The notes under the pieces: model-generated | The model's input: the letters and a program-made list of their open reading frames with translations, nothing else | What the model was told of the DNA's origin: nothing | Databases searched by the model: none | Shown: positions 1 to 64,000 of the stretch, piece after piece | How the letters are laid out: the number at the start of each line of letters is the position of its first letter | Numbering within the stretch: position 1 is the first letter of the stretch | Position numbers and translations under genes: made by a program | Assembly (NCBI RefSeq): GCF_041435215.1 | Contig: NZ_CP108394.1 | Span: 2,232,001 to 2,296,000 of the forward strand | From: Streptomyces sp. NBC_01314 | GTDB taxonomy: Bacteria > Actinomycetota > Actinomycetes > Streptomycetales > Streptomycetaceae | Length of the DNA stretch: 64,000 bases | Direction of reading: 5' to 3'

Positions 1-1
1 G

Positions 2-394
2 GTGCCGGTGGCCGTGGTCACCCGCGGCGGCGAGGGCGCGGTCGCGGTGGACCAGACGACCGGGGAGTACGCGGAAGTCCCGGCCCTGGACGTCGAGGTG
101 CTCGACGCGACGGGCGCCGGCGACGTCTTCGGCGCGAGTTTCGTGGCCGCCTCCCTCGGCGGCTGGCCGCTGGTGGAGCGGCTGAGGTTCGCCGTCCTGT
201 CCGCCGGACTGTCCGTGGGGCACCACGGCGGAGGCCTGGCGGCGCCCGGCTGGTACGGCGTCGACCGCTGGTGGCGCTCACTGACCGACCCGGACCTGAA
301 GAAGACCTACGGCTTCCTCACGGACCGCATCCCTGCCGACGTCGGCCCACCGGTGCGCCACGCCCCGGTCACCCCGCCCGCACGGCTCCCCTGA
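2..394 (+). CDS. PfkB-family carbohydrate kinase, C-terminal part (5' end outside the window)
   Basis: Only the last 130 residues are present; the reading frame runs in from the left edge. The PfkB signature 2 is clear at about residues 34-47 (DATGAGDVFGASF), which holds the catalytic Asp and the anion-hole GAGD, preceded by a VTRGGEGAVA strand typical of the ATP-binding half. It should phosphorylate a sugar or nucleoside with ATP in the cytoplasm. It lies 54 bp upstream of a sugar-binding lipoprotein gene on the same strand, so it probably acts on the sugar the ABC system imports. The substrate cannot be named from this fragment. Confidence 0.85.
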   Translation: MPVAVVTRGGEGAVAVDQTTGEYAEVPALDVEVLDATGAGDVFGASFVAASLGGWPLVERLRFAVLSAGLSVGHHGGGLAAPGWYGVDRWWRSLTDPDLKKTYGFLTDRIPADVGPPVRHAPVTPPARLP

Positions 395-448
395 TCCCCC
401 CAGAAATTGCCCCGAAGTACCACGAACAGGAATAAACAGGAGTGACCC

Positions 449-1729
449 GTGGACCTTTCTCGTAGAGGCTTCCTCCAGGCTGCCGTGCTCACCGCGGCAG
501 CCTCCGGCCTGACCGTCGCCTGCGGCGGCGACTCGGAATCCGGCGGCACCAAGAACGGCAAGAGCCTCACCATGTGGTACTGGGGCGGAGCCCTCAGCGA
601 CAAGGTGGTCGCCGAGGCCAAGACGCACTTCGGCGGCCAGACCAAGCTGACCAGTTCCTCCATCGGCGGCGACTTCAAGCAGAAGCTCACCACCACCCTC
701 GCGGCGGGCGGCAGCTCCGTGCCGGACATCACCGGCATCAAGGGCGAGGACATCGCCTCCTTCCTGCCCAACGCCGACCGCTTCCTCGACCTGAACGACC
801 TGGGCTTCAAGAAGATCTCGTCCCAGTACCTGGAGTGGAAGACCAAGCTCGCCCAGACCGAGGACGGCAAGCAGATCGGGTTCCCGATCGACATCGGCCC
901 CACCGCGCTCTTCTACCGCGCGGACCAGTTCGACAAGGCCGGGCTGCCCTCCGACCCGGCCAAGGTCGCCGCCGAGGCCAAGACCTGGGACGACTACTTC
1001 GCACTGGGCACCGAACTGAAGAAGGCGCTGCCCGGCACCTTCCTGGTCAACAACATGGGCTCGGTGTTCAACATCGCGGTCGGCCAGGGCACCAAGCGGT
1101 TCATCGACCAGGACAACCACTTCATCGGCGACCAGGACCACATCCGCGCCGCGTGGGACACGGCGGTCCGCGCCTACACGCTCGGCCTCGACGCCAAGAT
1201 CAACGACCAGAGCTGGAACGCCGCCGTCGGCAAGAGCCTGACCACCGAGGTCGGCGCCGCCTGGCACGCGCTGGACATCGAGTCGGCGGCCCCGGGCACC
1301 AAGGGCAAGTGGCGGGTCTGCGCGACGCCGGGCGGGCCGGCCAACCAGGGCGGTTCCTATCTGACCCTGCCCAAGCAGTGCCGGAACCCCGAAGAGGCAT
1401 TCAAGATCATCAGCTGGATCCTCAGCCCGGACAACAACGCCAAGAGCTTCACCGACGCCGCCATCTTCCCCGCCTCCCCGGACTCGTACGCGATGGAGGC
1501 CATGACGGGCCCCGACGCCTTCTTCGGCGGACAGAAGATCATCGAGGTCTTCGGCCCGGCCGCCGAGGCCATTCCCGTGAGCTACGAGGCGCCCGCCGAC
1601 TCCGCGGTCATGGCTCCCTTCATGGCCGAGCTGACCAGCATCGAGGCCAAGGGCAAGAAGCCCGACGACGCCTGGAACGACGCGGTCGGCCAGGCCAAGC
1701 AGATCGCCAGGCGGCAGGGGGTGAACTGA
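449..1729 (+). CDS. ABC sugar transporter, solute-binding lipoprotein
   Basis: A 426-residue extracellular binding protein of the family 1 (MalE-like) type. The N-terminus has a twin-arginine motif (R5-R6, RRGF), a hydrophobic stretch and a lipobox-like TVAC with Cys25, so it should be exported and lipid-anchored. The GTG start at 449 follows an AGGAG about 7 nt upstream. The gene begins the transport part of the operon; the next permease starts 1 bp after its stop. No ATPase gene is present, as is usual for Streptomyces sugar importers that share MsiK. The beta-galactosidase downstream makes a galactoside a likely ligand, but that is inference. Confidence 0.92.
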   Translation: MDLSRRGFLQAAVLTAAASGLTVACGGDSESGGTKNGKSLTMWYWGGALSDKVVAEAKTHFGGQTKLTSSSIGGDFKQKLTTTLAAGGSSVPDITGIKGEDIASFLPNADRFLDLNDLGFKKISSQYLEWKTKLAQTEDGKQIGFPIDIGPTALFYRADQFDKAGLPSDPAKVAAEAKTWDDYFALGTELKKALPGTFLVNNMGSVFNIAVGQGTKRFIDQDNHFIGDQDHIRAAWDTAVRAYTLGLDAKINDQSWNAAVGKSLTTEVGAAWHALDIESAAPGTKGKWRVCATPGGPANQGGSYLTLPKQCRNPEEAFKIISWILSPDNNAKSFTDAAIFPASPDSYAMEAMTGPDAFFGGQKIIEVFGPAAEAIPVSYEAPADSAVMAPFMAELTSIEAKGKKPDDAWNDAVGQAKQIARRQGVN

Positions 1730-1730
1730 G

Positions 1731-2738
1731 GTGTCGTCACCTCCGGTCACCGGCACCGCCACGGTGCACGAGCACCGTGGCGGGCCGGGCCCGGCCCGCT
1801 TCCGCCCGCGGCGCACCCCGCCCGCGGGCGTCACGCGGCCCCGACGTCTTGGGGCGCTGTCGTTCTGGCGGCAGTACCTGGCGATCTCGCCCTTTTACCT
1901 GATCTTCATCGTCTTCTCGTTCGTCCCCGTCTTCTATTCGCTGTATCTGTCCTTCCAGCGCTACGACGGCCTGGGCACCAAGCAGTTCGTGGGCCTGCAG
2001 CAGTTCGAGTTCCTCTGGAACGACCCGGTCTTCTGGCTGTCGATCCGCAACACCCTGGCGATCTGGGTCCTGTCCACCGTTCCCACCCTCTTCGGCGCCC
2101 TGGTGCTGGCGACGCTGCTGCATTCGGTGCGCCGCTTCAAGGGTTTCTACCGCATCGCCCTCTACGTGCCGAACGTCACGTCGATCGTCGCCGTGGCGAT
2201 CTTCTTCGGCGCGGTGTTCAGCAACGACTTCGGGCTGGTCAACGCGATCCTGGGCATGGTCGGCATCTCACCCGTCCCGTGGCTGAGCGATCCATGGCTG
2301 ATCAAGGTCGTCATCGCGCTGCTGATGACGTGGATGTGGACCGGCTACAACATGATCATCTATTTGGCCGGCCTCCAGGCCATCCCGCAGACGATCTACG
2401 AGGCGGCCCGGATGGACGGCGCCGGCCCGATCCGCACGTTCTTCCAGATCACCATTCCGATCATGCGGCCGATCATCCTGTTCACCGTCGTCATCTCGAC
2501 GATCAACGGTCTGCAGAGCTTCAGCGAACCCCAGGTGCTCTTCGCCAGCAACGCCGCCAACCAGAACCTCGGCGGCCCGGGGCAGGCGGGCCTGACCACG
2601 CTGCTGTACTTCTACCAGTCGGCCTTCCTCGACAACGACTACGGCTACGGCGCGGCCATCGTGTGGGCCTTCTTCGTGCTGATCATCGTGCTCGTCGCCG
2701 TCAACTGGCGCATCGTGCAACGAGGGAGGAAGTCATGA
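1731..2738 (+). CDS. ABC sugar transporter permease (MalF-like)
   Basis: A 335-residue inner-membrane permease. The first ~40 residues are a Pro/Arg-rich cytoplasmic tail, then six hydrophobic segments follow, the first reading LAISPFYLIFIVFSFVPVF. The cytoplasmic EAA loop that docks the ATPase is visible (EAARMDGAGPIRTFFQ, about residue 223). The GTG start lies 1 bp after the stop of the binding-protein gene, and the stop overlaps the next permease as ATGA, so the three genes are translationally coupled. It should form a heterodimer with the following gene product. Confidence 0.93.
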   Translation: MSSPPVTGTATVHEHRGGPGPARFRPRRTPPAGVTRPRRLGALSFWRQYLAISPFYLIFIVFSFVPVFYSLYLSFQRYDGLGTKQFVGLQQFEFLWNDPVFWLSIRNTLAIWVLSTVPTLFGALVLATLLHSVRRFKGFYRIALYVPNVTSIVAVAIFFGAVFSNDFGLVNAILGMVGISPVPWLSDPWLIKVVIALLMTWMWTGYNMIIYLAGLQAIPQTIYEAARMDGAGPIRTFFQITIPIMRPIILFTVVISTINGLQSFSEPQVLFASNAANQNLGGPGQAGLTTLLYFYQSAFLDNDYGYGAAIVWAFFVLIIVLVAVNWRIVQRGRKS

Positions 2739-3604
2739 CGACAGCCGCCACGCCACGGCCGGCCACAGGCACGAAGCGGCCGCGCCGCCCCAAGGGCCTG
2801 TCCGCGCACGTCTTCCTCGTCCTGGCCGTCCTGATCTCGGTCTTCCCGTTCGTGTGGACGATCGTGATGGCGACCAACACCACCCGCGACATCTACAAGA
2901 GTCCACCGAAGCTGACCTTCGGCTCCCATCTGCTGGAGAACATCCGGCATGTGCTCGACACCATCGACTTCTTCGGGTCGATGCTCAACACGGTCGTCGT
3001 CGCCTGCGTCACCACGGTCCTGGTGCTGTTCGTCGACTCCCTGGCGGCCTTCGCCTTCGCCAAGTTCGAGTTCCCCGGGCGCAAGGTGCTCTTCGGCACG
3101 CTGCTGGTGTTCATGATGCTGCCGCTGCAGCTGGCCGTCCTGCCGCAGTTCATCCTCATGTCCGAGGTCGGCTGGGTCGGCATGCTCAAGGCACTGGTCT
3201 GGCCCGCCCTCTCCAACGCCTTCGGCATCTTCTGGCTGCGCCAGTACATCGAGAACGGCGTGCCCGACGAACTGCTGGACGCGGCGCGCATCGACGGCGC
3301 CGGGTTCTTCCGCCAGTACTGGAACGTCGCGCTGCCGATGATCAAGCCCGCGTTGTCCTTCCTCGCCATCTACGCCTTCGTCGGCGCCTGGAACGACTAC
3401 GTCTGGCCCCTCATCGTGCTCACCAACCCCGAGCACGTCACGCTCCAGGTGGAGCTGGCCCAGCTCAACCTCGGCCACAACACCGACTACAGCATGGTCA
3501 TGGCCGGTGTGCTCATGGCGTCCATCCCGCTGGTCGTGGTCTTCGCGATCTTCGCGCGCGGGTTCATCGCGGGCGCCACCGAGGGCGCGGTACAGGGCAG
3601 CTGA
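2735..3604 (+). CDS. ABC sugar transporter permease (MalG-like)
   Basis: A 289-residue permease with about six membrane segments and an EAA loop (DAARIDGAGFFRQYW, about residue 184). The ATG overlaps the stop of the MalF-like gene by 4 bp (ATGA). AGGGAGGA sits a few bases upstream, so the start is well supported although the frame stays open further upstream. It pairs with the preceding permease to form the membrane channel of the importer. Confidence 0.93.
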   Translation: MTTAATPRPATGTKRPRRPKGLSAHVFLVLAVLISVFPFVWTIVMATNTTRDIYKSPPKLTFGSHLLENIRHVLDTIDFFGSMLNTVVVACVTTVLVLFVDSLAAFAFAKFEFPGRKVLFGTLLVFMMLPLQLAVLPQFILMSEVGWVGMLKALVWPALSNAFGIFWLRQYIENGVPDELLDAARIDGAGFFRQYWNVALPMIKPALSFLAIYAFVGAWNDYVWPLIVLTNPEHVTLQVELAQLNLGHNTDYSMVMAGVLMASIPLVVVFAIFARGFIAGATEGAVQGS

Positions 3605-3629
3605 ACCGCTCCCGGGAGGCAGGTGCGCG

Positions 3630-4621
3630 ATGGTGGATGTCGTCGGCGGTGGAGGACGGCCCGGGCGCGGCAAGGTGCTCGTGGTGGGGATGGACGGCGT
3701 GCGCTTCGACCGGCTGCCCCTCCCCCGGCCCCCGGCCGGGCGGACGACCCTCTCGCTTCGCCCGCCGTCCACGGCACCCGTGCTGCACGGCCTGATGACC
3801 GCCGGCGCCCACGGCAGCAGCCTGCTGCCCTACGGCGAGGTGGACGGTCAGGCCGAGGGCGGGCCGTCCACCAGCATGGCCTACACCGACTCCGGCCCCG
3901 GCTGGTCGAGTGTGCTGACCGGGGTGTGGCCCGACCGGCACGGGGTCACCGGCAACGACTTCACCGGCGCCGACTACGCCCGCCACCCCGACTTCCTCAG
4001 CCGCGCCGCCACCGCGCGGCCCGCTCTGCGCACGGCGGCCGTGGTGTCCTGGCCGGAGCTGGTCCACCGCGGCACCCTGGGCCCCGCCATCGGCCGGCGC
4101 GTGCCGTACGACGGCGAGTGCGACGGTTACGAGAGCGCGGACCGGCTCGTCGCCGACACCGCCGTGCGCTGGCTCACCGAGGACGACCCGGACGTCGTGT
4201 TCGTGTACTTCGGCGCCACCGACGAGGCCGGCCACGCCACGGGCCCCCTCGGCCCCGCCTACGACCGGGCCCTCCTCGTCCAGGACGCCCACCTCGGGCG
4301 GCTGTTGGACGCCATCGGCGCCCGGCGCTCCGACCCGGTCCGGGCGGACGAGCACTGGACGGTCCTGGTCACCACGGACCACGGCCATCTCGACACCGGG
4401 GGCCACGGAGGCGACACCCACGCCGAGCGAGAGGTCTTCGTCGTCCTCGCCGAACCCGGGATGTCCGGCGGCACCCTGCTGGACTCGCCCCGCCTCATCG
4501 ACATCGCCCCCACCGTCCTGGACCGTCTCGGCATCCCCGTCGACCCGGCCTGGGGCCTGCGGGGCCGCATCCTGCCCCGGCCGACCATGTCCCCCCTGTC
4601 ACCACCCACTTCGGAACGGTC

Positions 4622-4625
<4 letters not shown>
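3630..4625 (+). CDS. Alkaline-phosphatase-superfamily phosphodiesterase/nucleotide pyrophosphatase-like protein
   Basis: A 331-residue protein of the type I phosphodiesterase/NPP branch. Metal-ligand patches occur in family order: VVGMDGVRFD near residue 17, a nucleophile region with SGPGWSSVLTGVWPDRHG near 90, ATDEAGHATGP near 200, and TTDHGHLDTGGHGGD near 248. The ATG at 3630 is preceded by GGGAGGC; the longer upstream frame only overlaps the permease. No signal peptide is visible, so it acts in the cytoplasm. It overlaps the beta-galactosidase start as ATGA. The context suggests it removes a phosphodiester or phosphate group from an imported glycoside; the substrate is not known. Confidence 0.85.
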
Positions 4626-7579
<2,954 letters not shown>

Positions 7580-7606
7580 CCCACGAACCCTTTCTACGGA
7601 GTCACT

Positions 7607-9439
7607 GTGTGCACCTCGCACGAACCGGGGCAGGAGTCTGCCCAGACCCACTCGGGCAGACGTAACTTCCTCCGCGCCACGGCACTGCTGGGCGCGGCGG
7701 CGACGGTCGCGCTGCCCACCTCCGCGGCGCGGGCGGCATCGCGGCGCCGCAGGGCCGACCCCGCGAGCCGCCGCTTCACGCTCGCCGTCATGCCCGACAC
7801 CCAGTACCTCTTCGACGGACCGAGCATCGACAGGAAACCCGTCGAGGCGTCCTTGCGCCACCTCCTGGAGCACGGTGAGGACGAGAACATCGTGTTCCTG
7901 TCCCACCTCGGGGACCTCACCCAGAACGGCACCGCCCAGGAGACCGCGGCGATCGGCGAGGCGTTCCGGCTGCTCGACCGCGAGGGCGTCGGCTACAGCG
8001 TCCTCGCGGGCAACCACGACGTGCGCTCCTCCACCGACGACCAGCGGGGTCCCACCCCGTACCTGGACGTCTTCGGGCCCGCCCGTTTCGAGGGCGGGCC
8101 GGCCTTCGGGGGCGCCTCCCCGGACGGCTACAACTCCTTCCACCTCTTCGAGGCGGGCGGCCGGCAGTGGATGGTGCTCGCCCTGGACTGGCGGCTGTCC
8201 GCGAAGGGTTTCGCCTGGGCGAAGGACGTCCTGGCCCGGCACCCGAGGACGCCGGTCGTCCTCACCACGCACGAGCTGGTGGACGGGGACGACTCCCTCT
8301 CCTCGTACGGGCAGACCCTGTGGGACCAGCTGATCAAGGACCACGACCAGATCTTCCTCACCCTCAACGGGCACTACTGGCCGGCGGCGCGCGCGACACG
8401 GAAGAACACCGCCGACAACGATGTCCATCTGCATCTCACCAACTACCAGAACCGGTACTTCGGCGGCGCGGCGATGATCCGCCTCTACCGCTTCGACCTC
8501 GACCGGAACACCATCGACGTCGAGACGATCTCCCCCTGGATCCTGGGCCGGGCCGCCAAGGGGCTCAACGAGCTGGAGCGGCAGGAGAGCGAACTCTCCG
8601 GTGACGCGGACCGGTTCACGGTCGAGGTCGACTTCGACAAGCGGTTCGCCGGCTTCGCGCCGGTGCCCGCGCGGGCGTCGAGGCCGGTCGCGGAGCTACT
8701 GGTGCCCGGCACGGTCGCGTACTGGCGCTTCGACGGGCAGGAGGACGGAGCGGCCGTCAGCGGCACGATCCGCGACCGCTCGGGACGCGGCAACGACCTC
8801 GGCCTGGTCCCGGTCGGCGGTGGCACGCTCACCTGGTCGGCCGACCACCACCCGGACCAGCCCGGCCACGGCAGCCTGGAGTTCCACGGCGGAAAGCCCC
8901 CGCTGAAGGGCGCGTACCTGCGTACGGTCGACGGGGCTCCGCTCAACTCGGCGACGTTCAAGGGTGGTTACACCATCGAGGCGTTCTACCGGCTGCCCGC
9001 CGACTGGAACCCGTCGAACCACGCCTGGGCCGGTGTCCTCGGCCGTACCGGCACGGGCGGCGCGGCGGGCAAGACCGCCGACGACCCGGACGAGCCGCTG
9101 GCCACGCTGTCGCTGTCGAACGACCGGGAGCCGCAGTGGGCGGTGCGACCGCTCAACCAGCAGGGCATCGCGACCAACTGGGGCCAGGAGACCCCGCTGG
9201 AGACGTGGTGGCACCTCGCGATCGTCAACGACGGGAAGCACACCACGCTCTACGTCCAGGGCTGCCCGGTCGCGCGCAATCCGAAGGCGGCCTCCGTCGG
9301 GCTGGCCTCGGTGGGCCTGCCCTGGATCCTCGGCGGCTACGAGTACGCCGGGAAGATCGACCAGATCCTGCACGGGCGGCTCGGTGACGTCCGCATCGTC
9401 GAACGGGCGCTGCCCGTCAAGTCGTTCATGAACCACTGA
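7607..9439 (+). CDS. Tat-exported calcineurin-like metallophosphoesterase with a C-terminal LamG domain
   Basis: A 610-residue secreted protein. The N-terminus carries a twin-arginine signal (SGRRNFLRAT) followed by an Ala-rich segment ending near ARAA. The metallophosphoesterase core shows its blocks in order: VMPDTQY (~63), HLGDLTQNG (~102), AGNHDVR (~137), TTHEL (~223) and NGHYWPAA (~255, where the family usually has GHxH). The C-terminal ~200 residues form a concanavalin/LamG-type fold (GYTIEAFYRLPADW, then DGKHTTLYVQG and GDVRIVERAL). The GTG start lies 27 bp after the beta-galactosidase, so it may belong to that operon. It probably dephosphorylates an extracellular substrate; LamG suggests glycan binding. 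Confidence 0.88.
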   Translation: MCTSHEPGQESAQTHSGRRNFLRATALLGAAATVALPTSAARAASRRRRADPASRRFTLAVMPDTQYLFDGPSIDRKPVEASLRHLLEHGEDENIVFLSHLGDLTQNGTAQETAAIGEAFRLLDREGVGYSVLAGNHDVRSSTDDQRGPTPYLDVFGPARFEGGPAFGGASPDGYNSFHLFEAGGRQWMVLALDWRLSAKGFAWAKDVLARHPRTPVVLTTHELVDGDDSLSSYGQTLWDQLIKDHDQIFLTLNGHYWPAARATRKNTADNDVHLHLTNYQNRYFGGAAMIRLYRFDLDRNTIDVETISPWILGRAAKGLNELERQESELSGDADRFTVEVDFDKRFAGFAPVPARASRPVAELLVPGTVAYWRFDGQEDGAAVSGTIRDRSGRGNDLGLVPVGGGTLTWSADHHPDQPGHGSLEFHGGKPPLKGAYLRTVDGAPLNSATFKGGYTIEAFYRLPADWNPSNHAWAGVLGRTGTGGAAGKTADDPDEPLATLSLSNDREPQWAVRPLNQQGIATNWGQETPLETWWHLAIVNDGKHTTLYVQGCPVARNPKAASVGLASVGLPWILGGYEYAGKIDQILHGRLGDVRIVERALPVKSFMNH

Positions 9440-9459
9440 GACGCCAAGGAGCCCAGACC

Positions 9460-11181
9460 ATGTCCGACCTGTCCGGCACGCACGAACAGCAACTGCCCGC
9501 CTGGGCCGATCCGTCCGTCTCCTCCGCCGACCTGGACGCGCAGGGCGTGTCGCGCCGCGGCCTGCTGCGCGGCGCGGGCCTGTTCGGCGCCGCCTTCGCG
9601 ATGGGCACCACGGGCACCCTGGCGGCACCGGCCTCCGCCGATTCCCGCCCCTACGGCGGCGAAGACCCGCGCCTCGCCTACCTCGTCGGCGACCACCACA
9701 TCCACACCGTCTACAGCCACGACGCCAAGTACACGTTCTCCCAGCTCGCCGCGGCGGGCGCGAAGTACGGCCTCGACTGGATGGTGTTCACCGAGCACTC
9801 CAACTTCGGGCACGCCGACTTCGGTGCCGCGCTGGAGCACAAGGAGATCCTGAAGGCACGGGCCGAGAACCCGCGGCAGCTGATCTTCCAGGGCCTGGAG
9901 TGGTACATCCCGGCCGCCGAGCACTGCACGGTCTTCACGACCCCCGGCCGGCACGAGGTCGACCTCCTCACCCGCTTCGAGCGCGCGTACGACGGCAAGC
10001 TGCTCGGCTACACGGACGGTTCCGCGGGCGGCGCGGACACCGCCCGCAACGAGGCGCACGCGGTGAAGGCGATCAAGTGGCTCGCCGAGCAACGCCGTTC
10101 GGGCTACGTCGACGACGTACTGGTCCTCGCCAACCACCCGCTGCGCCTCGGCATCGACTCCCCGCACGAGATGCGCGACTGGCGGGACGCGGCCCCCGAG
10201 ATCATGATCGGCATGGAGGGCGCGCCCGGCGCCCAGGGCGCGGCGATCCCCGGCTGGCGGGGGGCCACCTCGATACGCGGCGAGTACGAGAACAAGCCGT
10301 CGGCCCAGTCCTGGCCCGGCTACCCGGCGGAGGCGTTCCTCACGTACGGCGGTTTCGACTGGTCGACGGCGACCGTCGGCGGTCTCTGGGACGCCATGCT
10401 GGCCGAGGGCAGGCTGTTCTCGATCACCACCAACTCGGACGCCCACCGGATCGTCTTCGACACCTGGAAGAACGGCGACTGGCCGGCCGGGCAGAACTTC
10501 GACAACACGGGCAAGCTGCCCGACCCGGTGAACACCGACACCCCGCAGCCCGGCAGCGACTTCTGGCCCGGCCAGTTCAGCCGCACCCACGTGGGCGTCA
10601 CCCTCCCCCACTACCTAAACGGTGTGGGCGGTGCCCCCATCGGCTACCGCGCGGTGATGAGGGGCCTGCGCGCGGGCCGCGTCTGGCTCGACCACGGCCA
10701 CCTCCTCGACGGCCTCGACGTCCGCGTGAAGCGTGACCGCAGCCCCGGCCGGGGCGTCACCCTGGGCGGCCGGCTGCGGGTCCGCAAGGGCGAGAGGATC
10801 ACCCTGGAGGTGACGGTGACGACCGCGTCCCGCGCCAACCCCCAGGGAATCCTGCCGGAGTTGGCCCATGTCGACGTCATCCGGGGCGCGGTGCGCGGCC
10901 CGGTGACCGACCGGGACGCCTGGCAGGCCCCCGCCACCAAGGTCGTCCACACCAGGGACGTGAGCGGCCGCAAGGGCACGTACACCCTGCGCATCCCGGT
11001 CACGGCCGGCGACGAGTCCTTCTACCTCCGCCTGCGGGGCAGCGACGGCAAGCGCAACGGGGCGGGCTACCTGGGCGCCGCGACCGACCCCCATGGCCCG
11101 ATCCCGCACACGCCGGGCGACGGGAACCCGTGGGAGGACACGTGGTTCTACTCGAACCCGGTGTTCGTGGACGTACGTTGA
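9460..11181 (+). CDS. Tat-exported PHP-domain phosphoesterase-like protein
   Basis: A 573-residue protein with a twin-arginine signal (SRRGLLRGAG) ending near PASA. The PHP metal-binding blocks are present: DHHIHTVYSHD (~78-88), TEHSNFGHADF (~109), and conserved His/Asp later (LANHP; NSDAHR). The PHP fold hydrolyses phosphoesters with a multinuclear metal centre. The last ~150 residues look like a beta-rich accessory domain. It starts 20 bp after the metallophosphoesterase with AAGGAG upstream, so both are probably co-transcribed. It is the third phosphoester hydrolase in this gene run. Confidence 0.85.
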   Translation: MSDLSGTHEQQLPAWADPSVSSADLDAQGVSRRGLLRGAGLFGAAFAMGTTGTLAAPASADSRPYGGEDPRLAYLVGDHHIHTVYSHDAKYTFSQLAAAGAKYGLDWMVFTEHSNFGHADFGAALEHKEILKARAENPRQLIFQGLEWYIPAAEHCTVFTTPGRHEVDLLTRFERAYDGKLLGYTDGSAGGADTARNEAHAVKAIKWLAEQRRSGYVDDVLVLANHPLRLGIDSPHEMRDWRDAAPEIMIGMEGAPGAQGAAIPGWRGATSIRGEYENKPSAQSWPGYPAEAFLTYGGFDWSTATVGGLWDAMLAEGRLFSITTNSDAHRIVFDTWKNGDWPAGQNFDNTGKLPDPVNTDTPQPGSDFWPGQFSRTHVGVTLPHYLNGVGGAPIGYRAVMRGLRAGRVWLDHGHLLDGLDVRVKRDRSPGRGVTLGGRLRVRKGERITLEVTVTTASRANPQGILPELAHVDVIRGAVRGPVTDRDAWQAPATKVVHTRDVSGRKGTYTLRIPVTAGDESFYLRLRGSDGKRNGAGYLGAATDPHGPIPHTPGDGNPWEDTWFYSNPVFVDVR

Positions 11182-11201
11182 GCACCAGGGCCTGTCAGGG
11201 G

Positions 11202-11246
11202 CATGGGGAACCGCGCGACCGGCCACGCGGTCCCGCGGTTCCCCAC
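11202..11246. terminator. Hairpin between convergent operons
   Basis: A strong inverted repeat, left arm GGGGAACCGCG and right arm CGCGGTTCCCC, lies just after the PHP gene stop and before the convergent MaoC gene. No long T tract follows, as is usual for Streptomyces terminators. It would serve both directions. Confidence 0.7.
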
Positions 11247-11301
11247 GCCCCGGCACTCCTGGGGCGCTCCCGGCGGTGCGCTCACGCGTGGAGCGGAGCG
11301 T

Positions 11302-11757
11302 TCACGCGTAGAAACGGGAAAGGCTCTGCAGGACAGCCGCCGGCTTGGGCGCGCCCTCGATCTCGATCGTGCCGTCGACCGTGATCTGCACGCCTCCCGG
11401 CACGTCCTCCACCGACGCCAGCCTGGCCACCAGCCGGATCTTCGACCCGACCTTCACCGGCGACGGGAAACGCACCTTGTTCAGGCCGTAGTTGACCTTC
11501 GTCGACACGCCCTCCACGTCCAGCAGCTCGGTGAACAGCGGGATGAACAGCGACAGGGTCAGGTAGCCGTGGGCGATCGGCGCGCCGAAGGGGCCCTCGG
11601 CCGCCTTCTCGGGGTCGACGTGGATCCACTGGTGGTCCCCGGTCGCGTCGGCGAACGTGTTGATGCGCTCCTGGGTGACCTCGATCCACTCACTTGTGCC
11701 GAGGTCGCTGCCGTCGAGCTTCTTGAGTTCGTCGATGCCGTTCACGGTGATGCTCAT
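11302..11757 (-). CDS. MaoC-like (R)-specific enoyl-CoA hydratase, single hot-dog domain
   Basis: A 151-residue MaoC-like dehydratase. The hot-dog hydratase motif is seen as FADATGDHQWIHVD (about residues 35-48), giving the catalytic Asp/His pair, followed by PIAHGYLTLSL. It should hydrate an enoyl-CoA or catalyse the reverse reaction. The ATG at 11757 begins the conserved N-terminus; the frame stays open upstream only as a shadow of the ligase. It lies 14 bp downstream of the acyl-CoA ligase in a four-gene leftward operon. Confidence 0.92.
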   Translation of the reverse strand: MSITVNGIDELKKLDGSDLGTSEWIEVTQERINTFADATGDHQWIHVDPEKAAEGPFGAPIAHGYLTLSLFIPLFTELLDVEGVSTKVNYGLNKVRFPSPVKVGSKIRLVARLASVEDVPGGVQITVDGTIEIEGAPKPAAVLQSLSRFYA

Positions 11758-11771
11758 ATGACGTTCCTTGT

Positions 11772-13277
11772 CTAGGAGTCGGTGCCGTAGCGCTTGCGCA
11801 CCCGGGCCTTGAGGAGCTTTCCGGAGGCGGTGCGCGGAAGCTCGTCCGCGATGACCACCGACTTCGGGATCTTGTACTTGGCGAGCCGCCCGGCCAGCGA
11901 GGCCAGCACCTCGTCCGCGTCCAAGGCGCTGCCCTCCCGCGGCACGACGACCGCCCGAGGCACCTCGCCCCACTTGTCGTCCGGTACGCCGATGACCGCG
12001 CACTCGACGACGTCGGGGTGGGCCAGGAGCTGGTCCTCGATCTCCGCGGGGTAGATGTTCTCGCCCCCTGAGATGATCATGTCCTTGATGCGGTCGACGA
12101 TGAAGACATAGCCGTCCTCGTCGACGCGGGCGGCGTCCCCGCTGCGGAACCAGCCGTCGGCGAAGACCGCGGCCGTCTCCTCGGGCAGCCCCCAGTAGCC
12201 GGGCATGACGTGCGGTCCGCGGACCACGACCTCGCCGGGCTCGTCGACGCCGACCGGGGTCATGTCCGGCCGTACGACCCGTACATCGCTGAAGAAGTGC
12301 GGCACACCCGCCGAACCGGCCTTGCTCACGGCGTGCTCCGCGTCGAGGAAGAGCGTGCCGGGGGCCGCCTCCGTCATGCCGTAGCCCTGGAGGAAGGTGA
12401 GCCCGCGCTCCTGGAACCTGGCGATGAGCGGGGTCGGCACCGGTGAGCCGCCGCAGGACAGCATCCGCAGCGACGACAGGTCGGCGTCGGCCCAGCGCGG
12501 GTGTCGGGCCACCTGGTCGAACATGGTCGGGACGCCGAACATGAACGTGATCCGGTGCCGTTCGATGAGGTCGAAGGTGGCCTCGGGGGCGAAGGCCTCG
12601 ACCAGGACGCAGGTGCCGCCCTTGAGCAGCACCGGCAGGGTGAGCATGTTCAGCCCGGCCGTGTGGAACAACGGGGCGGAGACCAGGGCGCGTTCGTCGG
12701 TGATGACGTCCTGGTCGACGAGCACGTTGACGGCGTTCCAGATGATGTTGCCGTGCGTGAGCATCGCGCCCTTGGGGCGGCCCGTCGTCCCCGAGGTGTA
12801 CATGATGATGCAGGTGTCGTCGGCGGTGACGGGCTGGTCGATCGGCTCGGCCTCGGCCCCGGCGAGCAGCGCCTCGTACTCCGCGCCGGTCTCGACATAC
12901 GTACGGACGTCGGTGTCGCCCGGCAGCCCCGCGACGAGCCCGGTGAAAGCGGGCCCGTACACGAGCGCCTTGGCCCCGGAGTCCGCCAGCTGGTAGGCGA
13001 TCTCGGGGCCCGCGAGGCGGGTGTTGAGCGGGACGAAGACCGCGCCGAGGGTACCGGCGGCGAACAGCGTCTCCAGGTACGAGGGGTGGTTGGGCCCCAG
13101 GTAGGCGATCCGGTCGCCGCGGCGTACGCCGGAGGCGCGCAGGGCGTGGGCGAGGCGCGTGGTGCGCTCGTGCAGCTCCCCGTAGGTGATGCTCGTGTCG
13201 CCGTGGATCAGCGCGGTGCGTTCCGGGGTCTTGCGAGCCCGGCGGGCGGGCCACGACCCCAGTCCCTCATTGCGCAT
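11772..13277 (-). CDS. Acyl-CoA ligase (ANL superfamily, AMP-forming)
   Basis: About 501 residues. The AMP-binding P-loop is TSGTTGRPKGAMLTHG (about residue 164); later come YGMTEAAPG, the hinge GDAARVDEDGYVFIVDR, SGGENIYPAEIED and the C-terminal catalytic Lys motif PRTASGKLLKA. It activates a carboxylic acid to its acyl-CoA with ATP. I start at the ATG at 13277, which has AGGGG about 7 nt upstream; an ATG 21 nt earlier (13298) is possible. The operon also supplies a hydratase, an SDR and an amidohydrolase, so it probably feeds a ring-derived or branched acid into beta-oxidation. Confidence 0.92.
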   Translation of the reverse strand: MRNEGLGSWPARRARKTPERTALIHGDTSITYGELHERTTRLAHALRASGVRRGDRIAYLGPNHPSYLETLFAAGTLGAVFVPLNTRLAGPEIAYQLADSGAKALVYGPAFTGLVAGLPGDTDVRTYVETGAEYEALLAGAEAEPIDQPVTADDTCIIMYTSGTTGRPKGAMLTHGNIIWNAVNVLVDQDVITDERALVSAPLFHTAGLNMLTLPVLLKGGTCVLVEAFAPEATFDLIERHRITFMFGVPTMFDQVARHPRWADADLSSLRMLSCGGSPVPTPLIARFQERGLTFLQGYGMTEAAPGTLFLDAEHAVSKAGSAGVPHFFSDVRVVRPDMTPVGVDEPGEVVVRGPHVMPGYWGLPEETAAVFADGWFRSGDAARVDEDGYVFIVDRIKDMIISGGENIYPAEIEDQLLAHPDVVECAVIGVPDDKWGEVPRAVVVPREGSALDADEVLASLAGRLAKYKIPKSVVIADELPRTASGKLLKARVRKRYGTDS

Positions 13278-13328
13278 GTCTGTGCCCCTGTCCGTCATTG
13301 CACATGGGGGGTACCCCTCACGGTTTCG

Positions 13329-14225
13329 TCATGGCTTCGTCAGTCCGAGCAGCCGGGCGGCGTTCTCCTTCAGGATCTTCGGCTTGACCTCGTCCTTGAT
13401 CGGCAGCTTCTCGAAGTCGGCGAGCCAGCGGTCGGGGGTGAGGACGGGGTAGTCGGAGCCGAAGAGCACCTTGTCCTTGAGCAGGGTGTTCGCGTACTGC
13501 ACGAGCTGCGGCGGGAAGTACTTCGGCGACCAGCCGGACAGGTCGATGTGCACGCCCGGCTTGTGCGTGGCGACCGCGAGCGCCTCGTCCTGCCAGGGGA
13601 AGGACGGGTGCGCCAGGATGATCTTGAGGTGCGGGAAGTCGGCGGCGACGTCGTCCACGTGCAGCGGGTTGGAGTACTTCAGCCGGATGCCACCGCCGCC
13701 GGGGACGCCCGCGCCGATGCCCGTCTGGCCCGTGTGGAAGAGGGCGATCGTGCCCGTCTCCTCGATGACCTCGTACAGGGCGTACGCCACCGCGCGGTCG
13801 TTGGGGAAGAAACCCTGGACGCTGGGGTGGAACTTGAAGCCCTTCACCCCGTACTCCTCGACCAGCCGGCGGGCCTGCTTCACGCCGGCCTTGCCGCGGA
13901 AGGGGTCGATGGAGGCGAAGGGGATCAGCACGTCCGCGTTGGCGGCGGCCGCCTCGGCGACCTCCTCGTTCGGGACGGGCTCGGTGCCGGTCGCGGACTC
14001 GGCGTCCACCGTGAAGATCACGGCTGCCATCTTCCGCTCGCGGTAGTAGGCGGCCGTCTCCTCCAGGGTGGGCTTGCGCTTGCCCTCGACCTTGAAATAC
14101 GCGGAGGAGGCATCATGCAGGTCGTCGGCCAGGGAGGAGTTGCCCTTGGAGGACACCTCCGCGTGGGTGTGGACGTCGATCGCGACCAGCTCGTCCACGT
14201 TCATGGCGGGCGTTGCGGGACTCAT
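13329..14225 (-). CDS. Amidohydrolase-2 family (ACMSD-like TIM barrel) protein
   Basis: A 298-residue metal-dependent hydrolase or decarboxylase of the amidohydrolase-2 family. Visible metal-ligand motifs: IDVHTH (~15-20), KGFKFHP (~137), ILAHPSFPW (~198) and the final Asp in LFGSDYP (~262). The family includes 2-amino-3-carboxymuconate semialdehyde decarboxylase and related (de)carboxylases. The ATG at 14225 overlaps the SDR stop by one base (TGATG), arguing for translational coupling. The substrate is not identifiable. Confidence 0.88.
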   Translation of the reverse strand: MSPATPAMNVDELVAIDVHTHAEVSSKGNSSLADDLHDASSAYFKVEGKRKPTLEETAAYYRERKMAAVIFTVDAESATGTEPVPNEEVAEAAAANADVLIPFASIDPFRGKAGVKQARRLVEEYGVKGFKFHPSVQGFFPNDRAVAYALYEVIEETGTIALFHTGQTGIGAGVPGGGGIRLKYSNPLHVDDVAADFPHLKIILAHPSFPWQDEALAVATHKPGVHIDLSGWSPKYFPPQLVQYANTLLKDKVLFGSDYPVLTPDRWLADFEKLPIKDEVKPKILKENAARLLGLTKP

Positions 14226-15142
14226 CACGCCTCCGGGATCTTCGGGGCGGGGATGCCCACGGTCTGCGGCTCGGCGCCCAGCGAGGTCGGCCAGACGTCG
14301 GCGAGGGCCTCGGGGGTCCAGCCGCCGTTCGCGTACGCCGTCTTGATCTCCTGCGGATGCGACCAGAGTGCCACCTTGTCGCCGCCGATGCCGATGGCCT
14401 GGCCGGTGACACCGCGCGCCGCCTCGGAGGCGAGGAACGGGACCAGCGCCGCACAGTCCTCGGGGGTGCCGAAGCCCTCGCCCTTGCGCAGGAACTCCGG
14501 GAACGGCTTGCCCTCGCGCAGCGCCTCGACGTACGGGGCGAAGACCGGGATGGTCTCGGTCATCGCGGTGGCGGCGACCGGGACGATCGCGTTGACCGTG
14601 ATGTTCGCGCGGCCCAGCTCCATCGCCCAGGTGCGGGCGAAGGCGGCGATGCCGGCCTTGGCGGCGGCGTAGTTCGTCTGGCCGAAGTTGCCGCGCTGGC
14701 CGGCCGGGGAGCCGACGAGGATCAGGGAGCCGCCCTCGCCCTGTTCCCGCATACGGATCGCGGCGGCGCGGGCGCAGGTGAAGGTGCCCTTGAGGTGGGT
14801 GTTGATCACCGCGTCGAAGTCGTCGTCGGACATCTTCCACAGCACCTTGTCGCGCAGGATGCCCGCGTTGGTGACCAGGATGTCGAGCCGCCCGAACTCC
14901 TCCACCGCGCGGCCCACCAGCCGGTCGGCCGCCTCGGTCGTACCGACCGGGACGACCTCGGCGACGGCCTTGCCGCCCGCCTCGGTGATGGACTTCACGG
15001 CCGCTTCGGCCACGGCCTCGTCGATGTCGTTGACGACGACGGAGGCGCCGGCGGCGGCGAGGGCCTGTGCGTAGGCGAGGCCGAGGCCACGGCCACTGCC
15101 CGTGACGACGGCGACCTTGCCGGTGAGATCGATGCTGGGCAC
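14225..15142 (-). CDS. SDR-family oxidoreductase (3-hydroxyacyl-CoA dehydrogenase-like)
   Basis: A 305-residue short-chain dehydrogenase. The cofactor motif is TGSGRGLGLAYA (~14-25), followed by NDID, the NAG motif (TNAGI ~94) and the catalytic Tyr-Lys in NYAAAKAG (~165); Ser lies ~13 residues before the Tyr. The length and the acidic ND after strand 2 suggest NAD(H) and resemble the peroxisomal multifunctional-enzyme-2 type. The GTG start at 15142 has AAGGGA about 8 nt upstream; the longer frame contains the divergent promoter. It is the first gene of the leftward operon. Confidence 0.92.
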   Translation of the reverse strand: MPSIDLTGKVAVVTGSGRGLGLAYAQALAAAGASVVVNDIDEAVAEAAVKSITEAGGKAVAEVVPVGTTEAADRLVGRAVEEFGRLDILVTNAGILRDKVLWKMSDDDFDAVINTHLKGTFTCARAAAIRMREQGEGGSLILVGSPAGQRGNFGQTNYAAAKAGIAAFARTWAMELGRANITVNAIVPVAATAMTETIPVFAPYVEALREGKPFPEFLRKGEGFGTPEDCAALVPFLASEAARGVTGQAIGIGGDKVALWSHPQEIKTAYANGGWTPEALADVWPTSLGAEPQTVGIPAPKIPEA

Positions 15143-15212
15143 GAGGAAATCCCTTCGGAGGGGTGCGACGGCCGACGCTGCCGAGCGCCTGCCGACTGCG
15201 GCTGTGAGATCG

Positions 15213-15241
15213 AAGCTAAGAGCAATAGTTGTTGACGTCAA
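15213..15241 (-). promoter_or_regulatory. Putative promoter of the SDR operon
   Basis: On the minus strand TTGACG (15241-15236) and TAGCTT (15218-15213) are separated by 17 nt, placing a start site near 15206, about 60 nt before the GTG of the SDR gene. The -35 box lies inside the repeat pair described separately. Confidence 0.55.
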
Positions 15242-15250
15242 TAGTTGTTG
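15223..15250. promoter_or_regulatory. Probable MarR operator: 12-bp direct repeat
   Basis: CAATAGTTGTTG occurs twice (15223-15234 and 15239-15250), 16 bp apart, with the palindrome TTGACGTCAA (15232-15241) at the centre. The site lies between the divergent SDR operon and the MarR gene and covers the -35 box of the operon, a position suited to repression. Confidence 0.6.
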
Positions 15251-15268
15251 TTCCCCGGGCGTTGCGTC

Positions 15269-15808
15269 ATGCTGGGTCGGTACACCAGCGCCGCCCCTTT
15301 CTCGGGGCCTCGAACAGGGAGTCCCGCTATCGCCGGCCAGCAGACGCAGAACGCCGCCTCGATCGACGCGCGCGAGCCCTGGATGCGCGGGCTGCACGCG
15401 GACACGGGCTATCTGCTGTACCGCCTGGGGCTGCGGTCCGGGCAGCTGTTCAACTCGTCCCTCCAGGAGTCGGGGCTGAGGCTGCGGCACTACGCGCTGC
15501 TGCGCTTCCTGGCGACCGCCCCGGGCGCGCTCCAGCGCGAGCTGAGCGCGTCGCTCGGCTACGACCCGAGCGCGATCGTCGGCCTGGTGGACGACCTGGA
15601 GAAGCTGGGCTTCGCCGAGCGGCGCCCCTCCCCCGACGACCGCCGCAGCCGGATCGTCGTCCTGACCGAGGACGGCCGGTCCTTCCTCCGCGACACCGAC
15701 GAGGCCGGACAGCGCGTCACGAACGAACTGCTGGAGCCCCTCGACGCCGCCGAGCGTGAGACGCTCCACGTGCTGCTGCAGAAGGTCGCCGAAGCCGGAC
15801 TGGGGTGA
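15269..15808 (+). CDS. MarR-family transcriptional regulator
   Basis: About 179 residues if the ATG at 15269 is used. The winged-helix region is typical: RHYALLRFLA, then QRELSASLGYDPSAIVG (recognition helix), DDLEKLGFAERRPSPDDRR (wing) and LTEDGR. MarR dimers usually bind palindromic operators and release on binding aromatic ligands. The gene is divergent from the SDR operon, and a repeated 12-bp motif lies between them. The conserved part begins nearer AREPWMRG, so the N-terminal ~40 residues are uncertain; TTG codons at 15245 and 15248 are other start options. IclR follows 4 bp downstream. Confidence 0.88.
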   Translation: MLGRYTSAAPFSGPRTGSPAIAGQQTQNAASIDAREPWMRGLHADTGYLLYRLGLRSGQLFNSSLQESGLRLRHYALLRFLATAPGALQRELSASLGYDPSAIVGLVDDLEKLGFAERRPSPDDRRSRIVVLTEDGRSFLRDTDEAGQRVTNELLEPLDAAERETLHVLLQKVAEAGLG

Positions 15809-15812
15809 CGCC

Positions 15813-16700
15813 ATGACGATGACCACCGACGCGCTCCCGTCACCGGGACCCGTGCCCCGGCCGGCCGCGTCGCCGGGGACCGCGCCCCGGCAGGCCGAGC
15901 CCCCGGGAGCGGCCCGCTCCGCCCCCGACCGGCTCCTCGCCGTGCTGGCCGCCTTCGACCACGACCACCCGGCGCTCTCCCTGACCGACATCAGCCGCCG
16001 GGCCGGGCTGACCCTCACCACGGCCCACCGGCTGGTGGGCGCGCTCACCGAGTGGGGCGCCCTGGAGCGGGACTCGGACGGGATCTACCACGTCGGGCTG
16101 CGGCTCTGGGAGCTCGCGGCACTCGCCCCGCGCGGGCTCGCACTGCGCCAGATCGCGCTGCCGTACCTGGAGGACCTGTATGAGGCCACGCACGAGAACG
16201 TACAGCTCGCGGTACGTGACGGCGACGACGTCGTCTACATCGAGTGGCTCTCCGGGCGCTCAGCCGTCGGCGTCCACATCCGGGTCGGCGGCCGCTGGCC
16301 CCTGCACGCCACGGGGGTGGGCCTGGCACTCCTCGCCCACGGCGACCCCTCGTCCCAGGAGACCTACTGCCAGGGGACCTTGGCCTCGTTCACGCCATAC
16401 ACCATCGCCGACGCGCCCCGGTTGCGGCGCGTACTCGCCGAAGTCCGGCGCACGGGCGTGGCGGTGAGCAGCCGTCAGGTCACCGAGGACGCGCTGTCGG
16501 TGGCCGCGCCGGTACGCGGCCCGGGCGGTTCCGTGGTCGCCGCCGTGTCGGTCGTGGTGCCCCAAGCGGGCGCCCAGGTACCGGTGTTGACGCCCGCGGT
16601 ACGGGTGGCCGCACGCGGGATCTCCCGCGCCCTGGGCTGGCGTCCGGACGAACCCCGCCGAGGGTCGCTGATCCCGGGCCGGGGCGCTTCTGCTTCTTGA
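15813..16700 (+). CDS. IclR-family transcriptional regulator
   Basis: A 295-residue protein. After a Pro/Ala-rich N-terminal ~35 residues comes the IclR winged helix (LTDISRRAGLTLTTAHRLV, then GIYHVGLRLWELA) and the C-terminal GAF-like effector domain (DVVYIEWLSG; HATGVGLALLAH; VAAPVRGPGGSVVAAVSV). The ATG at 15813 follows the MarR stop by 4 bp, so the two regulators form one unit. IclR proteins commonly control aromatic or short-chain acid catabolism, which fits the neighbouring ligase operon. No separate operator is obvious. Confidence 0.9.
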   Translation: MTMTTDALPSPGPVPRPAASPGTAPRQAEPPGAARSAPDRLLAVLAAFDHDHPALSLTDISRRAGLTLTTAHRLVGALTEWGALERDSDGIYHVGLRLWELAALAPRGLALRQIALPYLEDLYEATHENVQLAVRDGDDVVYIEWLSGRSAVGVHIRVGGRWPLHATGVGLALLAHGDPSSQETYCQGTLASFTPYTIADAPRLRRVLAEVRRTGVAVSSRQVTEDALSVAAPVRGPGGSVVAAVSVVVPQAGAQVPVLTPAVRVAARGISRALGWRPDEPRRGSLIPGRGASAS

Positions 16701-16706
16701 CGGGAC

Positions 16707-16730
16707 GCGCGCGTTCTTGAGGGCGCGCGC
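16707..16730. terminator. Weak hairpin after the iclR-like gene
   Basis: GCGCGCG and CGCGCGC pair across a 10-nt loop just after the IclR stop, between it and the convergent remnant. No T tract. Plausible but only moderate support because the arms are simple GC alternation. Confidence 0.35.
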
Positions 16731-16733
16731 CTG

Positions 16734-17100
16734 CTACGTCTTGGCCCGTGCCTGTGCCGCGTACGTCACGACGGCACCCGCGGGCGGTGAGGTGAGCCGG
16801 CCCTGGTCGGTGCCCGAGGCCGGGGTGACCTCCCAGCGGGTCGCGAACCGGCCGCCGGAGCGGATGCGGTCCGTGGTGGCCGTGCCGAGGTCGCGCACCT
16901 GCCAACCGCTGGGCGAGGAGGGCGAGGCCGGCCTCGGTCCAGGGCCAGGCGGAGCCGTTGGCGAAGGACACGGTGACCAGGAACCCCCCGCCCCTCGGGG
17001 CGACTTGGAGGGTGACGACGTAGGGCTCACGCCGGTAGTCGTCCACCCAGGAGGACCGCATCAGCCGCACCAGCGCGTCGGCCCGGGCGGACCGCGCCGC
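16734..17100 (-). pseudogene. Frameshifted remnant of an unidentified gene
   Basis: Two adjacent minus-strand frames both look like real protein and join at about 16905-16915. The upstream part includes MRSSWVDDYRREPYVVTL and FLVTVSFANGSAWPWTEAG; one frame over, the downstream part runs WQVRDLGTATTDRIRSGG to FATRWEVTP and ends at TAG 16734. Each ceases to look like protein beyond the junction, so a 1-nt indel is the simplest reading. No start codon or Shine-Dalgarno was found upstream, so the 5' end is also missing. I do not recognise the family. The rest of the 16701-17271 interval holds only terminators. Confidence 0.45.
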
Positions 17101-17181
17101 CGCGAGGTCCGGAGAGGGGGAATGCGGGGTTCTGGTTCCACCGAGAAGAGTTGATCTCGCCAGAAGTCCGTGGCACGGCTC

Positions 17182-17212
17182 GCACCGGCCCGGGGGTCCC
17201 CCGGGCCGGTGC
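17182..17212 (-). terminator. Perfect 15-bp inverted repeat after the serine hydrolase gene
   Basis: GCACCGGCCCGGGGG (17182-17196) and its exact complement (17198-17212) flank a single central base. It lies 60 bp beyond the minus-strand stop at 17272 and is the likely terminator of that gene. Confidence 0.7.
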
Positions 17213-17271
17213 GGTGGTGCGGCCAGTACGGCGGCGCGGCTGTGCGGTTCGATACGGCTGTGCCGCCGGGC

Positions 17272-18369
17272 TCAGGCCGACAGGCCCTCGTAGACGGCCG
17301 CGAGGATCGTGAAGGCCCGGTCGTCGCCGAGTCCTTCGTCGATCATCTGGTTCATCATGTACGCCACGGTCATCCGGGCGTCGAGGTCCACCAGGACGAT
17401 CGAGCCGCCCCAGCCGCCCCAGAAACAGGTGCGGGGGTTGGGCAGTTGGCCGCCGTTCAGGCCGTAGCCCATGCCGTAGCGCATCGGGACGCGCAGGACG
17501 CTGTCCGTGCCGTCGAACTGCTCCTCCAGGACCCGTTCGCACCCCTTCTCCGACAGCAGCCGCACACCACGTGCCGCCCCGCCGGAGGCCAGCAGCGACT
17601 GCACGGCCGCGACCGAGCGGGCGTTGCCGTGACCGTTCGCGGCCGGGATCTCGGCGCGGCGCCAGGCGGTCGTGTTGGCGGTGCCGTCCGGTATGGCCGG
17701 GTTGGGCGGCGGGCCGCCCCGGGGCGGGGAGGAGGGCGGCGCGATGATCGGTGCCACCCGGTGGTCGTGCTCGGCGGCGAGCCCGATGTGGAAGTCGGCG
17801 CCCAGCGGGCCCGTGACCTCCTCGGCGAGGAAGGTGCCCAGGCTGCGGCCGGTGACCCGGCGGACGATCTCGCCGAGCAGATACCCCTGGGTGACGGCGT
17901 GGTAGCCGGCCTCGGTGCCGGGCTCCCAGGCCGGTGCCTGCGCGGCGAGCCGGGAGGTGGCGGTCGGCCAGTCGTACAGGTCCTCCAGCGTCATGGGCGC
18001 CTCGAAGCGGGGCAGCCCCGCCGTGTGCGAGAGCACATGGCGCACGCGTACGTCCTCCTTGCCGGCCGCCGCGAACTCGGGCCAGTACGTCGCCACCGGC
18101 GCGTCCAGGTCCAGTTCGCCCCGGTCGGCGAGCATCAGTACGCACAGGGCGGTCATCGTCTTGGTGGTGGACCACACATGGGTGATGGTGTCCCGCTCCC
18201 ACGGTGTGGTGCGGTCCGCGTCCACGTACCCGCCCCAGAGGTCGACCACCGGCTCACCGTCGACGTACACGGCGACCGACGCCCCCACGTCCTTGTCGTC
18301 CAGCGAGGCGGACAGCGCCTCGCGTACCGCGGCGAACCGGTCCGTGCACGTGCCATGAGTCAGCGCCAT
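17272..18369 (-). CDS. Serine hydrolase of the class C beta-lactamase / esterase (EstB) family
   Basis: A 365-residue beta-lactamase-fold hydrolase. The nucleophile SxxK motif is STTK (about residue 68) after ITHVW; the Tyr motif region is AGYHAVTQGYLLGE (about 160), and the C-terminal wall reads FWGGWGGSIVLVDLDARM (Gly-rich in place of KTG), as in esterases rather than penicillinases. No signal peptide, so probably a cytoplasmic esterase or peptidase. I start at the ATG at 18369; the frame is open for another 375 bp, but that part is Gly/Asn and Arg/Gln repeats coded by a hexanucleotide tract. No clear Shine-Dalgarno. Confidence 0.85.
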   Translation of the reverse strand: MALTHGTCTDRFAAVREALSASLDDKDVGASVAVYVDGEPVVDLWGGYVDADRTTPWERDTITHVWSTTKTMTALCVLMLADRGELDLDAPVATYWPEFAAAGKEDVRVRHVLSHTAGLPRFEAPMTLEDLYDWPTATSRLAAQAPAWEPGTEAGYHAVTQGYLLGEIVRRVTGRSLGTFLAEEVTGPLGADFHIGLAAEHDHRVAPIIAPPSSPPRGGPPPNPAIPDGTANTTAWRRAEIPAANGHGNARSVAAVQSLLASGGAARGVRLLSEKGCERVLEEQFDGTDSVLRVPMRYGMGYGLNGGQLPNPRTCFWGGWGGSIVLVDLDARMTVAYMMNQMIDEGLGDDRAFTILAAVYEGLSA

Positions 18370-18490
18370 GAGGGGAAGGTAACGGGTGGCCGTCGGACCG
18401 GGCCATCGAATAAACAGGGCACAGCCGCGAAGACGTTGCCCCGGATCTCGCTGTCGGTGTCCGAGACGCGCGTCACGCCCCGGCGGCGGA

Positions 18491-18520
18491 TGCCGCTGCC
18501 GCTGCCGCTGCCGCTGCCGC
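18491..18520. repeat. Hexanucleotide tandem repeat (TGCCGC)5
   Basis: Five perfect copies of TGCCGC in the 487-bp gap between the serine hydrolase and the kinase gene. Together with the second tract nearby it is the main structure in this interval; I see no convincing gene there. Confidence 0.8.
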
Positions 18521-18631
18521 CGGATGGTGTGGCGTGGCGGCTGCCGAGAACGTGGCGCAGCCCTTCCGCGATCTCGGCCAACAGCCGCCGTCGGCCGGCT
18601 CCCGCCACCGTGCCTGCCCCGGCTCCTGACC

Positions 18632-18679
<48 letters not shown>

Positions 18680-18856
18680 CCCAACGGCTGGAACCTGTCC
18701 TGGTCGGACTGGAAGGCCGGGAGCGCTCTCTGACTCCGCGACACCGATCAGCGCCATGGCCTCGCACCGTTCTCCGGCGCCCCTGGTAGGGCGCCCCTTC
18801 CCGCATCCCATAGGCTGATCCGCCGCAGCTGTCGTACGACAAGAGCGTGGTGGGAA

Positions 18857-21100
18857 ATGCCGCTGAGGGACGACGATCCCACCGTCATAGACGGCTATGT
18901 CCTGCAGGACCGGCTCGGCTCGGGTGGCATGGGGATCGTCTATCTCGCCCGGTCCGCGTCGGGGCGGCTGGTCGCGATCAAGCTGGTGCACGCCCAGTAC
19001 TGCGACGACGATGAGTTCCGGTCCCGGTTCCGGCAGGAGGTCGCCGCGGCGCGGCGGGTGAGCGGGGCGTTCACCACCCCCGTGGTCGACGCCGACCCCG
19101 AGGCGACCCGGCCGTGGATGGCGACGCTGTACGTGCCGGGGCCGACCCTCTCCGATCTGGTGCGCGAGGAGGGTCCGCTGAGCGGGGCCGCCATCCGAGG
19201 GCTCGCGCTCGGGCTCGTCGAGGCGCTGCGGGACATCCACCGGGCGGGCGTCGTGCACCGGGACCTGAAACCGGCGAACGTCCTCATGGCCGAGGACGGT
19301 CCGCGGGTCATCGACTTCGGCATCTCGCGTGCCGCTGACAACCTGCAACTCACCGTGACCGGCCGGGTGATCGGGACGCCGCCGTTCATGTCCCCGGAGC
19401 AACTGCGCTCACCACGGGACGTCACCAACGCGTCGGACGTGTTCTCCCTGGGGTCGCTGCTGGTGTACGCGGCGAGCGGGCACAGCCCGTTCAAGGCGGA
19501 GAGCCCCTATCTGGCGGGCTACCAGGTCATGTTCGAGGCACCGAAGCTGGACGCGGTGCCCGAGCCGTTGCGGAGCATCGCCGGACGATGCCTGGACAAG
19601 GACCCCACGGCCCGGCCGGACCTCGCCGAACTGCACCGCCTGTTCCTGGAGTTGCCGACCTCCCCCGAAGCCGGCCCCGTTTCCACCGAGGCCGCGCCCG
19701 TGCCGTCCGACCGGCCCACGGACCATGGGCGAACAGAAGGGGGACAGGCGGACACCACAACGGCGAACGACCGACCGGCGCGCGACCGGCCGACGCACGA
19801 ACCCCGCGCGAAACGCCGCGCCGGACGGCAGTTGATCCTCGTCGGCCTCGGCGCCGCCCTCACCGTCACCGCGCTGAGCGCCGCGCTGCTCGCGTACGTG
19901 AGCGCCGAGGACAGCGCGACGCCGTCCGCCACCGACACCGCCGTCGACTACCGTTCCGTGTCCCTCCCCAAGGGCTGGCAGCCATGGCGTACCCCGCTGC
20001 GGAACGACACCGGCTTCCCCTCCGAATACGTCGCGACCGGCTACAAGGAACCGGGGTGTCTGACGGACGGAACGGACCTGTACTGCGGCGGTACGGGCTT
20101 CGTCGTCGCGAAGGTCGACGCCGGCACCGGAAGGATGGGCTGGCGGCACGGCACCCTCCCCCAGACCTCGCACCCCATCGGCGTGCGGGACGGCCTGGCC
20201 TTCGTCTACGCGGAACCCGACACCACCCATCGGCGCCTGGTGGCCCTGGACACCAGGACAGGGAAGCAGCGGTGGGCCCGGTCCATCAGCGCCACCGACG
20301 CGCCCTACCTCTACGACGGCGGCATCCTCACCCTCGCGCCCGACCACCGGGAGCTGGTCGCCTACTCCACGGCGGGCAAGGAACTGTGGCGATCGTCCGT
20401 GCCCGACTCGGTGCACTGCGTCCCCACGGTGCTCGGCGACGACCCGTACGAACTGTGCTGGACGGGCGACGACTTCCTCGACACCAGACCGTTCGAACTC
20501 GTACGGCTCGATCCGGACGACGGCACGCGGCAGGAACTCGCCGCGCTGACCAAGAAGTCGCTCGCCCTGGGCGCCGTCGACGGACGGCCGCTGTTCCTGA
20601 AGGCGCAGACCACCGAGGAGGTGTACCAGGCCGGGTACGAGCGGCCGTACAACGCGTTCCTGCGGGTGGACCCGGACACCGGGAAGACCACCCGGATCCC
20701 GCTGGAGCGGGCGCTGCGCGGCTCGGCGACGCTGGTGGACGGGGTCGTGTACTTCGTGCGGACCAACGGGTCGGTCACCGCGGTGTCGGCGACGAGCGGC
20801 AAGGAGCTGTGGCAGCGGAGCACCGACATGGAGAACCTGTCCGCTCCGGTGGTGTCGGCGGCCCGTGACGAGATCTACTTCGCCAACCGCTTCGGCCGGC
20901 TGCTCGCCCTGGAGCAGACCACGGGCGGCGAGTTGTGGCGTACGGACGCGCTCGACGACCCGGGGGACATCGCGGCCGAGGCCCTGCCCCGTGTGCTGCT
21001 CGTGGACGACGCGATCGTGGCGGTGGCCGGTGACACGGCGTTCTCGGTGAGCCCGGACGAGCCGAAGGCCCGGCCGTCCACGTCCGCCGCCGGGGACTGA
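18857..21100 (+). CDS. Membrane Ser/Thr protein kinase with extracellular PQQ-type beta-propeller sensor
   Basis: A 747-residue Hanks-type kinase. The kinase domain (~10-275) has GSGGMGIVYLA, the VAIK lysine (K42), HRDLKPANV (D136), DFG (D153) and GTPPFMSPEQ. A Pro/Thr/Arg-rich linker leads to one membrane helix (~330-350, LILVGLGAALTVTALSAALL). The remaining ~390 residues outside the membrane form repeated PQQ blades (VDAGTGRMGWRHG; LDTRTGKQRWAR; VSATSGKELWQRS; LEQTTGGELWRTD). The domain layout resembles the AfsK-like PQQ kinases of Streptomyces, though those differ in detail. It stands alone on its strand; ATG 18857 follows GGGAAA. The ligand is unknown. Confidence 0.93.
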   Translation: MPLRDDDPTVIDGYVLQDRLGSGGMGIVYLARSASGRLVAIKLVHAQYCDDDEFRSRFRQEVAAARRVSGAFTTPVVDADPEATRPWMATLYVPGPTLSDLVREEGPLSGAAIRGLALGLVEALRDIHRAGVVHRDLKPANVLMAEDGPRVIDFGISRAADNLQLTVTGRVIGTPPFMSPEQLRSPRDVTNASDVFSLGSLLVYAASGHSPFKAESPYLAGYQVMFEAPKLDAVPEPLRSIAGRCLDKDPTARPDLAELHRLFLELPTSPEAGPVSTEAAPVPSDRPTDHGRTEGGQADTTTANDRPARDRPTHEPRAKRRAGRQLILVGLGAALTVTALSAALLAYVSAEDSATPSATDTAVDYRSVSLPKGWQPWRTPLRNDTGFPSEYVATGYKEPGCLTDGTDLYCGGTGFVVAKVDAGTGRMGWRHGTLPQTSHPIGVRDGLAFVYAEPDTTHRRLVALDTRTGKQRWARSISATDAPYLYDGGILTLAPDHRELVAYSTAGKELWRSSVPDSVHCVPTVLGDDPYELCWTGDDFLDTRPFELVRLDPDDGTRQELAALTKKSLALGAVDGRPLFLKAQTTEEVYQAGYERPYNAFLRVDPDTGKTTRIPLERALRGSATLVDGVVYFVRTNGSVTAVSATSGKELWQRSTDMENLSAPVVSAARDEIYFANRFGRLLALEQTTGGELWRTDALDDPGDIAAEALPRVLLVDDAIVAVAGDTAFSVSPDEPKARPSTSAAGD

Positions 21101-21266
21101 GCGCCGCCGCCGGAGGCCGAGCGGCCGTCGTCTCGCCCCCTTGGCCGGTTACCGCCCGAGAACAGCCGACCTTCACAAGGTGAACTCGCCCCTCCCGCAC
21201 GGACTTTCTCCGCTTTAACTCTTGACGGCCGCAGCGTCGGAGCGCACATTGACCGCACGCTCTTCT

Positions 21267-21280
21267 TGAGAGCGCTCTCA
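21267..21280. promoter_or_regulatory. CebR/LacI-type operator
   Basis: A perfect 14-bp palindrome TGAGAGCGCTCTCA about 67 bp before the GH16 start codon. It matches the centre of CebR-type operators (TGGGAGCGCTCCCA), the LacI-family sites that repress glucan and cello-oligosaccharide genes in Streptomyces. A TTGACG at 21222-21227 could be the -35 box just upstream. Confidence 0.7.
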
Positions 21281-21346
21281 GGACGGGACTCCACGGAGCG
21301 CTCCCCCCACCCGCACATTTCACTCCGTACACCCGAAGAGGCCGCT

Positions 21347-22735
21347 ATGAGTGAAACCTCCGGCATACCCATCAGACGCCGCCGCCCCCTCAGGCGCGCG
21401 TTCCTCGCCATGGCCGGCGCGTTGGCGCTGGCCACGGCCTGGGCGACGACCGCGCAGGGTGCCGCCCCCACACCGCCCGCCGGCTGGACCCAGGTCTTCG
21501 TCGACGACTTCAACGGCAGCGCAGGCACCGGTGTCAACACCTCCAACTGGCAGTACGCGACCGGGACTTCATACCCCGGGGGCCCCGCCAACTGGGGCAC
21601 CGGCGAGGTCGAGACGATGACGAACAGCACCACCAACGTCTCCCTCGACGGCAGCGGCAACCTGCGCATCACCCCGGTCCGCGACTCGGCGGGCAGATGG
21701 ACCTCGGGCCGGATCGAGACCAACCGCACCGACTTCCAGCCCCCGGCGGGCGGCAAGCTGCGGGTCGAGTCCCGGCTCCAGATGCCGAACGTCACCGGGA
21801 CGGCCGCCGAGGGCTACTGGCCGGCGTTCTGGATGCTGGGCGCCCCCTACCGGGGCAACTACCAGAACTGGCCCAGCGTCGGCGAGCTGGACATCATGGA
21901 GAACGTCCAGGGCCGCAACCAGGTGTGGGCCACGATCCACTGCGGCACCAACCCCGGCGGCCCGTGCAACGAGACGACCGGCATCGGCAACTCCACCACG
22001 TGCCCCAACACGACCTGCCAGTCCGGCTTCCACACGTACACCATGGAGTGGGACCGCTCGGTGACCCCCGAGACGATCCGGTTCTCCGTCGACGGCACCC
22101 AGTTCCATTCGGTCAACGCGAACCAGGTCGACGCGACGACCTGGTCCAACGCCACCAACCACGGGTTCTTCGTCATCCTGAACGTGGCGATGGGCGGCGC
22201 CTTCCCGGACGCGTTCGGCGGGGGCCTGGACGGCGACACCCGGTCCGGTGTCCCGATGGTCGTCGACTACGTGCAGGTGCTGTCGGCGAGCGGGGGCACC
22301 ACCACTCCGCCGCCGACGGGCACCCGGGACGCGTACAGCGCCATCCAGGCCGAGTCGTACAACGGTCAGAGCGGCACCCTCACCGAGACCACGACCGACA
22401 CCGGCGGCGGCCAGAACATCGGCTCGCTCGCCAACGGCGACTGGGCTCTGTTCCAGAACGTCAACTTCGGTTCCACGGCCGCCACCCAGTTCGTCGCCCG
22501 GGTGGCCTCCGGCGCCAACTCCGGGGTGAGCGGGCTGGTCGAGGTCAGACTCGACAGCCGTACCAGCACACCGGTCGGCAGTTTCTCGATCGCCAACACC
22601 GGGGGCTGGCAGTCCTGGCGGACGGTGCCCGCGAACATCAGTGGGATCACCGGCACCCATGACGTCTATCTGACCTTCACGAGCGGCCAGTCGCAGGACT
22701 TCGTGAACGTGAACTGGTTCAACTTCGGCCGCTGA
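21347..22735 (+). CDS. Secreted beta-glucanase, glycoside hydrolase family 16 with C-terminal CBM6/35-like domain
   Basis: A 462-residue secreted enzyme. The first ~40 residues are a long signal peptide (RRRRPLRRAFLAMAG then an Ala-rich core ending near AQGA). The GH16 domain (~45-305) carries the ExDxxE motif GELDIMEN with E180, D182 and E185, the laminarinase type of site; GYWPAFWML lies just before. After a Thr/Pro linker (GTTTPPPTG) comes a beta-sandwich carbohydrate-binding module (IQAESYN at the start, SLANGDWALFQNVNFG, VYLTFTSGQSQDFVNVNWFNF at the end). It should cut beta-1,3- or mixed-linkage glucan outside the cell. A CebR-like operator lies upstream. Confidence 0.93.
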   Translation: MSETSGIPIRRRRPLRRAFLAMAGALALATAWATTAQGAAPTPPAGWTQVFVDDFNGSAGTGVNTSNWQYATGTSYPGGPANWGTGEVETMTNSTTNVSLDGSGNLRITPVRDSAGRWTSGRIETNRTDFQPPAGGKLRVESRLQMPNVTGTAAEGYWPAFWMLGAPYRGNYQNWPSVGELDIMENVQGRNQVWATIHCGTNPGGPCNETTGIGNSTTCPNTTCQSGFHTYTMEWDRSVTPETIRFSVDGTQFHSVNANQVDATTWSNATNHGFFVILNVAMGGAFPDAFGGGLDGDTRSGVPMVVDYVQVLSASGGTTTPPPTGTRDAYSAIQAESYNGQSGTLTETTTDTGGGQNIGSLANGDWALFQNVNFGSTAATQFVARVASGANSGVSGLVEVRLDSRTSTPVGSFSIANTGGWQSWRTVPANISGITGTHDVYLTFTSGQSQDFVNVNWFNFGR

Positions 22736-22757
22736 GCGGCAGGTCGGCCTGGGCGAA

Positions 22758-22789
22758 GAGGGGCTCCGCGCACCGGCGCGGAGCCCCTC
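22758..22789 (+). terminator. Terminator of the GH16 gene
   Basis: A perfect 14-bp stem GAGGGGCTCCGCGC / GCGCGGAGCCCCTC with a 4-nt loop, starting 23 bp after the stop. Confidence 0.8.
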
Positions 22790-22965
22790 GGCCATGCTTG
22801 CCCGGCGAGGTCACCGCATCTCCGTCCGGAACGCCACCGGTGCGGGTCCCCGTGTGCAGCTGGAAGAACGTGGAGAAGTCGGCGGTGGTGTCACCGGGCC
22901 GGCGCTCCGCCTCGGCCGAACCGGCGGCGAGGTGGGCGAGGTGGGCGAGGCGCAGCGGGAAAGCC

Positions 22966-23072
22966 CCGTTGTAGAGGGCGCAGTGATCCCGCAGCATCTC
23001 GGCCTGTGCCTGTGCCTGCGCCTGCGCCTGACGGACGGTGGGCCGCAGGAGGAACTTGTACGCACGGATCAC
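22966..23072 (-). pseudogene. tnpB: tnpB (IS605 OrfB) N-terminal fragment
   Basis: From a GTG at 23072 the frame reads VIRAYKFLLRPTVRQ, then AEMLRDHCALYNGA, the characteristic start of Streptomyces TnpB proteins. Between these lies QAQAQAQAQA, an expansion of a short repeat where intact copies have a single QA or so. After about 36 residues the similarity stops. The RNA-guided nuclease domain is entirely missing, so it cannot be active. Confidence 0.65.
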
Positions 23073-23237
23073 CTCGGCCCGCCCCCCTCCGGTCGAGTCC
23101 ACCCGACCCAATTACGCTTGGTGTATGTCACCGCGCTAAACGGCCGGCCTGGCCGTCACCCCGCAGACGCAGAGAGCTCCGGCGCTTCGCGCCTCCGGGC
23201 CGAAGATCGCATTCCCGCCCTGCCTGAAGGGCGGGAT
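22966..23237 (-). mobile_element. Remnant of an IS200/IS605-family (tnpB-type) element, left end
   Basis: Contains a tnpB 5' fragment and, on its upstream side, a run of small hairpins: ACGGCC/GGCCGT near 23140, GGCGC/GCGCC near 23181, and a 9-bp stem TCCCGCCCT/AGGGCGGGA at 23213-23236. Structured ends are typical of this family, which has no inverted terminal repeats. The right end and most of tnpB are gone. The inner border abuts a broken transketolase gene, so insertion or later deletion here probably disrupted it. The stretch 22790-22965 shows nothing I can identify. Confidence 0.5.
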
Positions 23238-23260
23238 TCCCTGCGAAGGCGAAAGGGGCG

Positions 23261-23522
23261 ATGCCGTCGGTGGAGTGGTTCGAGGAACAGCCGCGCGAAT
23301 ACCGCGAGAGCGTGCTGCCGCCGTCTGTGAGGGCCCGCGTGGCGGTCGAGGCGGGGATCGGCCTGACCTGGTACCGCTACGTCGGTGACCACGACCGCAT
23401 CGTCTCCCTCGATCACTTCGGCGTCTCCGCCGACGCGAAGACCCTGTTGGCCGCGTACGGGGCTTCGCCCCCGAGAACGTCGTCACCGCCGCGAGGGAAT
23501 CCCGCACCGCGGTCCGCGGTTG
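23261..23522 (+). pseudogene. tkt: Transketolase C-terminal fragment, frameshifted
   Basis: The frame from 23261 begins MPSVEWFEEQPREYR and continues VRARVAVEAGIGLTWYRYVG and HFGVSADAKTL, which is the last ~80 residues of transketolase. At about 23458-23462 it shifts: the next frame supplies the expected ending GFAPENVVTAARESRTAV and a TGA at 23520-23522. The N-terminal ~600 residues (TPP-binding domains) are absent and IS605-like sequence lies immediately upstream. It cannot code for a working enzyme. Confidence 0.82.
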
Positions 23523-23542
23523 ATGCGAGCGCCTGAAGGAAG

Positions 23543-23909
23543 ATGATCACTGTGACCACCGAATACGGGAACCAGCTCGCCGACCTCGCCGTGCGCGGGG
23601 TGACGGTCGACGAGGACGTACGGATGATGACGACCGCCGGCGTATGCGCCGACGACGACGTCCCGCGCCCGGTGTACGACGCGACGGCGGGGCGGCGGCC
23701 GGGTCTCCATCGAGGTCGGCCCCCGGCCGACCCACGACACCGCGGCGACGGTCGCCGAGGCCAAGCGGCTCGCGCGGCTCGTGGACCGGCCGAACCAGGT
23801 CGTGGGTCTGCTGGAGAGCGAGGGCGTCTCCACGTTCGTTGCGGCGTGGCAGAACCTGTGGGGCATGGTGGCGAAATCCTTGAACAGCATGGGAGTTGAT
23901 GGGCAATGA
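23543..23909 (+). pseudogene. tal: Transaldolase remnant with frameshift and large internal deletion
   Basis: The first frame gives QLADLAVRGVTVDEDVRMM and [11 protein letters not shown], matching transaldolase near residues 55-95. At about 23695 the frame shifts and continues [33 protein letters not shown] and then jumps directly to the C-terminal [17 protein letters not shown] and [13 protein letters not shown], ending at TGA 23907-23909. Roughly 200 residues, including the Schiff-base lysine strand, are missing, as is the N-terminus. Its stop overlaps the zwf start codon (ATGA), a relic of the old tkt-tal-zwf coupling. Confidence 0.85.
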
Positions 23910-25435
23910 CCGCAGAGTGGCTCAACCCGCTCCGGGACGCCGACGACCGCCGGCTCCCCCTGATCGCGGGCCCGTCCGGGCTCGTCATCTTCGGGGTGAC
24001 CGGTGACCTGTCCCGCAAGAAGCTGATGCCGGCCGTGTACGACCTGGCCAACCGGGGTCTGCTGCCGCCGGGCTTCTCGCTCGTGGGGTTCGCGCGCCGG
24101 GACTGGGAGGACGAGGACTTCGCGCAGATCGTGCACGACGCCGTCCGTGAGCACGCCCGCACCGAGTTCCGTGAGGAGGTCTGGCAGCAACTGGCCGAGG
24201 GGATGCGGTTCATCCCGGGTGACTTCGATGACGACGAGGCGTTCAAGCGGCTTCGCAAAGCCGTCGAGGAGCTCGACAGCTCCCGCGGCACGGGCGGCAA
24301 TTTCGCGTTCTATCTCTCCGTGCCGCCGAAGATGTTCCCGAAGGTCGTCAAACAGCTCAAGAAGCACGGGCTCGCCAGTCCGCCCGAGGGGTCCTGGCGG
24401 CGCGCGGTCATCGAGAAGCCGTTCGGCCACGACCTGGCCAGCGCCCGGGACCTGAACACGGTCCTGCACGATGTGTTCGACCCCGAGCAGGTCTTCCGCA
24501 TCGACCACTACCTGGGCAAGGAGACCGTCCAGAACATCCTGGCGCTCCGCTTCGCCAACCAGATGTACGAGCCCATCTGGAACCGGAGTTACGTCGACCA
24601 CGTACAGATCACGATGGCCGAGGACATCGGCATCGGCGGTCGCGCCGGGTACTACGACGGCATCGGCTCGGCCCGTGACGTCATCCAGAACCATCTCCTC
24701 CAACTGCTGGCCCTGACCGCCATGGAGGAACCGGCGGCGTTCGACGCCGAGTCGCTGCTGGCCGAGAAGCTGAAGGCGCTCAAGGCCGTGCGGCTGCCGG
24801 ACGATCTGGGTCTGCACACCGTGCGCGGCCAGTACGCGGCCGGCTGGCAGGGCGGCGAGCAGGTGCCCGGCTATCTGGAGGAGGACGGCATCGACCGCTC
24901 CTCGACGACGGACACGTACGCGGCGGTCAAGCTGGGCGTGGACAACCGCCGCTGGGCGGGGGTCCCTTTCTACCTGCGGACGGGCAAGCGGCTCGGCCGC
25001 CGAGTGACGGAGATCGCGGTCGTCTTCCAGCGCGCCCCGCACTCCCCGTTCGACTCCACGGCCACCGAGGAGCTGGGCCAGAACGCGATCGTCGTCCGGG
25101 TGCAGCCGGACGAGGGGATGACCGTGCGCTTCGGTTCCAAGGTGCCGGGTACCTCGATGGAGATCCGGGACGTCACCATGGACTTCGCGTACGGCGAGTC
25201 GTTCACCGAGTCCAGCCCGGAGGCATACGAACGGCTGATCCTGGATGTGCTGCTCGGCGACGCCAACCTCTTCCCCCGCCACCAGGAGGTGGAGGAGTCC
25301 TGGAAGATCCTCGACCCGATCGAGGAGTACTGGGCCAAGCACGGCAGGCCGGCGCAGTACCCCTCGGGCAGCTGGGGCCCCGGGGAAGCGGACGAGATGC
25401 TCGCACGAGACGGACGGAGCTGGCGCAGGCCATGA
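23906..25435 (+). CDS. zwf: Glucose-6-phosphate 1-dehydrogenase
   Basis: A 509-residue full-length enzyme that oxidises glucose-6-phosphate to 6-phosphogluconolactone with NADP+. Visible: the nucleotide-binding [14 protein letters not shown] (~29-42), the substrate Lys region VIEKPFGHD (~170), and the active-site signature [13 protein letters not shown] (~198-210) with the catalytic His. The ATG at 23906 lies inside the stop of the transaldolase remnant. It overlaps opcA by ATGA. It is the first intact gene of a second pentose-phosphate cluster; its promoter must now lie within or upstream of the degraded tkt/tal sequence. Confidence 0.96.
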
Positions 25436-26397
25436 AATTCGACCTGACTGACACCACGGCAAGTAAGATCAACAAGGCTCTGGTGAAGGGCCGCAGGGCC
25501 ATCGGCACGCCCGCCGTGGGCATGGTCCTCACGATGGTGATCGTGACGGACGAGGAGAACGCGTACGACTCGATCAGGGCGGCCGAGGAGGCCTCGCACG
25601 AGCACCCCTCGCGCACCCTGGTCGTCATCAAGCGGCACGCCCGCACCCCGAAGGACCGCACCAAGTCGCACCTGGACGCCGAGGTACGGGTCGGCGCCGA
25701 CGCGGGCACCGGCGAGACGGTCGTGCTGCGGACGTACGGCGAGGTCTCCGACCACGCCGACTCCGTGGTCCTGCCGCTGCTGCTGCCGGACGCGCCGGTG
25801 GTGGTGTGGTGGCCGGTGGACGCGCCGGAGAACCCTGCGAAGGACCCGCTGGGCGCGCTCGCCCAGCGCCGGATCACCGACATGTACGCCGTGGAGAACC
25901 CGCTCGCCGCGCTCGAACAGCGGGGCGCCTCCTACACCCCCGGCGACACCGACCTCGCCTGGACCCGGCTGACGCCGTGGCGTTCGATGCTGGCGGCCGC
26001 CCTCGACCAGGCCAAGGAGACCATCACCTCGGCCGCCGTCGAGAGCGAGGCCGACAACCCGAGCGCCGAACTGCTGGCCCGCTGGCTGGAGGCCCGGCTC
26101 GGTGTGTCCGTCGAGCGCGTGCTGACCGCCGGGCCGGTCGTGACGGGTGTGCGCCTCGGCACCGCGAAGGGCGACGTCGTCATCGACCGCCCCGAGGGCC
26201 CGCTCGCCACGCTCACCCTGCCGGGCCAGCCGTCCCGCACCCTCGCCCTGAAGGTGCGCCCCACCTCCGAGCTGATCGCCGAGGAGCTGCGGCGCCTCGA
26301 CGCCGACGAGATGTACGCCGTCGCCCTGCGCGGCGGCGAGAACACCGATGACAAGTCCCTTCGAAACGTCCGTGACACTCAGGGAGACGTGAACTGA
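25432..26397 (+). CDS. opcA: Glucose-6-phosphate dehydrogenase assembly/activator protein OpcA
   Basis: A 321-residue OpcA protein, needed for full activity of G6PDH in actinobacteria and cyanobacteria. Typical stretches: [17 protein letters not shown] at the N-terminus, VVWWPVDAPENPAKDPLG (~125) and ITDMYAVENPL. Its ATG overlaps the zwf stop by 4 bp, which fits a physical partner. gnd follows 1 bp after its stop. In S. coelicolor, as I recall it, a pgi gene stands between opcA and gnd in the corresponding cluster; none is here. Confidence 0.95.
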   Translation: MKFDLTDTTASKINKALVKGRRAIGTPAVGMVLTMVIVTDEENAYDSIRAAEEASHEHPSRTLVVIKRHARTPKDRTKSHLDAEVRVGADAGTGETVVLRTYGEVSDHADSVVLPLLLPDAPVVVWWPVDAPENPAKDPLGALAQRRITDMYAVENPLAALEQRGASYTPGDTDLAWTRLTPWRSMLAAALDQAKETITSAAVESEADNPSAELLARWLEARLGVSVERVLTAGPVVTGVRLGTAKGDVVIDRPEGPLATLTLPGQPSRTLALKVRPTSELIAEELRRLDADEMYAVALRGGENTDDKSLRNVRDTQGDVN

Positions 26398-26398
26398 C

Positions 26399-27286
26399 AT
26401 GACAGCCATGCAGCTGGGCCTGATCGGTCTCGGCAAGATGGGCGGCAACATGCGCGAGCGGATCCGCCGCGCCGGTCACACCGTCGTCGGCTACGACCGC
26501 AACCCCGACGTCTCCGACGTGGGCAGCCTGGCCGAACTGGTCGAGCGCCTCGACGGCCCGCGCACGATCTGGGTGATGGTGCCCGCGGGCGGCGCCACCC
26601 AGTCCGTCGTCGACGAGCTGGCGGGGCTGCTGTCGCCCGGCGACATCGTCGTCGACGGCGGCAACTCCCGCTGGACGGACGACGAGAAGCACGCGGCCGA
26701 GCTGGGCGCGAAGGGCATCGGCTTCGTCGACGCCGGTGTCTCCGGGGGCGTGTGGGGCCTTGAGAACGGCTACGCCCTGATGGTCGGCGGCGACAAGGAG
26801 CACGTCGAGCGGCTCCAGCCGATCTTCGAGGCGCTCAAGCCGGAGGGGCCGTACGGCTACGTCCACGCCGGCAAGGTCGGTGCCGGGCACTTCTCCAAGA
26901 TGGTCCACAACGGCATCGAGTACGCCATGATGCAGGCGTACGCGGAGGGCTGGGAGCTGCTGGAGAAGGTCGACTCGGTGACCAGCGTCCGCGAGGTGTT
27001 CCGCTCCTGGCAGGACGGGACCGTCATCCGCTCCTGGCTGCTGGACCTCGCCGTCAACGCGCTCGACCAGGACGAGCACCTGGAGAAGCTGCGCGGCTTC
27101 GCCGAGGACTCCGGTGAGGGACGGTGGACCGTCGAGGCCGCCATCGACCACGCGGTGCCGCTGCCGGCGATCACCGCGTCGTTGTTCACGCGGTTCGCTT
27201 CGCGGCAGGACGACTCGCCCCAGATGAAGATGATCGCCGCGCTGCGGAACCAGTTCGGCGGGCACGCGGTCGAGTCGACGAAGTAG
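26399..27286 (+). CDS. gnd: 6-phosphogluconate dehydrogenase, decarboxylating (short, NAD-type)
   Basis: A 295-residue protein of the short Gnd form (the long NADP form has ~470). N-terminal Rossmann GLIGLGKMGGNM (~7-18), then DGGNSRWTDD (~86), GVSGGVWGLENGYALMVGG (~112-130) and the substrate-binding KMVHNGIEYAMMQAYAEG (~168). It converts 6-phosphogluconate to ribulose-5-phosphate and CO2. It completes the oxidative branch encoded by zwf-opcA-gnd; the non-oxidative genes upstream are pseudogenes, so ribulose-5-phosphate must be handled by enzymes coded elsewhere. Confidence 0.95.
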   Translation: MTAMQLGLIGLGKMGGNMRERIRRAGHTVVGYDRNPDVSDVGSLAELVERLDGPRTIWVMVPAGGATQSVVDELAGLLSPGDIVVDGGNSRWTDDEKHAAELGAKGIGFVDAGVSGGVWGLENGYALMVGGDKEHVERLQPIFEALKPEGPYGYVHAGKVGAGHFSKMVHNGIEYAMMQAYAEGWELLEKVDSVTSVREVFRSWQDGTVIRSWLLDLAVNALDQDEHLEKLRGFAEDSGEGRWTVEAAIDHAVPLPAITASLFTRFASRQDDSPQMKMIAALRNQFGGHAVESTK

Positions 27287-27305
27287 GCGACGGAGTACGG
27301 CAGTT

Positions 27306-27334
27306 CCCCGCGTCCCTCCCTCTGGGGCGCGGGG
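27306..27334 (+). terminator. Possible terminator after gnd
   Basis: CCCCGCG (27306-27312) pairs with CGCGGGG (27328-27334) 20 bp after the gnd stop; the loop is 15 nt and a CCTTCT tract follows. Confidence 0.45.
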
Positions 27335-27362
27335 CCCCTTCTCGGTGACGTCTGCGGGACGG

Positions 27363-27383
27363 AATGCGATATTCACCCGCATT
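27363..27383. promoter_or_regulatory. Inverted repeat upstream of the catalase/peroxidase fusion gene
   Basis: AATGCG and CGCATT are separated by ATATTCACC in an unusually AT-rich patch (27363-27400) about 125 bp before the start codon. It looks like a regulator site; no regulator gene is adjacent. Confidence 0.35.
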
Positions 27384-27507
27384 ATCATCAGATGTACACA
27401 TGGCGTGAACTGTCGCTGTGACGGAACCCCGCCGCCGGTAGCGTGCGACCCCTGTCCCGTACGCACGTCGCATGCATCCCGTGTGCCTCTGTACGAAGGA
27501 AACGCCG

Positions 27508-30468
27508 ATGGCCGAGACCGGGCAGCACGATCAGCGGTACGAGCGGTACGCGGGTGGCAGCCCCGAGGCCGAGCGGCTCGTGTTCGAGCGGTTGGCGCGG
27601 GAGTTGATGGCGGTCCAGGTCAGGAACCGGCGGGCCGGGGGCGGCGGGATCGCGCGGGCGTTCCACGCGAAGGCCCCGTTGGGTGTGGAGAACGCGCGGC
27701 TGCGGTTCCACGACGATCTGCCGGTGGCGTTGCGGGTCGGTTTCGCGCAGCCGGGTGCCGACTATCCGGCGGTGGTCCGGCTGTCCAACGCGAGCGGCAT
27801 CCGGCAGGGCGACGGCTCGCCGGATCTCCGGGGCGCGGCGGTGCGGGTGCGGGTGACGGACGAGGTGAGCCATGACCTGCTGGCCACCAGCCACCCCGTG
27901 TCGCACGCGAGCGACGCCCAGGAGTTCGTGGCGTTCGCCAAGGCCATGGCGGGGGCCCGGAGTCCGCTGCGCAAGGCGCTCGGGCTGTTCGTGAAACTGC
28001 CGTTGGCGGTGGGGCCGGGGACGGCGACGCGGATGCGGCGCAATGTCCGGGACGCCACCCGCCGTACCGTCAACTCCCTCGCGAACGAGACCTATTGGAG
28101 TCGCGGGGCCATGCTGTGGGGCGAGGCCGGGCCCGTGCGGTATCTGTTGCGGCCCGCGCCCGGTACGCCGACGGCGGCCGAGCCCGACCTTCGGGACCCG
28201 GACTTTCTGCACCGCGAACTGGCGCGACGGCTGGGGCAGGCGGACATCGCGTTCGACCTGTGTGTGCAGCGGTACGTGGACGAGCGGCGCACACCGGTCG
28301 AGGACGCGGCGGTGGAGTGGAAGGACGCGGTGGCACCGGCGGTGCCGATCGCCCGACTCACCGTCCCCGCCCAGGAACTGGACGGCGCCGAGGCGCGGGC
28401 GGCCGCTCGGCGTATCGAGGATCTGACCTTCAACCCCTGGTACACGACCGACTCGTTCCGGCCACTGGGCAATATCAACCGGGCGCGGAAGGCGGCGTAC
28501 CGGGCAAGTGGCGCACACCGGCTCGGGCAGCGCTTCGCCACCGCGGAACCCTTGCGCAACAGGCTGCTCGGCCGTCTCGTGGGTCCCGTCTTCCGGCTGC
28601 TGAACCGTGCCGTGCCGTGGCACCGGCTGCCGTTGTCGCCGAGCCTGCTGAACCTGATGTTCCTGCGGAAGGTGTTGCGCAGGCTGAATCTGATCGACAC
28701 CGAGGTGCGTGAGGCGCCGCCGAAGGCCCAGCCCGTGCCGGAGCCGGTCCCGGAGCGGCTGCGCACGGAGCGGTCGTACGACGGCACGTACAACGATCTG
28801 TCGGAGCCGGGGATGGGCGCGGTGGGTGCCGCCTTCGGGCGGAACCTGACGCCGGACTACCGGCCGGATCTCTTCGACACCCCGAACCCGGTGACGGTCA
28901 GCAGGCAGTTGCTGTACCGGGAGAGCTTCGTGCCGGCGACCTCGCTCAATGTGCTGGCGGCTGCGTGGATCCAGTTCCAGGTGCACGACTGGGTGAACCA
29001 CCGGCGGTACAGGACCGGTGACCGCGGTGTGGAGGTGCCGCTGCCGCCCGACTTCGAGGGGGACTGGCGGAACGTGCCGGGCGGGCCGACGGAACGGGTG
29101 ATGCGGTTCGCGGAGAACGAGGGCATCGAGGCGCCCGGCCGCCCGCCGATCCTGTTCGCCAACTCCGCCTCGCACTGGTGGGACGGCTCCGAGGTGTACG
29201 GCGAGAACGAGAAGACCGCCCGCTTCCTGCGCGAGCCGGGCGGGGGCGCGAGACTCCGCCTGGAGGACGGCCATTTGCCGGGCGGGCCGAACGGCGTGCC
29301 GCTCACCGGGTTCAACGAGAGCTGGTGGATGGGGCTCAGCGCGATGCACACGCTGTTCGCGCGGGAGCACAACGCGGTGTGCGACGCGCTGCGCGCCGAG
29401 TATCCGTCGATGAGCGAGGAGAAGATCTACCACACGGCCCGGCTCGTGGTGTCCGCGCTGATCGCGAAGATCCACACCGTGGAGTGGACGCCGGCGATCC
29501 TGGCGACCGAGGCCATCGACCTCGCCCTGCACACCAACTGGTCGGGCCCGCCGAAGAACTGGCTCAACCAGCTGGGCCTGTGGCTGTTCGAGGCGCACTC
29601 GCTGACGGGCATCCCGAAGACCCTGCCGGACCACCACGCGGCGCCGTACTCGCTGACCGAGGACTTCACGACCGTCTACCGCATGCATCCGCTGATCCCG
29701 GACGACTACGAGCTGCGGGAGCACCAGTTCGGGCGGCGGCTGGAGACGGTGGGCTTCATGGACATCCAGGGCGGGGCGGCCGAGTCGCAGATCCGCAAGA
29801 CGGGCCTCGCGAACTCGCTGTACTCCTTCGGCATCGCCCATCCCGGCGCGATCACGCTCCACAACTTCCCGCGCTCGCTGCAGCGCTTCGAGCGTGACGG
29901 GGAGATCATCGACCTGTCGGTCGTCGACCTCGTCCGGACGCGCCGGCGTGGTGTGCCGCGCTACAACGACTTCCGGGCCGGGCTGCACAGGGGGCGGATC
30001 CGGTCCTTCGAGGAGCTGACGGAGAACCCGGAGACGCTGGCGCGGCTCAAGGACGTCTACCGGAACGTCGACGAGATCGACACGGTGGTCGGGCTGTTCG
30101 CGGAGAACCCGCCGGAGGGCTTCGGGTTCAGCGACACCGCGTTCCGCGTCTTCATCCTGATGGCCAGCCGACGGCTGCAGAGCGACCGGTTCCTGACCGT
30201 CGACTACCGGCCGGAGGTCTACACACCGCTCGGCATCGACTGGGTCGAGAAGGGCGGCATGAACTCCGTGGTCCTGCGCCACTGCCCGGAGCTGGCCCCG
30301 CTGCTGCCGCGCGGCGCGAGCGCCTTCGCGCCGTGGCGGACGGTGCACACGACGGGCGACGGCGGCGGTACGAGCGGCAGCGGCAGGCCCGCCACCGGTA
30401 CGAGCGACCACGGCACGCCCACCACCGGTACGAGCGACACCGGTACGAGCGACGGCGGTTCACCATGA
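27508..30468 (+). CDS. Catalase-like / animal-haem-peroxidase (dioxygenase) fusion protein
   Basis: A 986-residue fusion. Residues ~1-340 resemble catalase-fold proteins: ARAFHAKAPLGVENARLRF gives the distal-His block, VRLSNASG then GSPDLRGAAVRVRV the next, and FNPWYTTDSFRPLGNINRA the family ending. Residues ~420-960 are an animal haem peroxidase/fatty-acid dioxygenase: FQVHDWVNHRR (distal His, ~495), HWWDGSEVYG, GLSAMHTLFAREHN (~615), TTVYRMHPLIPDDYEL (proximal His, ~728) and RRRGVPRYNDFR. No signal peptide. The C-terminal ~30 residues are Gly/Ser/Thr repeats. ATG 27508 follows GAAGGA. Likely makes and then converts a fatty-acid hydroperoxide; substrate unproven. Confidence 0.82.
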   Translation: MAETGQHDQRYERYAGGSPEAERLVFERLARELMAVQVRNRRAGGGGIARAFHAKAPLGVENARLRFHDDLPVALRVGFAQPGADYPAVVRLSNASGIRQGDGSPDLRGAAVRVRVTDEVSHDLLATSHPVSHASDAQEFVAFAKAMAGARSPLRKALGLFVKLPLAVGPGTATRMRRNVRDATRRTVNSLANETYWSRGAMLWGEAGPVRYLLRPAPGTPTAAEPDLRDPDFLHRELARRLGQADIAFDLCVQRYVDERRTPVEDAAVEWKDAVAPAVPIARLTVPAQELDGAEARAAARRIEDLTFNPWYTTDSFRPLGNINRARKAAYRASGAHRLGQRFATAEPLRNRLLGRLVGPVFRLLNRAVPWHRLPLSPSLLNLMFLRKVLRRLNLIDTEVREAPPKAQPVPEPVPERLRTERSYDGTYNDLSEPGMGAVGAAFGRNLTPDYRPDLFDTPNPVTVSRQLLYRESFVPATSLNVLAAAWIQFQVHDWVNHRRYRTGDRGVEVPLPPDFEGDWRNVPGGPTERVMRFAENEGIEAPGRPPILFANSASHWWDGSEVYGENEKTARFLREPGGGARLRLEDGHLPGGPNGVPLTGFNESWWMGLSAMHTLFAREHNAVCDALRAEYPSMSEEKIYHTARLVVSALIAKIHTVEWTPAILATEAIDLALHTNWSGPPKNWLNQLGLWLFEAHSLTGIPKTLPDHHAAPYSLTEDFTTVYRMHPLIPDDYELREHQFGRRLETVGFMDIQGGAAESQIRKTGLANSLYSFGIAHPGAITLHNFPRSLQRFERDGEIIDLSVVDLVRTRRRGVPRYNDFRAGLHRGRIRSFEELTENPETLARLKDVYRNVDEIDTVVGLFAENPPEGFGFSDTAFRVFILMASRRLQSDRFLTVDYRPEVYTPLGIDWVEKGGMNSVVLRHCPELAPLLPRGASAFAPWRTVHTTGDGGGTSGSGRPATGTSDHGTPTTGTSDTGTSDGGSP
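30392..30450 (+). repeat. Short imperfect repeats at the 3' end of the fusion gene
   Basis: ACCGGTACGAGCGAC recurs three times with one related copy, coding a flexible TGTSD tail after the peroxidase domain. Copy number probably varies between strains. Confidence 0.6.
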
Positions 30469-30480
30469 CGCCGTGACACG

Positions 30481-30505
30481 ACCCGGGGTGCGACACACCC
30501 CGGGT
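30481..30505 (+). terminator. Hairpin between the fusion gene and the nitroreductase-like gene
   Basis: A perfect 10-bp stem ACCCGGGGTG / CACCCCGGGT with a 5-nt loop sits 12 bp after the stop and 26 bp before the next start. It may terminate or attenuate read-through, so the two genes need not be expressed equally. Confidence 0.55.
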
Positions 30506-30530
30506 CCGAACCACAACGGGGGATAAGCGA

Positions 30531-32000
30531 ATGACGTTCACCGACAACCACTCCGAGCTGCCCGGGGCCGAGCCGTCCGCGATACCCGGGGCGGGCGAAC
30601 GGCTCGCGGTCCGCGAACAGCCCGGCCCGACCGTCGCCACCACCCACCCGGGACTCGCCGACCTCTTCGGGCGCCCGCTGCTGCGGACCGTGTGGCGCCG
30701 CCGTACCCACCGGGTGAGCCGTGGCGCCAAGGTGTCCGCCGGGACCATGACCTACACCTCCCGCAACGCGGTGCAGCCCCTGACCGAGCTGGAGGAGGCG
30801 GTGCTGATCGCGATCACCGGCACCACGGGGCTGACCATGCCCGACCGGCCCTTCGAGGACCCGGACAACGGCACGCCCATCATGTCCAAGCCCAACCTGA
30901 CGATGGCGGGCCGCACCGCCGGGAGCCCGGACAACGCGCAGGGCACGCACTTCTTCCTCGTCAACGACTCGGGCACGTACTTCCTGCGCAGGCTGAAGCC
31001 GGCGCCGGACGAGCCGTTCGACGCCGAGACCCTGGTGGCGCGGGCGCGCGAGGCGAAGGTGAAGGTCCTGGACCACCGTCTCGACGTCGCGCCGGGCAAG
31101 CGGGACTTCCCGGCGTACCTGGACTCCAACCGCTTCCTGTCCAACCTTCCCGGCACGACCCTGCTGTTCCCGGTCGTCGACCTCTCCCACCAGTACGTGA
31201 ACGCGCTGATGTATCTGCTCACGCAGCCGGACGGGGCCCGACCGACGCTTGTGGACGACCGCAACTTCTACCGCCCGGCCGGGGTGAAGAAGTGGATGAA
31301 GAATGGTTTCCTCAACGGGGATCTGAAGCTGCCCCTCGGCTCCCTCGGCCCGATGCGCACCCAGATCGAGGCGGACCTGCTCCTCCAGAACCTGATGCTC
31401 ACGGCCGAGGCGATGGGCCTGGGCGCCTGGATCCACGCCACCATCAACCCGCAGATCGCCCTCGGCGACCCGAAGTTCTCCCGGGCGTACGGCAGGATGC
31501 TCGGCTTCGACTTCGTCACCCCGCGCTGGCGCCCGGCCGACATCTGGCGCTGGCACATCCCCCTGCCGAAGTACGCCGAGGTGCGCTCGCACCCGGTCCG
31601 GCTCCCGTCCCCCGACGGCGGCGCCCCGCTGATCGCCGCCGCGTGCCCGCCCGTGTTCGGGACGATGTCGGAGGCCGTGGAGACGATCGTCCAGGAGAAG
31701 TTCGGCCGCGACGGCGTCTACACCGACCGGGACGTCTTCGCCCGGATCTACCGGGAGGACTACGGGCAGCGCTATCTCACCGAGGCCGGCGAGTACGAGG
31801 AGCGGGTGATCGACTGCGCCCGTGACATCTGCGAGTACATCCTCCGCACGCACGGCCGCTTCCCGGCCCACACGGACGCGATCCATGTCCCGGGCGTGTG
31901 GCTCCAGGTCCATCACGTGGAGAACGAGTACTACGAACAGTTCTTCAGGAACGGTCTCACGGACGCCCACCGGGCCCACGCCGAGGCCTGGGCGCACTAG
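30531..32000 (+). CDS. Nitroreductase-fold protein of unknown function
   Basis: A 489-residue protein. Residues ~75-130 contain TSRNAVQPLTELEEAVLIA, like the N-terminal substrate-selecting helix of nitroreductase-fold proteins, and ~285-305 holds ADLLLQNLMLTAEAMGLGA, the typical second-half helix of that fold. It is about twice the length of simple nitroreductases, with C-terminal additions (EAVETIVQEKFG; HTDAIHVPGVWLQVHHVEN). FMN use is therefore likely but not certain. ATG 30531 is preceded by GGGGGAT. It lies 62 bp after the catalase/peroxidase fusion gene with a hairpin between, so the two probably serve one pathway. I cannot name the reaction. Confidence 0.7.
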   Translation: MTFTDNHSELPGAEPSAIPGAGERLAVREQPGPTVATTHPGLADLFGRPLLRTVWRRRTHRVSRGAKVSAGTMTYTSRNAVQPLTELEEAVLIAITGTTGLTMPDRPFEDPDNGTPIMSKPNLTMAGRTAGSPDNAQGTHFFLVNDSGTYFLRRLKPAPDEPFDAETLVARAREAKVKVLDHRLDVAPGKRDFPAYLDSNRFLSNLPGTTLLFPVVDLSHQYVNALMYLLTQPDGARPTLVDDRNFYRPAGVKKWMKNGFLNGDLKLPLGSLGPMRTQIEADLLLQNLMLTAEAMGLGAWIHATINPQIALGDPKFSRAYGRMLGFDFVTPRWRPADIWRWHIPLPKYAEVRSHPVRLPSPDGGAPLIAAACPPVFGTMSEAVETIVQEKFGRDGVYTDRDVFARIYREDYGQRYLTEAGEYEERVIDCARDICEYILRTHGRFPAHTDAIHVPGVWLQVHHVENEYYEQFFRNGLTDAHRAHAEAWAH

Positions 32001-32055
32001 CCGGCCGGTGACGTCGGCCTGGGTCCGGCCGGAACGTGCGGCCGGATCCCGGTTG

Positions 32056-32084
32056 TTGACAGGGACAAGCTTCCGGGTCAGAGT
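32056..32084 (+). promoter_or_regulatory. Putative promoter giving a leaderless mRNA
   Basis: TTGACA (32056-32061), a 17-nt spacer and CAGAGT (32079-32084) put transcription start at about 32090-32093, which is exactly the start codon of the following gene. No Shine-Dalgarno sequence is present upstream of that codon. Confidence 0.5.
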
Positions 32085-32092
32085 CCCGAGTG

Positions 32093-33568
32093 ATGATGAT
32101 CAACGATCTGACGGCGGCCGAGCGGCGGGTGTGGGAGGCCTTTCCACTGGGCGCGGAGGTGGACTTCGGGTCCGTGGACCTCGGGACCACCGAGGACGAG
32201 GACGGGGCGGACGGCTCCGGTTGGGGCCCGGGGAGGACCGTGCGGTCCCGGGTGCTGCGGGCCTTGCTGCTCACCGCTCCCCAGCAGGAGGGCGAGGTCG
32301 CCGCCCTCAAGATCGAGGGCGCCCGGATCACCGGCAGACTGGAACTGAAGTACGCGACGGTCGACAGCGTCGTACGGCTGAGCGGCTGCCACTTCGACGA
32401 GGTCCCCGACTTCTCGGGCGCGCAGTTCACCTACCTCAATCTGAGCAAGTCCGTGCTTCCGGGCCTGCGTTCGGCGCGGATTCGGGTCGACGGCGGGCTG
32501 CGGTTGACGGGGTGCCGGTTCCGGGGGCCGGTGAGCCTCACCGGGGCGCAGATCTCCGGGACGCTGTTCATGGAGCGGGCCGAGTTCACCGCGTCGGGCG
32601 ACGAGCCCGCGCTGCGGCTCAACCAGGCGGAGATAGGGGAGGAGTTGTGCGCTCCCGGGCTGCGCGCGGACGGCGAGGTCCGGATCGGCGGTGCCCATGT
32701 CGCCGGTGCGGTCGACCTGAAGCGGGCACGGCTGCACCGGCCCGGCGGCACCGCTCTCAGCGCGGAGACACTCGTCACCGAGTCCGATGTGGTGCTGCGG
32801 CACGCGGACGTGCGCGGCCGAATCGAGTTGCGCGGTGCCCGGGTGGGCGGCTGGCTGGAGCTGTCGTACGCGCGGCTGTCGAATCCCGGAGGCACGGCGC
32901 TGCGGGTGAGCAGCTGTGTCATCAGCGAACTCTGGCTGCGCAAGGGCCCTCCGGTGGAGGGTGATCTCAATATGCGCCGCGCCCAGATAGAGGGGCTGTT
33001 CCTGGAACCGGAGATGCTGCCGGACACGGTCCTCCTGAACGGTCTCACCTACACCTCCCTCATCCCGCACGAGCCCGCCCAACGAAGGCTGCCGATGCTG
33101 GAGCGGGACGAGGAGGCGTATCTGCCGTACTCCTACGAGCAGTTGACCGCCGCGTACCGCAGGATCGGTGACGAGGACGCCGCCCGGCGTGTCCAGCTCG
33201 CCAAGCAGCGCCGCCGTCGCGCCACGCTCCGCTGGTACGGGCGGCTCTGGGGCTATGCCCAGGACGCCACCGTCGGCTACGGCTTCCGTCCCCTGTGGGC
33301 GGCCGTCTGGCTGCTGTCGCTGTTGGCGGTGGGCTCGGTGGCGTACTCGGTGCGACCGCCGAGTCCCCTCAAGGCGGACGAGGCCCCGACGTTCAACGCG
33401 GTCTTCTACACCCTCGATCTGCTCCTGCCGATCATCGACTTCGGGCAGGAGCGGGCATACGCGCCCGTTGGCTGGGCACAGTGGCTGTCGTACGTCCTCG
33501 TCATCACCGGCTGGATCCTGGCGACGACGGTGGTCACGGGTGTGACGCGTACCGTCAGCCGCCAGTGA
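32093..33568 (+). CDS. Membrane protein with pentapeptide-like repeats (often called membrane-associated oxidoreductase)
   Basis: About 491 residues. Residues ~65-300 are regular repeats of ~20-40 residues with A(R/E)(I/F)xGxLxL-type cores (KIEGARITGRLELKY; GAQISGTLFMERAEF; GARVGGWLELSYARL), predicted to form a right-handed beta-helix. Two membrane helices close the protein (~400-422 and ~465-485). Streptomyces homologues are commonly annotated as membrane-associated oxidoreductase, but I see no cofactor motif. GTG 32090, ATG 32093 and ATG 32096 are in frame; a leaderless start is likely. Its stop lies 6 bp from the convergent QuiC-like gene. Confidence 0.72.
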   Translation: MMINDLTAAERRVWEAFPLGAEVDFGSVDLGTTEDEDGADGSGWGPGRTVRSRVLRALLLTAPQQEGEVAALKIEGARITGRLELKYATVDSVVRLSGCHFDEVPDFSGAQFTYLNLSKSVLPGLRSARIRVDGGLRLTGCRFRGPVSLTGAQISGTLFMERAEFTASGDEPALRLNQAEIGEELCAPGLRADGEVRIGGAHVAGAVDLKRARLHRPGGTALSAETLVTESDVVLRHADVRGRIELRGARVGGWLELSYARLSNPGGTALRVSSCVISELWLRKGPPVEGDLNMRRAQIEGLFLEPEMLPDTVLLNGLTYTSLIPHEPAQRRLPMLERDEEAYLPYSYEQLTAAYRRIGDEDAARRVQLAKQRRRRATLRWYGRLWGYAQDATVGYGFRPLWAAVWLLSLLAVGSVAYSVRPPSPLKADEAPTFNAVFYTLDLLLPIIDFGQERAYAPVGWAQWLSYVLVITGWILATTVVTGVTRTVSRQ

Positions 33569-33574
33569 CCCGGT

Positions 33575-35365
33575 TCACCTGGCCGGTCGTTGGACGTGTT
33601 GGGCGGCAAGGCGCACAGGCGCGTTCTGCGCGCCGTAGCCCCTGTACTCGCCGTCCCGCTGGACGAGTTCGAAGAAGACACGGCCGACGGTCTCGGTGTA
33701 GCAGTGACGGAACTCGCCGTCCGCGTCCCGGTCGTAGAGGACGCCGAGGTCGCGGTATGTCTCCAGCTCGCCGTCGGCGAACTCGAACCGTGCGGCCAGG
33801 TCGTCGTAGTAGTTCGTGGGGACGGCCAGCAGTCGGCCACCGGCCGCGCGGAAGGAACGGGCCGCGGCGACCACGTCGTCCGTGGTCAGGGCGATGTGCT
33901 GGGCGCGTGCGATGTCGTCGGTCGGGGCAGGGCCGACGCTGAGGGCGATCCGGACGCTGCCGTCCTCGTTGGTCACCGGCTGGCTGCGGAAGAGACCGTA
34001 GGGGTCGGCGACATCGACGCTGTCGCTGGCCCTGAGGCCGAGCACCGTGCGGTGGAAGAGGGCCGCCTCGTCGAACTGGTGCCAGGGCTGGGTCAGGGCG
34101 AGGTGGTCGAAGCGATGGATGTGGCGCGCTGCCACCGTGTGCGCGACGGGGCGGAAGTCCCCGGTCCAGCTCGGGAGTTCGGGACGGTCCGTCGCGCAGA
34201 AGAAGAGTTCCGTGCCGTCGGGCGCGGCCACCGCGTCGAGCGGCGCGTCCTCGGCGGCGCGGCGGCGCGGCAGCACCGGCGCGAGGAGGGCCTCGGCGCG
34301 GCGGGCGGCGCCGGCCGGGTCCGGTGACTCCAGTCCGATCGCGGCGAGCTGGGTGCCGTCGCGCCGCGCGACCGGCCCGGTGTTGACCAGCACGCGCGCC
34401 TCGCCCTGCTGCCACAGGTCCACCGGCTTGCTCCGATGCCGGGCGGTCCGGGCGAAGCCGAGCGCTCCGAGCAGCGCACCCACCGGTTCGGCGTCGGACG
34501 TGACCAGTTCGGCGAAGGCGACACCCGTGGGCACCACCCGCTCCGGCGGCGCGGCGATACCCGCCGCTTCCTGGAGCATCACCAGCGAACGGTGGGCGTC
34601 CACCGCCGTGGGGCCCGCCTCGGCCTGCCGGAAGACGTCGTTGAACACCTCCAGCGACAGCGGTCCGTCGTATCCGGCCGCCATGACACGCTCGACCAGC
34701 CCCGTGACGTCGAAGCCGCCCTGCCCCGGGAAACACCGGTGGTGCCGGCTCCACCGCAGCACGTCCATCGCCATCAGCGGCGCGTCGGCGAGCTGGAGAA
34801 AGAAGATCTTCTCGCCGGGAATGTCCTCGATGCCCTTGGGATCGGAGCCCCGGGCCAGGATATGGAAGCTGTCCAGGCAGGTCCCGAGCGCCGGATGGCC
34901 GGCCGCCTCCACGATGCGCCAGGCATGGTCGTACGTACTGACGTGCCGCCCCCACGCCAACGCCTCGTAGGCGACCCGGATGCCGAACTCCTCTGCCAGA
35001 GACGCCAGTTGACGCAGGTGATACGCGGCGAGGGCGTCGTCGTCCTCGGCGAGCGGATGCACGCTGGAGCAGACGAGGACCGTGTCACAGCCGAGCCGCC
35101 CCATCACCTCGAACTTGTGCCGGGCCCGCCGCAGATTCCGCTCGAACACCTCCGCCGGCACGGCCTCGATGTCCCGCATCGGCTGGTAGAGGTCGATGCT
35201 GAGCCCCAGGTCCGCGCAGCGGGCCCGCACCTCCTCGGGCGCGAGCGGACTGGCGAGCAGATCGTTCTCGAAGATCTCCACCCCGTCGAAGCCGGCCCGC
35301 GCGGCGGCGGTGAGCTTCTCGGTGAGGGACCCGCTGAGGGAGACGGTGGCGATGGACGTACGCAT
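33575..35365 (-). CDS. 3-dehydroshikimate dehydratase-like fusion (TIM barrel + HPPD/VOC domain)
   Basis: A 596-residue two-domain protein of the QuiC type. Residues 1-290 are a xylose-isomerase-like TIM barrel (FDGVEIFENDLL; IDLYQPMRDIEAVP; LGTCLDSFHILARGSDP; FLQLADAPLM; LSLEVFNDVFR), with metal-binding Glu, Asp and Gln. Residues ~300-596 are a VOC module like 4-hydroxyphenylpyruvate dioxygenase (HRFDHLALTQP; AQHIALTTDDVVAA; FFELVQRDGEYRGYG). The barrel should dehydrate 3-dehydroshikimate to protocatechuate. The ATG at 35365 has GAAGGAG upstream. It follows aroE on the same strand, which supplies 3-dehydroquinate or dehydroshikimate, so the pair forms a quinate/shikimate catabolic route. Confidence 0.88.
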   Translation of the reverse strand: MRTSIATVSLSGSLTEKLTAAARAGFDGVEIFENDLLASPLAPEEVRARCADLGLSIDLYQPMRDIEAVPAEVFERNLRRARHKFEVMGRLGCDTVLVCSSVHPLAEDDDALAAYHLRQLASLAEEFGIRVAYEALAWGRHVSTYDHAWRIVEAAGHPALGTCLDSFHILARGSDPKGIEDIPGEKIFFLQLADAPLMAMDVLRWSRHHRCFPGQGGFDVTGLVERVMAAGYDGPLSLEVFNDVFRQAEAGPTAVDAHRSLVMLQEAAGIAAPPERVVPTGVAFAELVTSDAEPVGALLGALGFARTARHRSKPVDLWQQGEARVLVNTGPVARRDGTQLAAIGLESPDPAGAARRAEALLAPVLPRRRAAEDAPLDAVAAPDGTELFFCATDRPELPSWTGDFRPVAHTVAARHIHRFDHLALTQPWHQFDEAALFHRTVLGLRASDSVDVADPYGLFRSQPVTNEDGSVRIALSVGPAPTDDIARAQHIALTTDDVVAAARSFRAAGGRLLAVPTNYYDDLAARFEFADGELETYRDLGVLYDRDADGEFRHCYTETVGRVFFELVQRDGEYRGYGAQNAPVRLAAQHVQRPAR

Positions 35366-35413
35366 GGTGGTGCTCCTTCGAGGCTCATGATGTGACGCCG
35401 CGCTCGTCATCAG

Positions 35414-35437
35414 CGCCCCGTGGGGGGGCGCGGGGCG
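35414..35437 (-). terminator. Hairpin between aroE and the QuiC-like gene
   Basis: CGCCCCG / CGGGGCG arms of 7 bp around a 10-nt G-rich loop in the 153-bp gap. It may be an attenuator rather than a full terminator, because both flanking genes face the same way. Confidence 0.4.
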
Positions 35438-35518
35438 TGACATCGTGCGGCTGCGCCGCGTGGGCGCGACCGGCCACGGCCAACCCGCGGCCGACGTCCG
35501 GCCCCGCCCGGTCGGCGC

Positions 35519-36418
35519 TCAGTTGCGGGCACCCGCGACACCGGCCAACTCGGCGATGTCGGCCAGCATCCGCACCGCGTCCGGTTCACGCCCGGTGAAC
35601 AACCGGAACGCGTCCACCGCCTGGAACACCGCCATCCCCGCCCCGTCCAACGTGGCACAGCCAAGATCCCGAGCGACCCGCAACAACTCCGTCTCCAGCG
35701 GCCGGTACACGACCTCCGCCACCCACAGCCCGGGATGCAGCAGCTCCGCGGCGAAGGGCAGCCCGGGGTGCGCGGCCATTCCGGTGGGCGTCGCGTGGAC
35801 GACCCCGTCGGCCGCCCCCAGCAGCGCCGTCAGCGCGTCCGGCGTCGCCGCGGCGGCCCTCCCCGGACCGAAGTGCCGGTTGAGGGAGGTGGCGAGGTCG
35901 GTCGCCCGGTCCGGCATGGCGTCGACCACGGTGACGTGCTCCGCGCCGAGGGTGAGCGTGGCGTGGGCAACGGCCGCGCCCGCGCCCCCGGCGCCCAGCT
36001 GCACGACCTTCTCCAGCGGGGCGTCGGGCAGGCCGCGGGCGAAGGACGCGGCGAAGCCGGTGACGTCCGTGTTGTGGCCGACGGCGCGGCCGTCCTCGAA
36101 GACGACGGTGTTGACCGCGCCGAGCGCGGCGGCCTGCGGGGCGAGCCCGTCGAGGTGCTCGATGACGAGCCGCTTGCACGGGTGCGTGATGTTCAGTCCG
36201 TCGAAGCCCAGGTCACGGGCGGCGCGCACGAGGTCTCCGACCGCCTCCGGCCCGACTCCGAGGCCGTCTATGTCGATCAGCCGGTACACATAGCGCAGGC
36301 CCTGCCGGTCGGCCTCCCGCTCGTGCAGGGCGGGGCTGAGGGAGGGCCCGATTCCGGAGCCGATGAGGCCGACGAGAAACGAGTCCTGCGGAGAGACAGG
36401 GTCCGAGACCTTGGGCAC
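35519..36418 (-). CDS. aroE: Shikimate/quinate 5-dehydrogenase
   Basis: A 299-residue AroE-family enzyme. Substrate domain: LIGSGIGPSLSPALHERE (~17), then LNITHPCKRLVIEHL with the catalytic Lys (~80) and HNTDVTGF (~118). Cofactor domain: VVQLGAGGAGAAVAHA (~139), with an Asp after the second strand (VVDAMPDRA) where NADP-specific AroE has Arg/Thr, suggesting NAD as in quinate/shikimate dehydrogenases of catabolism. The GTG at 36418 has AGGAGG 8 nt upstream. Next to a dehydroshikimate dehydratase, a transporter and a TetR, it is a catabolic enzyme rather than the biosynthetic AroE. Confidence 0.9.
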   Translation of the reverse strand: MPKVSDPVSPQDSFLVGLIGSGIGPSLSPALHEREADRQGLRYVYRLIDIDGLGVGPEAVGDLVRAARDLGFDGLNITHPCKRLVIEHLDGLAPQAAALGAVNTVVFEDGRAVGHNTDVTGFAASFARGLPDAPLEKVVQLGAGGAGAAVAHATLTLGAEHVTVVDAMPDRATDLATSLNRHFGPGRAAAATPDALTALLGAADGVVHATPTGMAAHPGLPFAAELLHPGLWVAEVVYRPLETELLRVARDLGCATLDGAGMAVFQAVDAFRLFTGREPDAVRMLADIAELAGVAGARN

Positions 36419-36441
36419 GGCGGGGCCTCCTGAGCGACTCA

Positions 36442-36465
36442 CTAATGTACGAACTAGTACGTTAG
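36442..36465. promoter_or_regulatory. Probable TetR operator between aroE and tetR
   Basis: A near-palindrome CTAATGTAC-GAACTA-GTACGTTAG lies 24 bp before the aroE start codon and about 170 bp before the divergent TetR gene. Half-sites differ at one position. It is in place to repress aroE. Confidence 0.6.
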
Positions 36466-36636
36466 TCATAGCACCCGGAGTCGAGCAGGGGAAGACCCCT
36501 TCGCGGACGCGACCGGGGACTCGGCCCGGGGACTCGACGGGGAACGCGACGGGAAGGCGACAGGGAACTCGGCGCCGGGCAGCCGGGCGCGGGCTTCTAC
36601 AATCGCGGACACTGGCCCCTTGCCCGAAGGAACGCG

Positions 36637-37302
36637 ATGACCAGCGTCGAAGAACCGGCACGACCGAACGGGCGCATCCGTGACGCCGCCCGCACCAAGG
36701 CCGAGATCCTCGATGTCGCGAGCAAGGAGTTCGCCCGTTCCGGGTTCGCCGGCGCCCGTGTCGACGAGATCGCCGCCCGGACCCGCACCACGAAGCGGAT
36801 GATCTACTACTACTTCGGCGGCAAGGAGCAGTTGTTCACCGCCGTGCTGGAGCGGGCGTACTCCGTGATCCGGCAGACGGAGCAGGAGCTGGACGTCGAG
36901 CATCTGGACCCGGTCGCGGCCATCCGCCGGCTCGCCGAGGTGACGTTCGACCACCATGAGGCGCACCCCGACTTCATCCGGCTGGTGAGCATCGAGAACA
37001 TCCACGAGGCCGAGCACATCGCCTCCTCCGAGATGCTGGGCAGGATCGGCTCGCCCGCACTGGACGTGATCCGCCGGATCCTGGAGTCGGGCCAGAAGTC
37101 GGGCCTGTTCACGGCCGACGTCGACGCGGTCGACCTGCACGCGATGATCAGCGCCTTCTGCTTCTTCCGCGTCGCCAACCGGCACACCTTCGGCGCCCTC
37201 TTCGGCCGCGACCTGATCGACCCCGGCCGGCGCGAGCACTACCGCCAGATGCTCGGCGACATGGTGATCGCCTACCTGACGGCGGACCGCGCGGCGGTCT
37301 GA
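36637..37302 (+). CDS. TetR-family transcriptional regulator
   Basis: A 221-residue regulator. The HTH spans about residues 18-65 (KAEILDVASKEFARSGFAG, VDEIAARTRTTKRMIYYYF, GGKEQLFTAVLE). The C-terminal domain has HPDFIRLVSIENIHEAEH and AMISAFCFFRVANRHTFG, as in TetR proteins near aromatic-acid genes. It is divergent from aroE with a palindrome between, and a second repeat (TTAACTA pair) precedes the transporter downstream, so it probably controls the quinate/shikimate genes on both sides. Confidence 0.9.
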   Translation: MTSVEEPARPNGRIRDAARTKAEILDVASKEFARSGFAGARVDEIAARTRTTKRMIYYYFGGKEQLFTAVLERAYSVIRQTEQELDVEHLDPVAAIRRLAEVTFDHHEAHPDFIRLVSIENIHEAEHIASSEMLGRIGSPALDVIRRILESGQKSGLFTADVDAVDLHAMISAFCFFRVANRHTFGALFGRDLIDPGRREHYRQMLGDMVIAYLTADRAAV

Positions 37303-37387
37303 GCCCGCACCCTCCCGGCACCAGGCCCTTCGGCACGACCTCTTGACACCCGGGAAACGTCGGCGCACCATCCGTAGCCAACCGCTA

Positions 37388-37410
37388 TTAACTATCCAGT
37401 GCGTTAACTA
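37388..37410. promoter_or_regulatory. TTAACTA direct repeat upstream of the transporter gene
   Basis: TTAACTA occurs at 37388-37394 and 37404-37410, 16 bp apart, in a short AT-rich island about 140-160 bp before the MFS start; TTGACA at 37343-37348 could be the -35 element. Possible site for the adjacent TetR. Confidence 0.4.
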
Positions 37411-37550
37411 GCCGGGTAGCACCCGGCACGGCCGTCCCGCCACCCCCAGGGATCCGGCACCCCTCCCCCCAGCGCCTGCCTCCCCCAGCAGCACCTGCCT
37501 TCCTCCTGCCTCCCTCCGCCTACGGTGGAGATCCCTCGAAGGAGCACGCC

Positions 37551-38891
37551 GTGTCCGTCCCCGCCGCACCTCCGGGCCAGCCCAAGAAGGCCGCCACGGC
37601 CGCCTGGATCGGCAGCGCCCTGGAGTACTACGACTTCTTCATCTACGGCAGCGCCGCCGCCCTGATCTTCCCGACGGTCTTCTTCGACGAGTCCGACCCG
37701 GCCACCGCGACCCTGCTGTCGCTGGGCACCTTCGGTGTCGCGTACGCGGCGCGGCCGATCGGCGCGCTGTTCCTCGGGCACTTCGGCGACCGGCTGGGCC
37801 GCAAGAAGATCATGGTCTTCACGCTGATCCTGATGGGTCTGTCGACGTTCCTGATCGGCTGCCTGCCCACCCGCGACCAGGTCGGCACCCTCGCCCCGGT
37901 CCTCCTGGTGCTCTGCCGTGTCCTGCAGGGCATCTCGGCGGCCGGCGAGCAGGCCAGCGCGAACTCCATGACGCTGGAACACGCGCCGTCGGACCGGCGT
38001 GGCTTCTTCACCAGCTTCACCCTCAGCGGCACCCAGGGCGGGCAGCTGCTCGCCACCCTGGTCTTCATCCCGATCGCCGCGCTCCCCGAGGACCAGCTGC
38101 TGTCCTGGGGCTGGCGCGTCCCGTTCTGGATGAGCATCGCGGTCGCCGTCGTCGGCTACGTCATCCGCCGCACGCTGGAGGAGACCCCGGCCTTCACCCA
38201 GCAGACCGAGTCCGAGGGCGTCGCGAAGCTGCCGCTGGCCATCCTCCTGCGCGAGCACTGGGCGGACGTGCTGCGGGTGATCGCGGGCGCGCTGGTCGCC
38301 TCGGTCTCCACGATCTTCACCGTGTGGGCACTGGCGTACGGCACGAGCGAGTCGGTCGGCCTGTCCCGGTCGTCCATGCTGTGGGTGGGCGCGCTCGCCA
38401 ACCTGGTCGCGCTGGGCGCCATCCCGCTGTGGGCCACGCTCTCGGACCGCGTCGGCCGCCGCCCGGTGTTCGCGATCGGCGCGGCCGGCAGCGCGGTGAT
38501 GATGTTCGTCTACCTGTGGGCGATCTCCACGGGCTCCTACCCGCTGGTCCTGGTCCTCGGCATCGTCACCTTCGGTGTCGTCTACAGCGCGGCCAACGGC
38601 ATCTGGCCCTCCTTCTACGGCGAGATGTTCTCCACCCGGGTCCGTCTGTCCGGCATGGCCATCGGCACCCAGATCGGTTTCGCCGTCGCCGGTTTCGCCG
38701 TCACCTTCGCCGCGCAGATCGCCGGCCCGGACGGCGACGACTGGTTCGCCGTGGCCCTCTTCACCACGGCCCTGTGCATCCCTCCGGTCATCGCCGCGCT
38801 CACCGCCCGTGAGACCCACAAGATCCCGACCGAGCTCCTCGGCGTCCGCACCCCGCGCGAGAAGACCGACCGGGAGCGCGTCGCGGCCTGA
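37551..38891 (+). CDS. MFS metabolite:H+ symporter (MHS family), probable shikimate/quinate or aromatic-acid importer
   Basis: A 446-residue, 12-helix transporter. MHS family marks: the N-terminal WIGSALEYYDFFIYGSAAAL, then ARPIGALFLGHFGDRLGRKK (loop 2-3 motif), GQLLATLVF and a mid-protein repeat LSDRVGRRPVF. The GTG at 37551 follows GAAGGAG. Relatives such as ShiA, ProP and PcaT import shikimate, proline or aromatic acids with protons. The neighbouring aroE, QuiC-like and TetR genes favour quinate, shikimate or protocatechuate as the substrate. Confidence 0.9.
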   Translation: MSVPAAPPGQPKKAATAAWIGSALEYYDFFIYGSAAALIFPTVFFDESDPATATLLSLGTFGVAYAARPIGALFLGHFGDRLGRKKIMVFTLILMGLSTFLIGCLPTRDQVGTLAPVLLVLCRVLQGISAAGEQASANSMTLEHAPSDRRGFFTSFTLSGTQGGQLLATLVFIPIAALPEDQLLSWGWRVPFWMSIAVAVVGYVIRRTLEETPAFTQQTESEGVAKLPLAILLREHWADVLRVIAGALVASVSTIFTVWALAYGTSESVGLSRSSMLWVGALANLVALGAIPLWATLSDRVGRRPVFAIGAAGSAVMMFVYLWAISTGSYPLVLVLGIVTFGVVYSAANGIWPSFYGEMFSTRVRLSGMAIGTQIGFAVAGFAVTFAAQIAGPDGDDWFAVALFTTALCIPPVIAALTARETHKIPTELLGVRTPREKTDRERVAA

Positions 38892-38912
38892 GCCGCGACC
38901 GGGTTCCGCTCC

Positions 38913-38947
38913 GGGTCCCCGGACACCCCCGAGGTGTCCGGGGACCC
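38913..38947 (+). terminator. Terminator after the MHS transporter gene
   Basis: A perfect 15-bp stem GGGTCCCCGGACACC / GGTGTCCGGGGACCC with a 5-nt loop, 22 bp after the stop. Confidence 0.82.
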
Positions 38948-39056
38948 GTGCGTGGCGTCGGGCGGCACGAGCGCGCCCCCGATGCGAGGCCCGCGCAGCT
39001 CAGCGGCATGATGTCCGCATGGCCGCGACAACGCGGCACCACGTCAGGGGGACGTT

Positions 39057-39641
39057 TTGAAGCGCGGCGAGGACCCGTACAGAGCCACCCAGCCGCCATG
39101 GCAGGGGTGGCCTTCGGCCGAGACGAGTCGACGGCGCTGGCAGATCGCCCTGCTCGTCCCGCTCGCCGGCGCGGCGGGGTGCGGGCTGCTGTTCCTGCTC
39201 GGGATCGGCGCGTTCGCACTGCTGCTCATAGTGAGCCGGCTGTCGATCCCCATTCCCGACGGGGAGCCCCTGGCCATGAGCACGGCCGAGGTCACGGGCA
39301 CCTGGGTGGACGGGGAGGGCGGGCGGATAACGCTCAAGGAGAACGGGACGTTCGTCTCGGACAAGGTCTGCGGCGACTTCGACGACAACGATGACGACCA
39401 TTTCGATGACGTCGTCACCCCGGCTCCCGGCGCGGGCAGCTGGGAACACCGCACCGGGGCGGACATCGGGACGGACGGCCAGGTCTCGACGGTCCACATC
39501 ACGTTCACGCCCGACGGGATTCGGGCCCAGTACGAGGCCCGGGGCACGCCCAAGAACCCCGTCCTGTGGACATACATCGGCGATCCCGACGAAGGCGTCC
39601 TGTGCGTACTGGAGCGGGCGGCCGGCCACACCAGCAAGTAG
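39057..39641 (+). CDS. Small single-pass membrane protein of unknown function
   Basis: A 194-residue protein. The first ~27 residues are cytoplasmic (MKRGEDPYRATQPPWQGW), followed by one hydrophobic stretch (~29-60, IALLVPLAGAAGCGLLFLLG onward). The outer part looks like a small beta-barrel or lipocalin-like domain (VTGTWVDGEGGRITLKENG; VSTVHITFTPDGIRAQYEA) with an acidic DFDDNDDDHFDD loop. The TTG at 39057 is preceded by CAGGGGGA. Similar small proteins are frequent in Streptomyces and lack known functions. It is alone on its strand between two terminator-like regions. Confidence 0.72.
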   Translation: MKRGEDPYRATQPPWQGWPSAETSRRRWQIALLVPLAGAAGCGLLFLLGIGAFALLLIVSRLSIPIPDGEPLAMSTAEVTGTWVDGEGGRITLKENGTFVSDKVCGDFDDNDDDHFDDVVTPAPGAGSWEHRTGADIGTDGQVSTVHITFTPDGIRAQYEARGTPKNPVLWTYIGDPDEGVLCVLERAAGHTSK

Positions 39642-39663
39642 ACCGAACAGACGGACCACGAAG

Positions 39664-39700
39664 TAGACACTGTCTACCCATCTTTGGTAGACAGTGTCTA
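39664..39700. promoter_or_regulatory. Long TetR operator overlapping the start codon
   Basis: A perfect 15-bp inverted repeat TAGACACTGTCTACC ... GGTAGACAGTGTCTA (arms 39664-39678 and 39686-39700). Each arm itself contains a TAGACA-N-TGTCTA palindrome, so there are two full sites 24 bp apart. The right arm ends on the A of the ATG of the TetR gene. Autorepression of the TetR-exporter unit is likely. Confidence 0.78.
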
Positions 39701-40278
39701 TGAGCGAGCCGAACACGGGGCTGCGGTCCCGGCTGGTCGATGTCGGGATCGAGTTGGTCACGGCGGAGGGCGTCCAGGCGCTGTCCCTCCGGGAGATCGC
39801 ACGGCGGGCGGGGGTGTCGCACGGGGCACCGCGGCGCTACTTCCCGACCCACCTGGAGCTGCTGTCGGCCATCGCTCGCCGGGGCTTCGAGGAGCTGGCG
39901 GGAAGGGGGATCACCGCGCTCGGGGACGGCAAGGCGAGCCCGCGTGAGCAGATCGCGACGCTGGGGCGCGTGTATCTCGACTTCGCACTCACCCACCGGG
40001 GCATGCACGAACTGATGTTCCGTCACGATCTGTTGGAGAGCAACGAGTTGGGGCTGCGTGACGCCAGCCTGCCGATCTTCTCCCTGCTGGTGGACCTCGT
40101 CGGACGGGCCCGGCCCGACGCCGACGCCCGGCTCGTCGCGGGCGCGTTGCTGGCGAACCTCTACGGCGTCGCCCAGCTGTGGAACTGGGGCAGCCTCCAA
40201 CTCACCACTGGCGCGGACGACTTCACGCCCCTGCTGCACACCGCGCTGGACGCGCACCTGGGGAGCGAGAAACGATGA
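39700..40278 (+). CDS. TetR-family regulator of the adjacent exporter
   Basis: About 192 residues from the ATG at 39700; a GTG at 39694 is an alternative. HTH: RLVDVGIELVTAEGVQALS, LREIARRAGVSHGAPRRYF, then the TetR_C domain (YLDFALTHRGMHELMFRHD; LVAGALLANLYGVAQLWNWG). No Shine-Dalgarno is visible, because the upstream 37 bp are a large palindrome, so translation may be leaderless. The stop overlaps the start of the MFS exporter gene (ATGA), the classic arrangement of a repressor with its efflux pump. Confidence 0.9.
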   Translation: MSEPNTGLRSRLVDVGIELVTAEGVQALSLREIARRAGVSHGAPRRYFPTHLELLSAIARRGFEELAGRGITALGDGKASPREQIATLGRVYLDFALTHRGMHELMFRHDLLESNELGLRDASLPIFSLLVDLVGRARPDADARLVAGALLANLYGVAQLWNWGSLQLTTGADDFTPLLHTALDAHLGSEKR

Positions 40279-41720
40279 CGGCGGCCACGACGGAAGCCGG
40301 CGCCGAACGCGGCGCACCGACCTCCGCGCCGCACCGCCGTCTCACCCTCATGAACAGCGTGCTCGGTGCCGTGATCGTCGCCCTCGACGGAACGGTGCTG
40401 ATGATCGCTCAGCCGACCCTGCGGCGAGACCTGGACGCGTCCCTCACCGAGGTGCAGTGGACCAGCACCGGCTATCTGATCGCGGTGGCGGGGCTGTTGG
40501 TGTTCGCGGGGCGGCTGGGTGACCGGTTCGGGCATCGACGCGTCTTCGCCTGGGGGGTGTTGGGGTTCGGCGCGGCCTCCGCCGGTATCGGGTTCGCGCC
40601 CGATGTGGGCTGGGTGATCGGGTTGCGGGTCGTCCAGGGCGTCTTCGGCGCGCTGCTGCAGCCCGCCACGCTCGGGATGCTGCGGGCCGCGTTCCCGCCC
40701 GACCGGCTGGGAATGCCCATCGCGCTGCGGACCAGCGCCATCGGTGTGGCGGTCGCCGCCGGTCCGCTGGTCGGCGGGGTGCTCGTCGCCCAGCTGGGCT
40801 GGCGGGCAGTGTTCTTCCTCAACGTCGTACCGGCGCTGGGGATGGGCCTGCTGGCGCTGGTGGTGCGCGCCCCGGAGACACCGGACGCGAAGGGGGTTTC
40901 CGGCACCCGCCTCGACCTGCCCGGCGCCGCGCTGCTCGCCGTGTCCCTGGCCGCTCTCGTGCACACCCTGGTCGGGGTGGCGGAGCACGGCTGGACTGCG
41001 ACCGGTGTGCTCGGCCTGCTGATCGCCGCCGCGTCCGCCGCCGCCCTCGTACGGCATGAACGGCGTACCCCGGATCCGCTGTTGCCGCCCGCCCTGCTGG
41101 GCTCGGCCACGGTGGGTGCGGCGCTCGGGGTGCTGGTGGCCGCGTCCGCGGCGATGCTCGGCGCGCTGTTCGTGTGCAGCTTCGTCCTCCAGGACGTACT
41201 CGGCATGGATCCACTGCGCACAAGCCTCGTCGCGCTGCCCGGCGGCGTGATGATGGTGCTCGGGGCGCCGCTGTCGGCCGTACTGCTGCGCCGGTGGGGC
41301 GCCCGTCCCACGGCCCTCACGGGGTCGGCGCTGCTCACCGCCGGGGTCCTGGCGCTGTCCCCGCTCGGCCCGGGATCGTCGACGGTGGTGATCGGGGGCG
41401 GATTCCTGCTGCTGGGGGCCGGTTTCGGCGCGCTGATGGTCACCGCGACCGCCGTCGTCGTACGGCATGCGCCGGCGGAGTCGGCGGGGGTGGCGGGCGG
41501 GCTGCAGCAGACGGCGATGAACGTCGGCCCCACGCTGGGGGTGGCCGTCGCGACCACGCTCATGCCGCTCGGCACGGGTCCCGCGCTGCTGGTCCTGGCC
41601 GGTGTGGCCGCGCTCGGCGCGCCTCTCGCCGTACGAATGCCCCGACCCGCCCGCCCCGCGAGGGATGGAACGCGATCAGTACGGAACGATGAAGACAAGG
41701 ACGATGAACGAGAGCCGTAG
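40275..41720 (+). CDS. MFS multidrug exporter, DHA2 (EmrB/QacA) 14-helix family
   Basis: A 481-residue drug:H+ antiporter. Family motifs: LDGTVLMIAQPTLRRDL in helix 1 (motif D1), GRLGDRFGHRRVF (motif A, ~78), and GVAVAAGPLVGGVLVAQLGW (motif C of exporters, ~157). About 14 hydrophobic helices can be counted. The ATG at 40275 overlaps the TetR stop; the operator palindrome is 0.6 kb upstream. It should expel a toxic compound sensed by TetR; the substrate is not predictable. Confidence 0.92.
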   Translation: MTAATTEAGAERGAPTSAPHRRLTLMNSVLGAVIVALDGTVLMIAQPTLRRDLDASLTEVQWTSTGYLIAVAGLLVFAGRLGDRFGHRRVFAWGVLGFGAASAGIGFAPDVGWVIGLRVVQGVFGALLQPATLGMLRAAFPPDRLGMPIALRTSAIGVAVAAGPLVGGVLVAQLGWRAVFFLNVVPALGMGLLALVVRAPETPDAKGVSGTRLDLPGAALLAVSLAALVHTLVGVAEHGWTATGVLGLLIAAASAAALVRHERRTPDPLLPPALLGSATVGAALGVLVAASAAMLGALFVCSFVLQDVLGMDPLRTSLVALPGGVMMVLGAPLSAVLLRRWGARPTALTGSALLTAGVLALSPLGPGSSTVVIGGGFLLLGAGFGALMVTATAVVVRHAPAESAGVAGGLQQTAMNVGPTLGVAVATTLMPLGTGPALLVLAGVAALGAPLAVRMPRPARPARDGTRSVRNDEDKDDEREP

Positions 41721-41745
41721 GCCGGGCCACCGGAGGAGAACCACC

Positions 41746-42972
41746 ATGGAACGACTGCGCCGAGAGGTCGAGCCGCGCGAGGCGGGCCTCGACCCGAAGA
41801 CCCTGGCCCGTCTGGACACGTACCTGGCCCTTCAGGTCGACGAGGGCCGGCTGCCCGGCTACCTGCTGTCCCTCGCCCGCGGCGGTCGCGTCGCCCACCT
41901 GACGACGTACGGACAGCGCGACCGCAAGGCACGACTCCCCGTCGAGACCGACACGTTGTGGCGGGTCTACTCCATGACGAAACCCGTCACGTCGGTCGCC
42001 GCACTGATACTGATCGAGGAGGGGAAACTGTCGCTCACCGACCCGGTCTCCCGCTACCTCCCGGAATTCACCGAGCCGCGCGTGTACGAGTCCGGTGCGG
42101 GCGCCGACGTCCGGACCCGCCCGGCCGAGCAGCCGATCCTCGTCCGCCATCTGATGACCCACACCTCGGGCCTGACGTTCGGCTTCTACTACGACCACCC
42201 CGTCGACGCGCTCTACCGCGACGCGGGCCTGGAGAACTCCGTACGGCCGGGTGCCGATCTAGCGCAGACGTGCGCCCAGTACGCGCGCCTTCCCCTGCAG
42301 TTCGAGCCGGGCTCGCAGTGGAACTACTCCGTCTCCACCAACGTCCTCGGCCGGATCGTCGAGGTGGTGTCGGGGCAGGCCCTCGACGAGTTCTTCGCCG
42401 AGCGGATCCTCGGCCCGCTCGGCATGACCGACGCGGGCTTCCAGGTCACCCCCGAACAGGGCGGCAGGCTGGCCGAGTTGTACGGCGAGCAGGAGGACGG
42501 CTCGATCGCGCCCGTTCCCGGTCTGCCGCTGCGCGGCCGGCCGCGCTTCCTCTCCGGCAGCGGCGGCCTGGCCGCCACCGCCCGGGACTACCACCGCTTC
42601 GCCGAGTTCCTGCGGCGCCGCGGCGAACTCGACGGCGTACGGCTGCTCTCCGCCGAGTCCGTCGACCTGATGGCCACCAACCAGCTGCCGGGTGGCGCCG
42701 ACATCCACACCCACGGCAGTGCGTTCCACCGGCAGCCGGGCAATGTGGGCGTCGGCTTCGGACTCGGGGTCTCCGTCGTCATCGACCCCTCCGTGACCGA
42801 ATGCCCGTCCTCGTTGGGCACGTTCGGCTGGACCGGCGCCGCGACGACGATCTTCTGGGTGGATCCGCGGCGTGATCTGACCGTTCAGTTCATGACGCAG
42901 GTACGGAGGAGGTCCTCGTTCTCCGTGTATCCGGAGTTGAAGCGGCTGGTGCATGAGGCCGTGGTGGGCTGA
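41746..42972 (+). CDS. Serine hydrolase, class C beta-lactamase family
   Basis: A 408-residue protein of the beta-lactamase/esterase family. The SxxK nucleophile motif is SMTK (~77) in WRVYSMTKPVTSVA; the YxN motif is WNYSVSTNVLGR (~195), and the C-terminal wall has TFGWTGAATTIFWVD (~365). LMTHTSGLTFGFYY is the usual loop before it. No signal peptide. The ATG at 41746 has GGAGGAGA upstream; the frame is open earlier but only overlaps the exporter. It lies 25 bp after the DHA2 gene, so it may hydrolyse the same xenobiotic or ester that the pump exports. Confidence 0.88.
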   Translation: MERLRREVEPREAGLDPKTLARLDTYLALQVDEGRLPGYLLSLARGGRVAHLTTYGQRDRKARLPVETDTLWRVYSMTKPVTSVAALILIEEGKLSLTDPVSRYLPEFTEPRVYESGAGADVRTRPAEQPILVRHLMTHTSGLTFGFYYDHPVDALYRDAGLENSVRPGADLAQTCAQYARLPLQFEPGSQWNYSVSTNVLGRIVEVVSGQALDEFFAERILGPLGMTDAGFQVTPEQGGRLAELYGEQEDGSIAPVPGLPLRGRPRFLSGSGGLAATARDYHRFAEFLRRRGELDGVRLLSAESVDLMATNQLPGGADIHTHGSAFHRQPGNVGVGFGLGVSVVIDPSVTECPSSLGTFGWTGAATTIFWVDPRRDLTVQFMTQVRRRSSFSVYPELKRLVHEAVVG

Positions 42973-43076
42973 GCCCGGTGGCATGACCGCGGGTGGGCAG
43001 GGCTTGTCGCGCCCGCGCGGGGGAGCCGTATATCGGACACACCCCCGCGCTCCCGAACAGGGGCGGACCACACCTC

Positions 43077-44228
43077 CTAGTCGGTCCGCGACCTGAACTC
43101 CACACCGGACTGGGCCAGTTCGGCCAGCCATGTCTCGGATCGCCCGCCTGTTTCCGCCGCGCGGCTGAGGCCCGCCGGCAGTGAGCCGTCCAGGATGTGG
43201 CCCACTCCCAGGGCGAGGGGGCGGGACACCAGGCGGGCCATCGCGCTCTCCTCCTTCGTGCCGACGGTGTCGAGGAGGTAGCGGCCGGACCAGTGCTCGC
43301 CCGAACCTGCCCGCACGTCGAGGGAGACGGCCAGGACGACTCGGTCGCGGTCCGTGTCGGTGGTCGGATAGCGGGCGGCCAACTCCCCCGCCAGCGCGGC
43401 GATGCGCTGGTCGTCGCCGGCTTCCAGCTCCGCGAAGACCGGCGCCCAGGCGGTGAGCCAGCCGTCGAGGCGGAGGGTGCCGCGGACGAAGGTCCTCGGT
43501 TTCCAGGCCGGTGGGAGGCCGTACTGGGCGACGAAGGGGACGCTGTCGCGGTTCGGGTAGGCCTCGAAGGTCTCGCCGTCGATGACATGGGGGCGGGTGG
43601 CCGTCCAGGGACGGTCGGCCGTCGTCTCGGCGCCGTCCTCGATGTAACGGGCGGGCGAGCGAAGGGCGTTGAGCACACCGGCCGGTGCCCAGCTGAAGCG
43701 GTACCTGAAGTCGTTGGGCACGGCCGGGACGCCGCCGCAGTACGAGGTGAGGGTGTAGGAGGCGGCGGTCCGCGGTCCGATCGCCGCGGTCGCCCGAGTG
43801 ATCAGGCTGTGTGCGAAGAGGTGGTCGAGGCCCGGGTCGAGGCCCGCCTCGGTGAGGACGGTGACCCCCGCGGCCCCGGCCGCCGGTACCTGCTCCAGGA
43901 CCGCGTCCGAGACATAGCTGGAGCAGGCGAAGTGGGCCCGCGCCCCGACACATGCGTGAAGCAGCGGGCCGTGCTCCGGGGCCGGGAGCATCGAGACCAC
44001 GATGTCCCCGGGGACCAGCTCGGCCGCCAGTCCCGGCAGCGTGTACGCGCGGGGCTCGGCGCGGTCCGCCAGGCCCAGCGCGGCCAGGGCCCGCCCGGCA
44101 CGCTCCTCGGTGCGGTGCCACAGCCGCACCCGGGCGGCGGTGTCGCACAGCGCCGCCAGGCCGCTGCCCGTGGACAGGCCGGCACCGACCCAGTGGACGG
44201 TACCGCTCGCGGGGACCACCTCGGTCAT
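43077..44228 (-). CDS. Saccharopine dehydrogenase-like (LYS9-type) oxidoreductase
   Basis: A 383-residue protein with an N-terminal Rossmann start (TVHWVGAGLSTGSGLA) and family hallmarks VSMLPAPEHGPLLHACV (~80), HFACSSYVSDAV, TVLTEAGLDPGLDHLFAHS (~125-143) and SYCGGVPAVPNDFRYRFSW. This matches the saccharopine reductase/glutamate-forming branch (saccharopine dehydrogenase C-terminal domain). It is third in a leftward operon after an FAD oxidase and a LYS1-like gene; ATG 44228 lies 7 bp after the LYS1-like stop. It should reversibly join or cleave an amino acid and a semialdehyde, but the pathway here is unknown. Confidence 0.85.
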   Translation of the reverse strand: MTEVVPASGTVHWVGAGLSTGSGLAALCDTAARVRLWHRTEERAGRALAALGLADRAEPRAYTLPGLAAELVPGDIVVSMLPAPEHGPLLHACVGARAHFACSSYVSDAVLEQVPAAGAAGVTVLTEAGLDPGLDHLFAHSLITRATAAIGPRTAASYTLTSYCGGVPAVPNDFRYRFSWAPAGVLNALRSPARYIEDGAETTADRPWTATRPHVIDGETFEAYPNRDSVPFVAQYGLPPAWKPRTFVRGTLRLDGWLTAWAPVFAELEAGDDQRIAALAGELAARYPTTDTDRDRVVLAVSLDVRAGSGEHWSGRYLLDTVGTKEESAMARLVSRPLALGVGHILDGSLPAGLSRAAETGGRSETWLAELAQSGVEFRSRTD

Positions 44229-44235
44229 CGGGCAA

Positions 44236-45276
44236 CTACCTTTCTGTGAGCCCCAGTTCGACGCTCACCTGACGGAATCGGTCCAGGCAGCGGCCCCACG
44301 CCCCGCCGGTCTCGAAGTCCAGCAACTGCGGCAGCAGCGCGGCCGAGAAGTCGGTGCTCGCCTCCCGGGGCAGCAGGGAGGGCAGGTTGTCGATGGCGAT
44401 GAGATCGAGCGGAGGGTGCTCGCGCAGCCGCCGTACGGGGTGGTCCCATTCCGTGGTCGTGTCGTAGACCGGCAGGACGTTCATCGGTGAGCCGACGTCG
44501 ACGGTGACGTCGCAGAGCGTCCTGAGCCCGCGGTCCGGGCCGTCGAGGTCCTTGTCCGTCAGGAAGGGCGGGACCGGGCTGGTCGTCAGAACCGTGTTGA
44601 CCATCAACTCGTGCGCCAGGAGGGCCGGTCGGTCCAGGTCGCGGGTCTCGGCCAGGTCCCAGCAGGTCGGCTCGACGCCCGCCTCGGCGAGCGCCGCGCG
44701 CGCACCCCGGCCGCTGCGGCCCAGGGCGCCGATCACCAGCGCGCTCACGTCACCGGTCGACGCGCGGAGTTCGGCCTCCATCGCCTCCTTGGACGTGGGC
44801 CGCAGTGGGGCCCGCAGGACGCCCCGGTGGTGGAGCACGGCGAGGGCCGCGCCCAGATAGCCGGCCCAGAAGCCGAAGGCGGCGAGCCTGCGTCCCCGGT
44901 CGTCCTCCAGATACTCCAGGTCGAGCAGCGCGCCGCCCCCGGCCGCGAACCTGCGCAGCAGTGTCCCGGCACCGGGCTGCCCCTTGTAGGCGTGCCCGAA
45001 GAAGATATGACGGTGGGTCAGCTCGACCGGCGCGTCGGGTAGTTCCTTCAGGCCCACGATCACCGCTCGCGCCGACGCCGACACCCATGAGCCGGGGTCG
45101 GCGACCTGGCAGCCCGCCTCCTCGTACTCCTCCACGGGGAAGATCCGCTGGGGGGAGTCCTCGACGGTGATCCGTACTCCGCTCCCGACGAGCCGCCGGG
45201 CGTCGGACGGCACGATCGGGGTGCGGCGTTCGGTGGCGCGGGTCTCGTGGCGGAGCCACAAGTGGAGATCGGTCAT
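44236..45276 (-). CDS. Saccharopine dehydrogenase-like (LYS1 / alanine-dehydrogenase fold) protein
   Basis: A 346-residue protein. N-terminal block LWLRHETRATERRTPIVPS (~6-24), then VGLKELPDAPVELTHRHIFF and HAYKGQPGAG (~95) as in yeast Lys1; the cofactor region is ALVIGALGRSGRGARAALAE (~178) and MVNTVLTTSPVPPFL follows. This is the lysine-forming saccharopine dehydrogenase type, an NAD enzyme. The start overlaps the FAD oxidase stop (ATGA). Having LYS1-like and LYS9-like genes side by side in a bacterium suggests a saccharopine-like intermediate is made and split, perhaps in catabolism of a diamino acid or in making an opine-type compound. Confidence 0.85.
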   Translation of the reverse strand: MTDLHLWLRHETRATERRTPIVPSDARRLVGSGVRITVEDSPQRIFPVEEYEEAGCQVADPGSWVSASARAVIVGLKELPDAPVELTHRHIFFGHAYKGQPGAGTLLRRFAAGGGALLDLEYLEDDRGRRLAAFGFWAGYLGAALAVLHHRGVLRAPLRPTSKEAMEAELRASTGDVSALVIGALGRSGRGARAALAEAGVEPTCWDLAETRDLDRPALLAHELMVNTVLTTSPVPPFLTDKDLDGPDRGLRTLCDVTVDVGSPMNVLPVYDTTTEWDHPVRRLREHPPLDLIAIDNLPSLLPREASTDFSAALLPQLLDFETGGAWGRCLDRFRQVSVELGLTER

Positions 45277-46418
45277 ACGCGGTTGGCCTCCGGGCGCAGG
45301 GAGTCGGCCGTGAACCGGTCGACGCTCAGCGGGCTGATGTCGACGAAGGGTACGCGCCCGAGGTACAGGTCACGGACCACCTCGCCGACCGCCGGACCCT
45401 GGAGGAATCCGTGGCCGGAGAACCCGGTCGCGTAGAGGAAACGGGAGCACGAACCGGCCTCGCCGATCAGGGCGTTGTGGTCCGGCGTGATCTCGTACAG
45501 GCCTGCCCAGCCGCCCGTCCGGCGCAGGTCGAGCAGGCCGGGCGCGCGGCGCTCCATGGCCTCGTACAGGCGGGGGATCCAGCGGTCGTGGGTGTCGGTG
45601 GCGAAGCCGGGCCGTTCGTCCGGGTCGGACATGCCGAGAAGGAGGCCGGGGCCCTCGGTGTGGAAGTAGAGGCTGCTGGTGAAGTCGATCGTCATGGGGA
45701 GGTTCGGCGGGAGGCCGGGGACCGCTTCCGTGACGGCGATCTGGCGGCGCAGGGGCTCCACCGGGAGGTCCACACCCACCATGGCGCCGACGGACCGGGA
45801 CCAGGCGCCGGCCGCGCACACGACCGTGTCGGTGACGATACGGCCCTTGCTGGTGACCACCGCGGTGATCGTGTCCCGCCAGGTCTCGATGCCCACGACC
45901 TCGCAGTTGCGCAGCACGGTCACCCCGTGGCGGCGGGCCCCGGCGGCGTAGCCGTGAACCACGGACTCGGGGGTGCAGTGCCCGTCGTCGGGCGAGAACG
46001 CGGCGGCGAGCAAACCCTCGGTGGAGATCAGCGGGGAGAGCCGCTGGGCCTCGGCGGGGTCGACCATGCGGCTGGGCACACCCAGGTCGTTCTGGAGCTG
46101 TACGCCCGCCTCGAACTGGGCGACCTCGTCGGGGGTCGTCAGGAGGAAGAGGTAGCCGACCCGGTGGAGTCCGATGTCGTGGCCCAGCTCCTGTCTGAAG
46201 CGGCCGAACGCCTCCAGGCTGCGGGCGCCGAGCTGGATGTTGAGTTCGTCGGAGAACTGCGCGCGGACCCCGCCGGCGGCCCTCGCGGTCGATCCGGAGG
46301 CCAGTTCGTCGCGTTCGACGAGGACGACGTCGTCCACTCCGGCGGCGGCCAGATGGTAGGCGATGCTCGTCCCGATGACGCCTCCGCCGATGACGACGAC
46401 CCGTGCGCTGCGGATCAC
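45273..46418 (-). CDS. FAD-dependent D-amino acid/sarcosine oxidase-like protein
   Basis: A 381-residue DAO-family flavoprotein. GxGxxG at VVVIGGGVIGTSIAYHLA (~7-24), the Glu of VLVERDELASGSTARAAGG (~33), and the second dinucleotide region WAGLYEITPDHNALIGEAG (~310) with the C-terminal ATGFSGHGFLQGPAVGEVV. It oxidises an amine or secondary amino acid and passes electrons to O2 or another acceptor. GTG 46418 follows AAAGGAG. It heads the operon with the two saccharopine-dehydrogenase-like genes; together they could oxidise a secondary amine such as saccharopine or an opine. The 191 bp upstream hold nothing I recognise. Confidence 0.9.
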   Translation of the reverse strand: MIRSARVVVIGGGVIGTSIAYHLAAAGVDDVVLVERDELASGSTARAAGGVRAQFSDELNIQLGARSLEAFGRFRQELGHDIGLHRVGYLFLLTTPDEVAQFEAGVQLQNDLGVPSRMVDPAEAQRLSPLISTEGLLAAAFSPDDGHCTPESVVHGYAAGARRHGVTVLRNCEVVGIETWRDTITAVVTSKGRIVTDTVVCAAGAWSRSVGAMVGVDLPVEPLRRQIAVTEAVPGLPPNLPMTIDFTSSLYFHTEGPGLLLGMSDPDERPGFATDTHDRWIPRLYEAMERRAPGLLDLRRTGGWAGLYEITPDHNALIGEAGSCSRFLYATGFSGHGFLQGPAVGEVVRDLYLGRVPFVDISPLSVDRFTADSLRPEANRV

Positions 46419-46609
46419 GAACGCTCCTTTCGGCCGACCGAGGTCGGATGGCCCGACGGAGTCAGGTCTTCCACCGCGGGCGAACGTTCATGCGGAGCAC
46501 CCCCGTACTTGCCGAAGGAACAGTGCGTGCGCGGCTCCGGGCGGGCGCGGCGGCCGATGTCGGAGCCGTAGGTCGCCTCCGGAACGGGCCGCCGCGCGAA
46601 CCCCGGAGC

Positions 46610-47269
46610 TCAGGACGAGTGGACCACCGCGTCCAGGTGCGGCAGGTAGTGGTCGAGCCGCTCCCGCTTGGTGCGCAGGTAGGTGATGTTGTCCTCGCAC
46701 GGCGTGATCAGCAGCGGCACCTGCTCGGAGACCGCGATGCCGTGGCGCAGCAGCGCCTCCCGCTTGCGCGGGTTGTTCGACATCAGCCGGACCGACCGTA
46801 CGCCGAGGTCGTGCAGCATCTCGGCCGCCACCCGGTAGTCGCGGGCGTCCACCGGCAGCCCGAGGGCGAGGTTCGCCTCGACGGTGTCCAGGCCCTCCGC
46901 CTGGAGCTTCATCGCCTGGAGCTTCGCCAGCAGGCCGATACCGCGCCCCTCGTGGCCGCGCAGATAGACGAGAACGCCGCGCCCCTCGGCGACTATCGCC
47001 CGGAGCGAGCTGTCCAGCTGCTCGCCGCATTCGCAGTGCTGGGAACCGAACGCGTCACCGGTCAGGCACTCCGAGTGCAGCCGTATGAGAATTCCCTCAC
47101 CGCCGCTGATGTCGCCGTACACCAACGCCACTTGTTCCTCGCCGCGGTCCTGGTCGAGATAACCTACGGCCTCGAAGTCACCATAGGTCGTGGGCAGGGG
47201 GGCGTTCACCACGCGTACGGCGCCGGAGGACTGGGCGTTCGTGCCGAGTACACCAACATTTTCTGTCAT
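46610..47269 (-). CDS. GTP cyclohydrolase II paralogue with Met120 (predicted FAPy-forming, GCH III-like activity)
   Basis: A 219-residue RibA-family protein. Zinc Cys residues are C68, C79 and C81 (HSECLTGDAFGSQHCECGE); YLRGHEGRGIGLLAKL and MSNNPRKREALL follow. E. coli RibA has Tyr105 in IRAYALQ; here the aligned residue is Met120 (LQAMKLQAEG). S. coelicolor SCO6655 has the same Met120 and was shown (Spoonamore et al. 2006) to stop at the formylamino product FAPy; M120Y restored normal GCH II activity. So this is very probably the SCO6655 orthologue and not the riboflavin enzyme; it also lacks a DHBP synthase domain. It is divergent from a creatininase-family gene with a 78-bp gap. Confidence 0.93.
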   Translation of the reverse strand: MTENVGVLGTNAQSSGAVRVVNAPLPTTYGDFEAVGYLDQDRGEEQVALVYGDISGGEGILIRLHSECLTGDAFGSQHCECGEQLDSSLRAIVAEGRGVLVYLRGHEGRGIGLLAKLQAMKLQAEGLDTVEANLALGLPVDARDYRVAAEMLHDLGVRSVRLMSNNPRKREALLRHGIAVSEQVPLLITPCEDNITYLRTKRERLDHYLPHLDAVVHSS

Positions 47270-47347
47270 GATCTGATTCCAATCTGGTAAGCCCTGGCGT
47301 CATGCGAAAATGACGGAGCATCAGCAGAGACGAGAGGCCTTGAAAAG

Positions 47348-48139
47348 ATGAGCAGTTCGAGTCTTGTACCGACGGACACCACCGCGGACGTCCGCGCGCG
47401 GGGGGCGGAGGCCGGCCGACAGGTCGCGGTGCTTCCCGTCGGCAGCTACGAGCAGCACGGCCCGTATCTGCCGCTGGCCACCGACACACTCGTCGCCTGC
47501 GCCATATCCAGGGAGATAGCGGCCGCGTATCCGGTGCATCTCCTGCCGCCCGTGACCATCGCCTGCTCGCACGAGCACGCGGCCTGGCCGGGCACCGTCA
47601 GCATTTCCGCGACGACCCTGCACGCGATGGTCCGCGACATCGCCGCGTCCCTGCGCCGGTCGGGCGTCGAGGCGCTGGTGGTGGTGAACGGACACGGCGG
47701 GAATTACGTTCTGGGCAATGTCGTCCAGGAATCCACCGCGGCGGGACATCGAATGGCGCTTTTCCCGGCGATGGAGGACTGGGAATCCGCCCGCGAACGG
47801 GCGGGCGTACAGACCTCGTTGCTCAGCGATATGCATGCGGGAGAAATAGAGACCTCCATACTTCTGCATTGCCACCCCGAATTGGTCCGGCCCGGTCACG
47901 AGACCACCGATTTCCTTGCCGACGACCGCCGTCATCTCCTCTCCCTCGGTATGTCGGCCTACACCGATTCCGGTGTCATCGGCCGTCCGTCCCTGGCATC
48001 AGCCGAAAAGGGGAAGGAGTTGCTGGCAGGGTTCGTCGAATCCTTCGGGGCGTACTTCTCGTTGGTCACCTCGGACACCTGGGACAAGGGAACGGTTCCG
48101 CCCGAGGCGCCGTCGGCACCCGCCTCGGCCGTCGGCTGA
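47348..48139 (+). CDS. Creatininase-family amidohydrolase (possible FAPy formamide hydrolase, ArfB-like)
   Basis: A 263-residue creatininase-fold metal enzyme. Motifs in order: LPVGSYEQHGPYLPLATDT (~32-50, metal Glu/His/Asp), CSHEHAAWPGTVS (~76), VVNGHGGNYVL (~115) and DMHAGEIETSILL (~160). The family includes creatininase, MftE and the archaeal ArfB, which removes the formyl group from the FAPy nucleotide. It is divergent from a cyclohydrolase predicted to release exactly that compound, so a deformylase role is the best guess. Its last 181 bp overlap the convergent membrane-protein gene tail to tail. ATG 47348; weak ribosome-binding site. Confidence 0.88.
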   Translation: MSSSSLVPTDTTADVRARGAEAGRQVAVLPVGSYEQHGPYLPLATDTLVACAISREIAAAYPVHLLPPVTIACSHEHAAWPGTVSISATTLHAMVRDIAASLRRSGVEALVVVNGHGGNYVLGNVVQESTAAGHRMALFPAMEDWESARERAGVQTSLLSDMHAGEIETSILLHCHPELVRPGHETTDFLADDRRHLLSLGMSAYTDSGVIGRPSLASAEKGKELLAGFVESFGAYFSLVTSDTWDKGTVPPEAPSAPASAVG

Positions 48140-49548
48140 CGGCGGGCCCGCAGGGAGCCGTACCAGCGTCCGACGAGCACGAGGGCCCCCGGCAGGGCGG
48201 CCGCGAAGCTGAGCACACCGTAGACGATGGCCACGGTCAGCCCCTGGGAGGCGCCCAGACCGGCGGCGCCGAAGGACCAGGCGGTGACGCCCTCACGGGG
48301 GCCCCAGCCGCCGACGTTGAGCGGCAGGCTCATGGCGATCAGGGCCAGCAGCGCGAGGGGCAGCAGCTCCAGCGGGGTCGCGGCGGACCCGGCGACGCGT
48401 GCGGCGAGCAGGAACGTCACCACGTATCCGGCCAGTACCGCCACCGACGAGACCAGCACGGCCGGGCCGCTGTCGCGGTTCAGCAGCGCGCCGCGCGCCT
48501 CGGTGAGGGCGGCCCTGACCCTGCGGCCCCGGCCTCCTGCCGCGCTCGGCCTGCGGCCCATCCGGACCGCCGCCCAGATCGCCAGCGCGCCGAGCCCGAC
48601 GAGCACGGCCACACCCGCCACGTGACGGGTCTGCTCCAGCACCGGCGACGGCAGCACCAGCAAAACCGTTACGCCCACGGCTGCCAGCACCAACTGGCCC
48701 GCCGTACGCTCGATCACCACCGCACGCACGCCCCGGCCCATGTCCCCGGAACTCCGGCCGTGCCGCACCGCGCGGTGCACGTCGCCGAGGACACCGCCGG
48801 GCAGTGCCGCGTTGAGGAACAGTGCACGGTAGTAGTCCGCGACGGCCGGCCCGAGCGGCAGCCTGATCCCGAGCGCCCGGGTCACCGCGCACCAGCGCCA
48901 CGCGCTGCACACCGTGGTGAACACGCCGATCCCGACCGCCGCCGCCAGCGTCCCGACGTCGATCCGCCGCAGCCCGTCCACGAACACGCCGGTACCCATC
49001 CGCCAGAAGACGACGGCGAGGATGACCGTTCCGGCGAGCGTGCCGAAGTGGGTGCGCAGGGCACGGGTGAATTTGGCACCGGGGCGGGGCGGGGCGGAGG
49101 CCTCGGTCGAGGGGGCCTCCGGTGAGGTGGCGTCCGGCGTCGCGACGGGCACCGCCGTAGGGCGGTGCGGCATGGACGAGTCGGAGGCGGCCTCAGAGGC
49201 GGTGATCGACAGCGAGGTCGCACCGAGGATCGGCGTAACCGAGTCGGCGCCCACGTCCGAGGCGGCCGTCGGCGACGCGGTACGGCCGGCCGCCGCGGCC
49301 GGGGACGTCGCCGCCGAGCCCCTTTCGGAACCCTCGTCCGGGGCCGCCCCGCGCAGGTCCGTGCCCGGTTCCACCGCCGCGGCAGGCAGGTCGCGCGGGC
49401 CCGCGCCGGGTGTGAGCGCGCGTACCCTCGCCCGCGCCCCGGGCGTGCTCGCCCTCACGCGGGCCCGGACTCCGCGTGGACGTACGCGTACGCGGTCCTC
49501 CGTCGCCGGCGGGTGGGCCGCGACCGTCTCCTCCGCCGGCGCCGTCAT
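47959..49548 (-). CDS. Lysylphosphatidylglycerol-synthase-TM-like (flippase-type) integral membrane protein
   Basis: A 529-residue protein. The first ~155 residues are Ala/Pro/Arg-rich and disordered; then about seven hydrophobic helices, beginning FGTLAGTVILAVVFWRMGTG. Family blocks: CSAWRWCAVTRALGIRLPL, ADYYRALFLNAALPGGVLGD, VVIERTAGQLVLAAVGV and SLPLNVGGWGPREGVTAWSF. The UPF0104/LPG-synthase TM family includes the lipid-flipping part of MprF. It is the last gene of a four-gene leftward operon (start overlaps the methyltransferase stop as ATGA). Its C-terminal ~60 residues are read antisense to the creatininase gene and look unstructured. Confidence 0.85.
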   Translation of the reverse strand: MTAPAEETVAAHPPATEDRVRVRPRGVRARVRASTPGARARVRALTPGAGPRDLPAAAVEPGTDLRGAAPDEGSERGSAATSPAAAAGRTASPTAASDVGADSVTPILGATSLSITASEAASDSSMPHRPTAVPVATPDATSPEAPSTEASAPPRPGAKFTRALRTHFGTLAGTVILAVVFWRMGTGVFVDGLRRIDVGTLAAAVGIGVFTTVCSAWRWCAVTRALGIRLPLGPAVADYYRALFLNAALPGGVLGDVHRAVRHGRSSGDMGRGVRAVVIERTAGQLVLAAVGVTVLLVLPSPVLEQTRHVAGVAVLVGLGALAIWAAVRMGRRPSAAGGRGRRVRAALTEARGALLNRDSGPAVLVSSVAVLAGYVVTFLLAARVAGSAATPLELLPLALLALIAMSLPLNVGGWGPREGVTAWSFGAAGLGASQGLTVAIVYGVLSFAAALPGALVLVGRWYGSLRARRQPTAEAGADGASGGTVPLSQVSEVTNEKYAPKDSTNPASNSFPFSADARDGRPMTPESV

Positions 49549-50510
49549 GACACTCCGCCCGTCGGCCGGGGCAGGGCCAGGAGGTCGCTGTGGTGGACGA
49601 CGACGCGGAGTTCGCCGGCCGCGTTGGCCTCCAGGCGGTCGCGGAGGTAGGCGTCGGCGCGCCCGGTGAGTTCGGGGCGCTGGTCGCAGGCGGCACCGAC
49701 CCAGCCGCGCAGCCACTCCTCGGTGAGGGCGGTGTGCCGCGTGTCGAGCTGCCAGGGGCTCGGGTGGACCCGGACCGTGGCGCCCTGCTGGGCGAAGGCC
49801 TCGCAGGCCGTGGTGATCGCGTCCGGGCCGAGCAGATCGCTCGCGCGCTGGTGGGCGTTGAACGCCTCGGCGATCTCGGTGTCCATGGGATGCGCGGGAA
49901 CGACGTCCACGCGTCCCACGACCGACAGGGTCAGCAGGGCGGGGACCCCGGCGCCCGCGCAGGCCGCGGCGAGCGCCTCGATCTCCTCGCGGGTGAGCAC
50001 GTCGAGCAGCGCGGACGCGGTGACCAGCGAGGCGCCGGCCAGGTCGTCCGCCGTCAGCCGCCCGATGTCGCCGCGCCGCGTGGAGACCGTGACGGGGCTG
50101 CCGTCGGCGGCCGCGCGGGGCGCCCGCGCGACGGCCAGCCGCAGCAGATTCGGGTCCTGGTCGTGCAGCACCCACCGCTGGGCGCCGTCCAGCCGGGGCG
50201 CGAGCCAGCGGCCCATCGAGCCGGTGCCGCAGCCCAGGTCGTGGACGGTCAGCCCGGTGGCCCGGCCGGGCAGGTTCGCGAGGCGGATCCGCAGCGGGTC
50301 CAGCAGATCCGCCGCGCGGGCGTCGGCGTCGGCGCTCTCGCGCAACTCCAGCCACTGCGGCGCGTACTGGTGCCCCTCGGGTGCCGGCGTGTCACCACCG
50401 CGCCCCGCCATGCTCAGCGCGGCCCCGGAAGCGGACGCACCCGCCGCGGCGGTGCCACCCACGGACAGTGGCCCACCCGCGGACGCGGTCATATCGGCAG
50501 AAGTGGTCAT
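49545..50510 (-). CDS. Class I SAM-dependent methyltransferase
   Basis: A 321-residue protein. After ~45 Ala/Gly/Ser-rich residues, the Rossmann methyltransferase core shows motif I VHDLGCGTGSMGRWLAP (~89-105), an acidic WVLHDQDPNLL (~113) and motif IV-like DDLAGASLVTASALLDVLT (~154). The acceptor is unknown. Its ATG overlaps the glycosyltransferase stop and its stop overlaps the membrane-protein start, so it is tightly coupled to both. In this operon it may methylate a sugar or the heterocycle made by the cyclohydrolase branch. Confidence 0.88.
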   Translation of the reverse strand: MTTSADMTASAGGPLSVGGTAAAGASASGAALSMAGRGGDTPAPEGHQYAPQWLELRESADADARAADLLDPLRIRLANLPGRATGLTVHDLGCGTGSMGRWLAPRLDGAQRWVLHDQDPNLLRLAVARAPRAAADGSPVTVSTRRGDIGRLTADDLAGASLVTASALLDVLTREEIEALAAACAGAGVPALLTLSVVGRVDVVPAHPMDTEIAEAFNAHQRASDLLGPDAITTACEAFAQQGATVRVHPSPWQLDTRHTALTEEWLRGWVGAACDQRPELTGRADAYLRDRLEANAAGELRVVVHHSDLLALPRPTGGVS

Positions 50511-51730
50511 GCCGCCCTCCGAGGTTCGTGCCGCAACCGTCCCAGTACATGGGCGAGGCTACGGGCCGTGGTCGCCCACCCGTCCAGCGCGGCCCGGCGC
50601 CCGCGCGCCGCGGCCTTCAGCCGACGCCGTACGTCGGCCTCCCCGAACCAGCCGCGCAGCTCCGCCGCGATGGCCGCCGGGTTCTCCGGCGGTACGAGGA
50701 TGCCGGGGACCCCGCCGTCGGGGGCTCGGCCGACGGCCTCGGGGAGACCGCCGACGTCCGTGGCCAGGACGGGGATCCCGCGCGCGAGGGCTTCGGTGAC
50801 CGCCATGCCGTATGTCTCGGCGTAGGAGGTGAGGACCATCAGGTCGGCGGCGGCGTAGCTGGCGTCGAGTCGCGCGCCGGCCTGCGGTCCGGCGAGGTGG
50901 AACCGGTCCTCCAGCCCGAACTTCGCGATCAGCGTGCGGATGTGGTCGACGTACTCGGGCTCCTGGTCGAGGCTGCCCACCAGCACACAGCTCCAGCGCA
51001 GTTCGGTGACGGTCGCGAGAGCCTCCACCAGCCGGTGCTGCCCCTTGCGCGGGGTGACCGCGGCCACGCACAGCAGCCGGGAGACGCCGTCGGTGCCGGA
51101 GGCGAGGGGTGCGATGTCGGCGCCGGGGGCGGCGACATGGACCCGCTCGGGGGCGAGCCCGTGGTGTGACACGAGTCTGCGGACGGCCCATTCGCTGGTC
51201 GCGATCACGGCGGACACACCCCGCAGGGTCGCCCGCTCCTTGGCGTCGAGTTCGGCGGCGAGTTCGGGCTCCAGACCCGTCTCGTCGCCGAGCGGCAGAT
51301 GCACCAGCACGGCCAGGCAGAGGCGCTCGGCCTCGGGGAGGATGATCTCGGGGACGCCACAGGCGACCAGGCCGTCGAGGAGGACGACCGTGCCGTCGGG
51401 AAATTCGCGCAGCGTACGGGCGAGTTCGGCGCGTGCCGTCTCGGACGGGCTGGGCCAGCTGCCGTCGATCGCGTGCTTGTGCACCTGCCAGCCGAAGCCC
51501 GGCAGGTCGAGGCAGATCCGGCGGTCGTAGGCGTTGCCGCCGCTGGGCCGGGCCAGGTCGTCCACGCCACCCGGCATCACGAAGTGCAGGGAACGCAGCG
51601 ACATCGGAACGATGGCCGCGTTCTTCAGCGCCGCGTTCTGCACGGGCACATAGCCGAGCCTCACTTGCTCTCCCCCGTTTGCCTGGGCGCTGGTGCCGAC
51701 GGCCGCCCGGTCGATGGTCACGTCGGTCAC
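50507..51730 (-). CDS. Glycosyltransferase, family 4 (GT-B)
   Basis: A 407-residue GT-B enzyme. The N-terminal acceptor domain has [19 protein letters not shown] and [19 protein letters not shown]; the donor domain has [19 protein letters not shown] (~214), the EX7E motif in [19 protein letters not shown] (~320) and VGGLPEAVG. It transfers a sugar from an NDP donor with retention, to an unknown acceptor. The start is GTG 51730, overlapping the PTPS-like stop as GTGA, and its own stop overlaps the methyltransferase. SCO6650-SCO6655 of S. coelicolor would hold an equivalent gene if the order is the same (inference). Confidence 0.9.
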
Positions 51731-52125
51731 AGAGCACGCTCGTAACTCGCCCAGGCGATGTGCGACTCGTGCAGGGTGACCGTGATTCCCGCGATGCCCT
51801 TGGCGTTCTCCCCCAGGGCGCCGTTGTGGATCCGCTCGGCGAGGCGGTCCGCGATCACCTTGGCCAGGAACTCCGTCGAGGTGTTCGTGTGGGCGAAGAC
51901 GGGCTCGTTGTCGAGGTTGCGATAGTTCAACTCGCTCACCACGGCACCGAGCTCCTGCGTGGCCAGCCCGATGTCTACGACGATGTTGTCGTCGTCCAGC
52001 TCGGCGCGCCGGAAGGTGGCGTCCACGAGGAACGTGGCGCCGTGAAGGCGCTGCGCGGGTCCGAAGACCTCCCCGCGGAAGCTGTGGGCGATCATGATGT
52101 GATCGCGGACGGTGATGCTGAACAA
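51727..52125 (-). CDS. 6-pyruvoyltetrahydropterin synthase homologue lacking the zinc and catalytic residues
   Basis: A 132-residue T-fold (PTPS/QueD) protein. Start TTG 52125, with GGAGGG 7 nt upstream; the longer frame has no such site. The metal region reads [20 protein letters not shown]14 and H28 remain, but the usual second His of HGH is Ala30 and the catalytic Cys is absent. The solved S. coelicolor homologue SCO6650 likewise lacks zinc and the catalytic triad and has no PTPS activity while keeping a pterin-binding pocket (Spoonamore et al. 2008). The conserved pterin-binding Glu is probably in TLHESHIAW (~120). First gene of the four-gene leftward operon. Confidence 0.9.
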
Positions 52126-52293
52126 CGGACGACCCTCCAGTGCGGTACGTCTGCCCCCGGGCCGGGGCATGCCGTGTAGTACGGCTGCTCCCTACCCGTT
52201 GTTCAGCCGAGTTTTGCGGTTTCTTTGGAGGTCAATGTTCCGTTCGGGCAGTTCAGGGGCGGGTGGGACAACCCAGAACGCTCGACCTCCGGC

Positions 52294-53277
52294 TCACTCG
52301 GCACCGTAGCGGACCCGGTGGCACAAAATCCCCGGCAGTTCTCCGCTCGCCAGCTTCGGCATGACGTCCGGGAGCTCCTCGAAGGCACACTCTCCGGTGA
52401 CCAGTGCGTCGAAGCGGGCGTCGGCGAGGAGCTCGAGGGCGAGCGCCAGCCGGTCCGCGTACGTACGTCCGACGCGCCCGGCCGGGGAGACGGTTCCGAC
52501 CTGGCTGCTGCGGATGGTGAGCCGGCGCGAGTGGAAGGCCTCGCCGAGCGGCAGGGCGATCCGGCGGTCGCCGTACCAGCTCAGCTCGATGACCGTGCCC
52601 TCGGCGGCGAGCAGTTCGATGGAGCGGACGAGTCCCTGTTCGCTGGCGCTGGCGTGCACGACGAGGTCGCACTCCCCCAACGCGTCCTCGGGCAGCGCGA
52701 AGTCGACGCCGAGCGCGCGGGCGACGCCGGCGCGCGCCGGGTCGGCGTCGACCAACTGGACGCGCACGCCCGGGTAGCGGGCGAGCAGCGCGGCGACCGA
52801 GCAGCCGACCATGCCGCCGCCCACGACGGCGATCCGGTCCCCGATGAGCGGAGCCGCGTCCCACAGGGCGTTGACGGCGGTCTCCACGGTCCCGGCCAGG
52901 ACGGCCCGCGCCGCGGGCACGGACTCCGGCACAACCGTGACGGCGCTCACGGGCACGACGTAGTGACTCTGGTGCGGATACAGGCAGAAAACAGTCCTGC
53001 CGAGCAGTGCGTCCGGCCCCTCTTCCACCCGCCCGACGCTGAGATAGCCGTACTTCACGGGAGCGGGGAAATCGCCCTCCTGGAAGGGCGCGCGCATGGT
53101 CGCGTGCTGGTTCTCGGGCACTTGGCCGCGGAACACGAGCGTCTCGGTGCCCCGGCTGACTCCTGAGTACAGCGCACGGACGAGCACCTCGTTCTCGCCG
53201 GGTTCGACGAGCGTCTCCTCGCGGATCTCACCCTGTCCCGGGGAGCGTAGCCAGAAGGCCTTGGCTGTCGGTTTCAT
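52294..53277 (-). CDS. MDR-family (zinc-alcohol-dehydrogenase-like) oxidoreductase
   Basis: A 327-residue medium-chain dehydrogenase. N-terminal GroES-like part: ALYSGVSRGTETLVFRG (~43-59), where classical enzymes have a zinc Cys (CGTD) and this one has Ser-Arg; FCLYPHQSHYVVP follows. The cofactor domain starts with IGDRIAVVGGGMVGCSVAAL (~158) and VQLVDADPARA. It is shorter than typical ADHs and may be zinc-free. ATG 53277 has GGAGA upstream. It points away from the CDP-alcohol phosphotransferase and lies 168 bp upstream of the PTPS-like operon, so it probably belongs to the same pathway. Confidence 0.87.
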   Translation of the reverse strand: MKPTAKAFWLRSPGQGEIREETLVEPGENEVLVRALYSGVSRGTETLVFRGQVPENQHATMRAPFQEGDFPAPVKYGYLSVGRVEEGPDALLGRTVFCLYPHQSHYVVPVSAVTVVPESVPAARAVLAGTVETAVNALWDAAPLIGDRIAVVGGGMVGCSVAALLARYPGVRVQLVDADPARAGVARALGVDFALPEDALGECDLVVHASASEQGLVRSIELLAAEGTVIELSWYGDRRIALPLGEAFHSRRLTIRSSQVGTVSPAGRVGRTYADRLALALELLADARFDALVTGECAFEELPDVMPKLASGELPGILCHRVRYGAE

Positions 53278-53383
53278 GTGCGTCTCCGTGAACGGTCGGG
53301 CGGTTCGCCACGTACGCAGCGGTGGAAGTCGCGGACACGGTACGCGGCGATGATCCACTTGTCACACGTTCGGAAGGTATGCG

Positions 53384-54196
53384 GTGGCCCTGATCAACAC
53401 ATACAACGGCCGGCTGTTGCTCTCGGAGACGACCGTGGGCGCGGGCGCCCAAGTGCTGCTCCTCGCCTTCCTGGGCACGGCGATCGGACTGGGCCCGGCG
53501 GGCTGGCTGACCGGGCTGGCCTTCGGGCTCGCCACCTGGGCCGTCCTCAACCGCGCCCTGCTGCGCACCCGGACCCGCACCTTCGGCCCCGCCAACCGCG
53601 TCACCCTGGGCAGGGCGATACTCGTCGGCGCCGTCACCGCCCTGGTCGCCGACTCCTTCGAGAGCTCGCCGCCCGTCTCGCTCTTCGTCGGCCTGACCGC
53701 CGTGGCACTCATCCTCGACGGCGTCGACGGCAAGGTGGCCCGGCGCACGAACACCTCGACCGCGCTGGGCGCGCGCTTCGACATGGAGGTCGACGCGTTC
53801 CTGATCCTGGTGCTGAGCGTGTACGTCTCCATGTCGATGGGCCCGTGGGTGCTGCTGATCGGTCTCATGCGGTACGTCTTCGTCGCCGCCGCCAAGGTCG
53901 CGCCGTGGCTGAACGGTTCCCTCCCGCACAGCATGGCCCGCAAGACGGTCGCCGCGGTCCAGGGCGTCTTCCTGCTGGTCGCCGCCTCCGGCCTGCTGCC
54001 GTACGCGGCCGGCTTCGGCCTGGTCGCACTGGCGCTGGGCTCGCTGCTCTGGTCGTTCGGGCGGGACATCGCCTGGCTGTTCCGCCACCGCGAGGGCCGG
54101 AACGTGCCGACGGCCCCGGCGGCCGTGAACGAGACGGTGAGCGTGGCCGTGATGGCCCCCGCAGAGCGCCGGACCGCCGAGCTCGTCTCCAGCTGA
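53384..54196 (+). CDS. CDP-alcohol phosphatidyltransferase family membrane protein
   Basis: A 270-residue protein with about six hydrophobic helices. The catalytic signature is complete: DGVDGKVARRTNTSTALG followed by ARFDMEVDAF (~107-135), i.e. D-G-x2-G-K-x-A-R with the downstream G-x3-D-x3-D. It joins an alcohol to a CDP-linked lipid or polyol, releasing CMP, at the cytoplasmic face of the membrane. GTG 53384 has GGAAGG upstream. It is divergent from the MDR gene and close to the glycosyltransferase/flippase operon, which suggests the product of that set is lipid-linked. Confidence 0.88.
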   Translation: MALINTYNGRLLLSETTVGAGAQVLLLAFLGTAIGLGPAGWLTGLAFGLATWAVLNRALLRTRTRTFGPANRVTLGRAILVGAVTALVADSFESSPPVSLFVGLTAVALILDGVDGKVARRTNTSTALGARFDMEVDAFLILVLSVYVSMSMGPWVLLIGLMRYVFVAAAKVAPWLNGSLPHSMARKTVAAVQGVFLLVAASGLLPYAAGFGLVALALGSLLWSFGRDIAWLFRHREGRNVPTAPAAVNETVSVAVMAPAERRTAELVSS

Positions 54197-54353
54197 CCGA
54201 CGGGCTCACCGCGAGCCGACCTCGTACGGGCCCTGCTCAACGAACCGTGAGAACGGTCTTGCCTCGTCCGGTCGGTCTCCCCGTGAGCGTGTGCCCTGGC
54301 GGCCTCGGCCGACGGGAAGGCCGCGTGGTCGACGCCTCGCCCAGTACGTCCGG

Positions 54354-54606
54354 ATGAGCCTGCGCACCTTCGCCCGCCGCTTCGACGACTAGGTCGGCCT
54401 GAGTCCCGGCCCGCTCGCTCTCTCGCCTAGCAACGCGTGGCCCGCACCCGCCACCTCCTGGAATCCACCGACCTCCCGGTCGACGAGATCACCGGCCACG
54501 TCGGATTCGCCACGGGCACGTCACTGCGTCGGCACCTACACCTGCACGTACAGGCGGCGATCGGAGTACCGCCGCTGACGTGTCGACGTACCTTCCGGGC
54601 GGGAAC
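54354..54606 (+). pseudogene. AraC/GlxA-type regulator remnant (HTH part only)
   Basis: The frame from ATG 54354 reads MSLRTFARRFDD and hits an in-frame TAG at 54390-54392; about 45 bp on, in another frame, ARTRHLLESTDLPVDEIT, HVGFATGTSLRRHLH and VPPLTCRRTFRAG complete the two helix-turn-helix motifs of AraC proteins. The sensor domain is missing and there is at least one stop and one frameshift, so it is dead. The 150 bp before it show no clear gene. Confidence 0.6.
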
Positions 54607-54623
54607 CGACGCCCCCTCCGGGG

Positions 54624-55664
54624 CTAGCCGGTGACCGCCCCGGCCCCCGGCGGCATGTTGTACGGCGTCACCACCTGGATCGCCGACGGGAGGAACGGGC
54701 CCTCGTCGGGGAGTGCCTGGTGGGCGCGCATGATCATCTGGCAGGCGCGGCGTACGTCCTGGCGGAGGTCGTGGTGGAGCACGGCGGAGAGACGGTGCTC
54801 GCGCAGCAGCCGGGTGTTGTCGTGGTCGAGGTCGTGGGCGACGAAGACGTGCGGCTCGCGGCCGAGCGCGACGAAGGCGTCGAGTGTCGCGGTGTTGCCG
54901 CCGCCGATCGAGTAGACGGCGGCGATCCCCGGCTCCCGCTTCAGCGCCTCGTGGACGAGGTCCCGCTGGGTGGCGTCGAGGCCGTCGCTGTCGTTGACCT
55001 CGACGAGGGTCCGCCGCGGCTCGACGGCCCGCATCACCCCGCGGAAGCCCATCTCGCGCTCCTCCTCGTTGCGGTAGAAGCTGCGGCTGATCGTCACCAG
55101 CACGGCACCCGGCCGGTCGCCGAGCCACTGCCGGAGCAGATACGCGGCGGTCGCCCCGGCGGCCCTGTTGTCTATGCCGACGTACGCGCCGCGCGGGCTG
55201 CTCGGCAGGTCCGTCACGAAGGTGACCACGGGCACCCCGGCCGCGACCAGCCGTCCGACGGCGGCGGTCACCTCCGGGACGTCCGGCGCCTTGAGGATCA
55301 CGCCCTGCGAACCGCGCCGGCCGATCCGGTCGAGCACCCTCACCATCTCCGAGGCGGACCCCGTCTCCCGGAAGTGGAAGCGGGACCGCACGACGGCCGG
55401 ATGAAGGGACGGCAGCTCGGCCTCCAGCGCCTCCCGCACCGCTGTGGAGAACCGTTCCGGGGTCTGCATCACGATGTCGACCATGAACGTACGGCCGCCG
55501 ATGCGCACCTGCGTCCGCTGCCGGTCCAGGTCCTTGACGGCCTGGTGCACCTCGCGGGCGGTGCTCTCGCGCACCCCGCCCCGGCCGTTGAGAACCCGGT
55601 CGACCGTGGCCTGGCTCAGCCCGGCCTGACGGGCGATCTCACGGATCGTGTAGGGGTGTGTCAT
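54624..55664 (-). CDS. LacI-family transcriptional repressor
   Basis: A 346-residue regulator. HTH at the N-terminus (IREIARQAGLSQATVDRVLN, ~7-26), then a periplasmic-binding-protein-like sensor (QGVILKAPDVPEV; GVPVVTFVTDLPSS; YVGIDNRAAGATAAYLL; VYSIGGGNTATLDAFV), typical of the RbsB-like branch that senses pentoses, hexoses or inositol. The ATG at 55664 begins the HTH; the frame is open upstream but would add Pro/Arg residues only. It is divergent from the SDR-Gfo/Idh pair, with a duplicated operator-like repeat between. Confidence 0.92.
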   Translation of the reverse strand: MTHPYTIREIARQAGLSQATVDRVLNGRGGVRESTAREVHQAVKDLDRQRTQVRIGGRTFMVDIVMQTPERFSTAVREALEAELPSLHPAVVRSRFHFRETGSASEMVRVLDRIGRRGSQGVILKAPDVPEVTAAVGRLVAAGVPVVTFVTDLPSSPRGAYVGIDNRAAGATAAYLLRQWLGDRPGAVLVTISRSFYRNEEEREMGFRGVMRAVEPRRTLVEVNDSDGLDATQRDLVHEALKREPGIAAVYSIGGGNTATLDAFVALGREPHVFVAHDLDHDNTRLLREHRLSAVLHHDLRQDVRRACQMIMRAHQALPDEGPFLPSAIQVVTPYNMPPGAGAVTG

Positions 55665-55814
55665 GGCGGTGCGTCCCGGATCTCGCGGTGGTCCGGCCGT
55701 GGACCGACGGTGGTCGGGCGGTGGTCGGGCGGTGGGCCGAATGATGGGTTTTTGATGGTCGGCTGCGGGTTGTACGAGGGCCCCCGCGCCCCAACACTGA
55801 CAGAGGCGACGGCG

Positions 55815-55875
55815 CTGGGAAAGCCCGTACGGCTTGGACCGTGGACTGGGAAAGCCGTACGGCTTGGACCGTGAC
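55815..55875. promoter_or_regulatory. Tandemly duplicated LacI-type operator
   Basis: Two adjacent copies of a ~30-bp unit (CTGGGAAAGCC, GTACGGCTTGGACCGTG) at 55815-55845 and 55846-55875. The second copy contains the palindrome AAGCCGTACGGCTT (55852-55865); the first has one extra C. It lies between the divergent LacI and SDR genes, 60-120 bp before the SDR start. Confidence 0.68.
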
Positions 55876-55934
55876 AGGCTCCGGCACGGCCCGCCGGAGC
55901 CGACCGGGAGCCGATCGAAAGGACACGCCCTCAC

Positions 55935-56696
55935 ATGGCACTACTGAAGGACAAGGTCGTCCTCGTCAACGGCGGCAGCCAGGGCGTCGGCGCGGGCATC
56001 GTCCGGGCGGCCCTGCGCGAGGGCGCGACCGTCGCGTTCACGGGCCGCCGGGCCGAGGTCGGCGAGAAGCTCGCGGCGGACACCGGCGCCACCTTCGTGC
56101 GGGCCGACCTGGCGGACCCGGCGCAGGTGCGCGGCGCCGTGGAACAGGTGATCGCGGCCCACGGGCGGGTCGACAGCCTCGTCAACGCGGCCGGTCTGAC
56201 CTCCCGGGGCTCGCTCCTCGACACCTCGCCCGAACTGTTCGACGCCCACATCGCGATCAACCTGCGCGCCCCCTTCTTCGCCATGCAGGCGGTGGTGGAG
56301 CACCTGGTCGCCCGCGAGGCGCCCGGCACGATCGTCAACATCGGCTCCAACTGCGCGCACGGCGGCCCACCGCACCTGGCCCCCTACTCCGCCGCGAAGG
56401 CCGGCCTCGCGGGCCTCACCCGTAACGCGGCCCACGCCCACCGCTGGGACCGCATCCGCATCAACGACCTCAACATCGGCTGGACGGAGACCGAGGGCGA
56501 GGACGCGATCCAGCGGGACTTCCACGGCGCGGGCGACGACTGGCGCGAGCGGGCCGCCGCGAGCCTGCCGATGGGCAAGCTCGGTCAGGTCGACGAGATC
56601 GCCGACTTCGTCGTCCTCCTGCTGTCCGCCCGCAGCGGCGTGGTGACCGGTTCGGTGATCGACTGGGACCAGAACGTCCTGGGCACCTCCGACTGA
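55935..56696 (+). CDS. SDR-family sugar/polyol dehydrogenase
   Basis: A 253-residue classical SDR. Cofactor loop VNGGSQGVGAGIVRAA (~11-26) with TGRRAEVG after strand 2 (Arg-Arg favours NADP), NAAG (~85), catalytic Ser in NIGSNCAHGG and the YxxxK motif YSAAKAG (~153). The C-terminal GSVIDWDQNVLG is usual for sugar-alcohol SDRs. ATG 55935 follows GAAAGG. It is probably co-transcribed with the Gfo/Idh gene 62 bp downstream, under the divergent LacI repressor. Confidence 0.92.
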   Translation: MALLKDKVVLVNGGSQGVGAGIVRAALREGATVAFTGRRAEVGEKLAADTGATFVRADLADPAQVRGAVEQVIAAHGRVDSLVNAAGLTSRGSLLDTSPELFDAHIAINLRAPFFAMQAVVEHLVAREAPGTIVNIGSNCAHGGPPHLAPYSAAKAGLAGLTRNAAHAHRWDRIRINDLNIGWTETEGEDAIQRDFHGAGDDWRERAAASLPMGKLGQVDEIADFVVLLLSARSGVVTGSVIDWDQNVLGTSD

Positions 56697-56758
56697 CTGA
56701 CCTGCTTCCCCTCCCGTCACATCTGCTACATCTGCACTTTCCGAAAGGGACACTCGTC

Positions 56759-57769
56759 ATGCGCATTGGCATTCTGGGGCTGGGCCGTATCGGCGCCTTC
56801 CATGCCGGGACTCTCGCCGGGCTCGACGTCGTGGAGCAGCTGGTGGTCTCCGACCCGCTGGCCGCGGCCGCCGCCTCCGCCGCCGAGAAGTTCGGCGCGA
56901 CGGTGGCCGACTCGCCCGAGGCCGTGTTCGCCTCCGGGATCGACGGAGTCGTGGTCACCGCCGCGACGGACGCGCACCCGGGGCTGATCCTGGCCGCGGT
57001 CGAGGCGGGCATCCCCGTGTTCTGCGAGAAGCCGGTGGCCAAGACGATCGAGGCGAGCCTCGACGTGCTGCGGGCCGTCCAGGCCAGTGACGTGCAGGTC
57101 CAGATCGGCTTCAACCGCCGCTTCGACGCGGGTTGTGTGACCGCACGGGAGGCCTTCCTCAACGGCGAACTCGGCGAGCTGCACACGGTGCGCTCCACGA
57201 CGCTTGACCCGGCGCCCCCGCCGGCCGGCTACGTGGCGTCCTCGGGCGGTATCTTCCGGGACTGCGCGGTGCACGACTTCGACGTCGTCCGCTGGGTGAC
57301 GGGCCGGGAGGTCGTGGAGGTCTACGCGACCGGCGGCAACCGCGGCGCGGCCTTCATCAAGGAGGCCGGCGATGTCGACACCGCCTCCGCGCTCCTCACC
57401 TTCGACGACGGCACGATCGGCGTCATCTCCAACTCCCGCCACAACGCCCGCGGTTACGACGTCCGCCTGGAACTCCACGGCATGAAGGACAGCATCGCCG
57501 CCGGCCTCGACACCCAGCTCCCCCTGCGCTCCGCCGAGCCGGGCGTCACCTTCCCCGCCGGCCCCCCGCACAACTTCTTCATGGACCGCTTCGCCCCCGC
57601 CTACCGCGCCGAACTCATCGCCTTCACCGAGGTCGTCGCCGGCACCCGCACCTCCCCCTGCACCGTCGCCGACGCCATCGAGGCCAGCTGGATCGCCGAG
57701 GCGGCGACCCTGTCGGTGGCGGAGCACCGGCCGGTGCGGCTGGACGAGGTGCGCAAGGGCGTCGCCTAG
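56759..57769 (+). CDS. Gfo/Idh/MocA-family dehydrogenase (inositol 2-dehydrogenase-like)
   Basis: A 336-residue enzyme. N-terminal Rossmann GILGLGRIGAFHAGTLAG (~4-21), the catalytic-lysine motif VFCEKPVAKTIE (~90; EKP), QIGFNRRFD (~119) and GGIFRDCAVHDFDVVRWV (~163-180) with the His-Asp pair of the inositol dehydrogenase group. It should oxidise myo-inositol, a scyllo-isomer or a related sugar with NAD. ATG 56759 follows GAAAGGGA. With the SDR and LacI genes it makes a small polyol-use unit with no transporter. Confidence 0.92.
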   Translation: MRIGILGLGRIGAFHAGTLAGLDVVEQLVVSDPLAAAAASAAEKFGATVADSPEAVFASGIDGVVVTAATDAHPGLILAAVEAGIPVFCEKPVAKTIEASLDVLRAVQASDVQVQIGFNRRFDAGCVTAREAFLNGELGELHTVRSTTLDPAPPPAGYVASSGGIFRDCAVHDFDVVRWVTGREVVEVYATGGNRGAAFIKEAGDVDTASALLTFDDGTIGVISNSRHNARGYDVRLELHGMKDSIAAGLDTQLPLRSAEPGVTFPAGPPHNFFMDRFAPAYRAELIAFTEVVAGTRTSPCTVADAIEASWIAEAATLSVAEHRPVRLDEVRKGVA

Positions 57770-57780
57770 CCCGCCCCTGT

Positions 57781-57813
57781 CACGAGGCCGCCCTGGCGTG
57801 GGGCGGCCTCGTG
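57781..57813 (+). terminator. Terminator after the Gfo/Idh gene
   Basis: A perfect 13-bp stem CACGAGGCCGCCC / GGGCGGCCTCGTG with a 7-nt loop, 11 bp after the stop. Confidence 0.82.
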
Positions 57814-57960
57814 ACGCTGGACGGGGTCGCCGCTCAGCCCCTCGCCGTGCGGACCGTCCGTCACCCAAGCGACAAGACGCCCGACCCCACTTGCGCCATC
57901 AAAGTGAGGAGGCGGTGCGACACGCCCCGCGAGGACCGCCTCCTCACACGACCGCGCCGC

Positions 57961-58026
57961 TCAGGCCTCCGCCGCGAACCCCACGAACCGCGCCCACTCC
58001 TCACGTCCGACTGCGGAGTTAGGCAT
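57961..58026 (-). pseudogene. Possible DUF397 C-terminal scrap
   Basis: A 21-codon minus-strand frame ends REEWARFVGFAAEA and TGA, which resembles the last residues of DUF397 proteins, small partners of HTH regulators in Streptomyces. It is too short for a functional DUF397. The remainder of 57814-58112 shows no gene and marks the transition into accessory sequence. Confidence 0.3.
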
Positions 58027-58112
58027 CCTTGATGCGTTCGCGTTCGGTGGAGTGGCCATGAACGGGCGCAGAGTCGCCAGGGCACACCGGGCCGGACTCC
58101 ATGCGTCATACG

Positions 58113-58415
58113 TCAGTCGGCGGATTCGTCAGCCTCAGACGCCTCGACGGGCGGCTCGGGCAGAAGGCCACGCTCAGCAAGGTCGAGCGAGACGTAACTG
58201 CCTCTGTGCGCGATCGTGAAGACGTACCCCTGATCTCGGAGGTACGCCACTGCGCGTCGGGCCGTGGCGCGTGCGACGCCGTATCGCTGCACAAGCTGCG
58301 GTTCGGAGGGGATCGCACGGCCCGGCTGGAGCGCCCCACTCTTGATGTCGGCGATGATCTCCGCCGCGATCTGCTGGTACGGCGGGATGTACGAGCCGTA
58401 GTCGATCTCACCCAT
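58113..58415 (-). CDS. GntR-family regulator, HTH-only type
   Basis: A 100-residue protein made almost entirely of the GntR winged helix: YQQIAAEIIADIKSGALQPG, PSEPQLVQRYGVARATARRA and RDQGYVFTIAHRGSYV. There is no effector domain, as in small GntR proteins found on Streptomyces integrative elements and near accessory gene sets. Start ATG 58415 (an ATG at 58457 would add 14 residues); no Shine-Dalgarno. It is divergent from the overlapping small-gene chain 58586-59605 and probably controls it; imperfect TCTAC-type inverted repeats lie at 58466-58491. Confidence 0.87.
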   Translation of the reverse strand: MGEIDYGSYIPPYQQIAAEIIADIKSGALQPGRAIPSEPQLVQRYGVARATARRAVAYLRDQGYVFTIAHRGSYVSLDLAERGLLPEPPVEASEADESAD

Positions 58416-58585
58416 GGGTCTGACCGTAAGCAATGAGGTACAGCCCTGCTTGTCCATCTACATACAGGTGCTTCTATTAGACATAGGTAGACAAGCCTCC
58501 GTCCTCAGGGCTACCGTCCAGACAGAAAGACCCCCGCGACCGTCCGACCGGTCCGGGGGCATGGCCACCAGCCTCTGAGGAGCTG

Positions 58586-58933
58586 ATGACAGTGAGCATT
58601 ATCCACGCCTTCGCGCTGTGGATCCTGGGCCTGTTCGCGCCCGGTACCGGCAGGCGTAGGGCGGACACACGCCCCGCCGGGCAAACCCTCGCTCGTATGC
58701 CGGAGGTGCCCCGCCCGCCCGCGCCGTGGCCTCCGGTGCGCCGGTCGCCGTACGGCCTCGAAGAGCCGTTGCCCGGCGAGGCGACGGCCGTGGTCCGACC
58801 GTATGTCGTTGTCGCTGAGCAGGAGTGTGAGCGGGCGCGGCAGCGGCAGCGCCGTGTCGCCATGGTTCTGGCGGCGGACTTTGGCATCGATCTTGACCTG
58901 CATGTGCTCGGCGCTGAGGCGGTGGCCCGGTGA
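58586..58933 (+). CDS. Hypothetical protein with N-terminal hydrophobic segment
   Basis: A 115-residue protein. A short hydrophobic N-terminus (SIIHAFALWILGLFAPG) could be one membrane helix; it is followed by a Pro/Arg-rich middle and a C-terminal helix with RARQRQRRVAMVLAADFG. ATG 58586 is preceded by TGAGGAG. Its stop overlaps the next gene start as GTGA. Similar small proteins are common beside GntR genes in Streptomyces; function unknown. Confidence 0.7.
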   Translation: MTVSIIHAFALWILGLFAPGTGRRRADTRPAGQTLARMPEVPRPPAPWPPVRRSPYGLEEPLPGEATAVVRPYVVVAEQECERARQRQRRVAMVLAADFGIDLDLHVLGAEAVAR

Positions 58934-59166
58934 GCGAGCAGAGCGAGCGTTCCGAGGCGGCCCCGGGTGGGACGCGTGCGCCGGTGCGCATGTGTGTGCG
59001 CTGCTGTGCGATCACCGATGCGCCGGTCGTCGTCTCCGAGGTGCACCAGGGCTCCGGTCCCGGCTTCACGGTGTACGCGTGCCGGGACTGCGCCCCGCAC
59101 TTCCCACGCGTGCCTGATGTCCTGTCGCTGCCGCCCGCGTCCCGCCGCGGTGGTGGCGATCGGTGA
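58930..59166 (+). CDS. Small zinc-ribbon-like hypothetical protein
   Basis: A 78-residue protein with two Cys pairs: CVRCC (~22-26) and CRDCAPH (~53-59), separated by 26 residues, which fits a small zinc ribbon. GTG 58930 overlaps the previous stop, and its own stop overlaps the next tiny frame (GTGA). No named family recognised. Confidence 0.68.
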   Translation: MSEQSERSEAAPGGTRAPVRMCVRCCAITDAPVVVSEVHQGSGPGFTVYACRDCAPHFPRVPDVLSLPPASRRGGGDR

Positions 59167-59222
59167 GCGGCGGGCACACGGTGAGGGTGCCGACCCTCGG
59201 CCACGGCCCGGTGCACGCATGA
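59163..59222 (+). CDS. Candidate 19-residue peptide frame in the overlapping chain
   Basis: GTG 59163 overlaps the preceding stop (GTGA) and the frame reads SGGHTVRVPTLGHGPVHA to TGA 59220-59222, which overlaps the ATG of the next gene (ATGA). Both overlaps are the normal coupling form in this chain, so it may be translated, either as a real peptide or to carry ribosomes to the next gene. Nothing else supports it. Confidence 0.4.
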   Translation: MSGGHTVRVPTLGHGPVHA

Positions 59223-59605
59223 GCCTGTGGGACCGCGAGGTCTCCCTGCTCCTGCGCGACCACACCATGGTCCGCGACATGGCCGAACGGATCCTCGGCA
59301 ACGCCGTCACGTACGTCATGGGCTCCATCGAGAACCCCGACGTCCACCTGGGCGTCGGCAAGCTCGTCGACATCGGCGTCCACCAGCTCATCCTCGACAC
59401 CCCCGTCTGGTGGGGCATCTGCCGCCTGTACAACGGCGGTCGGTTCAAGCACCACGCGCCGTTCATCGAACGCCGCCGCGACGGCCTGTGCCTGCGCACC
59501 GGCGACTTCCTCCGCTCCCAGGGCTGGGCGATCGACGAGGAGCTGTGGGCCATCGACGGCACGGACTGCTCACCGTGCGACGACAAGGTCCCCGACAGCC
59601 ACTGA
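59219..59605 (+). CDS. Hypothetical protein of the GntR-linked cluster
   Basis: A 128-residue soluble protein (MSLWDREVSLLLRDHTMVRD; NPDVHLGVGKLVDIGVHQL; LDTPVWWGICRLYNGGRF). It is Trp- and His-rich, with no membrane segment and no motif I can name. ATG 59219 is chosen because it overlaps the preceding tiny frame; the longer frame upstream is out of phase with real genes. It is followed by a strong terminator, so it ends the small-gene unit. Confidence 0.72.
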   Translation: MSLWDREVSLLLRDHTMVRDMAERILGNAVTYVMGSIENPDVHLGVGKLVDIGVHQLILDTPVWWGICRLYNGGRFKHHAPFIERRRDGLCLRTGDFLRSQGWAIDEELWAIDGTDCSPCDDKVPDSH

Positions 59606-59619
59606 CCCCGGCTACAGTC

Positions 59620-59653
59620 GCCCCCGCCCTCACGGCTCCCCGAGGGCGGGGGC
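59620..59653 (+). terminator. Terminator after the small-gene chain
   Basis: A perfect 12-bp stem GCCCCCGCCCTC / GAGGGCGGGGGC with a 10-nt loop, 15 bp after the stop and before the methyltransferase start. Confidence 0.8.
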
Positions 59654-59683
59654 TCCCGCATCCCGACGACCAGAGGAACAGCT

Positions 59684-60337
59684 GTGCCCGTACCGCACGA
59701 CATCGCCGCCGAGACCGAACTGTGGGACGCATACGCCGAGTCCGCGTTCAAGGACGACGCCGAGCCGTCATTCTGCTGGACCCAGTACCCCGGCCACGGC
59801 CCCGGCCCCGAACTCCTCGGCAGCCCGGAGACCGTGCTGGAGATCGGATGCGGCACCGGCCGCGCCCTCGCCCACCTCGCACAACAAGGCGTCAAGGCCA
59901 CCGGGGTCGACCTGTCGCCGCGCATGGTGGCGCTCGCGGGCGAGAGGTGGGCGCCGCTCGGGGTGCGGATCGAGCCGGGAGAGATCGTCGATTGGCTCGC
60001 CGCCGACGAGGGGCGGTACGACGCCGTGTACTCCATCTTCGGCGCGGCCTGGTTCACCGACCCGTCCCGTCTCTTCCCCCTCGTCCACAAGCACCTCGTC
60101 CCGGGCGGCGTCTTCGTGTTCTCCCAGCCGCCGGCCATCCCGGGCGCCTACGGGCCGCAGGGCATGTACAAGGGCGGGTTCGCGGGGAAGGCCATGTTCA
60201 CGTACCGGTACAGCTACAAGCCCGCAGTGTGGGAGCGGCACCTGTTCCGGGCTGGTTTCACGTCCGCTGAGGCGACGGTGGTGGATGCCCCGAAAGCCGG
60301 GCACATCGGCACGCTCGTCGTCCAGGCCCGCGCCTGA
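59684..60337 (+). CDS. Class I SAM-dependent methyltransferase
   Basis: A 217-residue methyltransferase. Motif I VLEIGCGTGRALAHLAQQG (~48-66), an acidic residue after strand 2 (VDLSPRMVALAGER), motif IV YDAVYSIFGAAWFTDPSRLF (~108) and VPGGVFVFSQPP. Substrate unknown; the size suits a small-molecule enzyme. GTG 59684 follows GAGGAACA. It lies just after a terminator, so it may have its own promoter. The 237 bp after it contain nothing I can support. Confidence 0.88.
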   Translation: MPVPHDIAAETELWDAYAESAFKDDAEPSFCWTQYPGHGPGPELLGSPETVLEIGCGTGRALAHLAQQGVKATGVDLSPRMVALAGERWAPLGVRIEPGEIVDWLAADEGRYDAVYSIFGAAWFTDPSRLFPLVHKHLVPGGVFVFSQPPAIPGAYGPQGMYKGGFAGKAMFTYRYSYKPAVWERHLFRAGFTSAEATVVDAPKAGHIGTLVVQARA

Positions 60338-60574
60338 CAGTCGCGTCACGGCCCCGGCCGGGATCCTCCGTAGCCGAGCGGGGCCACTTCATGGCCCACG
60401 GAATGGTCCGCCCGCGAGTGCCAACCCAGTGCCGGCGGCCTGAGACCATCGAGCGCATGGGCAAGCACCGCTGACCCGGACCCCCGAACCAGCCATCCCG
60501 CGCGGTCCCACCATGGATGCCGACGACCCTCTGTCCGCGTACAGCACGCGGCGCCGCCCGCCGATGGACGTCTT

Positions 60575-61936
60575 TCAGAACAGTGCCAGGCCCTCGCCGC
60601 CGGTGTCCGCGATGACTGGCCGGGACTGGGCAGGGAGGTCGTCCACGCGGTCAGGACCGGCCGCGGCGGCCACGGCAGGGGCCGTCTCGGCCAACCAGAC
60701 GCGAAACCGCTCGACGGCTTCGCGGTAGGGGACTCGCGCCAGGACACGGTGCTCGCCGGAGGGGCAGCAGTCGACGGCGACAGTGAGCAGGCAGGAACGG
60801 GGCGCGTTCTGACTGCCCGTCCAGGACACGCGCAGAACACCGCACGGCGTGCGCCCGCGGGGGACTCGGTGGGTCGGGCGCAGTGATCGGCAGGCTATGT
60901 GGGCGGTCCATGCGGCGAGGTGCGGCAGGGGCAGGGTGGTGCGGGCGCGGCAGCCGGGGCAGCGGTGCCAGTGGCGGAGCCAGTCGTCGGTGTCGGTGTG
61001 GAAGAGGCGTGTGTAGCGGTTCGCCACCCGGATGTCGTTGCTGTACAGGTGGTCGGGACGTTCCAGTGTGTTGCAGGACTGGCAGACGGGGGCGCGGACG
61101 TAGCCGTGTTCGTGGCAGTGGTCGAGGACCGCGGCGGGCGCGCCGCGGCAGACGGCGCACGCCCACCCGGCCACCCTGCGGGAGGTACCGGGCTTCCTGC
61201 TGAGCACCGAGTACAGCTGGCCTTCCAGCTCTGCCTTGTACGGGCGCGGTGAGGCGGCGGGACCCTCGGGGCTCGTCGTCCGCCGACCGTCGACGTCTCG
61301 CCGACCGTCGGCGTCTCGGGCCCGCCCGGGGTGGGAGGGCGGCTCGGTGGCGGCTGCGCCTGCCCGGCGGGTCCGCGCGGCTTGCACCCACTGCGCTTCG
61401 GCGTGCTCGGCCGCGTCGAGCAGCCTGACCATGGCGCGCGGCAGCCACCACGTCCGCTGCGTCCCGTCGCGGGTCTGCTCCACGAGCAACTGTCGCCAGT
61501 CGATCCCCGCCAGATGGTACGGCCGGCCGAGGTCACGTCGTGCTGCCCGCTCGGGGCCGCCCGGCTCCCGCAGTTCCCCCGTGATGCGTCGGCGCCAACG
61601 CAGCGGCGTCTCCTCGTCGCACTCCTGCCTCGGCGCCCCACGAAACGGACCGATGCGGACCAGGTCCTGCCGATCCATCCCCACCGCGTTCAGTTCCGCG
61701 GCCGCCCGGCGCACCTCACCCTCCGGAACACTCCACTGACCGCCGCTCGCCCTCACCGTCGCCACCACATGGCCGCCGAGCAGGACGTACCCCACCCGGG
61801 CATGGGCAGGAGAGCAGGTGAATGCCCCAGAAGCCGTCGGCACAGCACTGTCGGCCGTCAGATCGACCCACAGAGCGTCCGCGACACTCAGGGTGATCAG
61901 GCCGTCCGTGCGACCGGACATGACACGCTCTGACAT
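60575..61936 (-). CDS. HNH endonuclease (recombination endonuclease VII-like) protein
   Basis: A 453-residue protein. Residues ~255-320 hold an endonuclease-VII/HNH domain: CAVCRGAPAAVLDHCHEHG, then RAPVCQSCNTLERP, with the paired CxxC zinc ligands, the catalytic DHCH and the Asn. A further CPGCRARTTLPL follows. The N-terminal ~180 residues include RRRITGELREPGGPERAA and a WWLPRAMVRLLDAAEH segment of unknown function; the middle is disordered. It probably cuts DNA. Such proteins occur on mobile elements and in phage-related regions; no recombinase is adjacent. ATG 61936 or 61921. Confidence 0.78.
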   Translation of the reverse strand: MSERVMSGRTDGLITLSVADALWVDLTADSAVPTASGAFTCSPAHARVGYVLLGGHVVATVRASGGQWSVPEGEVRRAAAELNAVGMDRQDLVRIGPFRGAPRQECDEETPLRWRRRITGELREPGGPERAARRDLGRPYHLAGIDWRQLLVEQTRDGTQRTWWLPRAMVRLLDAAEHAEAQWVQAARTRRAGAAATEPPSHPGRARDADGRRDVDGRRTTSPEGPAASPRPYKAELEGQLYSVLSRKPGTSRRVAGWACAVCRGAPAAVLDHCHEHGYVRAPVCQSCNTLERPDHLYSNDIRVANRYTRLFHTDTDDWLRHWHRCPGCRARTTLPLPHLAAWTAHIACRSLRPTHRVPRGRTPCGVLRVSWTGSQNAPRSCLLTVAVDCCPSGEHRVLARVPYREAVERFRVWLAETAPAVAAAAGPDRVDDLPAQSRPVIADTGGEGLALF

Positions 61937-62057
61937 ACCGACAGGCTAACGGCGCCGACGCGGCAACGGGCTTCCAAGCGCCGACCGCTGGGGCGTGGAG
62001 CCGTACCCGCCGAGCGGCAGGACCGCCTGGGCCGAGATCGACAGCCCCGAAGTGAGG

Positions 62058-62406
62058 ACCGCCCCAGCAATCGGATGAGCTGGGCCGGGAGCTGACGCGG
62101 GCCTACGGCTGGGGTCCCCGGTACGTCGTGGAGTGCGAGACCGCGGCGCGCGTGCGTCCGCCGCGCCGGATCATGGAGCGGGCCGTCGAGGCCTATCGGG
62201 CCGGGCGCATCGGGGTGCGGGCCGTCGCCATCGCGGCCCTGAGCGGCGCCGATTCGCGTGCAACCGAGCGGGAACTCGACGAGGCCGGCATCCGGCCGCC
62301 CCAGGCCCCGCCGTCGGGGCGTGTCGACGTACGGGCCCTTATCGTCCGGCGCGACGAGCCGCGCCGGACCGCGAAGCCGCCCGAGGACGGACAGGAGTTG
62401 CGGTAG
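62058..62406 (+). pseudogene. C-terminal fragment of an HTH/ImmA-like regulatory protein
   Basis: The frame opens after a TGA at about 62055 with no start: DELGRELTRAYGWGPRYVV, CETAARVRPPRRIMERAV, EAYRAGRIGVRAVAIAALS and DSRATERELDEAGIRPP. This looks like the end of an ImmA/IrrE or HTH regulatory protein of Streptomyces (a helix-rich PRR-MERA-EAY-G segment is common there). A GTG at 62128 could start a 92-residue peptide. The upstream part is missing. Confidence 0.4.
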
Positions 62407-62682
62407 TGGCCGACTGAAGCACTCAACGGCCCAACCGAGGCGCCCAGTAGCAGCACCTTGGCGGGATCGCTCGACCGGCCCGGCACCCCCAGTGCGTACA
62501 CAAATTCGGATCCTCGGAAATCACGCAAGCGCGTTGACGGCGCTAACAAGCTACCGCCATGCTTGAAGCGCCAACAAGGCGCATCCATAGCACGCGTGGC
62601 CCCTTCCGCCGCACCCAGCAACGGGGACAGACGGTTGAAGTTACTGGTTCGCCCAGGGTCATGGGGTACCAAGGGGGAGATC

Positions 62683-63669
62683 GTGCCATTCTTCATACCC
62701 GTCCTGCTCATTGGTGTCGGGGTGGCGACCGGTGGTAGCGGGGCCATCCTCGGCGGCAAAGGCTTCCACGACCTGAAGCGTTCGAGGGACCGGCTCAAGG
62801 AGGCGGGCCAGGGCTACGAGCGACGCCGAGCCCAGACCGAGGACGCACTGGCGGCGACGAACACTGCCCTTGAGGCACTGGGGGAGCAGCAGAGACAGGC
62901 GTTCACCGACGTCGTCGTACGCATGGGCGACTTCCTGCGTCGCCACGAGCGACAGGTGCGCGAGAGCGAGCGGCTGCTGGTGGAGGGCGTCGACGCCACC
63001 ATGACCAAGATGCCCGGGCTTCGCGGCCTCGATGTCGACGCGGTGGCATGGATCGGCGGGGCTCTCGGATCCGCGGCGGCGGGAGCGGGCGCGGGCGCTG
63101 GGATCACGGCGGCAGCGAGCAGCTTCGGAGTCGCGAGCACCGGAGTGGCGATCTCCGGCCTGACGGGTGCCGCGGCCGAGAGTGCGGCCCTCGCCTTCCT
63201 GGGCGGTGGGTCGCTTGCATCGGGTGGCGGCGGGATGGCCCTGGGAGCCACGGCGCTCAACTTCGTCACCATCGGTCCCGCGCTGCTTGTCGGTGGCCTG
63301 GTCGTCAAGGGTCAAGGCACGAAGGCGATCACCCGGGCGAGAGAGTTCGAGGCGCAGATCGCCGTGGCAATGGCTGAGCTTGACGAGACGGACGCCCGTC
63401 TGAAGGGCGTCGACGCCCGCGCCGCGGAGCTGCGCGGGCTTCTCACGGACCTCACCTTCCGAGCGCTCGACGCGCTGGAGCTTCTGGAGTCCGAGCCGTT
63501 CGATCCGCCGAGGCACGCCGCGCGCTTCCAGCGGGCCATGACACTGACCATGGCGGTCCGCGACGTGGCAGCGACTCCGATTGTCGACAGTGAAGGCAAG
63601 CTGGACGAGCGCAGCGCAAACCTCACCATCAGGTACAGACCCTTGACCGAGGAGACTCAGGATGACTGA
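62683..63669 (+). CDS. Glycine-zipper membrane protein with coiled coils, function unknown
   Basis: A 328-residue protein. A hydrophobic N-terminus (PFFIPVLLIGVGVATGG, ~2-25) is followed by a charged coiled coil (~30-110), then a Gly/Ala-rich hydrophobic block ~125-215 with repeated GxxxG/GAGAG spacing (AWIGGALGSAAAGAGAGAG; LAFLGGGSLASGGGG; FVTIGPALLVGGLVV), and a second helical region. The block could form two or three membrane hairpins. GTG 62683 has AAGGGGGAGA upstream. It overlaps the next gene by 8 bp. A membrane-active or pore-forming role is possible, but that is inference. The 276 bp before it show only a TTGACG-type promoter candidate near 62533. Confidence 0.75.
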   Translation: MPFFIPVLLIGVGVATGGSGAILGGKGFHDLKRSRDRLKEAGQGYERRRAQTEDALAATNTALEALGEQQRQAFTDVVVRMGDFLRRHERQVRESERLLVEGVDATMTKMPGLRGLDVDAVAWIGGALGSAAAGAGAGAGITAAASSFGVASTGVAISGLTGAAAESAALAFLGGGSLASGGGGMALGATALNFVTIGPALLVGGLVVKGQGTKAITRAREFEAQIAVAMAELDETDARLKGVDARAAELRGLLTDLTFRALDALELLESEPFDPPRHAARFQRAMTLTMAVRDVAATPIVDSEGKLDERSANLTIRYRPLTEETQDD

Positions 63670-64000
63670 CCGGCCCAAGGTGCATGTAGGCAAGGTCGTC
63701 AACGCGGCCAAGGGCTCCGTTCGGGCGATGGACGGCTTCGCTGCGTTGAACCAGATTGTCGATGCCACCCGAGAGTGCATCCACATTCACGAGGTTGAGA
63801 GCACCAAGAGAGCCCGGCTGGAGGCCTACGAAGCCACGGAAGTCGCTCGGATCCGGGCCGCTGAAGCCATCCTCAAGGACTACTTCGCACAGGCATTCGC
63901 GGAACGACGCAACATCTACGAGGAGATGTTCACCCGGCTGGACAGGGCACTCGACGAGGGGAACGGCGAAGTGCTGCAGACCGTCGTGCGGGGGATCGTC
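63662..64000 (+). CDS. Helical hypothetical protein coupled to the glycine-zipper gene (3' end outside the window)
   Basis: Its ATG lies inside the end of the preceding gene (8-bp overlap). 113 codons are visible and run off the right edge: MTDRPKVHVGKVVNAAKGS, ALNQIVDATRECIHIHEVE, then a long charged helix (ARIRAAEAILKDYFAQAFAE; MFTRLDRALDEGNGEV). The heptad-like pattern suggests a coiled coil that could pair with the coiled coil of its neighbour. No family recognised; the strong coupling says the two work together. Confidence 0.75.
   Translation, partial: MTDRPKVHVGKVVNAAKGSVRAMDGFAALNQIVDATRECIHIHEVESTKRARLEAYEATEVARIRAAEAILKDYFAQAFAERRNIYEEMFTRLDRALDEGNGEVLQTVVRGIV

Follow-up and report, generated by a model that had tools for sequence, protein, structure and literature searches.

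Two genes of Streptomyces coelicolor, SCO6650 and SCO6655, form the ends of a run of which, to our knowledge, they are the only members to have been studied. We know of no biochemistry on any of these genes except SCO6655, which Spoonamore et al. reportedly identified in 2006 as a GTP cyclohydrolase II (GCH II) that forms FAPy (2-amino-5-formylamino-6-ribosylamino-pyrimidinone 5'-phosphate). Our literature search yielded no description of a pathway, as the preliminary description of this locus had supposed: SCO6650 was not mentioned, SCO6655 appeared in modelling work, and a query of six other locus tags returned SCO6652 alone, in a transcriptome table. The closest described systems are therefore partial ones. 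In the archaeal front end of riboflavin and F420 synthesis, ring opening and deformylation are divided between two enzymes, GTP cyclohydrolase III/IIa and the creatininase-superfamily deformylase ArfB, and a bacterial member of this superfamily, BrbF of Sinorhizobium meliloti, releases formate from the same FAPy intermediate in the service of riboflavin (PMC9478397). Members of the QueD/6-pyruvoyltetrahydropterin synthase (PTPS) family (COG0720, PF01242) are described as carrying CxxxHGH, CxxxxxHGH or ExxHGH motifs (PTPS-I/II/III; PMC5041015). Finally, cyanobacteria produce cyanopterin, a methylated, glycosylated pterin made with the pteridine glycosyltransferase PgtA/Slr1166 (PMC3546692).

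We analyzed positions 46610-54196 of a 64,000-nucleotide window from Streptomyces sp. NBC_01314. Gene calls and Pfam/NCBIfam profile matches confirmed the eight genes in 7.6 kb that had been described, four of them joined by stop-start overlaps. A RibA/GCH II (46610..47269, minus strand; PF00925, 221 bits) is followed by a creatininase-family amidohydrolase on the plus strand (47348..48139; PF02633, 219 bits). Next, on the minus strand, are a flippase-like membrane protein of the LPG_synthase_TM type (about 47959..49548; PF03706, 108 bits over residues 172-452), a class I SAM-dependent methyltransferase (MT; 49545..50510; PF13649, 34 bits), a GT4 glycosyltransferase (50507..51730; PF00534, 103 bits), a PTPS/QueD-fold (T-fold) protein with a TTG start (51727..52125; PF01242, 79 bits) and a BchC-like NAD(P)-dependent oxidoreductase of the MDR superfamily (52294..53277), which scores 48.7 bits against TIGR01202 bchC, below the cut-off of 291. 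A polytopic CDP-alcohol phosphotransferase (CDP-AP) lies on the plus strand (53384..54196; PF01066, 57 bits). The overlaps, each of 4 bases, join PTPS to GT4 (GTGA), GT4 to MT (ATGA) and MT to the flippase-like gene (ATGA), so that the MT frame overlaps both neighbors, and the flippase frame runs at its end into the 3' end of the oppositely oriented creatininase gene. The six genes from PTPS to RibA are collinear and, by locus-tag count, fit SCO6650-SCO6655, a match the preliminary description had proposed. Strand arrangement rules out one operon for all eight genes and predicts a minimum of four transcription units, formed by RibA, creatininase, the run from flippase to MDR, and CDP-AP. On balance we favor, with modest confidence, the reading that the locus encodes a dedicated pathway in which GTP would be converted, via a ring-opened, non-deaminated pyrimidine, to a pterin-like or pyrimidine-like small molecule that carries sugar and methyl groups.

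The PTPS-like protein is the orthologue of SCO6650 (PDB 3d7j, 253.8 bits). It belongs to the QueD/PTPS fold family and retains the histidines of AH and of the first HG as well as the C-terminal Glu, here in ESH, but cluster proteins lack both the catalytic Cys, which was absent from all cluster motifs compared, and the PTPS-III Glu. In the window protein HGA replaces HGH, none of the QueD/PTPS-I, PTPS-II or PTPS-III motifs is present, and the match to QueD reaches 35.5 bits against a cut-off of 89.25. HGH was kept only in one family of clusters (f18), while the second His was replaced by Ala (Val in L184) in proteobacterial clusters and in the actinobacterial clusters outside f18. This protein had been called a dead PTPS. 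The known catalytic residues are indeed missing, but the altered active site is conserved across phyla, which makes "dead" misleading; judged from these alignments, the Cys-less proteins are a conserved subfamily and not a gene in decay. The DNA ahead of the gene is conserved as well. The start codon is TTG in all 80 loci, and the leader (52126..52240, minus strand) contains promoter-like boxes (CTGAAC-19-TANTAC), a GC hairpin of variable sequence and a conserved ribosome-binding region. The boxes match in 68 of 80 loci, with a spacing of exactly 19 bases in all 68; compared with 50 mononucleotide shuffles, a weak control, 51 of 52 distinct segments folded below the mean, and the leader had no Rfam match. 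The region between the divergent MDR and CDP-AP genes (53278..53383) also has a conserved sequence, as defined by a consensus from a 79-locus alignment.

A gene order confined to close relatives, the outcome that would have spoken against the preliminary reading, was not what we found. Of 80 Streptomyces loci, 75 have all eight genes collinear and in the same orientation, and in four more a contig end truncates the set. Outside Streptomyces, the core formed by MDR, the PTPS-like protein, GT4 and, with less regularity, MT is found again in Pseudomonadota, haloarchaea and other members of Actinomycetota, accompanied variably by a GTP-opening enzyme, a RibD_C reductase, CDP-AP and the flippase-like protein. 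Of 69 loci with an MDR homologue, 65 have it as the next gene upstream of PTPS; among the 69 grouped loci, a set that differs from the former by one locus (L146 versus L131), GT4 was found in 65 and MT in 57. Only 12 of 23 loci of other Actinomycetes yielded an MT, and GT4 was detected at three of the five haloarchaeal loci, so either the core varies or some copies escaped our translated search (E up to 1e-6). In all 12 f18 clusters RibD_C and FolB accompany the core, and none yielded RibA, creatininase, CDP-AP or flippase, a pattern that hints at a GCH I-derived pterin as precursor. GTP cyclohydrolase IIa itself, as in the archaeal front end, occurs in two Haloarcula clusters; in Natrarchaeobaculum this enzyme adjoins MDR without PTPS, and in H. 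marismortui a creatininase-family gene lies 6.8 kb from PTPS.

These distributions bear on whether the product is attached to lipid. The catalytic motif of CDP-AP (D..DG..AR.{8}G...D...D) is intact in the window and its residues are invariant among 22 cluster proteins, placing it among CDP-alcohol phosphotransferases; no named substrate class was reached, the best score, 24.6 bits, falling short of the cut-offs for pgsA (109) and archaetidylinositol phosphate synthase (180). The flippase-like protein has a long N-terminal extension ahead of PF03706 and seven hydrophobic windows. The glycosylated, lipid-linked heterocycle proposed earlier is consistent with this gene set, but the lipid genes went undetected in f18 and CDP-AP in 4 of 8 proteobacterial clusters, which argues that lipid linkage is plausible at most as an optional tier and not as a universal feature. 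One alternative dispenses with it altogether: MDR, PTPS, GT4 and MT would make a soluble, methylated and glycosylated tetrahydropterin with a role in redox buffering, UV screening or signaling, while CDP-AP and flippase would be mere neighbors acting on unrelated envelope lipids. The f18 clusters speak for such a product, but 43 of the 69 loci have CDP-AP and 40 the flippase-like gene, and both are present in all 75 uncut classic Streptomyces loci, a recurrence too regular for chance neighbors. Moreover, many clusters carry GCH II or IIa, whereas the pterin glycosides known to us start from GCH I. Cyanopterin offers a precedent, since it too derives from a GTP-derived heterocycle and is a methylated glycoside made by a glycosyltransferase, but its gene set differs, and the available portion of its description mentions no CDP-AP, flippase, GCH II or creatininase (PMC3546692). 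We consider a soluble pterin glycoside possible but unlikely. Less probable again is a division into two interlocked modules, one (RibA, creatininase, PTPS and MDR) making a small cofactor and the other (GT4, MT, CDP-AP and flippase) an envelope glycolipid that needs it. The enzyme families do split naturally into heterocycle and envelope sets, and some MDR-PTPS loci have no detected MT or GT4. However, GT4 and MT remain linked to MDR-PTPS even in clusters from which RibA, CDP-AP and flippase all went undetected (f18, Neorhizobium L161 and Haladaptatus L163), and the two genes, which overlap in the window, are fused in L133; in L135 the GT4 homologue lies in one 642-aa frame.

Key evidence for a dedicated pathway comes from RibA and the creatininase-family protein. 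The window RibA has the GCH II domain and zinc cysteines (GDAFGSQHCEC), but Met120 occupies the column of Tyr105 of E. coli GCH II. Met is present in all 75 RibA proteins found in the 80 classic Streptomyces loci, while the five other RibA copies in the source genome have Tyr at this column. Met at this column agrees with SCO6655, and from this residue, together with the activity reported for SCO6655, we predict that the window enzyme stops at FAPy. The site was Tyr in all 16 clusters in which no creatininase was detected within 12 kb and non-Tyr in all 18 with a creatininase nearby (M 7, L 6, H 4, Q 1). The sole exception, a Leu-RibA cluster, has a 61% orthologue 13 kb away; counting it, non-Tyr RibA and creatininase occur together in 19 of 19 diverse clusters. 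Genome-wide, the 16 Tyr-cluster genomes or plasmids contained no orthologue-grade creatininase (best matches 31-44% identity, E 3.5e-29 at best), in contrast to two non-Tyr genomes (60-61%, E 2.9e-82 and 2.7e-77), and both a non-Tyr RibA and a creatininase of that grade were missing from G497, G558 and G670. The association is a single event on the RibA tree (support 98/83), so these counts are not independent. Of 147 Streptomycetales genomes, 77 had PTPS (E up to 1e-12), 79 had creatininase (E up to 1e-45) and 75 had both (listings compared by hand); the four genomes with a creatininase homologue (58-62%) but no PTPS had no RibA near those copies, so the family has other roles.

The creatininase has the expected fold and the motifs EQH, D, NGHGGN and HAGE.E, which we take to be metal ligands, next to a predicted FAPy-producing partner. 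Because it occurs where the RibA Tyr has been lost, and because both partners are missing from three genomes, it is very probably the deformylase for the FAPy product, with an ArfB/BrbF-like role, and the coupling of cyclohydrolase and candidate deformylase suggested in the preliminary description is strongly supported. Its likeness to BrbF is at family level: it scores 38.4 bits against ArfB (cut-off 180), its NCBIfam matches include no BrbF family, and its best match is MftE at 136 bits, below the cut-off of 172; the H. marismortui protein likewise falls below the ArfB cut-off and scores best, also below cut-off, with MftE. These scores and the single event would suit an enzyme acting on another amide, like MftE or creatininase, that accompanies RibA by shared descent. 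The strict pairing, its absence at orthologue grade from Tyr-cluster genomes and the precedent of BrbF, which shows the superfamily to be capable of FAPy deformylation (PMC9478397), make that reading very doubtful, slightly more so than the two-module one. MT, which by position would be SCO6652, rises in S. coelicolor by log2 4.3 and 4.1 in MII at 48 h and 72 h relative to MI at 16 h (PMC3610822). The eight proteins include no RibB, RibH, RibE or deaminase by Pfam search, and this is no riboflavin operon. A duplicated riboflavin front end supplying flavin or F420 precursors late in development is scarcely credible: RibA and RibD_C are riboflavin-type enzymes and SCO6652 is induced in the second mycelium, but those four enzymes are missing, five further RibA copies are at hand, and we know of no role for PTPS, GT4 or MT in flavin synthesis.

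Returning to the dedicated pathway, Tyr-less RibA would open GTP and stop at FAPy, and the creatininase-family enzyme would remove formate to give 2,5-diamino-6-ribosylamino-pyrimidinone 5'-phosphate. This resembles the archaeal scheme, but the opener here is an altered bacterial RibA, and PTPS, GT4 and MT, not riboflavin genes, would act downstream. In other lineages with a cluster RibA, the Tyr enzyme presumably performs both steps without creatininase, and the two Haloarcula clusters carry the unrelated IIa enzyme. Where present, a Rib7/RibD_C-type reductase would then reduce the ribosyl group. The five RibD_C partners tested have no deaminase domain, and the best solved relatives of the L129 partner are reductases of this kind; the 2-amino-4-oxo ring would thus be kept. 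This step is not universal, since RibD_C was not seen in classic Streptomyces clusters (represented by the window cluster and L146) or in any of the 16 f86 clusters; the source genome has no close RibD_C orthologue. The Cys-less T-fold protein may bind the ring and, with MDR, reshape the side chain or close a second ring, before glycosylation by GT4 and methylation by MT. In Streptomyces and several other lineages, CDP-AP and the flippase-like protein would probably attach the product, or its sugar-alcohol phosphate, to a membrane lipid and transfer it to the other side of the membrane, the weakest step of the scheme. A bolder version, which we offer as a speculation with the odds against it, is that Actinomycetota, Pseudomonadota and Halobacteria share a pathway from FAPy or its deformylated form to a hitherto undescribed lipid-anchored, glycosylated, methylated, pterin-like (non-deaminated) redox cofactor. 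Its ring would be built or remodelled by the new Cys-less PTPS/QueD-fold subfamily, and it would be made late in Streptomyces development and, in rhizobia and Thiodictyon, would work with a cluster-encoded membrane cytochrome b561.

Collectively, these data identify the eight-gene locus as a real and widespread pathway without earlier characterization, whose gene set seems to convert GTP to a small molecule with sugar and methyl additions, possibly anchored to membrane lipid. Until now, SCO6655, reportedly FAPy-forming, and SCO6650, a PTPS homologue in which the known catalytic residues are missing, had no pathway to which they could be assigned; they can now be placed in one set with a predicted deformylase, membrane-lipid enzymes, GT4, MT and MDR, and related sets occur across phyla, haloarchaea included. 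If correct, our model would define a new branch of GTP-derived metabolism and a new T-fold subfamily, and would add a new cofactor or lipid to one of the best studied bacterial genera.

Gene calls and Pfam/NCBIfam matches confirmed the eight genes of the preliminary description at 46610-54196 of the window, which spans 2.23-2.30 Mb in a genome of 11.3 Mb. They encode a GTP cyclohydrolase II homologue (RibA), a creatininase-family protein, a flippase-like protein, a methyltransferase, a GT4 glycosyltransferase, a PTPS homologue orthologous to SCO6650, an MDR oxidoreductase and a CDP-alcohol phosphotransferase. Three 4-base overlaps join the PTPS, GT4, methyltransferase and flippase-like genes; RibA and creatininase diverge across a gap of 78 bases, and MDR and the CDP-alcohol phosphotransferase across 106 bases. 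A PTPS protein search yielded 560 confirmed relatives, of which we analyzed the best 80; these are the closest and all from Streptomyces, with the window PTPS close to that of Streptomyces scabiei/stelliscabiei at 97-98% identity. Within this set PTPS is usually the most conserved cluster member (86-98%), and all eight genes were present in the same order and orientation at 75 of the 80 loci. At four others (L054, L094, L109 and L122) the contig ends within the cluster, and at the last (L110) PTPS is an additional copy that stands alone. We then compared 147 Streptomycetales genomes, matching two listings by hand. PTPS was found in 77 (E up to 1e-12) and creatininase in 79 (E up to 1e-45); 75 had both, two (G770 and G772) had PTPS without creatininase and four had creatininase without PTPS. 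Thus, the gene set behaves as an accessory unit.

Several features of the surroundings were also recorded. Lone PTPS copies that are 76-90% identical (L110, L145 and L159) occur without the remaining cluster; a plasmid of Streptomyces anthocyanicus carries one of the three. After RibA, the window encodes a DAO-type FAD oxidoreductase and an AlaDh_PNT_N protein (44236-46418, minus strand); such proteins are encoded in the vicinity of the cluster at 39 and 46 of the 80 Streptomyces loci, respectively. Two GCH II copies at 122958 and 11204386 of contig G000:C1, with equal scores and frame lengths and each ~123 kb from opposite ends of this 11.33 Mb contig, suggest terminal inverted repeats. The conserved PTPS leader (52126-52240, minus strand) contains promoter-like CTGAAC and TANTAC boxes, found at 68 of 80 loci and always 19 bases apart. 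A GC hairpin that varies in sequence lies downstream of the boxes; 51 of 52 distinct hairpin segments folded below the average for 50 mononucleotide shuffles, which is a weak control. The PTPS start codon is TTG at all 80 loci, and an Rfam scan of 46400-54600 gave no matches up to E = 1. According to PMC3610822, SCO6652, the methyltransferase gene by position, is up by log2 4.3 at 48 h and 4.1 at 72 h in the second mycelium when S. coelicolor sporulates on solid medium; PMC2853524 lists SCO6655 among genes with expression anticorrelated to predicted flux.

Beyond Streptomyces, we used a phylum sample (296 genomes, 70 matched, neighbourhoods of 20 kb, or shorter at contig ends, from 18 of the 70), a class sample (394 genomes, 57 matched, 37 of them non-Streptomyces, with neighbourhoods for all of these except G381 and G395, leaving 35) and plasmid records (67 matched by MDR and 22 by PTPS; 16 examined, 11 via PTPS and five via MDR). 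Neighbourhoods were read by translated search, with Pfam for chosen proteins, and a gene was scored as absent when tblastn gave no match (E up to 1e-6) lying 12 kb or less from PTPS, or as far as the available sequence reached. The plasmid records contributed loci from Thiodictyon, Methylosinus, Peteryoungia, Agrobacterium, Rhizobium, Neorhizobium, Palleronia, a Rhodobacteraceae bacterium, Microbacterium and haloarchaea, and a second protein search named Chromatiaceae among its organisms. MDR and PTPS occurred together by translated search in 69 of the 76 loci compared jointly, and MDR was immediately upstream of PTPS in 65 of these 69 (exceptions: L142, L164, L183 and L188). Six loci had PTPS without MDR: L131, at a contig end, and L140, L141, L145, L147 and L159, which lack the cluster. 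The remaining locus, L153, had MDR and GTP cyclohydrolase IIa with no PTPS match. A chance neighbourhood is rejected by the order kept in the Streptomyces loci and the recurrence across phyla, and the domain content of the eight proteins led us to reject a riboflavin operon as the main reading.

The groups differed in the genes that accompany PTPS. All eight genes plus RibD_C, a reductase domain, were present in 5/5 loci of a second Streptomyces type. The 23 loci of other Actinomycetes had MDR in 22, GT4 in 22, RibD_C in 19, flippase in 17, CDP-alcohol phosphotransferase in 15, RibA in 13, a sulfatase-like gene in 13 and the methyltransferase in only 12. Family f86, of the same class, had MDR, GT4 and methyltransferase in 16/16 loci, flippase and CDP-alcohol phosphotransferase in 15, RibA in 13, creatininase in 12 (13/16 if a distant copy is included) and RibD_C in none. 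In the 12 loci of family f18, possibly Rubrobacteraceae, MDR, GT4, RibD_C and FolB were found in all and the methyltransferase in 11; RibA, creatininase, CDP-alcohol phosphotransferase and flippase were undetected in these loci (tblastn, E up to 1e-6, 12 kb). Eight loci from Pseudomonadota had MDR and methyltransferase in all, GT4 and RibD_C in seven, RibA, CDP-alcohol phosphotransferase, a sulfatase-like gene and cytochrome b561 in four each, and flippase in three. Finally, five haloarchaeal loci had MDR and methyltransferase in all, CDP-alcohol phosphotransferase in four, GT4 in three, GTP cyclohydrolase IIa in two and creatininase in one; L152 and L157 have an annotated GT4 gene ~4-6 kb upstream that was unmatched as a homologue in the translated search. 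From these counts, the core is MDR-PTPS-GT4, with the methyltransferase less constant. Two further modules are present in some clusters and missing from others: a precursor module, consisting of RibA alone, RibA with creatininase, or GTP cyclohydrolase IIa, in each case optionally joined by RibD_C; and a membrane module of CDP-alcohol phosphotransferase, flippase, sulfatase-like protein and cytochrome b561.

Individual loci showed further variation. A single protein in L133 combines GT4 and methyltransferase. GT4 and methyltransferase are separated by two extra genes in L168, L174 and L186, which in L168, the one analyzed by Pfam, encode an MFS transporter and a Methyltransf_19 protein. The L182 cluster adjoins an apparent mycofactocin locus, its neighbours judged by eye, that includes a second creatininase-family gene. 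FolB (dihydroneopterin aldolase) is divergent from and close to the RibD_C-MDR-PTPS-GT4-methyltransferase cluster in 12/12 f18 loci (L132-L139, L142-L144 and L148). Four of the eight proteobacterial clusters (L149, L151, L154 and L160) encode cytochrome b561 and a sulfatase-superfamily protein, which suggests a possible membrane redox role.

We next turn to the cyclohydrolase. Met120 of the window RibA aligns with Tyr105 of E. coli GCH II, and SCO6655 reportedly stops at FAPy, the formylated ring-opened GTP product, owing to loss of this tyrosine. If RibA halts at FAPy without the tyrosine, a separate deformylase would be expected exactly then. We examined the 35 clusters with both MDR and RibA, including L146 of the classic Streptomyces (eight-gene) type; clusters without a RibA match were omitted, as were L140 and L147 (RibA ~5 kb off, no MDR) and L131 (contig cut before MDR; RibA residue Tyr). 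The residue was Tyr in 16/16 clusters without creatininase within 12 kb and another residue in 18/18 with it (Met 7, Leu 6, His 4, Gln 1); in L195, the one cluster left over, the residue is Leu and a creatininase orthologue (61%) lies 13 kb away. As a control, we searched the 12 genomes and four plasmids carrying the 16 Tyr clusters. Matches in six of the genomes and two of the plasmids were distant family members at most, since they had 31-44% identity and the best E was 3.5e-29. At the 80 classic loci RibA was recovered 75 times and always had Met, and the five other RibA copies in the genome of the window all had Tyr. Three f86 genomes (G497, G558 and G670) have a cluster without RibA and only a Tyr RibA elsewhere, and a close creatininase is absent from them (33%, 36% and no match, respectively). 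On a RibA tree of 49 rows, with classic Streptomyces RibA thinned to every eighth, one change explains the creatininase label (support 98/83; 98% of 200 bootstrap trees). We therefore rejected 16/16 versus 18/18 as independent data and read the association as one faithfully kept event plus co-absence in two genera. The varied replacement residues suggest that loss of the tyrosine itself may have mattered.

GTP cyclohydrolase IIa, of an unrelated family, also forms FAPy, and ArfB belongs to the creatininase superfamily. PMC9478397 terms the corresponding archaeal FAPy-forming enzyme GCH III and describes two FAPy deformylases, BrbF of the creatininase superfamily in Sinorhizobium and ArfB in archaea. 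GTP cyclohydrolase IIa lies directly before MDR-PTPS in Haloarcula sp. GH36 (316 bits) and H. pelagica, and in H. marismortui a gene of the creatininase family lies 6.8 kb from PTPS; these haloarchaeal clusters add separate support for the coupling. Creatininase homologues in Streptomycetales genomes that are 58-62% identical with no RibA or PTPS nearby (L217-L221) are probably paralogues of other role.

Five RibD_C partners examined (L129, L133, L139, L151 and L200) lack a deaminase domain. The L129 protein scored 128 bits with the model for the archaeal 2,5-diamino-6-ribosylamino-pyrimidinone phosphate reductase versus 120 with the RibD C-terminal model, neither score reaching its cut-off. 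The order is reversed for L151 and L139, the latter above the RibD C-terminal cut-off; the models thus favour no single substrate for RibD_C. The best solved relatives of L129 RibD_C are 5xux ("Conserved protein", 116 bits), presumably Methanosarcina mazei Rib7, and, at 91 bits, 6p8c, which is annotated as a reductase of this kind. These matches fit a reduction without deamination, which would retain a 2-amino-4-oxo ring, the kind bound by T-fold enzymes. No RibD_C was detected in the cluster of the window or in any of the 16 f86 clusters, and matches elsewhere in the genome of the window reach only 31-44%; reduction would therefore be dispensable there or carried out by a housekeeping enzyme.

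The preliminary description had called the PTPS dead, a label that does not hold: the altered motif is kept across two phyla, and we rejected a degenerate gene on this basis. Cluster PTPS from actinobacteria other than f18 and from proteobacteria carries H...FGPAQxxHGAT[FYL] (PAR in L188, HGV in L184), with Ala in place of the last His of the QueD HGH and the catalytic Cys missing. The f18 motif is FGPAxRxHGHTY, and 4/5 haloarchaeal proteins have QH...HSH[HR]Y. These motifs match none of those published for QueD, PTPS-II and PTPS-III, as defined in PMC5041015. The non-cluster loci L140, L141 and L147 encode ordinary Cys..HGH proteins and are a useful internal contrast. PTPS is, as judged from its motif, a conserved protein with a putative altered chemistry or binding role.

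MDR gave three weak matches to solved structures, the best at 23.2 bits. Literature searches by SCO locus tags, enzyme combinations and pterin glycosides, in a coverage from which subscription papers are mostly missing, returned no description of the cluster. Attachment to a lipid is an attractive idea and the least certain part of our reading. The decorating enzymes are clear as family-level assignments, the first two steps, predicted ring opening and deformylation, are well supported by comparative genomics, and the pathway is real and widespread.
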